Shown here piece by piece: positions 1-64,000 of a stretch of 64,000 nt of DNA. The position numbers and the translations under genes are program-made. The notes below the pieces were generated by a model. It made no database searches. It worked only from the letters and a program-made list of their open reading frames with translations, and was not told the origin of the DNA. Origin of the DNA: Acidocella sp. (GTDB lineage: Bacteria; Pseudomonadota; Alphaproteobacteria; Acetobacterales; Acetobacteraceae); assembly GCA_027308685.1 (NCBI GenBank), contig DAIDEE010000030.1:29089-93088 (forward strand), read 5' to 3'. Position 1 is the first letter of the stretch. Each line of letters starts with the position of its first letter.

Positions 1-47
1 GCGGCTACCGGGTTTTTCGCGGCCTCCATCAGCGCCAGCCGATTCAT
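1..47 (-). CDS. possible 5' end of a divergent gene (partial)
   Basis: On the minus strand an ATG at 47 opens a frame (MNRLALMEAAKNPVAA...) that stays open to the left window edge. Only about 15 codons are visible, so no function can be assigned. A purine run AAAAGG directly abuts the ATG, which is too close to be a normal ribosome binding site, so the start, or the gene itself, may be wrong. It would be transcribed divergently from rpmH. Confidence 0.25.
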   Translation of the reverse strand, partial: MNRLALMEAAKNPVA

Positions 48-74
48 CCTTTTACGCAAAAGACAATCCAAACA

Positions 75-104
75 TTGACGAGCGTGCCTCCCCCCGCCTA
101 TATG
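75..104 (+). promoter_or_regulatory. sigma-70-type promoter of rpmH
   Basis: TTGACG (75-80) and TATATG (99-104) are separated by 18 bases, close to the housekeeping -35/-10 consensus. The pair lies about 80 bases upstream of the rpmH GTG and would drive the rpmH-rnpA-yidD-yidC cluster. This is inferred from sequence only. Confidence 0.6.
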
Positions 105-183
105 CCGCTTCCCCAAGGCTGAGCCGTTCAAGGTTCGGCTCTGAACTTGTTTTTATCGCCCATTACTGCCGGAGTTTTAGAAC

Positions 184-318
184 GTGAAACGGACCTATCA
201 ACCTTCCAAACTTGTCCGCAAGCGTCGGCATGGTTTTCGCGCCCGCATGGCAACTGTTGGCGGCCGCAAGGTCATCGCCAATCGCCGCGCCAAGGGCCGC
301 GCTAAACTCTCCGCCTGA
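184..318 (+). CDS. rpmH: 50S ribosomal protein L34
   Basis: This 44-residue, highly basic protein ([20 protein letters not shown]..., then [16 protein letters not shown]) is bacterial ribosomal protein L34 of the large subunit; it matches the family along its whole length. It is too short for the ORF track. The start is GTG, preceded by GGAG about ten bases upstream. It heads the conserved rpmH-rnpA-yidD-yidC run. The rnpA frame opens 26 bases after the stop, so the two are very probably co-transcribed. Confidence 0.97.
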
Positions 319-344
319 TTTCTGCGTTCTCCGAGGGCCTGAAT

Positions 345-689
345 TTGGTTTCATACGCCCCGCCGGATACTTTTTCGCTTCGTGCCGATTTTTTGCGTAT
401 GGCTTCGCGCGGGCGCAAGCTGGCACGCCCTGGATTTGTGCTGCAGGCGATGAAATCCGCGCCTGATACGCCGGTGCGCGTGGGCTACACCGCCACTAAA
501 AAAATCGGCAACGCCGTGGCCCGCAACCGGGCCCGCCGCCGCCTGAAGGAAGCCGCGCGGCTAACGCTGGGCGACATGGAACTTAGCGGCTTGGAGCTGG
601 TCTTCATCTGCCGCCAGGAAACCGCCACGCTGCCGTTCGCGGTACTCTGCCAGAACCTCAAAACCGCTCTGCGCGAGGTTAACCAATGA
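345..689 (+). CDS. rnpA: ribonuclease P protein component
   Basis: This is the protein subunit of RNase P, which binds the catalytic RNA and helps remove 5' leaders from precursor tRNAs. The 114-residue frame contains the family signature as ATKKIGNAVARNRARRRLKE, with the basic RNR helix that contacts RNA, and an upstream R-x-G-R-K-L segment. The frame opens with TTG at 345; no better ATG lies upstream of the conserved N-terminal region, and the internal ATG (MASRGRK) would remove conserved residues. The stop overlaps the yidD start by four bases (ATGA), indicating translational coupling. Confidence 0.95.
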   Translation: MVSYAPPDTFSLRADFLRMASRGRKLARPGFVLQAMKSAPDTPVRVGYTATKKIGNAVARNRARRRLKEAARLTLGDMELSGLELVFICRQETATLPFAVLCQNLKTALREVNQ

Positions 690-922
690 GCCCCGCCGCC
701 ACCATGCTCTCCGGCGCGGTGCGGGTGTACCAGCTTACCCTGCGCCCGCTGATCGGCGATAATTGCCGTTTTGTACCGTCTTGCAGCGCCTACGCCCGCG
801 AGGCTCTGGCGGTGCACGGTGCGGGCCGCGGCAGTTGGCTGGCGGTTAAACGCATCTGTTCTTGTCATCCCTGGCACCCGGGCGGTTACGACCCGGTACC
901 GCCCCCCACTTCGGAAGCTTAA
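686..922 (+). CDS. yidD: membrane protein insertion efficiency factor YidD
   Basis: YidD is a small inner-membrane-associated protein that helps YidC-dependent membrane insertion. The 78-residue product carries the family hallmarks: an amphipathic N-terminus (YQLTLRPLIG), the CRFVPSCSAYAREAL motif and the ending CHPWHPGGYDPVP. It sits between rnpA (4-base overlap) and yidC (stop five bases before the yidC ATG), the standard position. Confidence 0.95.
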   Translation: MSPAATMLSGAVRVYQLTLRPLIGDNCRFVPSCSAYAREALAVHGAGRGSWLAVKRICSCHPWHPGGYDPVPPPTSEA

Positions 923-927
923 AACCC

Positions 928-2688
928 ATGGACCAAAAGCGGATTTTTATGGCACTGGCGATATCGGCCGTGATTCTCATCGCGTTCCAATTCATCCAGG
1001 CTGAGTTTTTGCCGCATCCGCCGCCGCCCGCCGTGGTGGCGAGCCAGAGCCAGCCGGATACCGCCAGCACACCTGCCGCCGGTGCCGCCAATGCCCCCGG
1101 CGCGAATGCCAGCGCCGTTGCCGCCGCCAATGGCCCCCGGCTGACGATCGACACGCCCAACATCCAGGGCAGCCTCGCGCTTACCGGTGCGGTGCTCGAT
1201 GATGTGCAGTTGAAAGCCTACCACGAGACTACCGCCAAAGACTCCCCGCTGGTGCAAATTCTGGGCCGCCGCGACAGTAAAACCCCGTTCTACACCCAGT
1301 TTGGCTGGACCAACCCGGCCGGCAGCAGCATCGCCGTGCCGACCGACAGCACAGTGTGGACCGCTTCCGCCAGCACGTTAACCCCCGATGCGCCTGTCAC
1401 GCTCTCATGGGATAACGGCGCTGGCGTCACCTTCCAGCAAGTTCTGAGCGTGGATGATAAATTCATGTTCTCGGTCACCCAGCATGTGATCAACCACACC
1501 GCCGCGCCGATCAAACTCTATGATTGGGGCCGGGTGGCGCGCGACTACCTGCCGGATGAGCAAAAGAGCTACATTTTATATGATGGCCCGCTCGGCGTGA
1601 TTAACGGCACGCTCAAGCAAATCTCCTACGCCTCCACCAAATCAGATGGCACCCGCAGCGCCGATGGCACCGCCTATTCCGAGACCAGCAACGGCGGCTG
1701 GCTGGGCATCACCGATAAATACTGGCTGACCGCGCTGATCCCCGCCCAGGATACCAACCTGAACGGCGCGGTGCGCTACCTGCCCACCACCCTGGGTGAC
1801 GGCCATGCCTATCAGACCGATTTCATCAGCAACGCCCCCGAGACCATTGCCCCCGGCGCAACCTCGGCGAATTCGATGCATTTGTTCACTGGCGCCAAGG
1901 TTGTGAGAACCCTCGATGCCTATCAAGCCCAATACAACATCCCAAGCTTCGACCACGCGGTGGATTTCGGCCATCTTTATCTCATCACCAAACCGATCTT
2001 CTTCGCCATTGACTGGCTGAATTCCAAAATCGGCAATTTCGGCCTCGCCATCATGGTGTTCACCGTCGGTGTGAAGGCATTGTTCTTCCCGCTCGCCAGC
2101 TATTCCTATCGCTCGATGGGCAAAATGAAGGCGGCGGCGCCGAAGATCAAAGCCCTCAAGGAAATGTATAAGGACGACAACGCCAAAATCCAGCAGGAAA
2201 CCATGGCGCTGTATAAGGCCGAGAAAATCAATCCGGCATCGGGATGTTTGCCGATGCTGGTGCAAATTCCGGTGTTCTTTGCGCTGTATAAGGTAATTTA
2301 TATTACCATCGAAATGCGCCAGGCGCCGTTTTATGGCTGGATCCACGATCTTTCCGCACCGGACCCCACCAATATCTTCAATTTGTTTGGGTTGATTCCG
2401 TTCGACCCCACCGTGATCTCGCCGTACCTCGGCCTGGGCGCGCTGCCGATCATCATGGGCTTCACCATGTTCCTGCAGCAAAAACTCAACCCCGCCCCGC
2501 CTGACCCGGTGCAGGCGCGGATGTTCCAGTTCATGCCGATCATCTTCACTTTCATGCTGGCGCGCTTTCCGGCCGGTCTGGTGCTATACTGGACCTGGAA
2601 CAACCTTCTCTCAGTAGGACAACAATGGCTGATCATGCGCCGGGCAGCCGGCCCGAAGACGACGAAGACGGTGCTGGCGAAAACCTAG
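928..2688 (+). CDS. yidC: membrane protein insertase YidC
   Basis: YidC inserts and folds inner-membrane proteins alone or with Sec. The product is 586 residues: an N-terminal membrane anchor (MDQKRIFMALAISAVILIAF), a Pro/Ala-rich linker, the large periplasmic beta domain, and the conserved C-terminal five-helix core starting near GNFGLAIMVFTVGVKALFFP, with the positively charged coiled loop (KMKAAAPKIKALKEMYKDD) and the LPMLVQIPVFFALYKV helix. The ORF track begins at 862, but the ATG at 928 (MDQKRI) matches the family start and avoids overlapping yidD. The 3' end overlaps engB by 64 bases. Confidence 0.97.
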   Translation: MDQKRIFMALAISAVILIAFQFIQAEFLPHPPPPAVVASQSQPDTASTPAAGAANAPGANASAVAAANGPRLTIDTPNIQGSLALTGAVLDDVQLKAYHETTAKDSPLVQILGRRDSKTPFYTQFGWTNPAGSSIAVPTDSTVWTASASTLTPDAPVTLSWDNGAGVTFQQVLSVDDKFMFSVTQHVINHTAAPIKLYDWGRVARDYLPDEQKSYILYDGPLGVINGTLKQISYASTKSDGTRSADGTAYSETSNGGWLGITDKYWLTALIPAQDTNLNGAVRYLPTTLGDGHAYQTDFISNAPETIAPGATSANSMHLFTGAKVVRTLDAYQAQYNIPSFDHAVDFGHLYLITKPIFFAIDWLNSKIGNFGLAIMVFTVGVKALFFPLASYSYRSMGKMKAAAPKIKALKEMYKDDNAKIQQETMALYKAEKINPASGCLPMLVQIPVFFALYKVIYITIEMRQAPFYGWIHDLSAPDPTNIFNLFGLIPFDPTVISPYLGLGALPIIMGFTMFLQQKLNPAPPDPVQARMFQFMPIIFTFMLARFPAGLVLYWTWNNLLSVGQQWLIMRRAAGPKTTKTVLAKT

Positions 2689-3341
2689 AGCATGTCTTTG
2701 CGCCGCAGGAATTCAGCCCTGAACAGCTGGAATCCGGGCGCGTGTTGTTCGCCGGTGCCTGTGAGTTTTTCTACGCTGCCCAGGCGCTCGAGCATCTGCC
2801 CGAGCCGCGTGGGATTGAGGTGGCATTTGCCGGACGCTCCAACGTTGGAAAATCCTCGCTGCTGAATGCGCTAACCGGGCGCAATGCCTTGGCCCGCGTC
2901 TCGCATCAGCCAGGCCGCACCAGGCAGTTGAACTTCTTCCAGATGGAGTCCGCACCTTTGGTGCTGGTGGACATGCCGGGCTACGGCTATGCCGAAGCCC
3001 CCAAAGCCATCAAGCGCGACTGGCAGGGGCTGATGCTGGATTATTTGCGGGGCCGGCCGAACTTGCGCCGCGTGCTGCTGCTACTCGATGCCCGGATCGA
3101 GGTGAAAACCTCCGATGAAACCGTGCTGGAATTGCTCGATCAATCCGCGGTGGCCTACCAGATCGTGCTGACCAAAGCGGATTCCGTTAAACCCGCCGCC
3201 TTGGCCCGCAAGCAGGACGAAATCCGCGCGCTCGCCGCCAAGCACCCCGCAGCGATGCATAATATCATCACCACCAGCAGCAATACCGGCTTTGGCATGG
3301 ATGAACTCCGTGCCAACATCGCTGCTCTCGCCAAGGATTGA
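2625..3341 (+). CDS. engB: ribosome biogenesis GTP-binding protein EngB (YihA/YsxC)
   Basis: EngB is an essential TRAFAC GTPase for assembly of the large ribosomal subunit. In this 238-residue product the P-loop is GRSNVGKSS (about residues 70-78), G3 is DMPGYGYA and G4 is TKAD. The first 40 residues are acidic and non-conserved. They are encoded partly in the overlap with the end of yidC (64 bases), which is unusually long; a shorter start downstream (for example GTG near FSPEQLESGRV) cannot be excluded. The stop is two bases before the argB ATG. Confidence 0.95.
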   Translation: MADHAPGSRPEDDEDGAGENLEHVFAPQEFSPEQLESGRVLFAGACEFFYAAQALEHLPEPRGIEVAFAGRSNVGKSSLLNALTGRNALARVSHQPGRTRQLNFFQMESAPLVLVDMPGYGYAEAPKAIKRDWQGLMLDYLRGRPNLRRVLLLLDARIEVKTSDETVLELLDQSAVAYQIVLTKADSVKPAALARKQDEIRALAAKHPAAMHNIITTSSNTGFGMDELRANIAALAKD

Positions 3342-3343
3342 TC

Positions 3344-4240
3344 ATGGAAAAAGCCACCATGGAAAAGGCCGCTGAACAGGCCCAAATCGTCGCCCGCGTG
3401 CTGCCATATTTGCGCCGCTACGCCGGCGCGACCATCGTGGTGAAGTATGGCGGGCACGCCATGGAAGAAGGCCATCTGGCCTCGCAGTTTGGCAACGACA
3501 TCGCGCTGCTCAAGCAGGTCGGCATCAACCCCGTGATCGTGCATGGCGGCGGACCGCAGATCAACGCCATGCTGGCCCGGCTGGAAATTAAATCCCACTT
3601 CGTCGATGGCCTGCGCATCACCGATGCCGCGATGGTGGAAGTGGTGGAGATGGTGCTTTCCGGCACCGTAAACAAACAGGTCGCCGGCCTGATCAACAAA
3701 GCCGGGGCGCTCGCCGTTGGTATTTCCGGCAAGGACGGCGGGCTGATCCGCGCCAAAAAACTATCGCGCACCAAGCGCGACCCCGGCTCGAACATCGAGA
3801 GCGTGCTCGACCTCGGCTTCGTGGGGGAGCCCACCCATATCGACACCCGCGTCATCCACGCGCTGACCGGCGCCGGGCTGATCCCCGTCATCGCGCCGGT
3901 GGGCGTGGGTGAAGACGGCCAGACCTACAACATCAACGCCGACACCGCCGCCGGCGCCATTGCCGGTGCGCTGAACGCCAACCGGCTGCTGATGCTGACC
4001 GATGTTCCGGGCGTGCTGGATAAGCAGAAGAATTTGCTGACGGATTTATCGCTGGCCGACATTCAGCGGCTGATCGACGACGAGACCATCTCCGGCGGCA
4101 TGATCCCGAAGGCGCTGACCTGTCTGGAAGCAGTGACGCAAGGGGTGAAAGGCGCCACAATTTTAGACGGCCGCGTTCCACACGCGCTGCTGCTGGAATT
4201 GTTTACCGAGGGTGGGATTGGGACGTTGATCCATAAGTAG
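3344..4240 (+). CDS. argB: acetylglutamate kinase
   Basis: ArgB phosphorylates N-acetyl-L-glutamate, the second step of arginine biosynthesis. The 298-residue product shows the amino-acid kinase fold motifs: VVKYGGHAM, VIVHGGGPQIN, the NINADTAAG substrate segment and GGMIPKALTCLEAV near the C-terminus. The track extends to a TTG at 3338 that overlaps the engB stop; the ATG at 3344 is the better start. EngB-ArgB adjacency is common in alphaproteobacteria. Confidence 0.97.
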   Translation: MEKATMEKAAEQAQIVARVLPYLRRYAGATIVVKYGGHAMEEGHLASQFGNDIALLKQVGINPVIVHGGGPQINAMLARLEIKSHFVDGLRITDAAMVEVVEMVLSGTVNKQVAGLINKAGALAVGISGKDGGLIRAKKLSRTKRDPGSNIESVLDLGFVGEPTHIDTRVIHALTGAGLIPVIAPVGVGEDGQTYNINADTAAGAIAGALNANRLLMLTDVPGVLDKQKNLLTDLSLADIQRLIDDETISGGMIPKALTCLEAVTQGVKGATILDGRVPHALLLELFTEGGIGTLIHK

Positions 4241-4297
4241 AACCGGACAAGCGCCCGGCTCTCGGCAACGCCCGCATTTGCGCCTACACTTGCCCCC

Positions 4298-4873
4298 ATG
4301 CTCATTCTCATCCTCGGCCTGATCCTTTTCCTTGGCGTCCACAGCTTTTCCATGTCACGCCGCTGGCGGGCCAAAGCGATCGACCTTATGGGGCTGCGCT
4401 ATTACAAACTCTCCTACATGGCGAAGTCCTTCCTCGGGCTGGGGCTGATCATCTGGGGCTTTATCCGCTACCGCCATGCCGGGCTGATTATGGTCTGGAA
4501 TCCACCCTACGCGCTGCATTACCTGAATTTTGCGCTGACATGGCTGGCCCTCGTCAGCTTGTTCAGCATGGGCAGCAAGCCCGGCAAAATCCGTGGCTTG
4601 GTGCGCCACCCCATGATCACGGCGGTTAAATTCTGGGCGCTGGCGCATTTGCTGGTGAACGGCGACCTGGGCGGCATGTTGCTGTTCGGCAGCTTCCTGG
4701 CCTGGGCCGTGGCGGATAGGATTTCACTAAAAAAGCGCGGCGACTACGGTGCCCCCCGCAACAAAAAATTCACCCCGGCGGATTTGCAAGCCGGGGTTTT
4801 GGGCAGCGCCATCTACGCCGCTATTATCTTCCTGCACCCCTATCTGTTCGGTGTGCCGGTCATCAACGGGTAG
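4298..4873 (+). CDS. NnrU family integral membrane protein
   Basis: This 191-residue hydrophobic protein has about five predicted membrane helices and the NnrU-family pattern: an N-terminal LGLILFLGVHSFSM, then RYYKLSYMAKSFLGLGLIIWGF, and GLVRHPMITAVKFWALAHLLVNGDL in the middle. NnrU-like proteins were first linked to nitrite/nitric oxide respiration, and related ones act in carotenoid isomerisation; the substrate here is unknown. It is monocistronic, with no denitrification genes nearby. The start is ATG with the hydrophobic helix immediately following. Confidence 0.8.
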   Translation: MLILILGLILFLGVHSFSMSRRWRAKAIDLMGLRYYKLSYMAKSFLGLGLIIWGFIRYRHAGLIMVWNPPYALHYLNFALTWLALVSLFSMGSKPGKIRGLVRHPMITAVKFWALAHLLVNGDLGGMLLFGSFLAWAVADRISLKKRGDYGAPRNKKFTPADLQAGVLGSAIYAAIIFLHPYLFGVPVING

Positions 4874-4960
4874 GGATAAAACACCTGCCTTGGCGAAACG
4901 CGGCACCTGTGCTGAACTGCTCCCCTTAACGGCAGCAACATAACGCCGAGGGGAACCGCC

Positions 4961-6217
4961 ATGGACCATGATTATCTGGCTGACAACCCATATGAAATGG
5001 CGTTGAGCGAGATCGACCCGGCCCAGCCAATCTTGTTCCAGCACGATGCCATATGGCCGTATTTTGAACGGCTGCGCCGCGAGGCCCCGGTACATTATTC
5101 CAAGGCCGGCATGTTCGGCGCCTATTGGTCGATCACCAAATACCGGCACATCATGCAGGTCGAGGCGAACCACGAGGTGTTCTCCTCGGATGTAAAATAT
5201 GGCGGCATCACCCTGCGCGACCAGCCGCTGGATTTCGTACTGCCGATGTTCATCGCCATGGACCCGCCGCGCCATGATGCACAACGCGCTGCGGTACAGG
5301 GCATCGTAGCGGCGCCCAGCCTCACGCAACTCGAAATCCTCATCCGTAAGCGGGCCCAAACCGCGCTCGATCATCTGCCGATTGGCGAAACCTTTGACTG
5401 GGCGGAGAAGGTTTCCATCGAGCTGACCACCCAACTGCTCGCAACCCTGCTGGATTTTCCGTGGGAGGACCGGCGCAAACTCACCCGCTGGTCGGATGTG
5501 GCAACCGCGGTGCCAGGTGGCGGCATCATCAATAACGAAGACGAACGCCGCGTTGAGTTGCTTGAATGCCTCGGCTATTTCACGCAACTCTGGAATGAGC
5601 GTGTCAACGCCCCGCCGCGTGGTGACCTTATTTCGATGATGGCACATTCTGAGGCCACGCGGCACCAAACCCCGATGGAGTATCTCGGCAATATTCTGCT
5701 CCTGATCGTCGGTGGCAATGACACCACCCGCAACTCGATCACCGGCGGGCTGTATGCGCTGAATAAATTCCCTGATGAATACAGCAAACTTCTGGCTAAC
5801 CCCGGTTTGATTCCCAACATGGTCCCGGAAATCATCCGCTGGCAAACCCCGCTCGCCCATATGCGCCGCACCGCGACGCGGGATTTTGAATTCGAGGGTA
5901 AAAAAATCCATGCGGGCGACAGGGTGGTGATGTGGTATGTGTCGGGCAACCGCGATGAGGAAATTATCCCGCAGGCAGACCGGATGATCATTGACCGCGA
6001 AAAATCCCGCCGGCATTTATCCTTCGGCTTCGGCCTGCACCGCTGCTTAGGTGAGCGCCTGGCGGATATGCAGTTGCGCATTTGCTGGGAGGAAATTCTG
6101 CAGCGGTTTGGACGGATTGAAGTTGTTGAAGAACCACAGAGGGTTTTTTCAACATTCGTGAAGGGATATGTGAATTTGAATGTGCAAATTCCCGCCAACG
6201 CGGTGCGGAAACATTAG
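4961..6217 (+). CDS. cytochrome P450, CYP153-like
   Basis: This is a soluble bacterial P450 of 418 residues. Visible motifs are the I-helix GGNDTTRNS (251-259), ExxR as E290-IIR293, and the haem loop FGFGLHRCLGERL with Cys362 as axial ligand. The exact I-helix GGNDTTRNS, the FIAMDPPRHDAQR segment and the TPLAHMRRTA segment resemble CYP153 enzymes, which hydroxylate alkane termini using a ferredoxin and ferredoxin reductase. Neither partner is encoded nearby, so electrons must come from elsewhere. The subfamily assignment is inference from motif memory. A glycosyltransferase-like gene starts seven bases after the stop. Confidence 0.88.
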   Translation: MDHDYLADNPYEMALSEIDPAQPILFQHDAIWPYFERLRREAPVHYSKAGMFGAYWSITKYRHIMQVEANHEVFSSDVKYGGITLRDQPLDFVLPMFIAMDPPRHDAQRAAVQGIVAAPSLTQLEILIRKRAQTALDHLPIGETFDWAEKVSIELTTQLLATLLDFPWEDRRKLTRWSDVATAVPGGGIINNEDERRVELLECLGYFTQLWNERVNAPPRGDLISMMAHSEATRHQTPMEYLGNILLLIVGGNDTTRNSITGGLYALNKFPDEYSKLLANPGLIPNMVPEIIRWQTPLAHMRRTATRDFEFEGKKIHAGDRVVMWYVSGNRDEEIIPQADRMIIDREKSRRHLSFGFGLHRCLGERLADMQLRICWEEILQRFGRIEVVEEPQRVFSTFVKGYVNLNVQIPANAVRKH

Positions 6218-6223
6218 AGCCGG

Positions 6224-7108
6224 GTGGGCAGCGTGACATCATACCAGAAAGACCCTCGTATTCTACTGGTCACCGGCTGTGATGAGTGGCATTTTGACTT
6301 GGCGGCAGATTGCATCGCTTCGTTTCATGCCAACTATCCTAGCGCCTGCGATGTAGGTTTCATCAATTTTGGCCGTAAAACCCCGCCGCACGAAATCGCC
6401 GCGCATGTGACCCATTATCTGCCCCTGCGAGCACCGGCGGAATTCTCCAAGAACATGGGCTATTACACAGCCTTCAGCGGTGCCAAGGCCAAATTGCCAG
6501 AGTTGTTTCCGGGTTATGAGGTTTACATCTGGGTCGATACTGACTGCTGGTTCCAGGGGGCTGATTCGTTGCCTCGCATCATCGCCCAGGCCCGCACCCA
6601 TGATATCGCGATTCATCCTGAATTTGACGTGCATTATATCAACTATCCAACGCCCTCAAAACGCACACTGAATATTTATCGTCGCAATGAAGGCGAAGAT
6701 TTATCCAACATGCCGCTGAACATGCCGATGCTGAATGCCGGGGTGTTTGCCATGCGCGCCACATCGCCCATTTGGGCGGCGTGGCAGCAGGAATTGCAGG
6801 CCTTACGGGACAAGCAGGCACAGGGCCAAAAAATCTATTTCTCTGACCAGATTCCATTGCATAAAATCATTTATAAAATGCAATTCGATATCGGGCCGCT
6901 GCGGGCGATTGACAATTGGCAGACTTATATATGCTTTCCCGGCGTGGATTTACGGACCAAAAAACTCATCGTCCCCACGCCGCCACATGAAGTCATCGGC
7001 ATCATCCACCTGGCTGGAAGCACGAAATTTGAAACCGTCACCATGAATGGCCACTCATTCGGGTTACGCTACCGCGATTTTCAACGGCTGGCGCGGGAGG
7101 TGATTTGA
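6224..7108 (+). CDS. putative glycosyltransferase-like protein (DxD motif)
   Basis: This 294-residue protein without signal peptide begins at a GTG seven bases after the P450 stop. The N-terminus (RILLVTGCDEWHFDLAADCIASF) resembles a nucleotide-sugar-binding Rossmann-like half. A DxD motif is present as WVDTDCWF (D105, D107), and a later LNAGVFAMRAT segment matches the NAG-type acceptor-loop pattern of GT8-like/GT-A enzymes. The donor and acceptor are unknown. Close spacing suggests co-transcription with the P450, but a shared pathway is not evident. Confidence 0.55.
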   Translation: MGSVTSYQKDPRILLVTGCDEWHFDLAADCIASFHANYPSACDVGFINFGRKTPPHEIAAHVTHYLPLRAPAEFSKNMGYYTAFSGAKAKLPELFPGYEVYIWVDTDCWFQGADSLPRIIAQARTHDIAIHPEFDVHYINYPTPSKRTLNIYRRNEGEDLSNMPLNMPMLNAGVFAMRATSPIWAAWQQELQALRDKQAQGQKIYFSDQIPLHKIIYKMQFDIGPLRAIDNWQTYICFPGVDLRTKKLIVPTPPHEVIGIIHLAGSTKFETVTMNGHSFGLRYRDFQRLAREVI

Positions 7109-7150
7109 GTTGAACCCATCAGGCCGCCCCACCGCCACCGTCATAACAAA

Positions 7151-7174
7151 AAAGGGGGCCGAAGCCCCCCTTTT
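7151..7174. terminator. bidirectional rho-independent terminator
   Basis: A GGGGGC/GCCCCC stem closes a four-base CGAA loop and is flanked by an A-run on the left and a T-run on the right. It can therefore terminate transcription both of the 6224 gene (plus strand) and of glnA (minus strand), which converge here. Confidence 0.85.
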
Positions 7175-7190
7175 CCGGTATCTCGGCCTA

Positions 7191-8624
7191 TTAAGCCGAG
7201 TAATACATTTCAAACTCAACCGGGTGCGGGGTGTGCTCGAAACGATACACATCTTTCCATTTCAGTTCGATATAGCTCTCAATCTGCTCCTTACTGAACA
7301 CGTCGCCGGCCAGCAGGAACTCATGGTTGGCTTCCAAATTCACCAAGGCTTCGCGCAGTGAACCGCAAACCGTCGGGATGCCTTTCAGCTCTTCCGGCGG
7401 CAGGTCATACAAGTCCTTGTCCATCGGATCGCCCGGGTGGATTTTGTTCTTGATACCATCCAGCCCGGCCATCGCAATGGCGGAGAACGCCAGATACGGG
7501 TTGGCGGTCGGGTCAGGGAAGCGCACTTCAACGCGCTTGGCCTTCGGGCTGGTGGTGTACGGAATCCGGCACGAAGCCGAACGGTTACGCGCTGAATACG
7601 CCAGCAACACCGGCGCCTCGAACCCAGGGATCAACCTTTTGTAGCTGTTGGTGGAAGGGTTCGTGAACGCGTTGATCGACTTGGCATGTTTGATAATGCC
7701 ACCAATGAAATACAGGCACATCTCAGAGAGATCAGCATAACCATTCCCCGCAAACAACGGCTTGCCGGCTTTCCAGATCGACTGGTGGGTATGCATACCC
7801 GAGCCGTTATCGCCATAGATCGGCTTCGGCATAAAGGTCGCGGTCTTGCCATACGAATGCGCGACGTTGTGGACGCAGTATTTATAAATCTGCATCTGGT
7901 CGGCCATCTTGGTCAGTGTGCCGAACCGGGTTCCCAACTCGTGCTGGCTCTGCGCCACTTCATGGTGATGCTTTTCAATCGGCAGGCCCATCTCGCCCAT
8001 CGCAGAGAGCATTTCAGCGCGCAAATCAGAATCACCATCCACCGGTGGAACCGGGAAATAGCCACCCTTCACAGACGGACGATGGCCCATGTTGCCTTCC
8101 GGATAGTCCTTCATCGAGGAACCGGGGCCTTCAATGCTGTCCACCTGGTAGGTGCCGAAGTTACCGCCGGTGCCAAACTTCACGCTATCAAAAATGAAGA
8201 ACTCAGCCTCCGCACCCACCACAATCTGGTCGCCGATGCCGGTTGACTTCAAATAGGCTTCCACCTTCTTAGCGGTCGAGCGCGGGTCGCGGGCGTAGCC
8301 CTGGCCGGTCGAAGGCTCAATGATATCGCAGAACAAAATCAGGCTCGGCTTGGCCGCAAACGGGTCCATCACCGCGGTTTCAACGTCCGGCTGCAAAATC
8401 ATGTCGGATTCGTTGATGGCTTTCCAGCCGGCGATGGAAGAACCATCGAACATGAAGCCGTCCTTCAGGGCGTCTGCATCGACCGTCGAAATATGCTGGG
8501 CGGTGTGCTGCCACTTGCCTTTCGGGTCGGTGAAACGAAGATCGACGTATTCAACGCCGTTCTCCTTAATCATCTCTAAAACTTTTGCGATTCCATCGTC
8601 AGTTCCAGCGGGCTTCTTCGCCAT
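7191..8624 (-). CDS. glnA: glutamine synthetase, type I
   Basis: GlnA condenses glutamate and ammonia to glutamine using ATP, as a dodecamer in the cytoplasm. The 477-residue product has the GSI landmarks: [10 protein letters not shown] near the N-terminus, [23 protein letters not shown] (ATP and metal binding), [10 protein letters not shown], and the adenylylation loop [10 protein letters not shown] with Tyr406 equivalent to the modified Tyr397 of enteric enzymes, so GlnE-type control is expected. It follows glnB on the same strand after about 150 bases containing a hairpin, and ends at a bidirectional terminator. Confidence 0.98.
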
Positions 8625-8720
8625 GCTCTATCCCCGTTTATATCAAAGGTTGTTTGTCCACGCGCAACAAAACCGCACCATGCGGCATTTGCTGCCCACT
8701 ATCCTCTGTGCAACGCCAGG

Positions 8721-8747
8721 CGCGGCATAGCAAGCCACCATGCCGCG
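8721..8747 (-). promoter_or_regulatory. hairpin in the glnB-glnA intergenic region
   Basis: CGCGGCAT (8721-8728) and ATGCCGCG (8740-8747) form a perfect eight-base stem with an 11-base loop in the glnB-glnA spacer. There is no following T-run on the minus strand, so it is not a classical terminator. It may instead stabilise or process the mRNA and set the glnB:glnA ratio (inference). Confidence 0.45.
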
Positions 8748-8775
8748 TCCACAGCTATACAAATGAACGAAGCGG

Positions 8776-9267
<492 letters not shown>

Positions 9268-9366
9268 TTAGCCATGCCGCTATGTTTTGCCCACGGTACG
9301 GCTTCTAGTTGCTTAATTTATAGGCAAATTTGCTTCATCCTGACATGACAGCTATTTTGCGCCGAT

Positions 9367-10569
9367 ATGACCCAAGGACGCCTCGTGAAATCTCCTAACA
9401 ATCTGCTCGCCCAAACCGGCACCACCATCTTCACCATCATGTCGGCATTGGCGGTGCAGCATACCGCCATCAATCTTGGCCAGGGCTTCCCCGATGTGCA
9501 AGGCCCGGCGGATGTGGTGCAAGCGGCGGCCGACGCATTGTTAGATAACCGCAACCAATACCCGCCGATGACCGGTGTGGCGGAACTCCGCCAGGCGGTC
9601 GCCGCGGCCAACAAGCGGTTTTATAATCTCGATATCGACCCCAACGGCGGCGTGGTGGTCACCTCCGGCGCCACCGAGGCCATCACCGCCTGCCTGACAG
9701 CGCTGATCAACCCCGGCGACGAGGTAGTGGCAATCGAGCCTTTGTACGATACCTACCTGCCGGTGATTAAACTGCTGGGCGGCATCCCGAAGCTGGTGCG
9801 TCTCAACCCGCCGGATTGGAGCCTGCCGCACAACGAACTAACCGCCGCCTTCTCACCGCGCACCAAATTGCTATTGCTGAACTCGCCGATGAACCCCTGC
9901 GGCAAGGTGTTCACCCGTGCCGAATTAAACTTCATCGCGGACTTACTGGAACAGCATGATGCCTACGCGGTGTGCGATGAGGTTTACGAACATCTGGTGT
10001 TCGCCCCCGCCACCCATATTCCATTGATGACCCTGCCCGGCATGGCCGAGCGGACATTGCGGGTCGGCAGTGCTGGCAAAACCTTCTCCCTCACCGGCTG
10101 GAAGATCGGCTATGTCTCCGGCCCGAATGAACTGGTGGGCGTGGTTGCCAAGGCACACCAGAACCTCACCTTCACCAGTGCGCCGAATTTGCAACGCGCG
10201 GTGGCGCTGGGGCTGGCCAAGCCGGATGAGTATTTCACCGCATTAGGGAGCACGCTGGCGGCCAAGCGGGATTTACTAGCCGCTGGCCTCACCCGCCTCG
10301 GCTTTGGCGTGCTGCCGGCGGATGGCAGTTATTTCATCACCGCCGACATTTCGCCCCTCGGCTTTACTGGCGATGATATGGCCTTCTGCCGCACCATCAC
10401 CGAACAGGCCGGGGTGGCCGCGATTCCGCTCTCAGCCTTTTACGACAGTAACGGACCCAGCCATTTTGTGCGGTTTGCCTTCTGCAAGCAGGATTCGGTC
10501 CTCAATAATGCCCTCGCCCGCCTAGAAAACTGGATAACGCCAGAGCAAACATTGACGGCGACCGCATGA
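9367..10569 (+). CDS. PLP-dependent class I/II aminotransferase
   Basis: This 400-residue fold-type I aminotransferase has an N-terminal INLGQGFPD substrate-loop motif, NQYPPMTGVAELR, a VVTSGATEAI phosphate-binding segment, LLLNSPMNPCGKV (Asn), CDEVYEHL (Asp, Tyr) and the PLP lysine in GSAGKTFSLTGWKIGY. The motif set resembles methionine/kynurenine aminotransferases (YbdL, KAT) and some N-succinyl-diaminopimelate aminotransferases; the substrate cannot be fixed from sequence. The ATG at 9367 is used. It is divergent from glnB and followed closely by tRNA-His. Confidence 0.9.
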   Translation: MTQGRLVKSPNNLLAQTGTTIFTIMSALAVQHTAINLGQGFPDVQGPADVVQAAADALLDNRNQYPPMTGVAELRQAVAAANKRFYNLDIDPNGGVVVTSGATEAITACLTALINPGDEVVAIEPLYDTYLPVIKLLGGIPKLVRLNPPDWSLPHNELTAAFSPRTKLLLLNSPMNPCGKVFTRAELNFIADLLEQHDAYAVCDEVYEHLVFAPATHIPLMTLPGMAERTLRVGSAGKTFSLTGWKIGYVSGPNELVGVVAKAHQNLTFTSAPNLQRAVALGLAKPDEYFTALGSTLAAKRDLLAAGLTRLGFGVLPADGSYFITADISPLGFTGDDMAFCRTITEQAGVAAIPLSAFYDSNGPSHFVRFAFCKQDSVLNNALARLENWITPEQTLTATA

Positions 10570-10605
10570 GCGCAGTACCACCCAGCACTGATCAGGGCAC
10601 CTGAT

Positions 10606-10682
10606 GGCGGACGTAGCTCAGTTGGTAGAGCGCCGGTTTGTGGTACCGGTTGTCGCGGGTTCAATCCCCGTCGTTCGCCCCA
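10606..10682 (+). tRNA. tRNA-His (anticodon GTG)
   Basis: A full cloverleaf can be folded: the acceptor GCGGACG pairs with CGTTCGC, the D-arm is GCTCAGTTGGTAGAGC, the anticodon stem CCGGT/ACCGG encloses loop TTGTGGT with GTG, and the T-arm is GCGGG-TTCAATC-CCCGT. The extra G at 10606 opposite C73 is the G-1 identity element of histidine tRNA, here encoded in the genome. The 3' CCA is also encoded. Confidence 0.97.
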
Positions 10683-10704
10683 TCCCCCTCCTGCTTGTTT
10701 CAGC

Positions 10705-11274
10705 ATGATCGCCGCCCTCATCCTGGCCGGTGGCCGGGGCAGCCGGCTCGGTGGGGCCGACAAGGCTTTCTTGACCATGAACGGCCAGCCCCTCATCGCG
10801 CATCTGCTCGCCCGCCTCACCCCGCAAGTGCCCACCATCGCCATCAGCGCCAACGGCGACCCCACCCGCTTCGCTGCGTTCGGCCTGCCGGTGCTGCCAG
10901 ACCTTCACCGTGGCAAAGGCCCGCTGGCCGGTGTTGCCGCCGGGCTGGCCTGGGCCGCTGACATTGGGGCCGCCGCCCTTCTCACCGTCCCGGTGGATAC
11001 GCCCTATATTCCGCACAACCTCGCGGAGCGTCTCGCCCCAGCGCCGTCGGTTAGCTGTTACCGGGGCCGCCAGCACCATCTGGCAGCGCTCTGGCCGGTT
11101 GATTGCCTGCCGATGTTGGAACGATTTTTAGAGCCAGAGGGTAAATACAAAGTACGGGACTTCCTGAAGCTCATCCGCGCCCGGCAAGTTTCGTTCAACG
11201 CGCCCTATGACCCCTTCCTGAACATCAACACCCCCGAAGACCTCGAAGCCGCTACAGCGCTTCAGGCAATTTGA
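10705..11274 (+). CDS. mobA: molybdenum cofactor guanylyltransferase
   Basis: MobA attaches GMP from GTP to molybdopterin, giving the MGD cofactor used by DMSO-reductase-family enzymes. The 189-residue product has the nucleotidyltransferase signature [17 protein letters not shown] at the N-terminus and the metal-binding [10 protein letters not shown] further on, then NINTPEDL at the end. It lies 23 bases after tRNA-His and is convergent with arsH, whose 3' end it overlaps by 23 bases. A molybdoenzyme that would need this cofactor is encoded about 5 kb away. Confidence 0.93.
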
Positions 11275-11941
11275 ACGCCGCTTTGCGCTCGCTGTACCGA
11301 TCCACCAGATAATCCGCCCGGTCGCGCAGCAGCCAGGTAAAGCGCAGCAATTCTTCCATCACATCCACCAACCGGTCATACAGCGGGCCAGGCTTCATCC
11401 GGCCCTCGGCATCAAATTGCGTATAGGCCATCGGCACGCTGGATTGGTTGGGAATGGTGAACATCCGCATCCAGCGCCCCAGCAGCCGCAGCGTGTTCAC
11501 CGCATTGAAACTTTGCGAACCGCCGGAGACCTGTAACACCGCCAGCGTACGCCCCTGAGTTGGGCGTATTGAAGCCTCCTCAAGCGGCAGCCAGTCGATC
11601 TGGTTTTTGAAAACACCGGTGATGGCACCGTGCATTTCCGGGCTGCACCAGACTTGACCCTCCGACCATAGCGAGAGCGCGCGCAACGCCTGCACCTTCG
11701 GATGGGTTTTCGGCACGCTGTTCGCCACCGGCAACTCACGCGGGTCGAAGATTTTCACCTCCGCCCCCATCAGTTCCAGCAGCCGCGCCGCTTCCTCAAT
11801 CAGCAGCCGGCTGTAGGAAACCTCACGCAGCGAGCCATACAACAATAAAATACGCGGCTTGTGGGTGGCGCGGACCGCAGGTTCCAACCGCTGCACATCA
11901 GGCGCGTGCAACAAATCCACGCGCAAATTCGGCAAGCTCAT
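11252..11941 (-). CDS. arsH: arsenical resistance protein ArsH (NADPH-dependent flavoprotein)
   Basis: ArsH is an FMN-binding NADPH oxidoreductase that oxidises trivalent organoarsenicals. The 229-residue product has the flavodoxin-like phosphate loop [12 protein letters not shown], the [21 protein letters not shown] segment typical of the NADPH-dependent FMN reductase family, and the extended ArsH C-terminus. The start at 11941 ([11 protein letters not shown]) gives an ATGA overlap with the arsB stop. It is the last gene of the ars operon. Confidence 0.93.
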
Positions 11942-13230
11942 GCGCCCAGCACCCGCAACCATAAATCCAGCGCCACCAGCACCACCAACAGTACTGGCGG
12001 GGTGATGCTAAGGCCGACTTTCATGTATTGCCCCCAGGTAATGCTAATGCCCTTGCGCCCCAGCACGTTCAGCCACAGCAATGTCGCCAGGCTGCCGATC
12101 GGGGTGAATTTCGGTCCGAGATCACAGCCGATGATATTCGCATAAATCATCAACTCGCGGGTCAACGGCTGCAGGTTTGTTGCCTGCTCGATCGAGAGCG
12201 TGCCCACCAGCACACCCGGCATGTTGTTCATCACCGACGATAGCAACGCCGCGCCAAAGCCAGTACCAATGGTGGCCACCATGCCACCTTGCCCCGCCAG
12301 CCATGCCAGCCCATACGCCAAGTAACCAGTGAGGCCGGCATTGCGCAGCCCATACACCACCAGATACATGCCGAGCGAAAAAATCACGATCTGCCAGGGT
12401 GCATTTCGCATAACCTTACCCACCGAAATCACATGCCCCTTGGCGGCGAGCGCCAATAATACCGCCGCACCAGCGCAGGTGACCACCGAAACCGGCACAC
12501 CCAAAGGCGCAAACACAAAATACGCCACCAACAATAACCCTAATATCGGAAACGCGGCTTTGAAAATCACCTTGTCACGAATCGCGTGCACCGGGTCCTC
12601 AATATTTCCCAGGTCGTATCGCACGGGTACCACCCGCGCATAGAACGCCCACAGCACCGCCAACGTGACCAGCGTGGAAACAATATCCACCGGCACCATG
12701 ACCAGCGCATAACGGTTGAAGGTGATGTTGAAATAATTAGCACTGACGATGTTGACCAGATTTGAAATGATCAACGGCAGGCTGGTGGTATCAGCCACAA
12801 ACCCGGTAGCCACCACAAAGGCTAATGTCTGCACGGGGGTAAATTCCAGCCGCAGCAAAATCGCCACCATGATTGGGGTGAGCAACAGAGCCGCACCGTC
12901 GTTGGCAAACACCGCCGAGATAGCTGCCCCCAGCAGCACCACCAGCGGGAACAAAAACCGCCCGCGCCCGCCGCCCCAACGCGCCACATGCAGCGCCGCC
13001 CATTCAAAAAACCCTGCTTCGTCCAACAATAATGATATAATGATCAACGCGACGAAGGTAAAAGTGGCATCCCATACAATATGCCACACCGCGCTGATAT
13101 CGTGCCAATGCACCACGCCGGTCGCCAACGCCACCGCCGCCCCTGCCAGCGCACTCCAGCCAATACCGAGGCCACGCGGCTGCCAGATGACAAACACCAA
13201 GGTTACTAAAAATATCGCCAGCGCCAGCAT
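11938..13230 (-). CDS. arsB: arsenite efflux membrane protein ArsB
   Basis: ArsB exports arsenite/antimonite, driven by the proton gradient or an ArsA ATPase. The 430-residue protein is almost entirely hydrophobic with about 11-12 helices, and includes the family segment [19 protein letters not shown] and a C-terminal-half repeat [17 protein letters not shown]. No arsA is present, so it probably works as a secondary transporter. It lies between arsC (35-base gap) and arsH (4-base overlap). Confidence 0.93.
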
Positions 13231-13265
13231 CGGCGTCTCCTCAAATCGTCAGGTATTACCGAAAT

Positions 13266-13697
13266 TCAGCGCACGCGCTGGCCCGTGGCGTCCACCACCG
13301 CCTCGCCATCTTCCTTGGAAAATGCGGCTTTTTGCGGTTCGGGTAGAATATCCAGCACCAGCTCCGAAGGCCGGCACAGCCGCACGCCCAGCGGGGTCAC
13401 CACGATCGGACGATTCAACAAAATCGGGTGCTGCTCGATGGCGTCAAGCAATTCATCATCGCTCAGCGCCGGATTATCCAGGCCAAGCTCCGTATAGGGT
13501 GTATCCTTCTCGCGCAGCCAGTCACGTAATTTCACCCCAGCCCGCACGCTCAGTTGCCTGATCACTTCACGCCCTGGCGGGGTTTTCATATATTCAATCA
13601 CCAACGGCTCAATCCCGGCATTGCGGATCATCGCCAGCACATTGCGCGCCGTGCCGCATTGCGGATTGAAATAGATCACAACATCAGCAGCACTCAT
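13266..13697 (-). CDS. arsC: arsenate reductase, glutaredoxin-dependent type
   Basis: This enzyme reduces arsenate to arsenite with glutathione and glutaredoxin. The 143-residue product matches the plasmid R773 ArsC type: the active-site Cys in YFNPQCGTARNVL, an arginine in the LRDWLREKDTPY segment and the RPIVVTPLGVRLCRPSELVLDIL motif with two further oxyanion-binding arginines. An in-frame GTG lies one codon upstream, but the ATG at 13697, overlapping the preceding stop by one base, is preferred. Confidence 0.94.
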   Translation of the reverse strand: MSAADVVIYFNPQCGTARNVLAMIRNAGIEPLVIEYMKTPPGREVIRQLSVRAGVKLRDWLREKDTPYTELGLDNPALSDDELLDAIEQHPILLNRPIVVTPLGVRLCRPSELVLDILPEPQKAAFSKEDGEAVVDATGQRVR

Positions 13698-14575
13698 CAC
13701 GCCACTCCCGGGCGCGGCGAGGTTGTGCCCTCGAGCCTGCCAATGTCACGCAGCTTGGTGCCGAGCGCCATTTGATCGATACTGGCCAGCGGCAGGCTGA
13801 GAAACACGCCAATCCGGGTGCGTAAATATTTGAAGGCCTGCACGAAAGCTTTTTCCTTTTCAATATCCGGCCCCTGCACCGAAGCCGGGTCGTCGATCCC
13901 CCAATGCGCCGTCATCGGATGTCCCGGCCAGACCGGGCAAACCTCACCCGCGGCGTTGTCACACACCGTGAATACAAAATCCATCACCGGGGCATTGGCT
14001 CCAGAAAACTCATCCCAGCTTTTGGAACGTGCCCCCGCGGCGGGGTAGCCATAACCTTCCAGCACCTTCAGCGCGAACGGATTGACCGTGCCATTGGGGT
14101 AACTCCCCGCCGAGTGGGCGCGGAAATGGCCGCCGCCGTCGCGCTGCAAAATCGCCTCCGCCATGATCGAGCGGGCCGAATTGCCGGTGCATAAAAACAT
14201 CACGTTATAAATTCTGTCAGGCATGAAAGCTCTCCTTTCCTCGTCACAGCACGGCATTAAATCCGCCACCAGCGGCGCGCATAAATCGGCATTGCCGCCA
14301 CAACAATCCGCCGCCAGAAACAACATCACCGCGCGCAGCTTGGAGATTTCAGCGCGATAGATGATCGAGCGGCTATCACGGCGGCTACTCACCAAACCGG
14401 CCCGCGCCAGCACCGAAAGATGCGCCGACATGGTGTTGGCCGGCACACCCAAATCCCGCGCCAAATCCCCCGCCGCGATCCCCGCAGGCTCAGCCCGCAC
14501 CAAGGCACGAAACACCGCGAGGCGCGTCTCCTGAGCTAAGGCCCCGAACACTGCAATGGCGTCATTTGATTCCAT
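13697..14575 (-). CDS. ArsR-ArsC fusion: metalloregulator joined to LMW-phosphatase-type arsenate reductase
   Basis: This 292-residue protein joins two functions. Residues 1-115 form an ArsR winged helix (AGDLARDLGVPANTMSAHLS recognition region, SIIYRAEISKL wing) followed by a cysteine cluster DCCGGNADLC (Cys91, Cys92, Cys99) and CC at 109-110, plausible arsenite ligands. Residues about 118-292 form a low-molecular-weight phosphatase-like ArsC with the loop LCTGNSARS (Cys129-x5-Arg135) and a TVCDNAAGEVCP segment carrying two more cysteines. There is no stop or frameshift at the joint. As first gene of the ars operon it could be both sensor and enzyme. The domain calls are firm; how the two halves interact is unknown. 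Confidence 0.93.
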   Translation of the reverse strand: MESNDAIAVFGALAQETRLAVFRALVRAEPAGIAAGDLARDLGVPANTMSAHLSVLARAGLVSSRRDSRSIIYRAEISKLRAVMLFLAADCCGGNADLCAPLVADLMPCCDEERRAFMPDRIYNVMFLCTGNSARSIMAEAILQRDGGGHFRAHSAGSYPNGTVNPFALKVLEGYGYPAAGARSKSWDEFSGANAPVMDFVFTVCDNAAGEVCPVWPGHPMTAHWGIDDPASVQGPDIEKEKAFVQAFKYLRTRIGVFLSLPLASIDQMALGTKLRDIGRLEGTTSPRPGVA

Positions 14576-14582
14576 AATTCTA

Positions 14583-14610
14583 GATATATTGAATTAATAT
14601 CGCACGTCAA
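14583..14610 (-). promoter_or_regulatory. ars operon promoter with ArsR operator; leaderless start
   Basis: On the minus strand TTGACG (14605-14610) and TATATC (14583-14588) are separated by 16 bases. Inside this spacer and touching the -10 is the inverted repeat ATATT-N5-AATAT (14586-14600), a likely ArsR operator. Only seven bases separate the -10 from the ATG at 14575, so the predicted mRNA begins at or next to the start codon (leaderless). Confidence 0.6.
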
Positions 14611-14631
14611 GTGACAAAGCACGCTAGAATC

Positions 14632-16368
14632 TCACATCCCTCGCCGCCCGAACATCGTCTCCAATTCCGCCCGCGTCAGTTTCAGAAACGTCGGACGCCC
14701 GTGGCTGCATGTCCCGGCCCGGGGCGTGGCCTCCATCTCGCGCAGCAAAGCCGTCATTTCCGCCGGGGCCAGCCGCCGCCCGGCGCGAATTGAGCGATGG
14801 CAGGCCAGCCGCGCCAAGGCGGAATCCAATTTCGCCTCCAGCGCCACCGGCGTCTCGCTCTCGCCAAACTCCTCGGCCAAGTCCCGCAACAGCGCCGCCG
14901 CATCCGGCTCCTTCAAGGCCGCCGGCACCGCGCGCACCAGCACCGCCCCCGGCCCAAACGCCTCAATTTCCAGCCCCAGGCTTTGCAGTACATCGACCTG
15001 CGCCAGCAGCCGCGCCGCCTCGATCGGGGTGAAATCCACCACCACCGGCAATAACAACGGCTGGCTTGCCACCCGCCCGGCCTGAAATTCCGCCCGCAGC
15101 CGTTCCTCGGTCAGGCGCTCATGGGCGGCATGCTGGTCCACGATCACCAGGCTGCCATCAGCCGCCACCGCCAAAACATAAGTATCCAAAATCTGCGCCA
15201 CCGGGGCGCCGAGCGGATGTTCCGCCAGCGGTTCCACCGGCTCGAATTGCCGCGCTTCTGGCGGCGTCAGCAGCGCAAACTCCGCCTCGGCAAAGCCGCG
15301 GGCTTGCATGCTGGGACGCGGCGGCAAATTCAGCACAGGGCGCTGACTGGAAAGCGGCGTATAAACTGGCGGTGCGCCCGCCAGCGACACTGGCCGCTCC
15401 AACAGCCGCCCGATGGCCCCAATCACCAGACTGCGCACCCCGTTGGCATCGGCGAAGCGCAACTCGGTTTTGGCCGGATGCACATTCACATCCAGCGCCT
15501 CCGGCGGCACCTCCAGCCGCAGGGCCGCTACCGGATGCCGCCCAGCGGGAATGACATCGCGGTAGGCCAGACGCAGCGCCATCCGCAGCAGCGGGTCCTG
15601 CACCGGCCGGCCATTCACCACGAAGCTCTGCAAGGCGGTGGTGGCCCGTGAGAGACTCGCCGGACCCGCCAACCCCAGCAGCCGCACGCCGTCACGCTCG
15701 GCCTCCAGTGCCAACAACCCCCCGGCGGTCTCACGGCCAAACAGCGCCGCCACCCGACCCGCCTCATCCTGCGCCGCCACGTCAAACATCACCCGCTCAT
15801 CCGAGACCAGCCGGAACGCCACGTTCGGGGCCGATAGAGCTAGCCGCCACACGGCCCGCTCCGCCGCATCGGCCTCCGCCGCCGGTTTGCGCAGAAACTT
15901 CCGCCGCGCCGGGGTGGCGTAGAATAAATCCTCGACGATCGCCCGCGTGCCCTCCGGGGCGGAAGCGGGGGCTACCGCCGATACCTCACCACCCGCCACG
16001 ACGATCCGATACGCGCCATCCTGGCCTTTGGGACGGCTGATCAATGTCAGCTTCGCCGCTGCGCCGATACTGGGCAGCGCCTCGCCGCGAAACCCCAAAG
16101 TGGCAATCCGCACCAACGTCTCATCGCTCAGCTTCGAGGTGGCGTGGCGTTCAATGGCCAGGGCCAGTTCATCGCGGGCGATGCCGCAGCCATCGTCGAT
16201 CACCTCGATCCGGGTGATGCCGCCGCCCACCAGAATCACCTCAATCCGTCGCGCCCCGGCATCCAGCGCGTTCTCCACCAGCTCCTTCACCGCCGCCGCC
16301 GGACGCTCGATCACCTCACCGGCGGCAATCCGGTTCACGATATTGGGGGACAGCAAACGGATGGGCAT
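14632..16368 (-). CDS. mutL: DNA mismatch repair protein MutL
   Basis: MutL couples mismatch recognition by MutS to strand incision. The 578-residue product has the GHKL ATPase motifs NRIAAGEVIERPAAAVKELVENALDAG, DDGCGIA and TLGFRGEALPSI. At the C-terminus it has the endonuclease motif DQHAAHERLTEE (DQHA-x2-E-x4-E), the ACHRSIRAG motif and CSHGRPT, so it is a self-nicking MutL of the kind found in MutH-less bacteria. The track extension upstream to 16461 is not conserved; the ATG at 16368 (MPIRLLSPNIVNRIA) matches the family. Confidence 0.96.
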   Translation of the reverse strand: MPIRLLSPNIVNRIAAGEVIERPAAAVKELVENALDAGARRIEVILVGGGITRIEVIDDGCGIARDELALAIERHATSKLSDETLVRIATLGFRGEALPSIGAAAKLTLISRPKGQDGAYRIVVAGGEVSAVAPASAPEGTRAIVEDLFYATPARRKFLRKPAAEADAAERAVWRLALSAPNVAFRLVSDERVMFDVAAQDEAGRVAALFGRETAGGLLALEAERDGVRLLGLAGPASLSRATTALQSFVVNGRPVQDPLLRMALRLAYRDVIPAGRHPVAALRLEVPPEALDVNVHPAKTELRFADANGVRSLVIGAIGRLLERPVSLAGAPPVYTPLSSQRPVLNLPPRPSMQARGFAEAEFALLTPPEARQFEPVEPLAEHPLGAPVAQILDTYVLAVAADGSLVIVDQHAAHERLTEERLRAEFQAGRVASQPLLLPVVVDFTPIEAARLLAQVDVLQSLGLEIEAFGPGAVLVRAVPAALKEPDAAALLRDLAEEFGESETPVALEAKLDSALARLACHRSIRAGRRLAPAEMTALLREMEATPRAGTCSHGRPTFLKLTRAELETMFGRRGM

Positions 16369-16516
16369 GGGCGGCAATCTCGAACCAACCGAGGCAAACC
16401 GCAAGGCGATATCTTGCCGCAAAATCATCGCCACGCCGTAAAAGTCTCTTTCCCAACGCAAAATTACCGGTAAGATAAGAAGTTTATGACCAGGAACTTT
16501 TTACCAAGGCCTGCCG

Positions 16517-18529
16517 ATGCGTGAGATCGTCAAAACCACCTGCCCGCGCGACTGCTACGACGCCTGCGGCATTGCGGTGGTGAAGCATGACGGCGTGATT
16601 ACCAAGGTGCTGGGCGACCCCGAACATCCGGTCTCGCGCGGCGCTTTGTGCGGCAAATGTGCGCTGGCCTATAATGGCATCTGGCGCGACCCCGAAGCCC
16701 GCCTGACCACGCCGCTGAAGCGGACCGGCAAAAAGGGCGAGGGGAAATTTGCCGCCGCCAGTTGGGACGAGGCGCTGGCCGATATCGCCGCCAAACTCAA
16801 TGCCATCCGCGCTGAAAACCCTGCGAAAATTCTGCATACTCATTACACCGGCACGGTGGCCATGCTGGCCGGCAGCTTCGGGATGCGGTTTTTCAACGCC
16901 ATCGGCGCGACCGAGGTGGACCCGGATTCGGTGTGCAACAAGGCCGGGCATGTGGCGCTGAACTGGACGCTGGGCGATAGCTGCACCGGCTTCGACCCGC
17001 GCGCCGCCGCGTCGGCTGCCTGCATCATGGTGTGGGGCGCCAACCCGTTCGCCAGCGCCCCGCATATGCACAAGCACTGGCTGGCCGAAGCCCCCGGTAA
17101 AATCATCGTCATCGACCCGATCCGCCACCCCACCGCCGCGATGGCGCATTTACACCTGCAACTCCGCCCTGGGTCGGATGCAGCTTTGGCATTCGGCTTC
17201 ATGCATATCGCCCAGCGCGACGGCCTGCTTGACGCGGATTTTATCGAAAATCACGTCATCGGCTGGGATGAATTGGCCCCAGACATTGCCAAAGCCACGC
17301 CGGAATGGACCGCCGCCGCCACTGATTTACCCGCCGCACTGATCGAGCAAGCGGCGAGACTTTACGCCACCGGGCCTTCGTTGCTGTGGCTCGGCCAGGG
17401 CGTGCAGCGGCAACCCAAAGGCGGCAACGTGTTCCGCGCCGCCGCTGCGCTGGCCGCCGTCACTGGCAACCTCGCCAAACCCGACGCCGGGCTGTGCTAC
17501 CTCAACGGCCCCGCTACCCGTGGCGTGGATATGGGCAAGCTCACCGCCGCGCACCTCGCCGGGCCGGGTGGCGCCCCCTCCATTTCGCACCTCGACCTCG
17601 CCGAAACATTAGCCAACCCCACCCGCGCCGCAGCCCTGCTGTGCTGGAACAACAACATCCTGGCCTCGTCGCCGCGTCAGGCGATGCTACGGCAGTCGCT
17701 CGCCCGCGAAGATTTATTGCATATCTGTCTCGATCTGTTTTCCACAGACACCACCGATTATGCCGACTGGATTCTACCCGCCGCCAGCTTCCTGGAGTTT
17801 GATGATCTGGTGCTGCCGTATTTCAATCTCACCGTCAGCGCCCAGGTAAAAGCCGCCGCGCCGATGGGGAATTCACTCCCCAACCAGGAAATTTTCCGCC
17901 GCTTATCCCGCGCCATGGGGCTGAATGCGCCTGAGCTTTACGAGGGCGACGATCAAATTCTGAACAATCTCGTCGCCACCACCGGCGTTGCAAATAATTT
18001 TGCACAACTGGTGGCAAGCGGCACACAAGAATTTTCCACAACCATCGTTACGCCGTTTGCCAATAAAATCTTTCCCACCCCATCTGGCAAAGTGGAAATA
18101 TCCTCCGAACAAGCTGTAGCCGCCGGAGCCCCCAAACGCCCCTTTGCCCACGCCGATGCGCCCGCCGCCAACAACAGCTTACGCGTGCTCTCCCCCGCCT
18201 CGCCCTGGACCATGAACAGCGCTTACGCCAACGACCCCAAAATCCGCGAGAGGCTCGGCGAAGCCACCGTCAGCCTGCACCCCGAAGACGCCACCGCCCG
18301 CAACCTGACTGAAGGCAGTATGGTTCGTCTCTCCAACCATGAAGATAAAATCACCCTGAAACTGCATCTCGATGCCACCTTGCCGCGCGGCGTGGCGCTG
18401 GCCCCCAAAGGCCGCTGGCCGCGCTTCTCACACGGTTCCAACATCAACGCACTTTATAACGGTGCCCATGCCGACATCGGCGAGAGCACCGCCATTCACG
18501 GCATCGAAGCGGAGATAACCCCAGCATGA
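16517..18529 (+). CDS. molybdopterin-dependent oxidoreductase, DMSO reductase family
   Basis: This 670-residue bis-MGD enzyme carries an N-terminal 4Fe-4S motif Cys9-x3-Cys13-x3-Cys17-x27-Cys45, an internal VWGANPFASAPHMHKHW cofactor-binding region and a C-terminal molydopterin dinucleotide domain. The region where the family places its Mo ligand reads DSVCNKAGHVALN; which residue contacts Mo, if any, is not clear by eye. There is no Tat signal, so it is probably cytoplasmic. The electron donor or acceptor and the substrate are unknown. Its stop overlaps the next gene by four bases (ATGA). It belongs with the formate-dehydrogenase-like part of the family but lacks associated FdhF/FdhD genes here. 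Confidence 0.88.
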   Translation: MREIVKTTCPRDCYDACGIAVVKHDGVITKVLGDPEHPVSRGALCGKCALAYNGIWRDPEARLTTPLKRTGKKGEGKFAAASWDEALADIAAKLNAIRAENPAKILHTHYTGTVAMLAGSFGMRFFNAIGATEVDPDSVCNKAGHVALNWTLGDSCTGFDPRAAASAACIMVWGANPFASAPHMHKHWLAEAPGKIIVIDPIRHPTAAMAHLHLQLRPGSDAALAFGFMHIAQRDGLLDADFIENHVIGWDELAPDIAKATPEWTAAATDLPAALIEQAARLYATGPSLLWLGQGVQRQPKGGNVFRAAAALAAVTGNLAKPDAGLCYLNGPATRGVDMGKLTAAHLAGPGGAPSISHLDLAETLANPTRAAALLCWNNNILASSPRQAMLRQSLAREDLLHICLDLFSTDTTDYADWILPAASFLEFDDLVLPYFNLTVSAQVKAAAPMGNSLPNQEIFRRLSRAMGLNAPELYEGDDQILNNLVATTGVANNFAQLVASGTQEFSTTIVTPFANKIFPTPSGKVEISSEQAVAAGAPKRPFAHADAPAANNSLRVLSPASPWTMNSAYANDPKIRERLGEATVSLHPEDATARNLTEGSMVRLSNHEDKITLKLHLDATLPRGVALAPKGRWPRFSHGSNINALYNGAHADIGESTAIHGIEAEITPA

Positions 18530-19254
18530 GACTTTTGGTTTTCCAGCATATCGCCTCCGAGCATCCCGGCAGCTTCCGCGACGTGATGCAGGCCTACGGC
18601 CACACCTGGGAGGCGGTTGAGCTTGACGAGGGCGAGGCGATTCCACCGCTCGATGATTGTGACGCACTCCTCGTCATGGGCGGGCCGATGGATGTATGGG
18701 AGGAGGCTGAACACCCCTGGTTGGTGGCCGAAAAAGCCGCCATCCGCAACTGGGTAATGGCAGGCCGCCCCTATCTTGGCATGTGCCTCGGCCACCAGCT
18801 TCTCGCCGAGGCCTGCGGTGGTGAGGCTAAATTAATGACCGCCCCGCCTGAAGTCGGCATCAGCCGCGTCACCCTCAGCCCCGACCCGCTGTTCGAGGAT
18901 GTGGGCGAGGTTTGCACCTGCTTTCAGTGGCACGGCGCGGAAGTGACCAAACTGCCGCCTGGCGGGCGCGTCATCGCCACCTCACCGGGTTGCGCCATTC
19001 AGGCCCAGGCCCTCGGCAGCCACGCTTATGGGCTGCAATTTCACATGGAACTCACCCACACCACCGCCGCCGAATGGGGTGCCATTCCGCAATATATTGC
19101 GGCCCTGGAACGGGTGAAGGGCCCAGGTGCCCTGCCCGCCATTCAGACAAGTGTTGAACAGAACTTCCCGGCATTGCACAGTGCCGCCACCACGATCTTC
19201 AGCAACTTCCTGAACATCGCGGCCCGCACCATCAGCGCCCAACAAGCCGCATAG
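18526..19254 (+). CDS. class I glutamine amidotransferase-like protein
   Basis: This 242-residue stand-alone glutaminase-type domain has the triad visible as Cys87 in YLGMCLGHQLL and His173-x-Glu175 in QFHMEL. The oxyanion region is VMGGPMDVWEE. The fold resembles the GATase of GMP synthase and the gamma-glutamyl hydrolases. Position between a molybdoenzyme (4-base overlap) and a GS-like ligase (12-base gap) suggests it hydrolyses a gamma-glutamyl intermediate, as PuuD does, or transfers ammonia. That role is inference. Confidence 0.85.
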   Translation: MRLLVFQHIASEHPGSFRDVMQAYGHTWEAVELDEGEAIPPLDDCDALLVMGGPMDVWEEAEHPWLVAEKAAIRNWVMAGRPYLGMCLGHQLLAEACGGEAKLMTAPPEVGISRVTLSPDPLFEDVGEVCTCFQWHGAEVTKLPPGGRVIATSPGCAIQAQALGSHAYGLQFHMELTHTTAAEWGAIPQYIAALERVKGPGALPAIQTSVEQNFPALHSAATTIFSNFLNIAARTISAQQAA

Positions 19255-19266
19255 GGACCCCACGCA

Positions 19267-20616
19267 ATGTCACGCCCGTATTTCCACCACACGCCTGAAA
19301 CCGCCAGCGACTTCGCCCAAAACCTCCGCGAAAACTCGGTTGAATATGTCCGTTTTGAACTGCCCGACCTCGCCGGCCTCTCTCGCGGTAAAACCGTGCC
19401 GATGAACCATGTGGAAAGCTACACGCTGAATGGGTTGAACCTTTACGGCGGTGCCGTCACGCTGGATTCCGCGTCCATCCCCATCCAAGGCACTGGCTAT
19501 AACGAGGATATCAACTTCGCTGACTGTCTGATGATCCCGGACCCGGACACCGTGAGCAACGTACCCTGGCTTGCCAACACCGCGCGGGTGATCTGCGATA
19601 CCAAATGGTATGACGGCCGCCCGCAACCCGCCGCCCCCCGCACCGTGCTGAAAAACATCCTCAGCCTCGCCGCCCAAATGGGTTACGGCGTGAAAATGGG
19701 CCATGAGTATGAATTTTATGTGGTGGACGCCGCCACCCGCAAACCGCTTTACACCGGCCAGCCGATCTTCGTCACCTCACTGCTGCACCAGCACCCGGCG
19801 CTTGATAAACTGATGCGCGTGCTGAACCTCAGCGGCGTTGATATGATCACCGCCAACGGCGAATATGGCCCGAGCCAATGGGAGCTGAACTTCGCCGCCG
19901 CTGACGGCATTGCCGCCGCTGACCGCGCCTTCGTGTTCAAAAATACCGTCAAGGAATTTCTGCACACTGAAGGCCTGCTGGCCACCTTCATGACCAAGCC
20001 GTACAAGGGTCTTGCAGGTTCCTGCTCGCATTTTCATATCTCATTGTACGACCTCGCGACCGGGCGCAACGTGTTTCTTGATGCCAGCGACAAGGACGGC
20101 ATGAGCCCGATCATGAAGCAATTCACCGCCGGGATCCTGGAACACGCCGCCGCCGCGCAGGCAATTTGGAACCCCACGCCGAACTGCTACCGCCGCATCC
20201 GCCCGCATACGTTCGCCCCCTCCAATATCTCGTGGGGCGTGGAAGACCGTTCCGCCTCGGTGCGCATCAAGGCCAGCAAGGACAAGCGCCAGCACCTTGA
20301 AGTGCGGGTGCCCTCAGCGCTTTCCAACCCCTACCTCACCGCCGCCGCCACCATTGCCGCCGGGCTGTTGGGCATGCAGCATGAGAGCGTGCTGGCGCCG
20401 GAGCGTTCCGGCCTGAAGGAAGCTGACGACAGCTTCAAAAAACTGCCGACCGAGATGCATGAATCACTCGCGGCACTGGAGGCCGATACCGATTTCATCC
20501 ACATGCTGGGCTCGGAATTTGTCGGTGTATTCCAGAAAGTGAAAGCCGCTGAGATATTGCGCCTGCGCGAGGATATTCCGGCTGCCGAGACCAACGAATA
20601 TTTCGATTTATATTGA
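19267..20616 (+). CDS. glutamine synthetase-like ATP-dependent ligase (PuuA/GlnA-like)
   Basis: This 449-residue member of the glutamine synthetase superfamily is distinct from the GlnA at 7191. It keeps the metal and substrate motifs: MGHEYEFYVVD, NGEYGPSQWELNF (Glu ligands), GSCSHFHISLYD (His) and RIKASKDKRQHLEVRVPSALSNPYL. It lacks the GlnA adenylylation loop [10 protein letters not shown]. Relatives gamma-glutamylate amines such as putrescine (PuuA) or methylamine (GmaS). The amine here is unknown. Being 12 bases behind the amidotransferase supports a gamma-glutamyl pathway. Confidence 0.88.
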   Translation: MSRPYFHHTPETASDFAQNLRENSVEYVRFELPDLAGLSRGKTVPMNHVESYTLNGLNLYGGAVTLDSASIPIQGTGYNEDINFADCLMIPDPDTVSNVPWLANTARVICDTKWYDGRPQPAAPRTVLKNILSLAAQMGYGVKMGHEYEFYVVDAATRKPLYTGQPIFVTSLLHQHPALDKLMRVLNLSGVDMITANGEYGPSQWELNFAAADGIAAADRAFVFKNTVKEFLHTEGLLATFMTKPYKGLAGSCSHFHISLYDLATGRNVFLDASDKDGMSPIMKQFTAGILEHAAAAQAIWNPTPNCYRRIRPHTFAPSNISWGVEDRSASVRIKASKDKRQHLEVRVPSALSNPYLTAAATIAAGLLGMQHESVLAPERSGLKEADDSFKKLPTEMHESLAALEADTDFIHMLGSEFVGVFQKVKAAEILRLREDIPAAETNEYFDLY

Positions 20617-20627
20617 TGGCGATCCTC

Positions 20628-20660
20628 GTCGTCATCCCCGCGCCAGCGGGGGCCTCCCCA
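20628..20660. repeat. REP-like palindromic element
   Basis: The GTCATCCCCGCGCCAGCGGGG stretch forms a CCCCGC/GCGGGG hairpin with a four-base loop. It resembles the CGTCATCCCCGC...GCGGGG palindromes scattered between genes in many alphaproteobacteria. It sits between the GS-like gene and the TIM-barrel gene. Only one clear copy was seen in this window. Confidence 0.45.
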
Positions 20661-20677
20661 GCCAGTTGCCGCACGCC

Positions 20678-21343
20678 ATGAACTTCATCTTCATGCTTAC
20701 CCGCGATGACCGCACCATTCCCGACTGCCTCGATGTCATCGCGCAAATCATGCCCCTCAACATCTGCCACATCGGCTTCAAGGACATCGGCGCTGATCTG
20801 GAAACCCTCAGAACCCTCAACCAAAAAATCCAAGCCAGCGGTGCGGTCAGCTATCTCGAAGTGGTGGCGACCTCTCCGCAAGCCGCCCTCAACTCCGCCC
20901 GGATGGCGGTGGAAATCGGCGTTAACCGCCTGCTTGGTGGCACACAGGTTGCTGAAACACTAGACATACTGAACGGCTCAAATATCAACTACTACCCGTT
21001 TCCCGGCACCCCCAGCGGACACCCCACCAAACTCGGCGGCACGCCCACGCAAATCCACGCCCACACCTGCGATTTTTTGGCGCAGGGCTGCGACGGGGTG
21101 GATTTGCTGGCGTACCGCGCCACTGAGGCCGAGCCGGTGGCCCTCGTTGAAGCCGCCCGCCGCGCGCTGGGGGATAAAACCCTGATCGTCGCCGGTGATA
21201 TCAATGGCCCTGAACGCATCGCCGCCGTCCGCAACGCGGGAGCCGACGCTTTCACCATCGGCTCCGCCGCCTTCAACCTATCCTTCTCCCCCGCCACCAC
21301 CCTCACTGGCCAGTTGCAGGCGATTATGGAGTGTGTGGGGTAA
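20678..21343 (+). CDS. TIM-barrel protein of unknown function
   Basis: This 221-residue protein has alternating beta/alpha units and a C-terminal phosphate-binding-like pattern: DKTLIVAGDINGPERIAAVRNAGADAFTIGSAAF resembles the last two strands of HisA/HisF/TrpC-type barrels. An earlier NRLLGGTQ and an FPGTPSGHPTKLGG segment could shape the active site. The track starts at a TTG, but the ATG at 20678 (MNFIFMLTRDD) is preferred. It follows the GS-like gene by 61 bases with a palindrome between, so it may be the fourth gene of the operon. No specific reaction can be named. Confidence 0.6.
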   Translation: MNFIFMLTRDDRTIPDCLDVIAQIMPLNICHIGFKDIGADLETLRTLNQKIQASGAVSYLEVVATSPQAALNSARMAVEIGVNRLLGGTQVAETLDILNGSNINYYPFPGTPSGHPTKLGGTPTQIHAHTCDFLAQGCDGVDLLAYRATEAEPVALVEAARRALGDKTLIVAGDINGPERIAAVRNAGADAFTIGSAAFNLSFSPATTLTGQLQAIMECVG

Positions 21344-21346
21344 CGC

Positions 21347-22237
21347 TCACGCCCGCGGCACAGAACCCGGGCCGCTGAAGGAAGTTGTTGCCGGCATTGT
21401 GCCCTGGTTCATCGCCGGCACGTTCAGCGCCACCGAAGCACCTAGCGCGTTCGCCATGTCGGTCGGCACCAGAATTGTCACGCCGCGGTCTTTGTTCATG
21501 TCATAAATCAGCCCCATCTGCCGGATTTGCAGCGCCACCGGGTTCTGGTGATAAATCTGGCTGGCGGCAGCGATCTGTTCGGCAATCGCCACTTCCGCAC
21601 TGGCCAATGTCACCCGCGCCTGTTTCTCTTTTTCGGCCTGGGCGTTGCGGCTCATGGCGTCGTTCAACTCCGGTGGAATTTTCACATCGCGGATTTCCAC
21701 CGAGATTTCACCGATACCCCAGCCCATGGATTTTTTGGTGATATATTCGCGCAACGTCGCATCCATCGCTTCGCGTTCCGAGAGAATATTATTCAACGTT
21801 GTCGAACTTATCACTTCGCGCAAGCTGGTCTGCGCCACCTGCGCGATCATACCGCGATAATCGGTCAATTCCGTCGCGGCGCGTTTCACATCCTGCACGC
21901 GCCAGAACATAATCGAATCCATCGTCACCGAAACAGCGTCGGAGGTCAGGGTATCCTCCGCTGAGATGCGGGTGCTTTGGCGGCGTGTATCAACTGTGGC
22001 GTACACAGTTTCAATCGCGGGGATAAGGAAATACAGCCCCGGCCCACGCACCCCGGCGAAGCGACCAAAGCGCAGCACCACGGCGCGTTCCCATTCGGCT
22101 GCGATACGGAATGTTAATCCGAAGATCACGCCGATGAAAATGATAACCAGGCCCGGCACTTGCAGGTTCAGCAGTGCAAACACCACCGCCCCGATAACGA
22201 CGATGATAAAAGCGATAACAGCAACCGCGCTATTCAT
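21347..22237 (-). CDS. slipin / SPFH (band 7) membrane protein
   Basis: This 296-residue stomatin-like protein has two N-terminal hydrophobic segments (about 3-45), then the SPFH core starting at EWERAVVLRFGRFAGVRGPGLYFLIP, a VTMDSIMFWRV strand and a long helical region AQAEKEKQARVTLASAEVAIAEQI that oligomerises in this family. Such proteins organise membrane microdomains; many are paired with an NfeD partner, which is absent here. It is convergent with the preceding TIM-barrel gene, three bases apart. Confidence 0.9.
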   Translation of the reverse strand: MNSAVAVIAFIIVVIGAVVFALLNLQVPGLVIIFIGVIFGLTFRIAAEWERAVVLRFGRFAGVRGPGLYFLIPAIETVYATVDTRRQSTRISAEDTLTSDAVSVTMDSIMFWRVQDVKRAATELTDYRGMIAQVAQTSLREVISSTTLNNILSEREAMDATLREYITKKSMGWGIGEISVEIRDVKIPPELNDAMSRNAQAEKEKQARVTLASAEVAIAEQIAAASQIYHQNPVALQIRQMGLIYDMNKDRGVTILVPTDMANALGASVALNVPAMNQGTMPATTSFSGPGSVPRA

Positions 22238-22248
22238 GGCATATTCCT

Positions 22249-22701
22249 TTATTTATTTCGCATCGGCACTATAGCCGAGCTTTTCATCTCCTGCACCGGC
22301 TCGCCATGCTGGTTCAGCGTTGTCATTTTATTTGTAATAATTCCCCAGCCTGGCTTGCTGGTACTGGCCCGCACCGCCAGCAATTCCACTCGCAACCGCA
22401 GCGTATCGCCGGGGCGCACCGGCTTCAGCCATTTCAGCGATTCAAACCCCAGCCCCACCGTGCCGGGTGCCGGCTGATAATGCCGCCCGGTCACCAACAA
22501 CCGCATGGTCAGGCTGGCTGTGTGCCAGCCGCTGGCGATCAACCCGCCGGTCACCGCCGCCGCTACGGCTGGGTCAACATGCATCGGCTGCGGGTCGAAT
22601 TGCTTGCCAAATTCGATAATGTCGGACTCACTCACCGTCACTGGTCCGGCCTCGGTCACTTGCCCCACGGCGAAATCTTCAAAATACATCGGCTCGGTCA
22701 T
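22249..22701 (-). CDS. MaoC-family hot-dog dehydratase
   Basis: This 150-residue hot-dog protein has the R-hydratase motif: FGKQFDPQPMHVDPAVAA (Asp, His catalytic pair) followed by GLIASGWHTASLTMRLLV. MaoC-like enzymes hydrate enoyl-CoA or act in related acyl-CoA chemistry. The physiological substrate is unknown. It is 11 bases upstream of the slipin gene on the same strand, although a functional link is not obvious. Confidence 0.88.
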   Translation of the reverse strand: MTEPMYFEDFAVGQVTEAGPVTVSESDIIEFGKQFDPQPMHVDPAVAAAVTGGLIASGWHTASLTMRLLVTGRHYQPAPGTVGLGFESLKWLKPVRPGDTLRLRVELLAVRASTSKPGWGIITNKMTTLNQHGEPVQEMKSSAIVPMRNK

Positions 22702-22746
22702 CGTCTCTCCCTCGCGGCACTACAGCTTTATGGTTAGGATATGGGC

Positions 22747-24003
22747 ATGAGCACTGAGGTTTTACTACTGGCGTTGATTATTGTGGCCGTTTTACTGGCA
22801 GCGGTGCTGGCTTGGGCGGCATGGCGGGCGGCTGAGCAATCGCCCGAGCGGCTGCGCCTGCTGCTGGAACAAAATCTGGCCGCCAACCGCGCCGAGGCGC
22901 TCACCACCCGCGAGGTGCTGGCCGCCATGGAAGGCCGCCTCGCCGCCGCCATCCAATCCGGCACCACCGAGGCGCTCTCGAAGGCGTTCGAGCAGATCAA
23001 CACCGCTGTGCAGGCGGTCGCCACCACCACCGACCTGCTGCGCAAACAGGCCGCCGAGGATAACCAGAAAACCCTGACCATACTGGAAACCCGCCTGACC
23101 ACCATCCAGACCTCGGTGAACGAGAAATTGCACGAGGCGGTGGATCAGCAGATGACCAACAGCTTCGCCCGCGTGCTGGAGCAGTTCGCGCAGGTGCAGC
23201 AGGCGATGGGCGAGGTGCAATCCGCCGCCGCCCAAATCGGTGACCTCAAACGCATTTTCTCCAACGTCAAAACCCGCGGTGGCTGGGGCGAGGCGCAACT
23301 GGGCGCGATGCTGGAGCAGGTGCTGCCGCCCGGCGCGTTTGAGCGTAATTTCGCGGTGCAGGAAGGCTCGCGCGAGCGGGTTGATTTCGCCATCCGGATG
23401 CCGGCCCGCAGCCTGTTATGGCTGGCGGTGGATAGTAAGTTCCCCACCGAGGATTACGAGCGCCTTTTACTGGCCGCCGAAACCGCCGACCTTGATGCCG
23501 AGCGCACCGCCCGTGATAACATCGCGATTCGCATCCGGCTGGAGGCCAAAAAAATTCGCGAAAAATACATCTGCCCGCCCGATACAGTAGATTTCGGCGT
23601 GATGTATCTGCCCTCCGACGGCTTGTTCGCCGAGGTCGCCCGCATCCCCAACCTGATCGACGAAATCCGGGTGCGCGAAAAAGTCATTATTCTGGGGCCG
23701 ACTTTGCTGCCGGCCATGCTGCAGACCATCCACCTCGGCCATATCACGCTGGATTTGGAAAAACGCGCCGGCGAGATCGGCAAACTGCTAGGCGCCACCC
23801 GCACCGAAATGACCAAGATGGACGATATTCTCGGCAAGCTGGCGGCCAATGCCTCGGCCATGTCCTCCAACATCGAACGCGCCCGCACCCGCACCCGCGC
23901 CGTCAGCCGGGTGCTGCGCACGGTTGAGATGGTGGAGTCCGGCCCTGCCCAGGTGATGCTGGGCTTGGACGCCGAAGACCCCGAGCCGCTTGCACAAGCA
24001 TAG
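22747..24003 (+). CDS. rmuC: DNA recombination protein RmuC homologue
   Basis: RmuC limits rearrangements at inverted repeats and is a predicted PD-(D/E)XK nuclease. The 418-residue product has an N-terminal membrane helix (VLLLALIIVAVLLAAVLAWAAW), a long coiled coil (about 30-150), then the nuclease core with GGWGEAQLGAMLEQVLPPGAF, VDFAIRMP and VDSKFPTEDYERLL. AGGA lies seven bases before the second ATG (22747), which is chosen over the ATG at 22741. Confidence 0.93.
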   Translation: MSTEVLLLALIIVAVLLAAVLAWAAWRAAEQSPERLRLLLEQNLAANRAEALTTREVLAAMEGRLAAAIQSGTTEALSKAFEQINTAVQAVATTTDLLRKQAAEDNQKTLTILETRLTTIQTSVNEKLHEAVDQQMTNSFARVLEQFAQVQQAMGEVQSAAAQIGDLKRIFSNVKTRGGWGEAQLGAMLEQVLPPGAFERNFAVQEGSRERVDFAIRMPARSLLWLAVDSKFPTEDYERLLLAAETADLDAERTARDNIAIRIRLEAKKIREKYICPPDTVDFGVMYLPSDGLFAEVARIPNLIDEIRVREKVIILGPTLLPAMLQTIHLGHITLDLEKRAGEIGKLLGATRTEMTKMDDILGKLAANASAMSSNIERARTRTRAVSRVLRTVEMVESGPAQVMLGLDAEDPEPLAQA

Positions 24004-24024
24004 AACCCAGCCGATATCACGCTC

Positions 24025-24681
24025 ATGATTGTCACGCTCCGCCACGGCCTTAACACCCTCGTTGCTGCTACCCTGCTGCTGCTGTCCGCCTGCCATAAGA
24101 ATTTGTCGGACCAGGATGTCAGCATCCAAGGGCTGGTGCCGCCGCTGGCGATCTCGATGCAGGATGTCACCACCCGCAAGCCGGTTACCGCCGCCGATTT
24201 TCAGGGCAAGGTCACGCTACTGTATTTCGGCTATACCAACTGCCCGGATGTCTGCCCCTTCACGCTCGGCAACATCGACAAAATCATCAAGCAGCTCGGA
24301 CCGCTGGCCAGCGACGTGACGGTGCTGTTCGTCACCGTTGACCCGGACCGCGACACCCCGGCCACCCTGGCGCAATACGCCGCATTATTTGGCCCCGATG
24401 TGCAGGGGCTGCGCGGCACGCCCGATGAGCTTTACAGCCTGGCGCGGCGCTACCGCGTGGTATTCTCAGTCACCAAACCTACGGCCACCACCGCGTACCA
24501 GGTCACGCATTCAGCCGCGGTTTACGTTTTCAACGCCAAGGGTGACGCACAATTCCTGATCTCAGGGCTGGACACCGACAAACCTGATATCGCCGGCATC
24601 ACCGATGATTTGCGCGGCGTGATTAACCAGAACGCCCATGTCTCACTGTTAAGCTGGCTGGAAAGCCTTACTTCAAGCTAG
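24025..24681 (+). CDS. SCO1/SenC copper-binding lipoprotein
   Basis: SCO proteins deliver or reduce copper for the CuA centre of cytochrome oxidase. The 218-residue product has a lipobox LLLLSAC (Cys23), a thioredoxin fold with the copper-binding CPDVC (Cys73, Cys77) after LLYFGYTN and the ligand His162 in YQVTHSAAVYVF. It is one of two SCO paralogues here; its 3' end overlaps by 14 bases the convergent cytochrome c gene. Confidence 0.92.
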   Translation: MIVTLRHGLNTLVAATLLLLSACHKNLSDQDVSIQGLVPPLAISMQDVTTRKPVTAADFQGKVTLLYFGYTNCPDVCPFTLGNIDKIIKQLGPLASDVTVLFVTVDPDRDTPATLAQYAALFGPDVQGLRGTPDELYSLARRYRVVFSVTKPTATTAYQVTHSAAVYVFNAKGDAQFLISGLDTDKPDIAGITDDLRGVINQNAHVSLLSWLESLTSS

Positions 24682-25000
24682 ATAGATATCCGGCCACCGC
24701 GTCGGTTTCCGCCGGGCTCAGCGCCTGCGCGATATATTGCATCGAGGCATTGCCGCCCTCGCCATTGGCGAAATGCGCCAGCGCGGATTTAATAACCCCT
24801 TCTGGCAGGCCCGCCAGCTTCGGTGCGCCGATGGAGGTGTTTCCACCTGCGTTAACCCCATGACAAGCCGCGCACGGCATCGCGCCCGCACCATCACCAT
24901 GCAGGAATATCTGCTGGCCATTGGGAGACTCCGCCAGCGCCGGGGCTGTGAACGCCCCTACCACCGTTATGGCGAGCGTTGCGAGATGCCTAAGGCGCAT
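24668..25000 (-). CDS. class I c-type cytochrome
   Basis: This 110-residue secreted mono-haem cytochrome has a signal peptide ending at ALAES and haem motif CAACH (43-47) in MPCAACHGVNAGG, with PKLAG and Met87 (NASMQYIAQAL) as the likely sixth ligand. It resembles small c553/c4-type electron carriers. The ATG at 25000 overlaps the end of the PCu(A)C gene by 11 bases, suggesting co-translation. It may donate electrons to a terminal oxidase encoded outside the window. Confidence 0.9.
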   Translation of the reverse strand: MRLRHLATLAITVVGAFTAPALAESPNGQQIFLHGDGAGAMPCAACHGVNAGGNTSIGAPKLAGLPEGVIKSALAHFANGEGGNASMQYIAQALSPAETDAVAGYLSSLK

Positions 25001-25412
25001 TCTGCGCCCCATACACCGGCAGCGTTGCAACCACGATACTGCCATCCTGCAGGCGCAGCGTCACCGGCACTTTATCGCCTAGTTTCATCGTTGGCTGCAT
25101 GCACATCAAATGATAGCCACCAGGCGCCAACGTCGCGCTGCCATGCGCGGGTACCGTGATGCTCTGCACATCCATCATCATCGCCATCCCGCTGGTATCA
25201 GCGCTTTTATGCAGCATCAGCATCCCGCAGGCCGGTGAAGCGGCGCCGGTAATCACTACATCCGCCGCCCCCGGATTTTGCAGCTCCATATAGCCCGCCG
25301 CTGGAATGCTCGGCAGCAAATAGCGCATCCAGGGTTTCTCCACTGTCAATTCCGGCGTCGCGGCTTGCGCCACCAACGGCAGCAACAGCAAAACAACCAG
25401 AAAAACTCTCAT
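24990..25412 (-). CDS. periplasmic copper chaperone PCu(A)C
   Basis: PCu(A)C binds Cu(I) in the periplasm and works with SCO proteins in CuA assembly. The 140-residue protein has a signal peptide (MRVFLVVLLLLPLVAQA), the metal site His68 in MLMLHKS followed by a Met-rich GMAMMMDV, and the second half GGYHLMCM (His101, Met103), which matches the H-M...H-x-M ligand pattern. It lies between a SCO gene (4-base overlap) and a cytochrome c gene, a classical arrangement. Confidence 0.93.
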   Translation of the reverse strand: MRVFLVVLLLLPLVAQAATPELTVEKPWMRYLLPSIPAAGYMELQNPGAADVVITGAASPACGMLMLHKSADTSGMAMMMDVQSITVPAHGSATLAPGGYHLMCMQPTMKLGDKVPVTLRLQDGSIVVATLPVYGAQNAP

Positions 25413-26035
25413 ACTTTCACCAACGGCTTGATCAGCCCCGCCACCAGATCAATATCTGCCTTGCCCTGCGCCAAGGTGCCCAGAATATAATGGGCTTTAC
25501 CGGAAACCCCAAACCCATACACCGCGTCACTATGGGTTATGTCCGCCACCGGGTCCGGGGCATCGGCGCTCGTCACAGCGGTATATTCAACGCCATAACG
25601 TTTCGCCAACGCCGCCAGTTGCGTGCTGGTGCCGTGCAAACCGTCAAACACCGGTGCTGCGCCAAAATTCGCCATATATTTTTTCAACACCATCGGCGTA
25701 TCATAAGCCGGGTCGATGGTCACGAACAGCACCCGCAACTGCTGCCCGTCTGCCCCCATTTTGCGCACCAATCTGGCGGCATTTTCCATCGTTAACGGAC
25801 AGGTATCGGTACAACGGGTAAAGCCGAAATATAAAATCACCGGATGCCCGGCGAAGTCCGCTGCCGTAACCACCGCACCCGTGGAGGCCAAAGTCATCTC
25901 AAACCGCAAATCCGGCAGTTGCCCCGTAATGTCTGCGTAGGCCGGGCCATCGTCGGCCAGGGCGAACCCGGCTGGCCATAACGTTGCCGCACCCGCCAAC
26001 ACCAATCCCTGCCGCCGCGTCAAACCCTTCATCAT
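25409..26035 (-). CDS. SCO1/SenC family protein (second copy)
   Basis: This 208-residue exported SCO protein has N-terminal RR (GLTRRQGLVLAGAATLWPAG), a possible Tat-type signal. The copper site is CTDTC (Cys75, Cys79) after LYFGFTR, with His168 in DITHSDAVYGFG. The track begins 17 codons upstream; the MM pair at 26035/26032 marks the likely start. It overlaps the PCu(A)C start by four bases and probably supplies the same oxidase. Confidence 0.92.
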   Translation of the reverse strand: MMKGLTRRQGLVLAGAATLWPAGFALADDGPAYADITGQLPDLRFEMTLASTGAVVTAADFAGHPVILYFGFTRCTDTCPLTMENAARLVRKMGADGQQLRVLFVTIDPAYDTPMVLKKYMANFGAAPVFDGLHGTSTQLAALAKRYGVEYTAVTSADAPDPVADITHSDAVYGFGVSGKAHYILGTLAQGKADIDLVAGLIKPLVKV

Positions 26036-26113
26036 ATGTTCTCCTGGCAGCGGCACGAAACCCATCGCACCACTGCTATAGACCAAACCTTACCCAACTG
26101 GAAGGTTACGTCA

Positions 26114-26166
26114 TCACCTTATGTTTAGGTTACTTCGTCACCTTATGTTTAGGTTACTTCGTCACC
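26114..26166. repeat. 24-base tandem duplication at the 3' end of the CHRD gene
   Basis: Two perfect 24-base units (26114-26137 and 26138-26161), beginning TCACCTTATGTTTAGG, are followed by a five-base start of a third. The second unit contains the stop codon of the CHRD gene, so the last codons (V-T-K-stop) and downstream sequence have been duplicated. The protein end is unaffected because the upstream stop is used first. Confidence 0.85.
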
Positions 26167-26585
26167 AGCATCTGCGCCCGGGCTTCACCCATCGGGGCCG
26201 CCTTGGTGTGCAGGTTCACATAGGTTTTGCCGGCTTCCAGAATTTTCTCCTGGGCTTTGGTCACTTTCACGGTGCCGGTCATGCCGTTCACATAAGGGCC
26301 GGGGATGGGGATCAACACCTTAGCGGACTCACCCGCACTGGCCGGGCCATGAAAATGCGCAGCTAGCACCGGGCCGGTGAGACCTGCGAAGGTGATCGAG
26401 TATTTCAGCATATCGGTGCTGGTATCCAACGTCGCCTCGGCCATGCCGGAGGGGACGGATACGCCCTTGCCTTCAGTGCCAAAGTTACCGGACAGGTTAA
26501 TGGTTTTGGCCATCGCCACGCCGCCAAAAGCCAACATTGCGGCAGCCGCCAGCGGCAGTACAGTCATTTTTGTTAGACGCATCAT
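26154..26585 (-). CDS. CHRD-domain secreted protein
   Basis: This 143-residue exported protein has a signal peptide (LPLAAAAMLAFGGVAMA) and the CHRD pattern: SGMAEATLDTSTDMLKYSITFAGLTGPVLAAHFHGPA, followed by KTYVNLHTKAAPMGEARAQM, which contains the conserved NLHT...GE. CHRD domains were named from chordin; bacterial ones are periplasmic and of unknown function. The ATG at 26585 is preferred over the track start. It is upstream of the SCO-PCu(A)C-cytochrome genes on the same strand. Confidence 0.88.
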   Translation of the reverse strand: MMRLTKMTVLPLAAAAMLAFGGVAMAKTINLSGNFGTEGKGVSVPSGMAEATLDTSTDMLKYSITFAGLTGPVLAAHFHGPASAGESAKVLIPIPGPYVNGMTGTVKVTKAQEKILEAGKTYVNLHTKAAPMGEARAQMLVTK

Positions 26586-26705
26586 AAATTCTCCCTTGTT
26601 GATCACGCGGCCACCTGGGGCCACGCGCTATATATGGGCTGCTATGCCGTAGCGTGAAGTGTTTCCCGTTGCACAAGCTGGCTTCGCAGCGCACAAGTTT
26701 GCGAT

Positions 26706-27116
26706 ATGGAACAATCCCGCCTCGCCGACGCTACCCGCGACACACGCCACATGTTCATCCGCGACCTGGTGCTCAACGCCTCGATCGGCGTTTATAAGCA
26801 TGAACATGACGCCACCCAGCGCATCCGCATCAACCTGGACCTCGCCATTCTCGACGATTCCGAGGAAAAACTCTCCCGCCCGGCGATTGGGCGCGACGAT
26901 CTGGCCCGGGTGGTGGACTATGAGGCCATCGTCAACCGCACCCGCGCCATTGTAGCCGCCGGTCATGTGCAGTTGGTGGAAACCCTGGCTGAGCGCTTGG
27001 CGGAGTCTTGCCTCACGGACCCTAGGGTTGTGTTGGTGCGCGTCAGGGTTGAAAAGCTTGATGTTTTCGCGGATGCAGCATCGGCTGGCGTTGAGGTTGA
27101 ACGGCGGAATTGTTAG
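26706..27116 (+). CDS. folB: dihydroneopterin aldolase (FolB-like)
   Basis: FolB cleaves 7,8-dihydroneopterin in folate synthesis. In the 136-residue product the core begins FIRDLVLNASIGVYKHEHDATQRIRINLDL, with DLARVVDYEAIV and the catalytic-region HVQLVETLAERLA, then VRVRVEKLDVFADA. The length is a little above the usual 120 because of an N-terminal 15-residue extension; the internal ATG before FIRDL is an alternative start. No other folate genes are adjacent. Confidence 0.9.
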   Translation: MEQSRLADATRDTRHMFIRDLVLNASIGVYKHEHDATQRIRINLDLAILDDSEEKLSRPAIGRDDLARVVDYEAIVNRTRAIVAAGHVQLVETLAERLAESCLTDPRVVLVRVRVEKLDVFADAASAGVEVERRNC

Positions 27117-27327
27117 TTTTCCACCACCAGAAATTCGTTAATAACAAAAGGGTTTATCCCTCAATCTTAACACAAATGTGACAGCCCATTTGTAAATATA
27201 TCAAATAAAATCAACATGTTAACTGAAAATTACCGAACACATTTCACTACCGTTCCAGAATCTGGAAACTCCGTGTTAACCTGCATGATTCACTTTTTCC
27301 CACAGACTTATCCACAGATAAAACCTC
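27117..27327. promoter_or_regulatory. AT-rich intergenic region with a perfect DnaA box
   Basis: This 211-base gap is much more AT-rich than its surroundings. It holds a perfect DnaA box TTATCCACA (27308-27316), weaker box-like TTTCCCACA and TTTTCCACC, two GTTAAC sites (27218, 27275) and the palindrome TTCCAGA-A-TCTGGAA (27253-27267). It could be a replication-origin-like or DnaA-regulated region upstream of uvrC. Only one full-consensus box is visible, so origin status is unproven. Confidence 0.4.
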
Positions 27328-29211
27328 TTGACCGTGTATAACATATCTCCCGCAACGGGCGTCACTATTATTGAAACCGCTCTGGAAACGATGCCGGCAA
27401 ACCCCGGTGTTTATCGTATGCTCGATGTCAAAGGCGACGCACTTTACGTCGGCAAAGCCAAAAATCTCAAAAAGCGGGTGGTATCTTACACACAGGTTTC
27501 ACGCCTGCCCGAACGCCTGCGGCGAATGGTGGCTGACACCGCCGCGATGGAGATTTTAACCACCCATACCGAAGCCGAAGCGCTGCTGCTGGAAGCCAAC
27601 CTGATCAAGCGCTTAAAACCGCGCTACAACATCCTGTTACGCGACGATAAGTCATATTCCTGGCTGATGCTGACCGAGGACCATACGTTCCCGCAAATTT
27701 CTAAACATCGCGGTGCCAGGGTACGCAAAGCGAGTTACTGGGGGCCGTTCGCCTCCGCCTGGTCTGTCGGTCAGACCGTTCAAGCCATCCAACGGGTGTT
27801 CCTGATCCGCAATTGCCCGGACACAATTTTCACCAACCGGACGCGCCCTTGCCTACTGTACCAAATCAAACGCTGCGCCGCGCCATGCGTTGGCCGCATC
27901 TCGGAAACCGATTACGCTTTGTTAGTCAGCCAGGCCAAAGCGTTCCTGTCAGGAAAATCGGGGGCGGTGCAAAAAGAACTCGCCACCGAAATGGAAAAAG
28001 CTGCCGAAAAACTTGAATTTGAACGCGCCGCCGCCATCCGCGACCGGATCCGCGGCCTCACCTATATTCAGGGCTCGGATGTCATCAACCCGGCCAGCCT
28101 CACCGATGCCGATGTGATCGCGCTGCACCAGGAAGCCGGACAATCCTGCGTGCAGGTGTTCTTTATTCGCGGCGGCCGCAACAACGGCAACCGCAGCGTC
28201 TTTCCCGCACACAGCAAGGGCGAGGAACCAGCCCAGGTGATGGCCGCCTTCATCGCGCAATTTTACGATGACAAACCGCCGCCGCCGCTGCTGCTACTCT
28301 CGCATGAACCCGAGGATGCCGCGCTGCTGACTGAAGCATTGTCATTGAAAGCCGAGCATAAAATCGGCCTGATGGTGCCAAAGCGTGGTGAGAAATACGA
28401 TGTGGTGAAACATGCGGCAACCAACGCCCGCGAGGCGCTGGAGCGCAAGCTGGCCGAAACCGCCGGGCAAGGCAAATTGCTGGCAGCCGTCATGGAAGTT
28501 TTCAACTTACCCGAAGCGCCGACGCGCATTGAGACCTATGATAACTCGCATATCATGGGCACCTCGGCTTATGGGGTGATGGTGGCCGCTGGGCCTGAGG
28601 GGTTTATCAAATCCGCTTACCGTAAATTTGCCATCAAAACCGCAATGAAACCCGGCGATGATTTCGCGATGATGCGCGAAGTGCTGCAACGCCGCTTCTC
28701 GCGCGCATTGGCCGAGAACCCCGACCGCTCGGATGAAACCTGGCCTTCGCTCATCCTCATCGACGGCGGTGCCGGCCAGCTCTCGGCGGTCACCGGCATC
28801 ATGGCAGACCTTGGCCTCGGCGATATTCCGCTGGTGGCGATTGCCAAAGGCCCCGACCGCGATGCCGGGCGCGAATGGTTCCACACCGCCGGACGCGAAG
28901 CGTTCCAACTGCCGCCGCGCGACCCGGTATTATATTTCCTGCAACGGCTGCGCGATGAAGCCCACCGCTTCGCCATCACCACCCACCGCAATGCGCGGTC
29001 CAAAAAAATTACGGTGAGCGAATTAGATGATGTGGAGGGCATCGGCCCGGCCCGCAAAAAAGCCCTGCTCAACCATTTTGGGTCCGCCAGCGCCGTGAAG
29101 GCCGCCGGGCTGAAAGCGTTGGAAGCCGTGACCGGCATCAACAAAACCACCGCCCGCATGGTTTATGCGTATTTTCATCCGGGGGTGGTGCTGGAGGAAA
29201 CCGATGAATAA
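27328..29211 (+). CDS. uvrC: excinuclease ABC subunit C
   Basis: UvrC makes both incisions in nucleotide excision repair. The 627-residue product has the N-terminal GIY-YIG nuclease ([30 protein letters not shown]), the cysteine segment [20 protein letters not shown], a UVR motif (about 205-240), the RNase H-like C-terminal nuclease ([30 protein letters not shown]) and a helix-hairpin-helix end ([18 protein letters not shown]). The frame opens at TTG 27328; GTG at 27334 or the ATG at 27391 are alternatives, the last being too close to the GIY-YIG start. Confidence 0.96.
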
Positions 29212-29317
29212 ATCGGTTTTTCCCTGTCCTCTCCCTTCGTCATTGCCGCGCATGCGAAAATCTTCTCATGAAGCCCGCATATACCCGCCTGCGCGGCGCT
29301 AACGAACGCGATGGCCT

Positions 29318-30445
29318 TCACTGGCTCGGTGTAATCACTACCGGCATACCATTCGGTGCGGCTTGCGCAATCGCACCCGGCGCGTTCATTTGAATTACCT
29401 CAATCGCGCTGCTCACGCTGGTCTGCGGGGCCGTGGTACTGGTGGCCTGCGCCGGCGCATCTTGTCTCGGTTGCAGGGCGATACGACCCGCCGCCGCATC
29501 GTACAGCACGTCATTATAAAAAAACGGCAAAAACCCGCTGAGAATATAGCTCTGCTGGGTATCGGCGGCCTGCTGCAACAAGCCGGTGCCAGGGCTTTCG
29601 TCCACCTTGAACGGCATTGTCAGGCTGGTCTGGTTGGCGGATGTAAACCGCAACGAGGCGTTTTCCCCGGCACTCCATAGCGTGGTGTTCACCGCATCGG
29701 GAATATACACAATCATCCCCGGAGAGCCGGTATCGAGGATCGTCGGTCCACAAACCTGTTGGGTGGTGCTCAGATTATTCAAACATCCCGGCAAAGTATC
29801 CAGCCAGCCGCCGCCGCTGCGGGCCAGCGCAAAACTTTGCGCGTCATGCACATCGTTATCATCCGGGTTGATAATCAACGCCCCGGTCTGGTGGCTGTTC
29901 GGTTCGGGTAGTTCAATCAGCCAACGCTTCGCCCCGATATGCATCAGCGGGTTTTCGCTGTCGCTGCCGGCCTGCAGGCTGATGCCGAGAATCGCCTGGA
30001 ACCCCTGGCCCGCAATCCCGTCACCGCCGATGCCGTAGTCACGCGCCGCCAGCATCGCGGCACCGCAGCCTGGCCGGAAATCCATACACGAGGCCTGGTC
30101 CACAAGCTCGAACCGCACCGGATTGTCGGTGCTGGCATCACCGATGCTCAGCGGGGCGGTACCGATGGTACCGGTGAGCTTATCGCCAGCGCTGAACGAC
30201 GAGGCACTGATAAAATGCGTATCCTGATAATTCTGCGCGGGCACCATGGCGCGAAATACCCGCAAGCCGGTTGAACCCGTATCAAGCAACGCCGGAAACG
30301 GCGCACCACCGCCCACACTCACCGGCACGCTGTAGCGCAGATCGCCATTCGGCAAAATCACCTCGGAAATTGGCACCACCACCCGCGGGGCATCGGCCAT
30401 CGCCAGATGCGGCAACAGCAACAGCGGGGCGATGAGAATTTTCAT
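29318..30445 (-). CDS. secreted pepsin-like (bilobal aspartic peptidase/DUF3443-like) protein
   Basis: This 375-residue protein has a signal peptide (MKILIAPLLLLPHLAMA). Two Asp motifs occur, ALLDTGSTGLRVF (Asp55) and TILDTGSPGMIVY (Asp238), 183 residues apart, the same spacing as the two catalytic Asp of pepsin. A flap-like SAGDKLTGTIGTAPLSIG and two hydrophobic-hydrophobic-Gly segments (AILGISL; YILSGFLPFFYNDVLYD then GRIALQP) fit the pepsin double-psi fold. The DTGS-x-GLR and LPFFY strings also resemble DUF3443 proteins. Proteolytic activity is inference. The ATG overlaps the upstream permease stop by four bases. Confidence 0.72.
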   Translation of the reverse strand: MKILIAPLLLLPHLAMADAPRVVVPISEVILPNGDLRYSVPVSVGGGAPFPALLDTGSTGLRVFRAMVPAQNYQDTHFISASSFSAGDKLTGTIGTAPLSIGDASTDNPVRFELVDQASCMDFRPGCGAAMLAARDYGIGGDGIAGQGFQAILGISLQAGSDSENPLMHIGAKRWLIELPEPNSHQTGALIINPDDNDVHDAQSFALARSGGGWLDTLPGCLNNLSTTQQVCGPTILDTGSPGMIVYIPDAVNTTLWSAGENASLRFTSANQTSLTMPFKVDESPGTGLLQQAADTQQSYILSGFLPFFYNDVLYDAAAGRIALQPRQDAPAQATSTTAPQTSVSSAIEVIQMNAPGAIAQAAPNGMPVVITPSQ

Positions 30446-31713
30446 GCGGGGGCCCGGCGGTCCTCAGGCGGGTAGTAGCGCAAAATCACCAATAACAACC
30501 CCACAGCGGGCACGGCTGCGAAGCTGGTCATAATGAAAAAGGGAATAAACCCCATCGCCGCCGCCATAAAGCCCGAAAGCCCGCCGATGGTGCGTAACGC
30601 CAATGGGGCCAGCGAGGACAGCAGCGCATATTGGGTGGCGGTAAATTGCCGGTTGCACAGGCCCGACATGTAAGTCAGGAACGTGGCATCCTGAAACCCC
30701 TCGGCGAAGGATTCCAGCACCGAGGTGATCACCAGCATATGCGGCTGGCCGGGAAACAGCCCCAAAGCCGGGTACATCAACAGCGCCAATGTTTGAAATA
30801 ACGTTGTCAGCAGCAGGGCTTTTCCCACGCCAATGCGGGTGACCAGCCAGCCGCCCAGCGCCGTGCCGATCAAGGTGGCCGCGAGAGAAATTGGCCCATT
30901 CGCCACCGCGATCACCGCGCGGTTGAAGCCCAGCGAGGTGTAATAAGGTGCCAGCATCACCCCGGCCAGCGCCTCGCCCAGCCGGAATGAGATGATAAAC
31001 GCCACCATCACCAGCGCCCCGCGCCGCGACAAAAACTCCTGCAGGGGCGCCACCACCGCCTCGGCAAAGCGGGCGGCAAAACCATTTGTATGCGGCAGCA
31101 CCGGCACCACCGGCTCAGCCGCCAGCAAGGTGGCCAACGGCCCCAGCAGCGCCAACCCGGCTACCAGCAAAATCGCCTCATGCCAGCCAGTTTGCACCGA
31201 GAGCGCGATCACCCCGGCACCCGAGATCAGCATCGCCGCCCGGTAGCCCCACACGTAGCAGGCCAGCGCCACACCTTGCTGGTCGAGCGCAAAGGTTTCG
31301 ATCCGCCAGGCGTCGATGAGAATATCCTGACTGGCGGACACAAACGCCAGCGCCGCGCCAAACGCCAGCGTGCCGGCGATGCTGGCCGCCGGGTTTGAGA
31401 GCGCCAGCCCGGCAATCGCCATGATCAGTGCACCCTGCACCAGCAGCAGCCAACCCCGCCGGCGCCCAAGACGCCATGTGACAGGTGCGGCCAACTCATC
31501 GAACACCGGCGCCCATAAAAACTTTAACGTGTAAGCCAACCCGATATTGGCGGTCAGCCCGATCACCCCCAGTGCTAAATGCTCGGATGACAACCACATC
31601 CGCAGCGTAAAGCCCGAAAGCGCCAAAGGCAGCCCGGAGGCGAAGCCCAGCATCGTCATCAACGCCAGATTTTTAAGCGAAATTCCTGCGCCGATGTCGC
31701 TCAACCGGCTCAC
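30442..31713 (-). CDS. AmpG-like MFS permease
   Basis: This 423-residue protein has 12 predicted helices and an AmpG/PAT-family N-terminus: LMTMLGFASGLPLALSGFTLRMWL, then LKFLWAPVFDELAAP, the RRRGWLLLVQ loop and AFVSASQDILIDAWRIE. AmpG imports anhydro-muropeptides for cell-wall recycling and beta-lactamase induction; related PAT members transport acetyl-CoA or other solutes. Its stop overlaps the pepsin-like gene (ATGA), so the two are translationally coupled. It lies six bases after the DUF3617-like gene on the same strand. Confidence 0.87.
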   Translation of the reverse strand: MSRLSDIGAGISLKNLALMTMLGFASGLPLALSGFTLRMWLSSEHLALGVIGLTANIGLAYTLKFLWAPVFDELAAPVTWRLGRRRGWLLLVQGALIMAIAGLALSNPAASIAGTLAFGAALAFVSASQDILIDAWRIETFALDQQGVALACYVWGYRAAMLISGAGVIALSVQTGWHEAILLVAGLALLGPLATLLAAEPVVPVLPHTNGFAARFAEAVVAPLQEFLSRRGALVMVAFIISFRLGEALAGVMLAPYYTSLGFNRAVIAVANGPISLAATLIGTALGGWLVTRIGVGKALLLTTLFQTLALLMYPALGLFPGQPHMLVITSVLESFAEGFQDATFLTYMSGLCNRQFTATQYALLSSLAPLALRTIGGLSGFMAAAMGFIPFFIMTSFAAVPAVGLLLVILRYYPPEDRRAPA

Positions 31714-31719
31714 CGCAAA

Positions 31720-32256
31720 TTACTGGTTGCCAGCATCATTGATATTATCAGCCTTCACAAACTGGCCGTTTTCAATGTCACCCTCGTCACCGGGCTGCAT
31801 ACCGGCAATGCACGGACCCTGAAATTTCATCTCGGCCCGCAACCGCACCGGCCCGGTAGCGCTGGTCACGCTCCCCACCAACTCAACGGTTTCGCTATCC
31901 ACGTAATTGATCTGCGTGTGGATCTTTACCGGCTTGCCCTCATCCTTGCAGGCGCCGTCGATCTCATATGTGGTACCAGCGCCTGAGATATTCATGCTGG
32001 AGCAGGAACTGCCCTCGAAGGTGAAAAATTTCAAATCTGTCGCAGGGTCAACACAGCTGACCGTTACGATCGGCGCCCCATCACGATATTTTTTGCCATC
32101 GGCCAGGGTCACCACTGTGCTGCTTTGCCACATTCCTGCCTGACGCAACGGCAAAGTGGCAGCCCGCGCATCATGGGCGGCCATTGTTGCGAACCCCAAA
32201 ACAAATGTTGCTAAAATAAAACGACGAATTCCATCACCAAGCACAACATAACGCAT
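31720..32256 (-). CDS. DUF3617-like secreted protein
   Basis: This 178-residue protein has a signal peptide (ILATFVLGFATMAAHDARA). The mature part has the DUF3617-like pattern: a leading RQAGMWQSSTVV, paired cysteines around VSCVDPATDLKFF and SSCSSMNIS, YEIDGACKDEGKPVKIHTQINY and a beta-rich end. The function of this periplasmic family is unknown. A decayed relative lies just upstream. It begins the run toward the AmpG-like permease. Confidence 0.65.
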   Translation of the reverse strand: MRYVVLGDGIRRFILATFVLGFATMAAHDARAATLPLRQAGMWQSSTVVTLADGKKYRDGAPIVTVSCVDPATDLKFFTFEGSSCSSMNISGAGTTYEIDGACKDEGKPVKIHTQINYVDSETVELVGSVTSATGPVRLRAEMKFQGPCIAGMQPGDEGDIENGQFVKADNINDAGNQ

Positions 32257-32449
32257 GTCGAGTCCCCTTATCGCTTAAAGGGTCTTTGGCACGTCGTTTA
32301 TATTTGTCAATTTTTTGAAGATCCCAGCCGCCAATGCCGCAAATTTTTACCCCGAATGGCAACCGCTAATGTTTATCTAATACATTCCCCTGTTTCTTGA
32401 AAACACCACTCTGCATGACGTGCCGCCGCATGGAATACCCGCCTATGGC

Positions 32450-32745
32450 TTAAGGTTTGGTGGAACCAGTCTGAACATTGCCGGTTGCCTTGGCTCACCA
32501 TCGCCGCCCCATGCGGGCCGGGGCAGGGGCCATGAATGTCTTAGGCATTGCCATCGGCGACAAAATCGCTCTTCGTGCAGCCGCCGGACATGAGCTTTTT
32601 GCGCTCCAGCGCTTCGGTCGCGGGGTCGGTGCACATAGCTGTCACCATCGTCTGCCCGGTGCGGTCCATCACCTAGCCGTTGACCGTCATGTGCATAGTA
32701 GGTGTCATGGTGGTCTGCCAAAAACCAGCGCGGCGGTCCCTATGA
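32450..32745 (-). pseudogene. decayed DUF3617-like gene
   Basis: On the minus strand a DUF3617-like sequence can be read across stops: RRAGFWQTTMTPTMHMTVNG, stop (TAG), VMDRTGQTMVTAMCTDPATE..., stop (TAA), DIHGPCPGPHGAAMVSQGN, then a frame change to TGNVQTGSTKP and a stop at 32450-32452. It matches the intact neighbour in the A-G-F/M-W and C-x-DPAT motifs. The signal peptide is not recognisable. Two in-frame stops plus a frameshift make a functional product unlikely. The remaining gap (32257-32449) shows nothing supportable. Confidence 0.75.
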
Positions 32746-32842
32746 TATCCAATATCATAACCCTGCATCATCGAATGCCCTGGTGCCTATTTATGCACCA
32801 AGGTTACCTGAAAAATACCGTTTACGCGATGGATCTATGACG

Positions 32843-32866
32843 AAAGGCGGCCTAAACCGCCCTTCA
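32843..32866 (-). terminator. terminator of typA
   Basis: On the minus strand GGGCGG-TTTAGG-CCGCC is followed by TTTCG just after the typA stop. A five- to six-base GC stem with a short T-run fits a weak rho-independent terminator. Confidence 0.6.
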
Positions 32867-32876
32867 TAACAAATCG

Positions 32877-34712
32877 TTAAGCTGCGTCGTCCGACTTTTT
32901 ATCGGCGCGCTTGCGGGCGTTCGGGTCCAGATGCTTCTTACGCAAACGGATCGCACCAGGCGTTACTTCCACTAGCTCGTCGTCCTCGACATAAGCGATG
33001 GCTTGCTCCAGCGTCATCCGGCGGGGCGGCACCAGCAGCAGGGCTTCGTCCTTACCGGCGGCGCGGATGTTGGTGAGCTTCTTTTCCTTCACCGGGTTGA
33101 TATCGAGGTCGTTCTCGCGGCTGTGCTCACCCAGGATCATGCCCACGTAAACTTTTTCACCCGGGTTCACGAACATTACGCCGCGTTCCTGCAAAGCGAA
33201 CAGCGCATACTGCACGGCTTCGCCATCTTCCGATGAAATCAACGCACCATTGCGGCGGCCTTCAATGGCACCCTTCCAGGGGCCATACCCTGCGAACAAA
33301 CGGTTCATCACGCCAGAGCCGCGCGTATCTGTGAGAAACTCACCATGATACCCGATCAACCCGCGCGAGGGGATGCGGAAGGTTAAACGCTGCTTGCCAC
33401 CGCCGGAGGGGCGAATGTCCTGCAACTCGCCTTTGCGGCGCGACATTTTCTCAACCACTACGCCGGCGAACGGCTCATCAACGTCGATCAGCGTATCTTC
33501 ATACGGCTCTTCGCGCTCGCCGGTTTCCGGGTTCTTGCGGGTCAGCACTTTCGGGCGGCCAATGGTCAGCTCAAAGCCCTCGCGGCGCATCTGCTCGATC
33601 AAAACGCCAAGCTGCAATTCACCGCGGCCCGAAACTTCAAACGCATCGGTTTCGGTGGAATCCTGCACATGAATGGCTACGTTGCCTTCGGCTTCGCGGT
33701 ACAAACGGTCACGAATTTGGCGCGAAGTGACTTTTTTGCCCTCGCGGCCCGCCAGCGGGCCATCATTGATGCGGAAGGTCATCGCCAACGTCGGCGGGTC
33801 GATCGGGGTGGCGGGCAGCGGGCCGGGCAGGTCCGGCGAGCCGATGGTTTCCGGCACGGTAGCGTCGGTAAGGCCGGCGACGGCGATGATATCACCAGCC
33901 GAGACTTCATCAACAGCCACCCGTTCCAGGCCACGGAAGGAGAGCAGCTTGGTCAGACGGCCGGTTTCCACCACGGTGCCGTCCAGGCGGTACACCTTCA
34001 CCGGCATGTTCAAGGTGGCGCGGCCTTGTTCAACACGGCCAGTGAGCACTCGGCCCAAAAACGTGTCAGATTCCAGAATCGACGCCACCATGCCGAACGG
34101 CGCGGTCGGGTCGAGGTCAGGGGCCGGAACATGCGAGAGGATCAGGTCAAACAGCGGGTTCAGATTGGTCCGCTCGTCGGTCAACTCCTTCACCGCCCAG
34201 CCCTGCCGGCCGGAGGCAAACAGCATCGGGAAGTCAAGCTGCTCATCGGACGCGCCAAGGGCCGCGAAAAGGTCGAAAATCTCGTTATGCACGTCATCAG
34301 GGCGGGCGTCCTGGCGGTCGATTTTATTGACCACCACAATCGGCCGCAGCCCCTGCGCCAGCGCCTTGCCCAGCACGAACTTGGTTTGCGGCAGCACGCC
34401 CTCGGCGGCATCCACCAAAATCACCGCGCCATCCACCATGTTGAGAATCCGCTCCACCTCGCCGCCGAAATCGGCATGGCCTGGGGTATCGACGATGTTG
34501 ATGCGGGTATCGTTCCACACCACCGAAGCCACTTTGGCGAGAATGGTAATACCACGCTCTTTTTCGAGGTCATTTCGGTCAAGGGCGCGCTCGGTCAGCG
34601 CCTGATGGGCAGCAAACGCCCCGGATTGGCGGAGCAACTGGTCAACAAGGGTGGTTTTACCATGATCGACGTGGGCGATGATGGCGACGTTACGGATATT
34701 CAGAACGGACAT
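32877..34712 (-). CDS. typA: translational GTPase TypA/BipA
   Basis: This ribosome-associated GTPase is involved in 50S assembly and stress adaptation. The 611-residue product has G1 AHVDHGKTTLVDQLL, G2 RGITI, G3 DTPGHADFGGEVER, G4 NKIDR, then EF-Tu-like domain 2, an EF-G-like domain (GRGELQLGVLIEQMRREG) and the BipA-specific C-terminus ending RKKHLDPNARKR. The track begins 24 codons upstream, but MSVLNIRNVAIIAHVDHG (34712) is the family start. Confidence 0.97.
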   Translation of the reverse strand: MSVLNIRNVAIIAHVDHGKTTLVDQLLRQSGAFAAHQALTERALDRNDLEKERGITILAKVASVVWNDTRINIVDTPGHADFGGEVERILNMVDGAVILVDAAEGVLPQTKFVLGKALAQGLRPIVVVNKIDRQDARPDDVHNEIFDLFAALGASDEQLDFPMLFASGRQGWAVKELTDERTNLNPLFDLILSHVPAPDLDPTAPFGMVASILESDTFLGRVLTGRVEQGRATLNMPVKVYRLDGTVVETGRLTKLLSFRGLERVAVDEVSAGDIIAVAGLTDATVPETIGSPDLPGPLPATPIDPPTLAMTFRINDGPLAGREGKKVTSRQIRDRLYREAEGNVAIHVQDSTETDAFEVSGRGELQLGVLIEQMRREGFELTIGRPKVLTRKNPETGEREEPYEDTLIDVDEPFAGVVVEKMSRRKGELQDIRPSGGGKQRLTFRIPSRGLIGYHGEFLTDTRGSGVMNRLFAGYGPWKGAIEGRRNGALISSEDGEAVQYALFALQERGVMFVNPGEKVYVGMILGEHSRENDLDINPVKEKKLTNIRAAGKDEALLLVPPRRMTLEQAIAYVEDDELVEVTPGAIRLRKKHLDPNARKRADKKSDDAA

Positions 34713-34836
34713 TTTTAAGGGCAACCTGCTAGTTTCGCTGCCCGCATAGCCATATTGCGGCGCAAAAGCGAGTGGCAAAACCAAATGGGCGCTATGCAGC
34801 GGCCATTTCCGTCAAAATCATCGATATTTAACGAAA

Positions 34837-35277
34837 TTAATGCGCCATGGGCAGCATCGCCTGATGGGTCAGATGCGCGGCCTGGCTAAAATCTCCGCTC
34901 GCCAGCGCGGCCCGGGCTTGCTCGATGATCTCGACCCGCGATGAGTGGTCAACCGGAATCCCGGCTGATTGCGGCACCGCGCGGGTTAAAACCAGCGTCT
35001 CGGCGTGCGACAGGGCATCGTCGGCCTTCACCTTGTCGCGCCCATGAATTGCCGCGCCGGCAATCTGCAAATACGTCCGCACGCTGGCATCCTCGGGTAA
35101 TGGCGCATTGCTCATCATCGGACGTTGCATCGGCATCGCGGCCACCGGCGGCGACATCGAGGCAACATCCTGGTCGCCTGGCGGGGCGGATTGTGCGCAA
35201 GCCACGCCGGCTGACAGAATAATTGCTGCGGAAGCTAGCCATAATGAATGCACGGATAACAGCTTAGGTGAAAGCAT
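34837..35277 (-). CDS. hypothetical exported protein
   Basis: This 146-residue protein has a signal peptide (LWLASAAIILSAGVACAQS) and a Met/Pro-rich linker (VAAMPMQRPMMSNAPLPED). The rest is helical, with VRTYLQIAGAAIHGRDKVKADDALSHAETLVLTRAV and a second helix pair (SSRVEIIEQARAALASGDFSQAAHLTHQAM) suggesting a TPR-like fold. I do not recognise a family. It stands alone between typA and a GT9 gene. Confidence 0.6.
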   Translation of the reverse strand: MLSPKLLSVHSLWLASAAIILSAGVACAQSAPPGDQDVASMSPPVAAMPMQRPMMSNAPLPEDASVRTYLQIAGAAIHGRDKVKADDALSHAETLVLTRAVPQSAGIPVDHSSRVEIIEQARAALASGDFSQAAHLTHQAMLPMAH

Positions 35278-35420
35278 GGCGATCTCCTGAGATTTATCGA
35301 ATGGGTCGCGGCCACTACTGGTATGGCACCGCCTGTCTCAAAAAAAATGGGTAGCGGCGCTCGTGAACTCAAGCCCTACGCCGTTAAATTAAATTTACGG
35401 TTCGGAAAAACCACGTGCGG

Positions 35421-36422
35421 CTATAAAATGCTCATCAACGCATGCTGAACAGCCGTCGTGGGGATCGCCTGCATCTCTGATGAGTTCCAGGTTTGTGCTG
35501 TCAGAATACGCAGTTTTGCCGTTGTTGGTGCCAATTTTTCCGCACTGGTGGGGCCAAAAAGCGAGACCAGCGGCAATCCCGCCGCCGCCAACAAATGTCC
35601 GCCACCACAATCGGCCGCCAAACCAGCGGCACATCGCTCGGCCAGGGCGATCGTCAGATCGCAGGACAGCGTTAATCCGGCCGCCTGAGCGTCCTGCAAC
35701 GGAAAACGCGCCTTGGGCAAACGCTCTTTCATCGCGGCATAAATATCCATCTCCGACGGCCCAAGAATAATAGCGGGCTGATAGCCGCGATCCAGGAGGT
35801 CATTTGCGATAACGAGATGTTTTTCTAACGGCCATATTTTATGGCGCCCCCCGGCACCGGGAACAAGTGCCATATATTTTGGTCCGGCCGGCAGCAATTC
35901 AGCAGCGTGCTCACGGGTTTGCGCCGACAATATAATCGGCGCATCGGCGGTGACCGGCCTTCCCGCCGCCAGCGTCACTAATTGCAATAACCGATCGATC
36001 AGGCGTTTGGGCCGTCTTTTAATGAAGCTCGGCCGAACATCTGAAAATAAAAACCGCGCGGCGCAGGACATAAACATATCCGGCTCCAGTCGGCGCAGTG
36101 CGCGTGCCGTGCTTACCCGGCTTTGGGTATCAACCAACAAATTGATCCGCCGATCGTCCAATTTTTCAGCAAGCTCACGGCCAGTGCCGGTATGTTCAAA
36201 AACCTTGTCGATCAGCCCCTGTGTTATTTGCGCGAGTTCATGGGCGAAGGCGCTTTGGCCGTCTCCGGCAACCCAAATGATCTCATGCAGTGGAAACACG
36301 CTCCGCAGTGCGCGGACGAACGGCAACTTGATCAAAGCATCGCCGATCAGGTCGAGCCCGACATAGACAACGATTCTGCCGACATTATGGTTTTGATCCC
36401 GTGATGGAAATCGAGTTGTCAA
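35421..36422 (-). CDS. glycosyltransferase family 9 (heptosyltransferase-like)
   Basis: This 333-residue GT-B enzyme has an N-terminal RIVVYVGLDLIGDALIKLPFVRAL typical of ADP-heptose:LPS heptosyltransferases, with Asp replacing the usual R-x-G spacing, and a C-terminal ALVPGAGGRHKIWPLEKH donor region and SLFGPTSAEKLAPT ending, the conserved G-P-T of GT9. It probably adds a sugar to LPS core or another glycan. The frame opens with TTG (36422); no ATG precedes the conserved N-terminus. No LPS genes adjoin it. Confidence 0.85.
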   Translation of the reverse strand: MTTRFPSRDQNHNVGRIVVYVGLDLIGDALIKLPFVRALRSVFPLHEIIWVAGDGQSAFAHELAQITQGLIDKVFEHTGTGRELAEKLDDRRINLLVDTQSRVSTARALRRLEPDMFMSCAARFLFSDVRPSFIKRRPKRLIDRLLQLVTLAAGRPVTADAPIILSAQTREHAAELLPAGPKYMALVPGAGGRHKIWPLEKHLVIANDLLDRGYQPAIILGPSEMDIYAAMKERLPKARFPLQDAQAAGLTLSCDLTIALAERCAAGLAADCGGGHLLAAAGLPLVSLFGPTSAEKLAPTTAKLRILTAQTWNSSEMQAIPTTAVQHALMSIL

Positions 36423-36478
36423 ATCACCAAAACCTTATCATCATTGTAATGACTTGCCACTTGTAACCATAATTTGCA

Positions 36479-36646
36479 ATGAAAATGCTTTTTAACGGAC
36501 TGCTCCAGTTACCCCTCGGCCTGATCATCGCTCAGTGTCGTAACAGCGCCGACTACCAACCAAACTTACCGGTGCTGATCTGCGTGCGACCCGCGGTGAC
36601 CTCGGGTCATGGCCCAAAAAATCAAGATTATTCCCGCTCCCCCTGA
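36479..36646 (+). CDS. possible small lipoprotein-like ORF
   Basis: A 55-residue frame not in the track: MKMLFNGLLQLPLGLIIAQC followed by RNSADYQPNLPV. The hydrophobic start ending in IIAQC resembles a lipobox. It sits in the 268-base gap between the GT9 and transglycosylase genes. There is no homology evidence and no strong ribosome binding site, so it may be chance. Confidence 0.2.
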   Translation: MKMLFNGLLQLPLGLIIAQCRNSADYQPNLPVLICVRPAVTSGHGPKNQDYSRSP

Positions 36647-36690
36647 TTAAACCCTCGTCATCCACCTGCTTTTAACGTTATGAACCACTT

Positions 36691-37404
36691 ATGGTACGTT
36701 TACTCCTCAGTTTCGGGCCACTTCTTCTGGCGCTCCGGATCCTTGGCCTGGCACCCCCAGCCGCCGCCAGCATCCCCATCGCAGCACCCGCCATCACCTG
36801 CGCCGCCGCCGGCAACGCCGCCGAGACCGCCGCCACCCTGCCGGCCAATATCCTGGTCTCGATCGGCATGGTGGAATCCGGCCGGTATGATGCCTTCAGC
36901 CACCACGTCACCCCCTGGCCGTGGACCGTGAATATCGACGGCGCGGGGCATTATTTTGCCAGCAAGCAGGACGCCATCGCCTTCACCCGCCTTGCGCAGT
37001 CTTCCGGCGCCAATGATATCGACGTCGGCTGCTTCCAGGTGAGCCTGAAATACCACCCGAACGCCTTCCCCGACCTCGATACAGCGTTTGATCCCGCCGC
37101 CAACGCAAGCTACGCCGCTACCTATCTCTCGCGCCTCAAAGCCCAAACCGGTTCCTGGAACACCGCCATCGCCGATTACCATTCAGCCGTGCCGGACCTC
37201 GGCTTGCCCTACCAACGCCGGGTGCTGGCGGCCTGGCACGGCATCGGCAACATCCCTTCCGCCATCGGCGACATTAATATCGACGCCCCCGACCCGGTGG
37301 TGATCATGCAGGCGCCCGCCGCCCGCATGGTGCGCGTCATCACCATGGATAGTCTGGCCGCCGAATCATCCCGGCCCGGGATGCCAAGGGTGATCACACC
37401 GTAA
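36691..37404 (+). CDS. lytic transglycosylase (SLT domain)
   Basis: This 237-residue exported protein has a signal peptide (LLLSFGPLLLALRILGLAPPAAA). The SLT fold shows ILVSIGMVESGRYDAFS with catalytic Glu62, DVGCFQVSLKYHP (equivalent to the G-x-x-Q-x-x motif), YAATYLSRLKAQTGSWNTAIADYHSA and YQRRVLAAW. It cleaves peptidoglycan with formation of 1,6-anhydroMurNAc. SLT proteins often accompany secretion or pilus systems; a CpaE-like gene lies 181 bases downstream. The 3' flank has a weak hairpin and a T-run after about 37420. Confidence 0.88.
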   Translation: MVRLLLSFGPLLLALRILGLAPPAAASIPIAAPAITCAAAGNAAETAATLPANILVSIGMVESGRYDAFSHHVTPWPWTVNIDGAGHYFASKQDAIAFTRLAQSSGANDIDVGCFQVSLKYHPNAFPDLDTAFDPAANASYAATYLSRLKAQTGSWNTAIADYHSAVPDLGLPYQRRVLAAWHGIGNIPSAIGDINIDAPDPVVIMQAPAARMVRVITMDSLAAESSRPGMPRVITP

Positions 37405-37585
37405 CGGCCCCCGGCGGTTTTTTTATTAAAAACGCGCTCTGGTGCCGCTGCGTTAATAAAGTAGAAAACTTCTCCTCGCATCATAATCAGGACGGATCCG
37501 CCCGCGATACTCAGGGACCCACGGATCGCCCGAAGCACTCGGCACGCAGTCAAACATCATCGTTGACGTTGCATCAGGTGCCGCC

Positions 37586-38812
37586 ATGACGCCCAGCCAG
37601 TCTCTCTTCAGCCCCCGCAGCCCGCAACCCGTGTCTCAGACGGCCTCCAGCCAACGCGCCAAACAAAAATTCCTCGGTTTCGTTGCCGATGCGCCAACCG
37701 CCGCCCTGCTGGAAAGTGGCTTCAAGGCCACCCTTACCAACGGCGGCACCTTTCATATCGTGAGCTTTCGCACCACCCTCGCCATGCTAAGCCGCATTCC
37801 CTGCCCGGAAACCCTGCTGGTGGATTTAACCGGCGAGGACCAACCGCTTTCGGCCATGCTGGAATTGGCCGAACTGGTGGAACCCGGCACCACCGTGTTG
37901 ATCATCGGCCCCGCCCGCGAGTTGAGCTTCTATCGTGCGGTTGTGCACGGCATGGGGGTGCGTGAGTATGTCTCCAAACCGCTCACCGCGGCCAGCATCG
38001 CCAGCCTTCTGCTGCCGCACATTATCCCCGACCCCAAACCCATCGCCACCGCCGCTACCGGCCATATTATCGCTGTCACCGGGGTCCGCGGCGGGGTCGG
38101 CACCACCACCATTGCCGCCAACCTGGCCTGGATGATCGGCCACGACCTGCATCGTCACACCATTTTGCTCGACACCGACCTGCAAACCGGCACCGCCGCC
38201 CTGGCCCTCAATGTCGACCCCAGCCGCGGCCTCGCCTCCGCCCTGCAATCGCCCGACCGCATGGATTCCATGTTGATCGAGCGCGTGGCCCAGCCCGCCG
38301 GCGACCGGTTGCACGTTCTCGCCGGCCAGGAATCCCTCACCCAACGCCTTGACTACCCTGAAGGGGCGGCCAAAACCCTCACCCAAGCGCTGCTCGGCCG
38401 CTTCAAATTCGTGATCGCCGACACGGGCGCCCGCCAGCTTCCTTTCGCCCGCGAAGTCCTTGAACTTGCTCCACAACGCGTCATCATCCTCGACCCCAGC
38501 ATCATGAGCCTGCGCAACTACGACCGCCTCATGGCCCAACCCGCCACCGCCAACACCCGCACCACCCTGGTGCTCAACCAGGCCGGCCGCCCCTACGGGC
38601 TCTCCCAAAAACTTATGGAACAAACACTCTCCATCAAATTCGACATCATCATCCCAGACCTGCCACGCATCATCCCCAAAGCGGAAAAATTCGGCGAAAT
38701 GGGCATCAGCACCAGAGGCCCCTTCCGCGACGCCATCACCCAACTCGCCCACCAGCTTGGCGCCGCCGAACCGACCAACCGCGCCTTCCCTAAAATCGCC
38801 ATCAACGCGTGA
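37586..38812 (+). CDS. CpaE-like pilus-assembly/ParA-MinD ATPase
   Basis: This 408-residue protein has an N-terminal half (about 30-150) that resembles a degenerate response-regulator receiver domain (LVDLTGEDQPLS, LIIGPARELSFYRAVVHGMGVREYVSKPL). The C-terminal half is a MinD/ParA ATPase with deviant Walker A GVRGGVGTTT (166-175) lacking the usual lysine, typical of CpaE, then LLDTDLQTGTAALAL and VIADTG. CpaE localises Tad/Flp pilus machinery. No other cpa/tad gene is present in the window, so its role here is uncertain. Confidence 0.83.
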   Translation: MTPSQSLFSPRSPQPVSQTASSQRAKQKFLGFVADAPTAALLESGFKATLTNGGTFHIVSFRTTLAMLSRIPCPETLLVDLTGEDQPLSAMLELAELVEPGTTVLIIGPARELSFYRAVVHGMGVREYVSKPLTAASIASLLLPHIIPDPKPIATAATGHIIAVTGVRGGVGTTTIAANLAWMIGHDLHRHTILLDTDLQTGTAALALNVDPSRGLASALQSPDRMDSMLIERVAQPAGDRLHVLAGQESLTQRLDYPEGAAKTLTQALLGRFKFVIADTGARQLPFAREVLELAPQRVIILDPSIMSLRNYDRLMAQPATANTRTTLVLNQAGRPYGLSQKLMEQTLSIKFDIIIPDLPRIIPKAEKFGEMGISTRGPFRDAITQLAHQLGAAEPTNRAFPKIAINA

Positions 38813-38936
38813 GGTTGAAACGGATGAGTCTGTTATGGTCAGGGGGTTCGGGAGGCAAAGCCTGCTGATCTTACAGTACCCATCCACCCCAACCTTTGGC
38901 TTTCGCAGCATTTTCGTGTATGTTGGCGGTTCGTGA

Positions 38937-41396
<2,460 letters not shown>

Positions 41397-41997
41397 GATG
41401 CTACAATTGGTCAACAAACCTAACGCTCAGCCACTAGCGCGTGAAACGTCCATAAAAGATTATGGACGCCAACCGATGACCATCCGGCCGGCGAGGAAGC
41501 GGCGCGGGCCGCGCGCATAGGCGCTACCGGGATGGATGTTTTGCAGCCGCATGTTCAACTTGTTCCAACAACGCGCTCAGCACTAACTGCCGGTCGTGAT
41601 TACGGTGTAGTCTCAGGCCAGCCCAGGCGCCACACCGCTAATCTCATAATGACGACGAACTTATTTTATCGCGCGGTTCGCCGACGCGCCCGCCATTTGC
41701 GCATGACCTGCGGTAACTTCGTTCCGGCAAGTTCGCAATGGCAATTCACCGCAATTCAGCTGGCGCTTTAATTAACCACAACGGCGGTGCGCCGGTCCTC
41801 GGCCCCATCGGGCTGCGACCCTCAGGCCCGTTGTGCCGGAGGTCCGATAAGAAGCACCTGATGCACCGCAGCCTTGTTAGACCCGCTTGACAGGCGCCAG
41901 CGCAATAGCGTCTGATGATAAATAAAGGTTTTGTCGTCTTACGGCTTCGGCTGTGCTTGCTGGTTCAAAAAACAACTAGTCAAAACGGACACTGACC
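41397..41997. other. gyrB-nuoA intergenic region, no supported gene
   Basis: About 600 bases. CGTCCATAA-AAGA-TTATGGACG (41447-41468) is a perfect nine-base hairpin, perhaps the end of the gyrB transcript, without a T-run. Three short frames cross the region but none has a recognisable motif. A minus-strand ending (SAYARGPRRFLAGRMVIGW, stop) vaguely recalls the last strands of TonB-dependent receptors, but upstream stops leave no gene. The nuo promoter lies near the right end. Confidence 0.5.
41887..41916 (+). promoter_or_regulatory. candidate promoter of the nuo operon
   Basis: A perfect -35 TTGACA (41887-41892) is followed after 18 bases by a weak -10 TCTGAT (41911-41916), about 80 bases ahead of nuoA. 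It is the best sigma-70-like match in the gap. Confidence 0.4.
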
Positions 41998-42396
41998 ATG
42001 GAGGATGCGGCCAATTACTGGGTTTTATTGGTCTACGCCGTTGCCGTGATCGGTCTGGTCACGGGGATGGTCGGTGTGTCCTTTGTCCTGGGTCAGCGTC
42101 ATCTGAAGCGTGCCACTCGTGAGCCTTTCGAATCCGGAATCGTTCCGGTTGGTTACGCGCGATTCCGGCTGCCGGTGCAGTTCTATCTGGTGGCCATGTT
42201 CTTTGTCATTTTCGACCTTGAAGCAGCATTTATCTACGCCTGGGCCTCGACAGTGCGGGCAGCGGGTTGGAGCGGCTACCTCGTCATCGCGGTTTTCATC
42301 ATCACCCTGCTTGCGGCCCTGGTTTACCTCTGGCGCGCCCGTGCGCTCGACTGGGGTCCACGGCCAAGACCCCTTCCCAGACAAAGGCTGAATTGA
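41998..42396 (+). CDS. nuoA: NADH-quinone oxidoreductase subunit A
   Basis: NuoA is a small membrane subunit of complex I near the junction of the arms. The 132-residue product has three helices and the conserved loop [43 protein letters not shown], including the E-x-G...R and FDLE motifs. It is the first gene of an uninterrupted 13-gene operon; nuoB starts four bases after the stop. Confidence 0.96.
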
Positions 42397-42400
42397 CGCC

Positions 42401-43096
42401 ATGCGCTTCTCAATCACGAAATCAGACACCGGACGCATCGTCTCAACCACCGCGCCTTATCTGCGCGGCGCATCTGCCATCGGCAAGCCAGCCGGCCCCG
42501 CCCCTGAGGGCGGTACCTTCACCGAGGCGGTCCGCCGTAACCTGGCGCTCACCAAACTTGAGGACATGATCGCCTGGGGCCAGAAATTCTCGGTCTGGCC
42601 GTTCAACTTCGGGCTCTCCTGCTGCTATGTCGAGATGGCCACGGCCTTTACCAGCAAGTTCGACATCGCACGCTTCGGCTCCGAGGTGCTGCGCGCCACG
42701 CCGCGCCAGGCCGACCTGATGGTTATTTCCGGCACCGTATTCGTGAAAATGGCGCCGGTGATCAAATATCTTTACGACCAGATGCTGGAGCCGCGATGGG
42801 TGATCTCAATGGGCGCCTGCGCCAACTCGGGCGGCATGTATGACATCTACGCCGTGGTTCAGGGCGCTGATAGTTTCCTGCCGGTGGATGTATATGTGCC
42901 GGGCTGCCCGCCGCGCCCGGATGCCCTGCTGGAAGGGCTGATGCTGCTGCAACGCTCCATCGGCACTGACCGCCGGCCGTTGAGCTGGATGGTCGGCCCA
43001 CAGGGCGTCCAAAAGGTCGAGCGGCCCAGTTTCCGCGACCTCAAGCGCGAGGACCGCCAGGCCGCAACCAACCTGTCAACGCCGGATCACGTTTAG
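42401..43096 (+). CDS. nuoB: NADH-quinone oxidoreductase subunit B
   Basis: NuoB holds cluster N2, the last Fe-S centre before quinone. The 231-residue product has [14 protein letters not shown] with the tandem Cys, [22 protein letters not shown] and [18 protein letters not shown], which together provide the four ligands. The N- and C-termini are slightly longer than in the enteric homologue. It is three bases upstream of nuoCD. Confidence 0.97.
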
Positions 43097-43099
43097 AGA

Positions 43100-44878
43100 A
43101 TGCTTACCAAGGCTGCCACGATCCCCGCCACCAACGCAGCACAGGTGATTCTGCGCGACCTGAACCAGCGTTTCGGGTCAGCCGCCATCACAGCGCAAAG
43201 CACCGCTGACCATATACCCACCTTCTGGATTGGTCGGGAGATCATCCACGACGTGCTCAAGCATCTACGGCACGGCGCTGCGCTGTCGTTTCGTGTGCTG
43301 TACGACCTGACCGCGGTTGATGAACGGTTGCGCGTCCACCGCGAGGGGCTGCCACCGGCTGATTTCACGGTGGTCTATCACCTTATTTCCTTCGAGCGGA
43401 ACGACGATATCCGTATCAAGGTGCCACTGCATGAGAGCACCCTTGAAGTGCCAACGGCTGCCGATATCTGGCCCAATGCCAACTGGTACGAGCGCGAGGT
43501 GTGGGACTTATTCGGCATAAAATTTGCCGGACACCCAACCTTGCGCCGCATCATGACCCCGCCGACCTGGACCGGCCATCCGCTCCGCAAGGACCATGTC
43601 GCGCGAGCCACCGAGATGGAGCCCTATGTGCTCACCGAGGAGCGCGAGATCGCCGAACAGGAAGCGCTGCGCTTCAAACCCGAAGACTGGGGCATGAAGC
43701 TGCATAGCAAAACTTCGGATTTCATGTTCCTCAACCTCGGCCCCAACCACCCCAGCGTGCACGGCGTGTTCCGCATCATCCTACAACTCGAAGGTGAGGA
43801 AATCGTCGATGCAGTGCCGGAGATCGGCTTTCATCATCGCGGTGCCGAAAAAATGGGCGAGCGCCAGACCTGGCACACCTATATCCCCTACACCGACCGG
43901 ATTGATTATCTCGGCGGCGTTATGAATAATTTTCCTTATGTGATGGCGGTCGAGACGCTGGCCGGCATCACCGTGCCGCCGCGCGCGCAGATGATCCGCA
44001 TCATGCTCGCCGAATTATTCAGGATGGCGAGCCATCTGGTTTTTTATGGCACCATGTCGCAGGATGTCGGCCAGCTTTCACCAGTATTTTATATGTTTGC
44101 TGACCGTGAACGGGTTTTTCATATCATTGAGGCCATTTGCGGATTCCGGATGCACCCGGCCTGGTTCCGCATCGGTGGCGTGGCAGCCGACCTGCCGCAA
44201 GGCTGGGACAAGATGATCCGCGACTATCTGGACTATCAACCCAAGCGCCTCGATGAATACCACAAGCTGGTGATGCAGAACCGGCTTTTTAAGGCGCGTA
44301 CCGTGGGTGTTGGCGCTTATACGCTGGATGAGGCGCTGGACTGGGGCGTTACCGGCCCTGGTCTTCGCGCCTGTGGTTTGGAATGGGACTACCGCAAGCA
44401 ACGCCCCTATTCCGGCTACGACCAGCTCGAGTTTGAAATCCCCACCTGCAACAATGGCGATTGTTACGACCGCGTGGTGGTTCATATCGAGGAGATGCGC
44501 CAGAGCCTGCGCATCATTCGCCAATGCCTTGATAACATGCCACCCGGCCCGTACCGCTCTATGCACAAGCTCGCGACACCACCGCTTAGGGATAAAACAA
44601 TGCACGACATTGAAACCCTGATCACGCATTTTCTCAATGCAAGCTGGGGGCCGGTGCTGCCGCCGGGCGAGGCGATGGTCAGCATCGAAGCGACCAAGGG
44701 CATCAATGGCTATTACCTCACCGCCGATGGCGCGAGTACGTCCTACCGCACGCGCATCCGCACCCCGTCATTCCCGCATTTGCAGATGATCCCGTTGATC
44801 AGCCGCGGCGCTTACGTCGCCGACCTTATCGCGATCCTCGGCAGCATTGATTTCGTGATGGCCGATGTCGACCGCTGA
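43100..44878 (+). CDS. nuoCD: fused NADH-quinone oxidoreductase subunits C and D
   Basis: This is a single 592-residue chain combining the 30-kDa subunit C (about 1-185; [21 protein letters not shown] is the family motif) and the 49-kDa subunit D ([47 protein letters not shown], and the ending [12 protein letters not shown]). Subunit D forms much of the quinone site. The fusion is typical of E. coli-type complex I, whereas many alphaproteobacteria keep C and D separate. The nuoE ATG overlaps its end by 14 bases. Confidence 0.97.
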
Positions 44879-45362
44879 ACAATCCTCCCCAGACGCGCCA
44901 TTGGCAGCCGCACTTCGCCAGGAGATTGCAGAAGTGGCGCAACACGCCGAACACAAACGCGCCGCCAGCACCGACGCTTTGAAGCTGGTACAGAAGCGCT
45001 TTGGTTATATCTCCGATAACCACCTGGCCGAGGTTGCAGCGATATTGGGAATGACCCCGGCGGAGCTTGATGCAGTCGCTACTTTTTACAATTTAATCTT
45101 CCGCCGCCCGGTCGGCCGCCATGTGATTCTGCTGTGCGACAGTGTCGCCTGCTGGGTGATGGGCGAAGCCGCCGCGCGCGCGCAACTGCGCGACCGCCTG
45201 GGCATCAAGCCCGGCGAGACGACGGCAGATGGCCGCTTCACCCTGCTGCCCATCGTCTGCCTGGGCCATTGCGACCACGCACCAGCGATGATGGTGGATG
45301 AGGACCAATATGGCGATCTCAACGCCGCGCGGCTGGATGAGATTCTTGAGCGGTACAAGTGA
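44865..45362 (+). CDS. nuoE: NADH-quinone oxidoreductase subunit E
   Basis: NuoE binds the 2Fe-2S cluster N1a in the peripheral arm. The 165-residue thioredoxin-like product has ligands in [12 protein letters not shown] (C-x4-C) and [15 protein letters not shown] (C-x3-C), preceded by the helical [23 protein letters not shown]. It overlaps nuoCD, and its stop adjoins the nuoF ribosome binding site. Confidence 0.97.
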
Positions 45363-45364
45363 GG

Positions 45365-46663
45365 ATGATGATGGAAAAGCCACTCACCGCCTTGATCCAA
45401 CCCGACGGTATCCCGCTCGACCTCAACGGCTATGAGCAAGCCGGAGGCTATCAGGCCTTGCGTAAGGCGCTGACCATGACACCGGAAGCCATCATCGGCG
45501 AGGTCTCGCGCTCGAAACTGCGGGGCCGTGGCGGCGGCGGCTTCCCAACCGGACGCAAATGGGATGCGGTGCCGCGGGGGGCTGATACGCCACGCCAGCG
45601 TTACCTTGTCGTCAACGCCGATGAAATGGAACCCGGCAGCTTCAAGGACCGGTTGTTGCTCGAACAGACACCCCACCAAATGATCGAGTCCGTCATCATC
45701 AGCGCCTTCGCAATTCAAGCCTCGATTGCCTATATTTTTGTGCGGGCCGAATATGTGCTGGCGATCAACCGACTCACCCGCGCCGCTGCGCAAGCCGAGG
45801 CCAACGGCTATGCGGGCGCCAACATTCTCGGCTCCGGCTTCGCACTTGCCATTCATGTGCATGCCAGCGGCGGGCGTTATATCTGCGGCGAATCAAGCGC
45901 CCTGCTCACAGCGCTTGAGGGCCGCCGCCCGATTCCGCGTGCCAGGCCACCGCGCTCCGCCTCCAACGGGCTTTGGGGCAAGCCGAGCGTGGTCAATAAC
46001 GTTGAGACATTATGCAACGTTCCGCATATCATCACGCATGGCGCGGATTGGTTCCTCAGCCTCAGCCACAGCACCGACGGCGGCACCAAGCTCTATGGCA
46101 TGAGCGGGCGGGTGAAGCGGCCGGGCCTGTGGGAACTGCCGCTTGGCACCCCCCTCAATGAAATCATCGAGGACCACGCTGGCGGAATGCAGGAGGGCTA
46201 CAAATGCCGGGCGGTGCTGCCGGGCGGCGCGTCCTCAGCCTTTATCATGGCCGCTGATTTCAATGTCGCGATGGATTTTACGTCAGTGCCAAAGGTGGGC
46301 AGTGCGCTCGGCACCGGCAATATCTTGGCGCTCGATGACCGGCGCTGCCCGGTGGGTATGTTGCGCAGCCTGGAACATTTCTTCGCCCAGGAATCCTGCG
46401 GCTGGTGCACACCCTGCCGCGACGGCCTGCCCTGGGTGGAGCGAATTCTAACTGCGATCGAGGCGGGAGAAGGCCGGCCAGAGGATCTCGATACGCTCGC
46501 CCGCCATACAATTTTTTTAGGCTCGGACTTCACCTTTTGCGACTTAGCGCCTGGCGCGATGCAGCCGCTAGCCAGCGGGCTGAAGCATTTCCGCGCCGAG
46601 TTTGAGCAACATATCAACGAAAAATGCTGTCCCTGGCACGATTCCGCAGGAGGTTGGGCATGA
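45365..46663 (+). CDS. nuoF: NADH-quinone oxidoreductase subunit F
   Basis: NuoF carries the NADH site, FMN and cluster N3. The 432-residue product has GRGGGGFPTGRKW (FMN/NADH glycine loop), NADEMEPGSFKDR, YICGESSALLTALEGRR, and the 4Fe-4S motif ESCGWCTPCRDGLPW with a downstream Cys in GSDFTFCDLAPGA. The frame is open from a GTG at 45359. Three successive ATGs (45365, 45368, 45371) follow the GTGAGG, so the exact start is uncertain by two codons. Confidence 0.96.
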   Translation: MMMEKPLTALIQPDGIPLDLNGYEQAGGYQALRKALTMTPEAIIGEVSRSKLRGRGGGGFPTGRKWDAVPRGADTPRQRYLVVNADEMEPGSFKDRLLLEQTPHQMIESVIISAFAIQASIAYIFVRAEYVLAINRLTRAAAQAEANGYAGANILGSGFALAIHVHASGGRYICGESSALLTALEGRRPIPRARPPRSASNGLWGKPSVVNNVETLCNVPHIITHGADWFLSLSHSTDGGTKLYGMSGRVKRPGLWELPLGTPLNEIIEDHAGGMQEGYKCRAVLPGGASSAFIMAADFNVAMDFTSVPKVGSALGTGNILALDDRRCPVGMLRSLEHFFAQESCGWCTPCRDGLPWVERILTAIEAGEGRPEDLDTLARHTIFLGSDFTFCDLAPGAMQPLASGLKHFRAEFEQHINEKCCPWHDSAGGWA

Positions 46664-49368
46664 CGAATTTCCTGGTCGACGGCAAACCATGTAGCGCCAA
46701 GCCGGACGAAAACCTGCTGCAAGCCTGCCTCGCCGCCGGGCTCGACCTGCCGTATTTCTGCTGGCATCCCTCACTCGGCTCAGTCGGCGCCTGCCGGCAA
46801 TGCGCGGTGAAGCAATACGCCAATGAGGATGATAAAACCGGCCACATGGTGATGGCCTGCATGACCCCCGTTACCGAAGGTGCCCGCTATGCGCTCGCCG
46901 ACCCGCAGGCGGTTGAGTTCCGCGCCAGCGTGATCGAGTGGCTGATGATCAACCACCCGCATGATTGCCCGGTATGCGAGGAAGGCGGCGAGTGCCACCT
47001 GCAGGACATGACGATGATGACCGGGCATGCCTACCGGATCTACCGCTTCACCAAGCGCACCCATCGCAACCAGAATCTTGGGCCATTTATCAAACATGAA
47101 ATGAATCGCTGCATCGCCTGCTATCGCTGCACGCGCTTCTACCGCGACTATGCCGGCGGGCGCGATCTCGACGTGTTTGCCGCCCATGATCACGTGTATT
47201 TTGGCCGCCATGAAGACGGCACGCTGGAGAACGAATTCAGCGGCAATCTGGTTGAAATCTGCCCGACCGGGGTGTTCACCGATAAAACCTTCTCGGCACG
47301 CTATGCCCGCAAATGGGATATGCGCGGTGCTCCCTCGGTGTGCACGGGTTGCGGGCTGGGCTGCAACATCACCGTCAACGAACGCGCCGGTGAAGTGCGG
47401 CGGATCGTTAATCGCTATAACGGGTCAGTGAACGGCTATTTTCTGTGCGACCGTGGCCGCTTCGGCTACGGCTTCGTCAACGCACCGGAACGAATTCGTA
47501 CACCATTGATGCGCGGGACCGATGGCAAACAAACAGCGGTAAGCCGTGGGGATGCCGTGGCACATTTTGCCGCCCTGCTCAGCGCGGGTGGCCGGATCAT
47601 CGGCATCGGCTCACCGCGCGCCTCGCTGGAATCTAATTTCGCGCTGCGCACCTTGGTTGGGGCGGCGAATTTTTATCCAGGGTTCAGCACGCATGAAGGC
47701 AGGCTGCTGAGTCTGATTGCTGATATTCTAAGTTCCGGTGCGGTGCATGTCCCCTCGCTGCGCGATGTGGAACAGGCTGATACCGCCTTGGTCCTTGGCT
47801 CTGATCTGCCGAACGCGGCACCGCGGGCTGCCCTCGCGCTGCGCCAGGCGGTGCGCGGCGCAGCCTTGGCGCTGGCCGCCAAAGCCAACATTCCGCATTG
47901 GCAGGATGGCGGGGTGCGCACTGTGGCGGGCGAGGCGCTGAGCCCGTTGTTCGTCGCCACACCGGCCGCCACCCGGCTCGATGATATTGCCCACACCGCC
48001 TTGCGTGCCGCCCCTGCCGATATCGCACGGCTGGGCTTCGCGGTTGCCGCCTGTATCGATTCCACCGCACCTGAAGTTGCTGGTTTGCCGGCTGACGTTG
48101 CAGCACAGGCCAGCATGATTGCCGATGCGCTGCTGGCCGCCGAACGCCCGCTGATTGCCTCCGGTGTTGAGGCGGGCGAGGAGAGCATAATTCAGGCCGC
48201 TGCCAACATCGCCTTTGCACTCCGTGCGCGCGGGAAGCCTGTTGCGCTGATGCTGAATGTTCCTGAATGCAACAGCCTGGGCCTGGCGCTGATGACAAAC
48301 GGCCAGGCCGCCTTCCCGGCAGCTTTGGCAGAACCGGCCTCGCTGGTCATCGTGCTCGAGAACGATCTGTACCGGCGGGCGGACAATACGCTCCTCGACG
48401 CAGCGCTTGCGGCCACACATCTGGTGGTACTCGACCATAGCGAAAGCCCCACCACCCGGTGTGCCGGCCTCGTGCTGCCGGCGGCAAGTTTTGCTGAAAC
48501 AGGTGGCACGCTGGTAAGCAGCGAGGGCCGCGCCCAACGTTTCTATCAGCCGATTTTCACCGAGACCGATGTCAGCGCCGCGTGGCGCTGGCTTGGCGCG
48601 GCTGGAAGTACCGCTGGAAACCACGACTGTGCAGGCTGGGCCACCGAGGATGATATTGTTGCCGCTCTGGCCCACGCGCTGCCACGTTTTTCAGCACTTC
48701 CCAGCGCCGCACCACCAGAAAATTTCCGCAACGCTGGCTGTAAAATTTCCAGCGAGCCGCACCGCTTTTCCGGGCGCACGGCGATGCACGCCGACCGCAA
48801 TGTGCGCGAGCCGAAGCCGCCGGTGAGTGCTGACTCCCCCTTCAGCACCACCATGGAAGGCTATTACGGCAAAATTCCACCGGCGTTGATACCCTTCTTC
48901 TGGGCACCGGGCTGGAATTCGGTACAGTCAGTTAATAAATTCCAGAGCGAGATCGGCGGGGCGCTCGAAGGCGGCGACCCAGGCGTGCGGTTATTGGAAA
49001 CCCGCACGGAAGCGGCGCTGCCGTACTATGCGGCCATTCCCAAAGCCTTTGCATCACGCCACGGTATATGGCAGGCGGTCATGCTGCCGCGGGTGTTTGG
49101 CGATGATGAGCAGAGCGCCCGTGCAGCCCCAATCCGCGACCGCACGGCAGCACCCGCGCTCGCCCTCAATGCGGAAGATGCAGCACTCATCGGTGCGGCG
49201 GCGGGCCAATGGCTTGCGTGCGCGCTGGATGGTGAAACCTTGCGCCTGGCGCTTGAAATTCACCCTGAGCTGCCGCGTGGTGTGGCGGGCCTTACGGGTC
49301 TCGCGGCCAAAGCCTTCGCGCTGCCGTCCTGGGTCCGCCTCACCTTAGCTGGTCCGGGTGCGTCATGA
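46660..49368 (+). CDS. nuoG: NADH-quinone oxidoreductase subunit G
   Basis: This is the largest peripheral subunit, 902 residues. The N-terminal 2Fe-2S ligands lie in [18 protein letters not shown], with the His-bearing cluster in [18 protein letters not shown] and the next cluster in CIACYRC. A further CTGCGLGCN...FLCDRG motif provides the extra N7 cluster found in E. coli-type enzymes, and the rest is a molybdopterin-oxidoreductase-like domain without cofactor. The length is close to the enteric protein. The ATG at 46660 overlaps the nuoF stop by four bases; the track start is twelve codons too early. Confidence 0.96.
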
Positions 49369-50339
49369 ACCACCCGGGCAGCATCATCCCCGGCCTGCTG
49401 AACATCGTCCTCGGCCTCGCCTTCCTGATGGCAGCGGCAGCGTTGCTCACCTGGGTCGAACGGCGGCTGCTTGGTTTCTTTCAAGACCGGCCTGGGCCAA
49501 ACCGCGCCGGGCCGTTCGGCTCGCTGCAGGTCGTGGCTGACGGCATCAAGCTACTGTTCAAGCAGGATTGGATTCCGCCGTTTGCCGATCCGGCCGTTTT
49601 TGTGCTGGCGCCCGCCATCGCCATGGTGACGGTGATGCTGGCGATCGCGGTGATCCCGGCAACACCGGTCATCGGCATCATCGGCAATCTCAATGTCGGT
49701 TTGCTGTTTTTCCTCGCCATGAGCGGGCTTGGGGTCTATTCGGTTGTGCTGGCGGGCTGGTCCTCGAACAATAAATTTTCGCTGTTGGGCGGTATGCGTG
49801 CAGCCGCGCAGATGGTCAGCTACGAGGTGTTCATGGGCCTTTCGCTGGTCGGTGTGGTAATGCTCTCAGGCTCGTTCAACCTCACCGATATCATTCATAG
49901 CCAGCGGCATCTGTGGTACGTGGTGCCGCAGTTTATCGGTTTTGTCATTTTCTTCATGGGCGGCATCGCTGAAACACACAGGCTGCCGTTCGACCTTCCT
50001 GAAGGTGAGAGTGAATTGGGTGCGGGATTCCACACCGAATATTCCGGCATGAAGTTCGGCATGTTCTTCGTCGGTGAATATATCGGCATCATACTGGTTT
50101 CCGCGATGACCACGGTGCTGTTTCTCGGCGGCTGGTACGGGCCGTTCCTGCCGCCGTTCATGTGGTTTGGCATCAAAACCGGTTTCTTCGTCGCGTTTTT
50201 CATCCTGTTACGCGCTGCCCTGCCCCGGCCACGCTATGACCAGTTCATGTCCTTCGGATGGAAGCTGCTGCTGCCACTCACACTACTCAACATCCTGGTT
50301 ACCGGTGCGCTGATCCTTGGCCTGCCGGGGCCATCATAG
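49365..50339 (+). CDS. nuoH: NADH-quinone oxidoreductase subunit H
   Basis: NuoH is the membrane subunit forming the quinone-access chamber. The 324-residue product has about eight to nine helices with the conserved loop [33 protein letters not shown] and [34 protein letters not shown], whose acidic residues are important for coupling. The start overlaps the nuoG stop (ATGA); nuoI follows after 11 bases. Confidence 0.97.
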
Positions 50340-50350
50340 AGGAGGACGCG

Positions 50351-50863
50351 ATGCTGAGTTCAATGCGCACACTCTGGTACACCTTCCTGCATCTGTTTCA
50401 ACGTAATGTTACGGTTTCCTACCCCGAGCAGATGCCCTACCTGGCGCCGCGCTATCGCGGCCGGATCGTGCTCACCCGCGACCCTGATGGCGAGGAGCGC
50501 TGCGTCTCCTGTTATCTCTGCGCGGTGGCTTGCCCGGTTGACTGTATCAGCCTGCAAAAAACCGAGGATGAGGGACGCTGGTATCCTGAATTCTTCCGAA
50601 TCAACTTCTCGCGCTGCATCTTCTGCGGATTCTGCGAGGAAGCCTGCCCGACCTACGCGATCCAGCTCACCCCCGATTTCGAGATGAGCGAGTATAACCG
50701 GCAGAATCTCGTGTATGAGAAGCAGGATTTACTCATCAGCGGCCCGGGCAAATACCCCGACTACAATTTTTACCGCGTCTCCGGCCTGGCGATTCCTGGC
50801 AAGGATAAAGGGGAAGCGGAGAATGAACGCCAACCCATCGACATCCGCAGCCTGATGCCATGA
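50351..50863 (+). CDS. nuoI: NADH-quinone oxidoreductase subunit I
   Basis: NuoI carries clusters N6a and N6b. The 170-residue product has two 4Fe-4S motifs, [15 protein letters not shown] and [15 protein letters not shown], after an N-terminal amphipathic helix. The track starts 31 codons early, inside nuoH; the ATG at 50351, preceded by GAGGAGG, is the clear start. The stop overlaps nuoJ by four bases. Confidence 0.97.
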
Positions 50864-51360
50864 ACACGACCTTTGAGATTTCAGCGGTGGTGGCGGTGCT
50901 GGCAACCTTGATGATGATCACGCGCCCATCAGCAGTGCACGCGCTGCTCTACCTCACCGTTTCCCTGCTGGCGGCGGCGATGGTGTTCTTTGTACTCGGC
51001 GCGCCGTTTGCCGCAGCGCTGGAGGTTATCATCTATGCCGGCGCCATCATGGTACTGTTCGTGTTCATCATCATGATGCTGAACATCGGCGACGCCGCCG
51101 CAGCGCTGGAGAGCACCTGGCTGCAACCATCAACCTGGATCGGCCCTTCTGTGCTGGCCCTGTTGCTGGCCATCGAACTTGGCTCGCTCGCCGTGACCGG
51201 TGGCTTGGCACGTCCCGCAGGCTCAGTGGTCAACGCCCAGGCGGTCGGCTTGGCGCTCATTGGCCCCTATATGCTGGCGGTCGAAATCGCCTCCTTCCTG
51301 CTGTTGGCGGCACTGGTCGCCGCGTTCCATTTGGGGCGCGCGGTTATGAGGGAGGAGTAG
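50860..51360 (+). CDS. nuoJ: NADH-quinone oxidoreductase subunit J
   Basis: This 166-residue membrane subunit has five helices. The conserved stretch [22 protein letters not shown] contains the Tyr and Gly residues of the third helix, which rearranges during turnover. It is slightly shorter at the C-terminus than the enteric protein. The start overlaps the nuoI stop. Confidence 0.95.
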
Positions 51361-51364
51361 AGCG

Positions 51365-51673
51365 ATGGCCAATGTGCCGCTCGACCAGGGTTTGCTACTC
51401 GCCGCGATCCTGTTCGCGCTGGGCCTGACCGGCGTTCTGGTCCGGCGCAACCTGCTATTCATGCTGATGTCGCTTGAGGTGATGCTGAATGCGGCGGGCA
51501 TTGCCTTCATCGTTGCCGGCGCACGCTGGGCAGCGCCGGATGGCCAGATCATGTTCATCTTCGTCCTTACCTTCGCTGCGGCGGAGGTTTCCGTCGGCCT
51601 GGCGCTGATCTTGCTGATACACCGGCAAAACCCCATGCTCGACGCCGATGCCGGCGACCGGTTGAGGGGATAG
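51365..51673 (+). CDS. nuoK: NADH-quinone oxidoreductase subunit K
   Basis: This 102-residue, three-helix membrane subunit (MrpC-like) has the conserved acidic positions in [16 protein letters not shown] and [19 protein letters not shown], which form part of the proton path. It starts four bases after nuoJ and ends four bases before nuoL. Confidence 0.96.
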
Positions 51674-51677
51674 GCAG

Positions 51678-53534
51678 ATGCGCGAATTTCTCTGGCTGGT
51701 CCCGTTACTTCCGCTCATTGGTTCGGTCACGCTCATGCTGGGCGCTGGTCGGCTTACCATGCGCCTTGCCGGCACAATCGGCGCAGTCTCGGTGGGGCTT
51801 GCCGCGATTCTTGCCTTCACCATCGCCGCCGGATTTTTGACTAACCCGCCGGCGGGCTCTGTGTATCAACAAACCTTGTGGCATTGGCTCAATGTTGGCG
51901 GGGTCTCCGCTACCTTCGGCCTGCGCCTCGACCCACTCTCGCTGGTGATGATGCTGGTCATTACCGGCGTCGGCTTCCTCATCCATCTATTCGCCACTGA
52001 ATATATGGAAGGCGAGGACGGCTATGGCCGGTTCTTCGCCCACCTCAATTTGTTTGTCGCGGCGATGTTGCTGCTGGTACTGGCCGATAATTTCCTCGCC
52101 TTATACACCGGCTGGGAAGGCGTGGGGCTCGGCTCCTATCTGCTGATCGGCTTCTGGTGGCGCGACCCCGCTAACGGCCTTGCCGCCCGCAAGGCCTTCA
52201 TCGTCACCCGCATCGGCGATACCGCCTTGTTCCTCGGCCTGCTGCTGATCACCAGCCACCTCGGCACGCTCAATATCGCGGACGCCATGCAGCACGCCAC
52301 GCAAAGCTGGCCTATTGGTTCGCCCATCGCAACATTGGCAGCCTTCCTCCTGCTCGGCGGCGCGGTGGGCAAATCCGCGCAGTTGCCGTTGCAAACCTGG
52401 CTGCCCGATGCGATGGTCGGCCCGACCCCGGTGAGTGCGCTGATCCATGCGGCGACGATGGTAACCGCCGGTGTGTATCTCATCGCCCGCACCCATGCGC
52501 TGTTTCTACTGGCCCCGGCGGCATTATTAACCGTCGGCATCATCGGCGGCGCGACATTGCTGCTCGCGGGTTTCAGCGCACTCGCGCAAAACGACATCAA
52601 ACGCATCCTGGCTTATTCAACCATGAGCCAGATCGGCTACATGTTCCTCGCCCTCGGTGTCGGCGCCTGGGACGCGGCGTTGTTTCACTTGATGACCCAC
52701 GCCTTCTTCAAGGCGCTGCTATTCCTGTCAGCCGGCGCCATTACCATGCGGCTGCATCACGAGCAGGATATTTTCAAAATGGGCGGCCTGGCGCGACGCC
52801 TCCCGGTGGCGTTCTGGAGCTTCCTGATCGGCAGCGCCGCCCTCGCCGCGTTGCCGCTGGTTACGGCAGGCTTCTACAGCAAGGAGGCCATATTGTCCGG
52901 CGCCTGGGCGGGGGGAACCAGCGGGCGCGTGTTGTGGCTGGCCGGTGTGGTCGGCGCCTTCATGACCGGGCTTTATATTTTCCGTGCCGTATTCATCGTA
53001 TTTTTTGGTGAGGAGCACGGCCATGTCAGCGGCCGCTATGGCTGGCGCATTACCACACCACTCGCCGTGCTCTCGGTGCTGGCGGTGCTGGGCGGGCTGA
53101 TTGAGGTGCCGCCGGTGTTTGGGCATGTAACGCTGCTCTCAAACCTGCTGGCCCCGGTGCTGCCCGCCACCAAGGAAGTGACCGACATCACGCCGCTGCT
53201 GCTGGCCAGCCTCGCCGCCCTGCTCGGTATTGCTCTGGCCGCTTTGTTTTATTGGCGCCCTACGCAGCGGCCAGCCGAAACGCCGCTCTGGCGCTTCTGG
53301 CACGCCGCCGGTGGGTTCGACTGGCTGTACAACCGCGTGCTGGTCCGCCCGGTGCTATGGGCGGCACGGGTCAATAGCGATGATTTCATCGACAGTTTTT
53401 ACGACGTCATCGCTTGGGCGACGAAGGCGATTCATCAACAAGTGCGCCGCACCCAGAACGGACGTGTCCGCTGGTACACCGCCGGCCTCGCCATCGGCTC
53501 GGTATCCCTCATTGCCATCGCGGTGCTGCTATGA
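51678..53534 (+). CDS. nuoL: NADH-quinone oxidoreductase subunit L
   Basis: This is an antiporter-like proton-pumping subunit at the distal end of the membrane arm. The 618-residue product has about 16 helices: [18 protein letters not shown] with the key Glu, [40 protein letters not shown] with the conserved Lys, [11 protein letters not shown] and [13 protein letters not shown]. The C-terminal lateral helix region ends [15 protein letters not shown]. It overlaps nuoM by four bases. Confidence 0.97.
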
Positions 53535-55063
53535 CCCTGGTCTGGCTGCTTCTCATCCCTGGCATCGGCGGGGCTGTGGCCTGGATGGCCGGTGGGCGGC
53601 ATCCGAATTTACCGCGCCGGATCGCACTGGCGGTGCTGGCGATCGATTTCATCATCGCATTGTCCCTCATCGGCCCTGCAATGTCGTCCGCCATCCCGGC
53701 AGGTCACGCCGCCTGGATCGCAAGTTTCGAGCGGCCCTGGATTCCCCAACTCGGCATTTCCTTTGAACTTTATCTCGACGGGCTGAGCCTGGTTCTCATC
53801 TTGCTCACCATCGCGCTGGGTTTCATTTCGGTGGTGATTTCCTGGACCGAGATCACCGACCGCGTGGGCCTGTTCCATGCCAACCTGCTCTGGTCCGTCA
53901 CCGGCGTCATCGGGGTGTTCCTGGCGCTCGATCTGTTCCTGTTCTTCTTCTTCTGGGAATTGATGCTGGTGCCGATGTATTTCCTGATCGCCCTATGGGG
54001 CCACGAGCACCGCTTCTACGCCGCGATCAAATTCTTCATCTTCACCCAGGGTAGCGGCCTCCTCATGCTCGTGGCGATTCTCGTGTTGGTGTTCGTCCAC
54101 CAGCAAACCACCGGCCATTTCACCTTCGACTATCTGGCGCTGCTCGGCACCAAGATGAATCCCACCATGGCGTTCTGGCTGATGCTCGGGTTTTTCATCG
54201 CCTTTGCGGTCAAGCTGCCGGCGGTGCCGTTCCACACCTGGCTGCCGGATGCCCATACCGCGGCACCGACAGCCGGCTCCGTGCTGCTCGCAGGCATTTT
54301 GTTAAAAACCGGCGCTTACGGCTTGATCCGCTTCGTGGTGCCGCTATTCCCCGATGCCGCCCATGCGTTTGCGCCCTATGCGATGACGCTTGGGGTGATC
54401 GGGATTCTCTACGCCGCTTTGCTGGCTTATGGCCAGAACGACATGAAGCGGCTGGTGGCCTATAGCAGTGTTAGCCATATGGGCTTCGTGCTGCTCGGCG
54501 TGTTCGCCTGGAACACACTGGCGCTACAAGGTGTGGTGATCCAAATGCTGGCGCACGGCGTCAGCACCGGCGCGCTATTTATCCTCGTCGGCGCCTTGCA
54601 GGAGCGTATTCATACCCGCGACATGCGGCAGATGGGTGGATTGTGGGGCAGCATCCCGCATCTATCGGCATTCGGCATGGTGTTCGCCATCGCCTCGCTC
54701 GGTCTGCCAGGGCTTGGCAACTTTATCGGCGAGTTCCTGATATTGCTCGGCAGTTTCCAGGTCGGCGTGCCGTTGACCGTGATCGCGGCCATCGGGCTGG
54801 TCGCCGGGGCCGCCTACGCGCTGTTACTGGTGCAACGGGCCTTCCACGGCAACGCCGCGCCGCATGATGAAACCGCGGCAAAGCCCTGCGACCTCACAGC
54901 CCCGCATCTGCTGGTAATGGCCGGGCTGTTTCTCGCCCTCCTTGGGCTTGGCCTGTATCCGCAACCGGTGTTCGACCAGGTGGCAGCAGGGCTGGCGGTG
55001 GTGCAACATGACGGCACGCCATCCACGGGACCAACCACGCAATTTGCGGAAGCGACGCCATGA
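53531..55063 (+). CDS. nuoM: NADH-quinone oxidoreductase subunit M
   Basis: This 510-residue antiporter-like subunit has the conserved [22 protein letters not shown] (Glu), [45 protein letters not shown] (Lys) and [11 protein letters not shown]. The track start at 53414 lies inside nuoL; the ATG at 53531 overlaps the nuoL stop by four bases and begins with a hydrophobic helix. The stop overlaps nuoN (ATGA). Confidence 0.97.
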
Positions 55064-56493
55064 CCGCAGCCGCCTTCGCAGCCTTTGCACCTTTCACGCT
55101 GCTCGGCACGCTCACCATCATCGTGATGCTGCTGATCGCCATCCGCCGCAGCCATAAACTCGCGGCTTTCTCCACCATCACCGGCTTGGGGCTGTGCTGT
55201 ATCGCACTGCCGTTCGCGGCCCCCGCATCCCCCGTCCAGGTGACGCCTTTATTCGTTATCGACGGCACCGCGCTATTTTATGCGGGGCTGGTGCTCGGCG
55301 CGGCGCTGGTTGTTGCCATCCTCTCCTACGCCTATCTCGACAGCACGGCGCACGGGCCGCGCGAGGAATATTATCTGCTGCTGCTCACTGCAACACTCGG
55401 CGCCGCCGTGCTGCCGGCAAGCGTGCATTTCGCCTCCTTTTTCCTCGGCCTTGAGACGCTTAGCATCTCGCTGCTTGGCCTGATCGCCTATGCCAGCCCG
55501 CGCGCAACAGCCGCTGAGGCTGGCATCAAATATCTCATCCTCGGCGGCGCTTCCTCCGCCTTCCTCCTGTTCGGCATGGCGCTGATCTACGCTGACCTGG
55601 GCACCATGTCGTTCGCCGACATCGGCACGCTGGCTCATGCCGGCAGCCCGCACGATCTCTACCGGCTGGCCGGTGTCGCCATGATTCTCATCGGTGTCGC
55701 CTTCAAACTCTCGCTGGTGCCATTCCACATGTGGACACCCGATATTTATGAAGCCGCACCAGCCCCGGTCACGGCCTTTGTCGCGGTGGTCTCGAAGATC
55801 GCTGTATTCGCGGTGATATTACGCTACTTCATCCTCGCCGAAGGTCCGGCCGATGCCTCGCTACGTATGGGCCTGGCCGTCATTGCGATCCTCTCGATGC
55901 TTGGCGGTAATGTGCTGGCGCTGCTGCAAAACAACGTCAAGCGCATGCTTGCCTATTCTTCTATCGCTCATCTCGGTTATCTGCTGGTCGCCTTTCTCGC
56001 AGCCGGGACATTAGGGATTGAAGCCGCTGCCTATTACCTCGCCGCCTATGCCGTTACCAGCCTCGGCGCTTTCGGCATCGTTGGCCTGCTCAGCGCACCA
56101 GGCGCGGGGCGCGATGCCGACCAGATCGATGACTATCGCGGCCTGTTCCGTACTCGCCCGTTTCTGGCAGCCAGCCTCGCCCTGATGCTGCTCTCGCTGG
56201 CAGGCATTCCGCCGACAATGGGCTTCTTTGGTAAATTTTACCTCATCGTCGCGGGCGTCGGCACCGGATTATTCTGGCCGGTGGCGGCGCTCGTCCTCGG
56301 CAGCGTAATCGGGCTTTATTATTATTTGCGCGTATTGGTGGTCATGGCGATGCCAAACGAATCCACCACACCCGTGCCCGTTACAGTACCATTATTCGGC
56401 ACCGCCGTTATTGCGGTATTACTGGCCTTGCTGGTCGCCCTCGGTACCTATCCAGCGCCCGCCATCGCGTTGATCCGAATGGCTGTTGGCTGA
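55060..56493 (+). CDS. nuoN: NADH-quinone oxidoreductase subunit N
   Basis: This 477-residue antiporter-like subunit is nearest the junction with the peripheral arm. It has [19 protein letters not shown] (Glu), [41 protein letters not shown] (Lys) and [15 protein letters not shown], then [18 protein letters not shown]. It is the last gene of the nuo operon. Confidence 0.97.
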
Positions 56494-56636
56494 TCGAACC
56501 CGATATCTACCGCTGTGCATTTTGCATGGCTTGATAGAGACCTCCAGAATCAATGCGCTACATAGGGCGGCGCAAAAAGTGCATACTGCTAATTGGCATA
56601 TTCGGTTTATCCGTCACAACATGCGGGGCAAGGACC

Positions 56637-57068
56637 ATGACCACCATCCGCCATATTCTCGACCAGAAAGGCTGGGGATCAATCGTACTGAGCAGCCACC
56701 GGACAATTCCACAAGTGGCAAAATTTCTAACAGCCAAACGAATCGGCGCCGCCCCGGTCGTCGATGATCACGGCGTTCTGGCCGGCATGCTCTCAGAGCG
56801 CGACATCATGCGCTTTGTCAGCGACCTCGGCGAAGATACCAAAAAACAGACCGCTGCCGACCTAATGACGCCGCTTGTTGCCTCATGCACACCTGAAAGT
56901 ACCATTCTGGATGCCATGCTGTTAATGACCAACAAGCGTTGCCGTCATCTACCCGTTTTTGAAGATGGCGCGCTGGTTGGAATGGTAAGCATCGGCGATC
57001 TTGTAAAAGCAAGGCTGGAAGAAGCCGAATACGAAGTCGCCTCACTACGCGCCTACATCACCTCATAG
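56637..57068 (+). CDS. tandem CBS-domain protein
   Basis: This 143-residue cytoplasmic protein consists of two CBS domains: VLSSHRTIPQVAKFLTAKRIGAAPVVDDHGVLAGMLSERDIM and VASCTPESTILDAMLLMTNKRCRHLPVFEDGALVGMVSIGDLVKAR. CBS pairs bind adenine nucleotides; no effector domain is attached. The track starts 28 codons upstream with an unlikely hydrophobic segment; the ATG at 56637 after GGGGCAAGG is chosen. Confidence 0.9.
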   Translation: MTTIRHILDQKGWGSIVLSSHRTIPQVAKFLTAKRIGAAPVVDDHGVLAGMLSERDIMRFVSDLGEDTKKQTAADLMTPLVASCTPESTILDAMLLMTNKRCRHLPVFEDGALVGMVSIGDLVKARLEEAEYEVASLRAYITS

Positions 57069-57123
57069 CGCGCTTTACCGGTCATAGCCGATGACGCCCG
57101 TCCGACAGTTACGAACAAATCGC

Positions 57124-58643
57124 CCGTGAAGAACGCGTAACCATCTGAACTACTTTTGGAATCTAATGTTTTGGTGCTGTTTGGATTGCCAGAAACGTCG
57201 TGTTTTCTGACTTTTTCTGGCAATTTGATTCGGCGCGGCGTGTTGTGATTCTCTGCCTTTGGAACGTTTTTGGGGACATGAATGCGACCAAAGGAACCTC
57301 GCCATAGCGGCCAGCATGACCTTTTGCGGTCACGGTTGGATCAGATCATCGACACGGGACACGCGCTCGCCAAATTGGCGCGGACCATCGATTGGGACTT
57401 TCCCAGCCAGCAACTCGGCGCCGTTTATACCGACCAGTCGGGGCGGCGCCGTTACCGACGCGGCTGATGGCGGGTTGGGAAATCCTCAAGCCCATGCACG
57501 ATCTTTCCGATGAAGCCTTAAGCGACCCGCTGGCTGGAGAACCCGTATTATCAATATTTCTGCGGCCAAGAATTCTTCTGCCACAAGCCGCCGTTTGACC
57601 GCTCCTCGATGACCCGCTGGCGCCAGCGCATGGCCGAGGATCGGCTGGTAGCACTGCTGCAAGAAAGTCTGGCCGCGGCAACGCGCACGGGTGCCGCCAA
57701 GCCGGCGGACTTTACCCGCGTGATCGTCGACACCACCGTGCAGCCAAAGGCGATTGCCCACCCAACCGACGCCAAACTTTTGTTCCGCGCGCGCGAGCAC
57801 CTGGTCCGCCAGGCCAAGCGGCACGGTGTGGTGCTGCGCCAGTCTTATCAGCGTGTCGGCAAGATCGCGCTGATCCGCCACCAACGCTACGCGCATGCCA
57901 AGCAATTCAACCGTGCCAATCGGACGATGAAAACTTTGCGAACGCAGCTCGGCCGGGTGCTGCGCGACATTCGCCGAAAAATCCAAGACAACGAAGATTT
58001 GACCGCCGCTTTTGCAGCAAAACTGGCGCTCGCCGCGCGCGTGCATGCGCAACAGCCCAAGCAGCGCGGCCAGAAAATTTTCAGCCTGCACGCACCGGAG
58101 GTGGAGTGCATCGGCAAGGGCAAGGCCCACAAACCTTACGAATTTGGCGTCAAAGTCTCGGTCGCCACACCAATCCAACGCTGCAGGGGCGGCCAGTTCG
58201 TTGCCCATGTTGCGGCATTGCCGGGCAACCCCTATGACGGCCACACGCTGGCCAAGGTGGTCCCAGACATCACCCGGCAAATCGGCGTCAGCCTGCAACG
58301 CGTCATCGCCGATGCCGGATACCGCGGCCATAACGCGCCCAAAGGCCGGGGCCTGAGCGTGTTCACCTCCGGCCAGAAACGAGGTGTCACCGACAAGATC
58401 AAACGAGAGTTCCGCCGACGCTCAGCAGTCGAGCCGGTCATCGGCCATCTCAAATCAAGTCACAGAATGGACCGCAACCACCTCAAAGGCCGCACCGGCG
58501 ACGCCGCAAACGCCCTGCTCGCCGCAATAGGCTACAACTTCCGCCTCCTGGTCGCCTGGATCACCCTTCTTTGGGCCTTCATCCAGACCGTCATTCAAGG
58601 CAATGCGAAGACCCAATTCGTCTGAAGTCAGCGTTCTTCACGG
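57124..58643 (+). mobile_element. IS5-like insertion sequence, damaged
   Basis: About 1.5 kb is bounded by perfect 13-base inverted repeats CCGTGAAGAACGC (57124-57136) and GCGTTCTTCACGG (58631-58643) and contains a single transposase gene. I could not see a target-site duplication, so the true ends may differ by a few bases or the flanks may have changed. It lies 55 bases after the CBS gene. Confidence 0.8.
57282..58625 (+). pseudogene. IS5/IS1182-type transposase with two compensating frameshifts
   Basis: The reading frame starts MRPKEPRHSGQHDLLRSRLDQII, shifts near 57432 (a missing base after GGGCGG) into a frame reading APLPTRLMAGWEILKPMHDLSDEAL, and returns near 57517 (an extra C) to the original frame reading PYYQYFCGQEFFCHKPPFDRSSMTRWRQRM. 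From 57609 the rest is one open frame of 338 residues with the DDE-type transposase core (VIVDTTVQPKAIAHP, HDAGYRGH-like VIADAGYRGHN and RRSAVEPVIGHLKSSHRMDRN). The frame is intact apart from the -1/+1 pair, so recent decay or a sequencing artefact are both possible. Confidence 0.85.
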
Positions 58644-58849
58644 ACGACTATGTAGCGCGGCTGCGCCCGGAGCATGGGCGCAAGAGGGCTCTGGTGTTAG
58701 CTTGCGTAAATAACGAGCAGGCATCGCATACGGCCCGGATTTGCGCGGGGCGGGAGTTTAGCCTGGCCATTTTACCATCCATGATAATGAAGCCGAATTT
58801 GGCGGCGACCACCATCTTATAATGCACATTTTGCAGTGCCTCCCCCACG

Positions 58850-59035
58850 TACAGCCTGATCGTCACCGCCAAGATGAATAACATTGACCCGCAGGCTTGG
58901 CTCGCCGATGTCTGGGCACGGATAGCCAAACATCCAGCACATTGGCTTGATGAGTTGTTACCCTGGAAGTGGACAAAAGCAGGAATAGTTCAACTCGCCA
59001 CATTAACGACCGCGGTGACCGCCGGATGGTTATGA
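58850..59035 (+). pseudogene. IS66-type transposase remnant (C-terminus)
   Basis: In frame from 58850: SLIVTAKMNNIDPQAWLADV, ARIAKHPAHWLDELLPWKW and a tail to the stop at 59033-59035. This matches the extreme C-terminus of IS66 TnpC proteins (L-I-x-T-A-K-x-N-x-x-DPQAWLADV...LDELLPW). The rest of the transposase is missing. The flanking 58644-58849 shows no recognisable gene. Confidence 0.75.
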
Positions 59036-59107
59036 TCCGTTCGACCTGCTGCTGGAAACACCGCGCTCGACCAAGGCACTGTTGTAGGACTTAGCTATGC
59101 CGAAAGG

Positions 59108-59113
59108 TGCAAC
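59108..59113 (-). promoter_or_regulatory. candidate PutA operator (GTTGCA)
   Basis: The minus strand reads GGTTGCACC here, containing the GTTGCA core recognised by the enteric PutA ribbon-helix-helix domain, about 80 bases ahead of the putA TTG. An imperfect TTGTA...TACAA inverted repeat lies nearby (59122-59145). It is consistent with autoregulation, but a six-base match is weak evidence on its own. Confidence 0.35.
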
Positions 59114-59192
59114 CATAAAAAATTAATAGTTGTACTATTATACAAAAAAGTGTAACCGCCTCCAAAAATAGGTATAACTTTTAGAGGGTGTT

Positions 59193-62100
59193 TTGGCAAT
59201 TACAACGATTGGCGTGAAAATCGACGAGCATATTCGTTTGCGGTTGAAAGCCGCGGCCGAGGCGCAGGCGCGCACGCCGCACTGGGTCGTCAAGCAGATG
59301 ATTATGGCAGGGTTGGAGCGGCTGGAGCGCGGTGAGAGCCTGCAAGGCGGTACCGAAGAGGCTGACGCCGAGGCTGCGCCGCAGGAAGAAGAAGTGGAAA
59401 TTTTTACGCCTTTTTTGGAATTTGCCCAGGATGTGCAGCCGCAGAGCGTGCTGCGCGCCGCCATAACCGCAGCATACCGGCGGCCGGAGGAAGATTGTGT
59501 CCCGGCGTTGATCGCCCATGCCACGCTGCCCGCCAAACAGGCCGCGGCGGTGCAGGATACCGCGAAAAACCTGGTGGTGAAGCTGCGCGCCAAGCGCACG
59601 CGCGGCATTGTGGAAATCTTGTTGCAGGAATACGCACTCTCCAGCCAAGAGGGCGTGGCCCTTATGTGCCTGGCCGAGGCGCTGCTGCGCATCCCCGACA
59701 GTGCCACCCGCGACGCGCTGATCCGCGACAAGATCGGCGCAGGGAACTGGCAGAGTCATCTGGGCGGCAGCCAGTCGTTATTTGTGAACGCCGCGACCTG
59801 GGGGCTGCTGCTCACCGGCAAGCTCGCCGCCACCAATAGCGAAGCCAGCCTCTCTTCCGCTCTTACCAAACTGGTGGCCCGCAGCGGCGAGCCGGTGGTG
59901 CGCGGTGGCGTGCATATCGCCATGCGCCTCATGGGTGAGCAGTTTGTTGTGGGCCAGAGCATTGCCGAGGCGCTGGCCAACAGCCGGAAATGGGAGGCGA
60001 AAGGGTTTCGATACTCCTATGACATGCTCGGCGAAGCGGCGCTGACCGCGCACGACGCGGCGCGGTATCTGCGCGACTATGAGCAGGCGATCCACGCCAT
60101 CGGTAAAGCGGCGCGGCGTAAAGGTATTTACGAAGGTCCCGGTATTTCGATCAAACTTTCAGCATTGCACCCGCGCTATGCACGCGCTCAGCGCGACCGC
60201 GTGATGAACGAGTTGCTGCCCCGCCTGACTGACCTGGCCAAGCTCGCGCGCTCTTATGACATCGGGTTGAATATCGACGCGGAGGAAGCCGACCGGCTGG
60301 AGCTTTCGCTGGACCTAATGGAGAGTCTATGCTTCGAGCCTGCCCTGCATGGCTGGAACGGGATCGGCTTTGTCGTGCAGGCGTACCAGAAACGCGCCCC
60401 TTCTTTGCTGGATTATCTCATCGACCTGGCGCACCGCAGCAAACACCGGCTGATGGTCCGGCTGGTGAAGGGCGCGTATTGGGATTCAGAAATCAAACGT
60501 GCGCAGCTTGATGGCTTGGAAGGATTTCCGGTGTTTACCCGTAAGGTGCATACCGATGTCTCCTACCTCGCCTGCGCGAAAAAGCTGCTAGCCGCACCCG
60601 ATGCGATCTTTCCGCAATTCGCCACGCATAATGCGCAAACCGTGGCGTGCATCCACACCATGGCGGGCGAGAATTTCTACCGTGGCCAATATGAGTTCCA
60701 GTGCCTGCATGGCATGGGCGAGTCACTGTATGAGGATGTCGTTGGCCCGCAGTATTTGAACCGCCCGTGCCGCATTTATGCGCCGGTTGGCACGCACGAG
60801 ACGCTGCTGGCGTATCTGGTGCGCCGCCTGCTGGAAAACGGCGCCAACACTTCATTCGTCAATAAAATCGCTGATCCCAAGGTCAATATTGACGAGTTGA
60901 TCGCCGACCCGGTGAACGAGGCGCGCAAGATTGTGCCGCTGGGTGCGCCACATGAGAAAATCGCCCTTCCGCGCGCCCTTTTTGGCGCCACGCGCGCCAA
61001 CTCGGCGGGGTTTGACCTCTCCAACGAACAGCGCCTGGGCTCGCTCGCCTCCGCCATGCTCGCCGGGCTGGCCACCCACTGGCAAGCAGGCCCGATTCTC
61101 GCCACCGGCGAAGTTGCTGGCACGGCGCGGATAATCTGCAACCCGGCGGATACGCGCGACAAGGTCGGCCAGGTGGTGGAAGCAGTGCCGGAACTTGTTG
61201 ATACGGCCTTCACTTTGGCGCACGAGGCGGCACCGATCTGGCAATCCACCCCGCCGGAGGACCGTGCCGCCGCCTTGCAGCGCGCCGCTGATCTTCTGGA
61301 AGCGCGGTTGCCGGCATTGGTAGGGCTGATTATCCGCGAGGCAGGCAAAACCATTCCTGCCGCCATTGGCGAAGTCCGCGAGGCGGTGGATTTTCTGCGG
61401 TATTATGCCCACCAGATTGCAACAAGTTTCGATAACGATACGCATCGTCCGCTGGGGCCGGTGGTGGCGATCAGTCCGTGGAATTTCCCCCTCGCCATCT
61501 TTATAGGCCAGATCAGTGCCGCGCTCGCCGCCGGTAATGTGGTGCTGGCAAAACCGGCGGAGGAAACCCCGTTGATCGCCGCCGCAGCCGTGCATCTGCT
61601 ACTCGAGGCTGGCATTCCGCCTGGTGCGTTGCAGATGCTGCCGGGTGATGGCCGCATCGGCGCCGCGCTGATTAGCGATACGCGCGTGCGTGGCGTGCTG
61701 TTTACTGGTTCTACCGAAGTTGCGAGGCTGATCCAGGTACAGCTTTCTGACCGGCTGGACGCACGCGGCCAGCCGATCCCACTCGTCGCGGAAACTGGCG
61801 GGCAAAACGCGATGGTGGTGGACTCCTCCGCACTGCCCGAACAGGCGGTTGTCGACATCATCGCCTCGGCCTTCGATTCAGCCGGGCAGCGCTGCTCGGC
61901 CCTACGGATTTTGCTGGTGCAGGAAGACATCGCGCCACGGCTGCTCATCATGCTAAAAGGTGCCATGGCAGAGCTTACCCTCGGCCGGCCGGATCATCTC
62001 GCCACAGATATTGGTCCGGTCATCAGCGCGCAGGCGCGGCAAAACATCGCAACGCATGTCGAGACGATGCGCGCGCGCGGCTATCATGTATTTGCGCCGG

Positions 62101-63035
62101 AACTGACAAAATTCTGCGCGCAGGGCTGGTTCATGGCACCCACGGTCATTGAAATTCCCTCGATTGATGTGTTGGGGCGCGAGGTTTTCGGCCCCGTGCT
62201 GCATGTGTTGCGCTATAAACGCAACGAGCTGGACAATGCGATAGATGCCGTGAATGCACTGGGCTATGGTTTGACCTTTGGTATCCATAGCCGGATCGAG
62301 GAGAGCATCACGCATCTGATTAATCGGACTCACGCCGGGAATATTTATATCAACCGCAATATTATCGGTGCAGTGGTGGGCGTACAGCCATTTGGCGGGC
62401 ATGGACTCTCCGGCACTGGACCAAAGGCTGGCGGGCCGCTCTATCTGCGCCGCCTGCTGGAGCAGCGCCCTGGCGCGCATAATCTGCCCGTGGGCGATGC
62501 TTCAGAGACCCTGCTGGGTTTCATCGCGCATTTACAAACTCGCAATGCAGATACCGCTGATTTCGCCCATTACGCAGCCGATGCGCCGGCCCGCGCGGAG
62601 CTGACATTACCCGGCCCCGTTGGCGAGCTGAACCAATACCGGCTGTTGCCCAGGGGCAAGGTGCTGTGCCGCGCGGCAACGCAAAGCGGCCTGCTGCGTC
62701 AGATCGCCGCGTGCCTTGCCACGGGTAATATAGCGGCCGTGCCGAACCTCGCGGATTATCCAGCCTTGCAGAAAATGCCAGCAGCTTTGGCAAAGCACAT
62801 TATGCCCGCCGACGCCGCGCCCGATGCCGCGCTGTTCGATGGTGATGCCACAATGCTGCGCGCATTCATGGCGAAACTGGCAGCGAAGAGCCACGCGATA
62901 ATCGCCGTGCATAGCCTGCCGCGCGAGGGTGGGCACACCGGCGATTATCCACTGGAACTCCTGATTTCCGAGCAATCCATCAGCACCAACACCGCCGCCG
63001 CGGGTGGCAATGCCAGCCTGATGGCAATTGGTTGA
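59193..63035 (+). CDS. putA: trifunctional proline utilisation protein PutA
   Basis: PutA oxidises proline to glutamate in two steps (FAD-dependent proline dehydrogenase, then NAD-dependent glutamate-semialdehyde dehydrogenase). The product has 1280 residues. Residues 1-45 form a ribbon-helix-helix DNA-binding domain (TTIGVKIDEHIRLRLKAAAE, TPHWVVKQMI), indicating an autorepressor. The dehydrogenase barrel contains RLVKGAYWDSEIKRAQ and the ALDH domain contains SPWNFPLAIF, FTGSTEVARLI and the active-site DSAGQRCSALR near residue 900. The start is TTG at 59193 preceded by AGAGGGTG; no ATG fits the domain. Confidence 0.95.
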   Translation: MAITTIGVKIDEHIRLRLKAAAEAQARTPHWVVKQMIMAGLERLERGESLQGGTEEADAEAAPQEEEVEIFTPFLEFAQDVQPQSVLRAAITAAYRRPEEDCVPALIAHATLPAKQAAAVQDTAKNLVVKLRAKRTRGIVEILLQEYALSSQEGVALMCLAEALLRIPDSATRDALIRDKIGAGNWQSHLGGSQSLFVNAATWGLLLTGKLAATNSEASLSSALTKLVARSGEPVVRGGVHIAMRLMGEQFVVGQSIAEALANSRKWEAKGFRYSYDMLGEAALTAHDAARYLRDYEQAIHAIGKAARRKGIYEGPGISIKLSALHPRYARAQRDRVMNELLPRLTDLAKLARSYDIGLNIDAEEADRLELSLDLMESLCFEPALHGWNGIGFVVQAYQKRAPSLLDYLIDLAHRSKHRLMVRLVKGAYWDSEIKRAQLDGLEGFPVFTRKVHTDVSYLACAKKLLAAPDAIFPQFATHNAQTVACIHTMAGENFYRGQYEFQCLHGMGESLYEDVVGPQYLNRPCRIYAPVGTHETLLAYLVRRLLENGANTSFVNKIADPKVNIDELIADPVNEARKIVPLGAPHEKIALPRALFGATRANSAGFDLSNEQRLGSLASAMLAGLATHWQAGPILATGEVAGTARIICNPADTRDKVGQVVEAVPELVDTAFTLAHEAAPIWQSTPPEDRAAALQRAADLLEARLPALVGLIIREAGKTIPAAIGEVREAVDFLRYYAHQIATSFDNDTHRPLGPVVAISPWNFPLAIFIGQISAALAAGNVVLAKPAEETPLIAAAAVHLLLEAGIPPGALQMLPGDGRIGAALISDTRVRGVLFTGSTEVARLIQVQLSDRLDARGQPIPLVAETGGQNAMVVDSSALPEQAVVDIIASAFDSAGQRCSALRILLVQEDIAPRLLIMLKGAMAELTLGRPDHLATDIGPVISAQARQNIATHVETMRARGYHVFAPELTKFCAQGWFMAPTVIEIPSIDVLGREVFGPVLHVLRYKRNELDNAIDAVNALGYGLTFGIHSRIEESITHLINRTHAGNIYINRNIIGAVVGVQPFGGHGLSGTGPKAGGPLYLRRLLEQRPGAHNLPVGDASETLLGFIAHLQTRNADTADFAHYAADAPARAELTLPGPVGELNQYRLLPRGKVLCRAATQSGLLRQIAACLATGNIAAVPNLADYPALQKMPAALAKHIMPADAAPDAALFDGDATMLRAFMAKLAAKSHAIIAVHSLPREGGHTGDYPLELLISEQSISTNTAAAGGNASLMAIG

Positions 63036-63102
63036 TTTCACGGAAAAACATAGCCATGCTCTCCACTCAATCCCCGCGCAGCATCGTCATGGTCCGCCCG
63101 CA

Positions 63103-63618
63103 TCATTTCTCACCCAATGCGGACACCGCGCGCGGTAATAGCTTACAGGCCAACGACGCTTCCCGCACGGGCAGTTCAGCCCGGCGAATAATAATGCCCA
63201 TCTTCTTGACGGGAACTAGTACCTCTGCACAGAGAGTTTGACGGGTTGCTGTTTGATTTCGGCGCAGAATTGGCAACGCCTCGGGTGCAATCATAAGTTG
63301 GATACTGCGGGCTATGCCCTGTTCACGTTTAATGAGGCCATTTCGTTCGAGGGTGAGCCCCATTTGGTGGACGGTGGGTGCGGTGACCTTAAAGTGCCGC
63401 TGGATATCTGCTTCAGCAGGTGGGCGCCGGAGCACGCGCATATAGGCATAGATGAAGGCAAGGTATTGCCCCATCAGTTCAGTCAGATGAGAAAATGCTC
63501 TAACGTCTCGAGTTGGGAAATCTATGAAGATGTAAACGTAAAACTTGATTTGTTTCAGATAATCTATTTCAATTTTGACTGCTTTATTTTGGCCACGGAT
63601 AGTTTTTAATTTGAGCAT
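63103..63618 (-). CDS. winged-helix (LexA-N/MarR-like) protein
   Basis: A 171-residue frame. The central part (about 49-125) reads MGQYLAFIYAYMRVLRRPPAEADIQRHFKVTAPTVHQMGLTLERNGLIKREQGIARSIQLM, close to the N-terminal winged helix of LexA and related small regulators (helix-turn-helix at VTAPTVHQMGLTLE). There is no LexA protease domain. The ATG near 63474 (MGQYLAF) is an alternative start that fits the domain better. The C-terminal 30 residues show no motif. The target is unknown. Confidence 0.55.
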   Translation of the reverse strand: MLKLKTIRGQNKAVKIEIDYLKQIKFYVYIFIDFPTRDVRAFSHLTELMGQYLAFIYAYMRVLRRPPAEADIQRHFKVTAPTVHQMGLTLERNGLIKREQGIARSIQLMIAPEALPILRRNQTATRQTLCAEVLVPVKKMGIIIRRAELPVREASLACKLLPRAVSALGEK

Positions 63619-64000
63619 CGAACATCGAGTCCCGAACCGCTTGATTAAAATCGATTAATCTTCTTTCGAGAGTTCCTAATGGTAATGTGGGGAAATCTGT
63701 CTTGTAGATGATAAGTATGAAATCCGATATCCAATACCTTGCCGTAGTCTGACCGTTCGGTGTCTTCAAAAGACTCAGATTTTCCGACGGAATTGGAAGA
63801 GGATAAACTGTTTTTGGAATAGTTAATTGCCAGCCTGGTTCTGAAGGATAAGGAATACTCGTGTGTGGATGCCCCCCGTTTTGCAAGAAGATTTTTCGAT
63901 CATTTTTTGCGGTTGGCACTTGTATCGGTCGTGTGTCAGGCCTGTTTCGTGGCGTTATATATGCCTTGGCCGGTATGCAGTTCGAAGAACAGGGGCCACA
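63584..64000 (-). CDS. hypothetical protein, partial at the right window edge
   Basis: The track gives 111 residues from a GTG at 63919, but the frame stays open through 64000 (the extra residues read CGPCSSNCIPAKAYITPRNR...), so this is probably the C-terminal part of a larger gene. The visible end has YWISDFILIIYKTDFPTLPLGTLERRLIDFNQAV. I do not recognise a family. Base composition is AT-richer than the rest of the window. Its 3' end overlaps the winged-helix frame by 35 bases. Confidence 0.45.
   Translation of the reverse strand, partial: CGPCSSNCIPAKAYITPRNRPDTRPIQVPTAKNDRKIFLQNGGHPHTSIPYPSEPGWQLTIPKTVYPLPIPSENLSLLKTPNGQTTARYWISDFILIIYKTDFPTLPLGTLERRLIDFNQAVRDSMFDAQIKNYPWPK

What the first reader, a model, noticed from the sequence alone, without database searches (positions are those of the whole stretch)
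16517..21343. Four-gene cluster: molybdoenzyme, stand-alone GATase, GS-like ligase and TIM-barrel protein
A DMSO-reductase-family enzyme, a class I amidotransferase with triad Cys87/His173/Glu175, a PuuA/GmaS-like ligase without the GlnA adenylylation loop and an unassigned TIM-barrel are consecutive on one strand with a 4-base overlap, a 12-base gap and a 61-base gap. GS-like plus GATase suggests gamma-glutamylation and hydrolysis of an amine. Adding a molybdoenzyme and a barrel protein does not match any pathway I can name (puu, mau/gma, eut). It could be an undescribed oxidative route for an N-containing substrate.
Basis: partly seen in the sequence, partly recalled or inferred. Interest (0 to 1): 0.6.

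Follow-up and report, generated by a model that had tools for sequence, protein, structure and literature searches.

The report
Acidocella gamma-glutamylation operon with molybdoenzyme
Four adjacent genes in an acid-loving bacterium (an Acidocella relative) form one operon that most likely ties glutamate onto an unidentified amine, processes the product and cuts the glutamate off again; the amine-tagging part is a known kind of system, but the barrel enzyme and the molybdenum enzyme attached to it have no named role.

Summary
In detail: four co-directional genes at 16517-21343 with a 4-base overlap and 12- and 61-base gaps, between divergent mutL and a convergent Band-7 gene. The genome is an Acidocella relative.

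The complete four-gene set occurs only in about five close Acidocella genomes. There all four genes are under purifying selection (dN/dS 0.03-0.19). The parts have different histories:
- GATase + GS-like is the conserved core, next to mutL, in A. facilis, A. aminolytica and other Acetobacteraceae. A 60%-identical GS with its GATase sits on a Rhizobium plasmid.
- The GS-like protein keeps every tested metal- and glutamate-binding residue, lost the Glu flap and the adenylylation Tyr, and forms its own clade apart from PuuA, GmaS/GlnT, NpaA1 and GlnA.
- The TIM barrel is an unnamed phosphate-barrel-like family. In three distant alphaproteobacterial families it lies within 7 kb of a ~50%-identical GS, with a 2OG-Fe oxygenase, FGGY kinase, GATase or C26 hydrolase, ABC transporter and DeoR in varying combinations.
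- The molybdoenzyme is a lineage-specific addition; its 54-59% homologues elsewhere share no neighbours with it.

Best reading: a gamma-glutamylation / de-glutamylation pathway for an unknown, probably hydroxylated, amine, with the molybdoenzyme as an optional redox module. A new variant of a known kind; substrate unknown.

The parts
16464..16473 (+). Conserved palindrome TTACCGGTAA upstream of the operon; candidate promoter/operator
   Evidence: Identical in L066 and L070, degenerate in L077; TTACCGGTAAGATA occurs once in the genome with up to 1 mismatch. Function not tested.
16517..18529 (+). MoOR: cytosolic (no signal sequence seen) DMSO-reductase-superfamily enzyme, 670 aa, [4Fe-4S] Cys9/13/17/45, probable Mo ligand Cys140
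   Evidence: Pfam PF00384/PF04879/PF01568; aligns with FdhF, PhsA and acetylene hydratase but has Asn141 and Asn330 at the FdhH His141 and Arg333 positions
18526..19254 (+). Class I glutamine amidotransferase-like protein (probable gamma-glutamyl-amide hydrolase), triad Cys87-His173-Glu175
   Evidence: PF00117, motifs, 50% identical to the GATase next to the Rhizobium GS-like gene
19267..20616 (+). GS-like gamma-glutamyl-amine ligase, 449 aa
   Evidence: PF00120; E147, E149, E199, E206, H255, R310, R333, E345, R347 kept; Glu-flap position is F316 and Tyr397 position R380; own supported clade
20630..20660 (+). Short GC-rich repeat element (GTCATCCCCGCG...GCGGGG) in the GS-TIM gap
   Evidence: 4 copies of the motif in the genome; absent from L077, where the gap is 13 bases
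20678..21343 (+). TIM-barrel protein of an unnamed family, 221 aa, with a phosphate-barrel-like C-terminal half
   Evidence: No Pfam hit on its own; profile hits to HisA-type barrels; AlphaFold pLDDT 76, Foldseek best to GGGPS/PcrB, OMP decarboxylase and KDPGal aldolase at 12-18% identity

Best explanation
The four genes are one operon centred on a gamma-glutamylation cycle. The GS-like ligase uses ATP to join L-glutamate to the amino group of a small organic amine; the stand-alone class I GATase hydrolyses the gamma-glutamyl amide after (or in balance with) processing, giving back glutamate. The TIM barrel acts on the non-glutamate part, probably on a phosphorylated polyol-like intermediate. 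The molybdoenzyme was inserted in this lineage as a cytosolic redox module; possibly it stands in for oxidoreductases that accompany the same set elsewhere (2OG-Fe oxygenase, GlpD-like, SDR). Shown: operon layout, intact tested ligase and GATase catalytic residues, purifying selection, conservation of GATase-GS, and recurrent TIM-GS adjacency. Inferred: ligase/hydrolase activity on an amine, a phosphorylated hydroxyl substrate for TIM, and any role of the molybdoenzyme. The amine is not identified.
For: Layout and coordinates. GATase-GS pair next to mutL in relatives incl. A. facilis and A. aminolytica and on a Rhizobium plasmid with an ABC transporter, amidase, 2Fe-2S ferredoxin and GlyA. Other GATase/GS pairs: with a Rieske dioxygenase (NpaA1/A2; pI2), amidase (Rhodococcus), GlxC/FMN glutamate synthase (Ruegeria). 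GS residue mapping and tree. TIM near a ~50% GS in G319, G327 and G471 with a 2OG-Fe oxygenase in all three, FGGY kinase in two, class I GATase or C26 hydrolase in two, ABC transporter in two; TIM in 4 of 6 GS-bearing genomes of a 288-genome class sample vs 22/288 overall, p = 3.5e-4 uncorrected for relatedness. dN/dS. Precedents in PMC11335346 and PMC6529630.
Against: No substrate and no transporter in the operon itself. MoOR homologues (54-59%) elsewhere have no GS/GATase/TIM next door, and other genomes with GATase-GS next to mutL lack MoOR. The usual TIM neighbours are variable (SDR, PdxA2, choline-kinase-like, aldolase II). The TIM-associated SDR found in other Acidocella has no ortholog above the threshold in the window genome, so the pathway may be incomplete or different here. 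GS and GATase sequence identity to characterised amine ligases and hydrolases is only 22-35%.
Confidence: 0.6

Rival explanations
1. Only GATase-GS is a functional unit (amine gamma-glutamylation/detoxification); MoOR and TIM are unrelated genes that landed in the same transcription unit and do something else.
For: In the other Acetobacteraceae the locus is mutL-(GATase)-GS without MoOR and TIM; TIM lives elsewhere in other Acidocella, next to an SDR; MoOR homologues have unrelated neighbours.
Against: 4-base MoOR/GATase overlap and 11-13 base gaps kept in L077 despite dS near 1.1; TIM found beside GS in three distant families.
Confidence: 0.25
2. The pair serves aromatic amines, as in aniline catabolism (AtdA1/A2-like), with MoOR as an accessory oxidoreductase.
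For: One relative (L069) has the GS-like gene followed by a catechol dioxygenase and a FAD aromatic hydroxylase; AtdA1/A2 and NpaA1/A2 are the best studied GS-like + GATase-like pair (PMC11335346).
Against: GS and GATase are only 28% and 24% identical to NpaA1/NpaA2 and the GS falls in a different clade; no ring dioxygenase near the window operon; L069 has no GATase by the GS.
Confidence: 0.1
3. The GS-like protein is a genuine ammonium-dependent glutamine synthetase paralogue and the GATase a glutaminase, i.e. ordinary nitrogen assimilation.
For: Tested metal- and glutamate-binding residues intact; genome has six GS-family genes.
Against: Glu flap replaced by Phe and adenylylation Tyr absent; the genome already has a much better GlnA (461 bits) beside a putative PII gene (7191-8573 and 8776-9213); the clade is separate from GlnA.
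Confidence: 0.05

Closest known systems
AtdA1/AtdA2 - NpaA1/NpaA2 (gamma-glutamylanilide / naphthylamine synthase plus GAT-like hydrolase)
   Same: GS-like ligase adjacent to a stand-alone class I GATase; loss of the Glu flap; the oxidising enzyme works on the gamma-glutamylated amine (PMC11335346)
   Different: 24-28% identity, separate GS clade, no Rieske dioxygenase; molybdoenzyme and TIM barrel instead
Streptomyces glnA4 ethanolamine cluster (GlnA4, SDR, ALDH, GATase)
   Same: GS-like amine ligase with dehydrogenases and a GATase gene in one conserved cluster (PMC6529630)
   Different: No ALDH or SDR in the window operon; sequences not compared here
E. coli Puu pathway (PuuA/PuuD)
   Same: Gamma-glutamylation of an amine followed by amide hydrolysis
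   Different: PuuA 26% and PuuD 25% identical; PuuD is a C26-type hydrolase (own knowledge), the window hydrolase a PF00117 protein; no PuuB/PuuC
GlxBCD/Mgs-type clusters with GlnT/GmaS (N-methylglutamate-type route)
   Same: Two relatives of the same GS clade (L111, L112; 45-46%) sit beside glutamate-synthase-like subunits
   Different: No such subunits in the window operon; GlnT is in another clade
Four-carbon acid-sugar operons (DUF1537 kinase - PdxA2)
   Same: Carry a 40-47% homologue of the TIM barrel next to PdxA2
   Different: Different TIM subgroup; no kinase or PdxA2 next to the window TIM

Membership tests
Gamma-glutamyl organic-amine ligases (GoaS / GS-like) | GS catalytic domain with metal and glutamate-binding residues intact | tested here: met
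   E147, E149, E199, E206, H255, R310, R333, E345, R347
Gamma-glutamyl organic-amine ligases (GoaS / GS-like) | Loss of the Glu flap | tested here: met
   Flap position is F316
Gamma-glutamyl organic-amine ligases (GoaS / GS-like) | Loss of Asp50' | tested here: inconclusive
   The column aligns to Y60 in the multiple alignment, but the HMMER pairwise alignment places a nearby Asp (D67) there
Gamma-glutamyl organic-amine ligases (GoaS / GS-like) | Activity with an amine, not ammonium | not testable with these tools
   needs an enzyme assay
GlnA (type I glutamine synthetase) | Tyr397 adenylylation site and Glu flap | tested here: not met
   R380 and F316 at these positions; separate clade
AtdA1/NpaA1 aniline-type synthase | Groups with NpaA1/DcaQ in a tree | tested here: not met
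PuuA | Groups with E. coli PuuA | tested here: not met
GmaS/GlnT | Groups with GlnT and passes the TIGR03105 cut-off | tested here: not met
   255.7 bits vs cut-off 469.6; tree
Class I GATase-type amide hydrolase | Cys-His-Glu triad without a fused synthase domain | tested here: met
   C87/H173/E175, 242 aa
Formate dehydrogenase (FdhF type) | Sec/Cys-His pair and Arg333 | tested here: not met
   C140-N141 and N330 in the HMMER alignment; Fdh-alpha 235 bits vs cut-off 666
HisA / PcrB / OMP decarboxylase / KDPG aldolase barrels | Passes a curated family cut-off | tested here: not met
   Only sub-threshold partial hits; fold similar with TM 0.56-0.70
Four-gene set as a widespread conserved system | All four neighbours conserved outside close relatives | tested here: not met
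   Only Acidocella clade loci L065, L066, L070/L037, L077/L038 and the window (L065 cut by its contig end)

The most novel reading that the evidence does not exclude
An undescribed pathway that uses a gamma-glutamyl tag to degrade a hydroxylated amine (an amino-polyol-like compound): GS-like ligase, GATase, a new TIM-barrel enzyme family acting on a phosphorylated intermediate and, in other Alphaproteobacteria, a 2OG-Fe oxygenase and FGGY kinase. In acidophilic Acidocella the oxidation step has been taken over by an O2-independent molybdenum enzyme.
Probability: 0.25. Interest if true: 0.7.

Novelty: new variant of a known kind. Interest (0 to 1): 0.45.

Why it matters
Gamma-glutamylation is a recurring bacterial route into amine catabolism, known for few substrates. 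This locus and its distant counterparts define an uncharacterised GS-like clade, an unnamed barrel family that travels with it, and a molybdoenzyme subgroup in an unusual operon, giving a concrete, small gene set to assay. If the substrate were found it would name a route, an enzyme family and a function for that molybdoenzyme at once.

Tried and rejected
MoOR as formate dehydrogenase: rejected on residues and scores. GS as GlnA, PuuA, GmaS or AtdA1: rejected by tree. TIM as HisA, PcrB or OMP decarboxylase: only weak superfamily-level signals. TIM-SDR coupling as the window pathway: that SDR has no ortholog above the threshold in the window genome. MoOR-TIM co-occurrence not significant (p = 0.14); MoOR-GS co-occurrence p = 4e-4 but non-adjacent, and two of the three genomes are from one family. 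A phylum-wide GS search added nothing new. The sigma-70 scan found no promoter near the operon start and no terminator-like site on the operon's strand. Library searches gave no paper describing this gene set. Gene calls in comparison loci come from my own simple codon-usage caller and can be wrong in high-GC contigs (L110 and the left end of L171 were miscalled); key genes there were re-found by tblastn.
Full report
Observation. The MoOR stop and GATase start overlap by 4 bases; the next gaps are 12 and 61 bases. mutL lies divergently upstream and a Band_7 (HflK-like) gene convergently 3 bases downstream, so this is a bounded unit. The window is G000:C50:29089-93088 of a 2.86-Mb genome; the organism titles of the nearest loci are Acidocella.

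What each protein is. MoOR has the Molybdopterin, Fe4S4 and dinucleotide-binding domains, cysteines 9/13/17/45 for a [4Fe-4S] cluster and Cys140 at the Sec140 position of FdhH. The FdhH His141 and Arg333 positions are Asn in the HMMER alignment, so it is not an ordinary formate dehydrogenase; no electron-transfer subunit is encoded next to it. The GATase has Cys87-His173-Glu175. In the GS-like protein the tested metal- and glutamate-binding residues (E147, E149, E199, E206, H255, R310, R333, E345, R347) are intact, while the Glu327 flap position is Phe316 and the Tyr397 adenylylation position is Arg380. The eLife 2024 naphthylamine study (PMC11335346) describes loss of the Glu flap and Asp50' as the hallmark of organic-amine ligases; the Asp50' column is ambiguous here. 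In an IQ-TREE phylogeny the GS-like protein lies in its own supported clade (100/99), apart from GlnA, PuuA, GlnT/GmaS and NpaA1/DcaQ.

The fourth protein has no Pfam family on its own. A 20-member profile gives partial hits to HisA-type barrels in the PDB, Pfam and NCBIfam give only sub-threshold hits to phosphate-binding barrel families, and an AlphaFold model of moderate quality (pLDDT 76, four-sequence alignment) is closest to PcrB/GGGPS, OMP decarboxylase and KDPGal aldolase at 12-18% identity. Invariant residues across the family include K35, D36, E61, H115, D142 and R147. That it binds a phosphate is an inference from the fold.

Conservation of the whole. In 250 genomes of the order MoOR is found only in the window and two relatives at E <= 1e-100, and the GS-like protein in five. 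A scan of GTDB contigs for the GS-like protein gave 14 loci. The complete set is seen only in the close Acidocella loci L066, L070, L077 and, cut by its contig end, L065. There the 4-base overlap is identical. dN/dS is 0.08-0.12 for MoOR, 0.07-0.09 for GATase, 0.03-0.07 for GS and 0.15-0.19 for TIM, with dS up to 1.2, similar to mutL and arsB for all but TIM. In L077 the GS-TIM gap is only 13 bases; the 61-base gap of the window holds a GC-rich repeat probably inserted later. A palindrome TTACCGGTAA upstream of MoOR is conserved.

Conservation of the parts. GATase-GS without MoOR and TIM is the layout in A. facilis (L075), A. aminolytica (L078) and several other Acetobacteraceae, mostly next to mutL. 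L069 has no GATase beside the GS; L076 is cut by its contig end. In L068, L072 and L076 an amidase follows. On a Rhizobium plasmid a 60% GS with its GATase is followed by an amidase, a 2Fe-2S ferredoxin and GlyA and preceded by an ABC transporter. GATase beside or near a GS-like gene also occurs in the naphthylamine plasmid and pI2 (with Rieske dioxygenases), Rhodococcus and Ruegeria. So the pair is a recurring functional unit.

TIM has two subgroups. One (40-47% to the window) sits with PdxA2, a four-carbon acid-sugar kinase and/or a cupin. The other (50% and more) includes the window. In other Acidocella it is coupled to an SDR (overlapping genes in L039-L043) that has no ortholog above the threshold in the window genome. 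In distant Alphaproteobacteria it is found with a GS-like gene about 50% identical to the window's: G319 (ABC transporter, isochorismatase, TIM, GS, 2OG-Fe oxygenase), G327 (C26 hydrolase, 2OG-Fe oxygenase, ABC genes, TIM, DeoR, GS, SDR, FGGY kinase) and G471 (2OG-Fe oxygenase, TIM, FGGY kinase, GlpD-like, Fe-ADH_2 protein, GATase, GS). G276 has FGGY kinase, 2OG-Fe oxygenase, GATase, DeoR, TIM and ABC transporter together, with its GS elsewhere. In a 288-genome sample of the class TIM occurs in 22 genomes but in 4 of the 6 with this GS clade (p = 3.5e-4, not corrected for relatedness), and the chance of adjacency is about 0.0035 per genome. This independent association is the main new result. 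It supports a functional link between TIM and the glutamylation genes and hints at a hydroxylated substrate that is phosphorylated.

MoOR. Its 54-59% homologues in other Alphaproteobacteria have no shared neighbours and no GS/GATase/TIM next door. It co-occurs with the GS clade in 3 genomes (G329, G443, G471), never adjacent, and two of these are in one family. It is a lineage-specific addition. That it replaces the oxygenase or dehydrogenase step is speculation.

Mechanism and verdict. Most likely the operon carries out gamma-glutamylation of an unknown amine, modification of the tagged compound or its carbon part, and hydrolysis of the tag. Ligase and hydrolase roles rest on residues and family precedent (PMC11335346, PMC6529630), the TIM role on fold and neighbourhood, the MoOR role on operon position only. 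The substrate cannot be told from sequence. The four-gene combination itself is confined to one Acidocella lineage.

Noticed in passing
11252-14575 (-): Arsenic resistance cluster (ArsH, ArsB, and a fused ArsR-LMW-phosphatase/ArsC-like protein; a further small gene between) next to mutL. In L066 the fused ArsR-ArsC gene is called as two ORFs.
   Followed up: partly
10705-11274 (+): A MobA-like (molybdopterin guanylyltransferase) gene, by reading its N-terminus ([18 protein letters not shown]). Present near mutL also in L068 and L073, which lack MoOR, so not tied to the operon.
   Followed up: partly
7191-9213 (-): A strong GS gene (461 bits, the GlnA-like one) beside a putative PII gene in the same window; the genome has six GS-family genes.
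   Followed up: partly
L070 11430-11474 vs 11567: The first 15 codons of TIM occur twice in L070, flanking GC-rich repeat elements: a duplication apparently linked to element insertion in the GS-TIM gap.
   Followed up: partly
L054 5814-7532: A single 572-aa ORF that starts like PdxA (MTPIAVTMGDPCGIGPEI) and contains a TIM homologue at 44%: apparently a PdxA-TIM fusion, linking this barrel family to PdxA2 chemistry. In L080, L178, L179 and L187 the TIM homologue appears fused to a cupin.
   Followed up: no
L069 3528-7770: GS-like relative followed by a catechol dioxygenase and a FAD aromatic hydroxylase, hinting at an aromatic substrate in that organism.
   Followed up: partly
GS-like clade, window residue His343: The Arg355 (ATP-site) position of GlnA is His in the window and in the clade members tabulated (L075, L068, L079, L108-L111), but Arg in GlnT, NpaA1, DcaQ and PuuA: a possible clade marker.
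   Followed up: no
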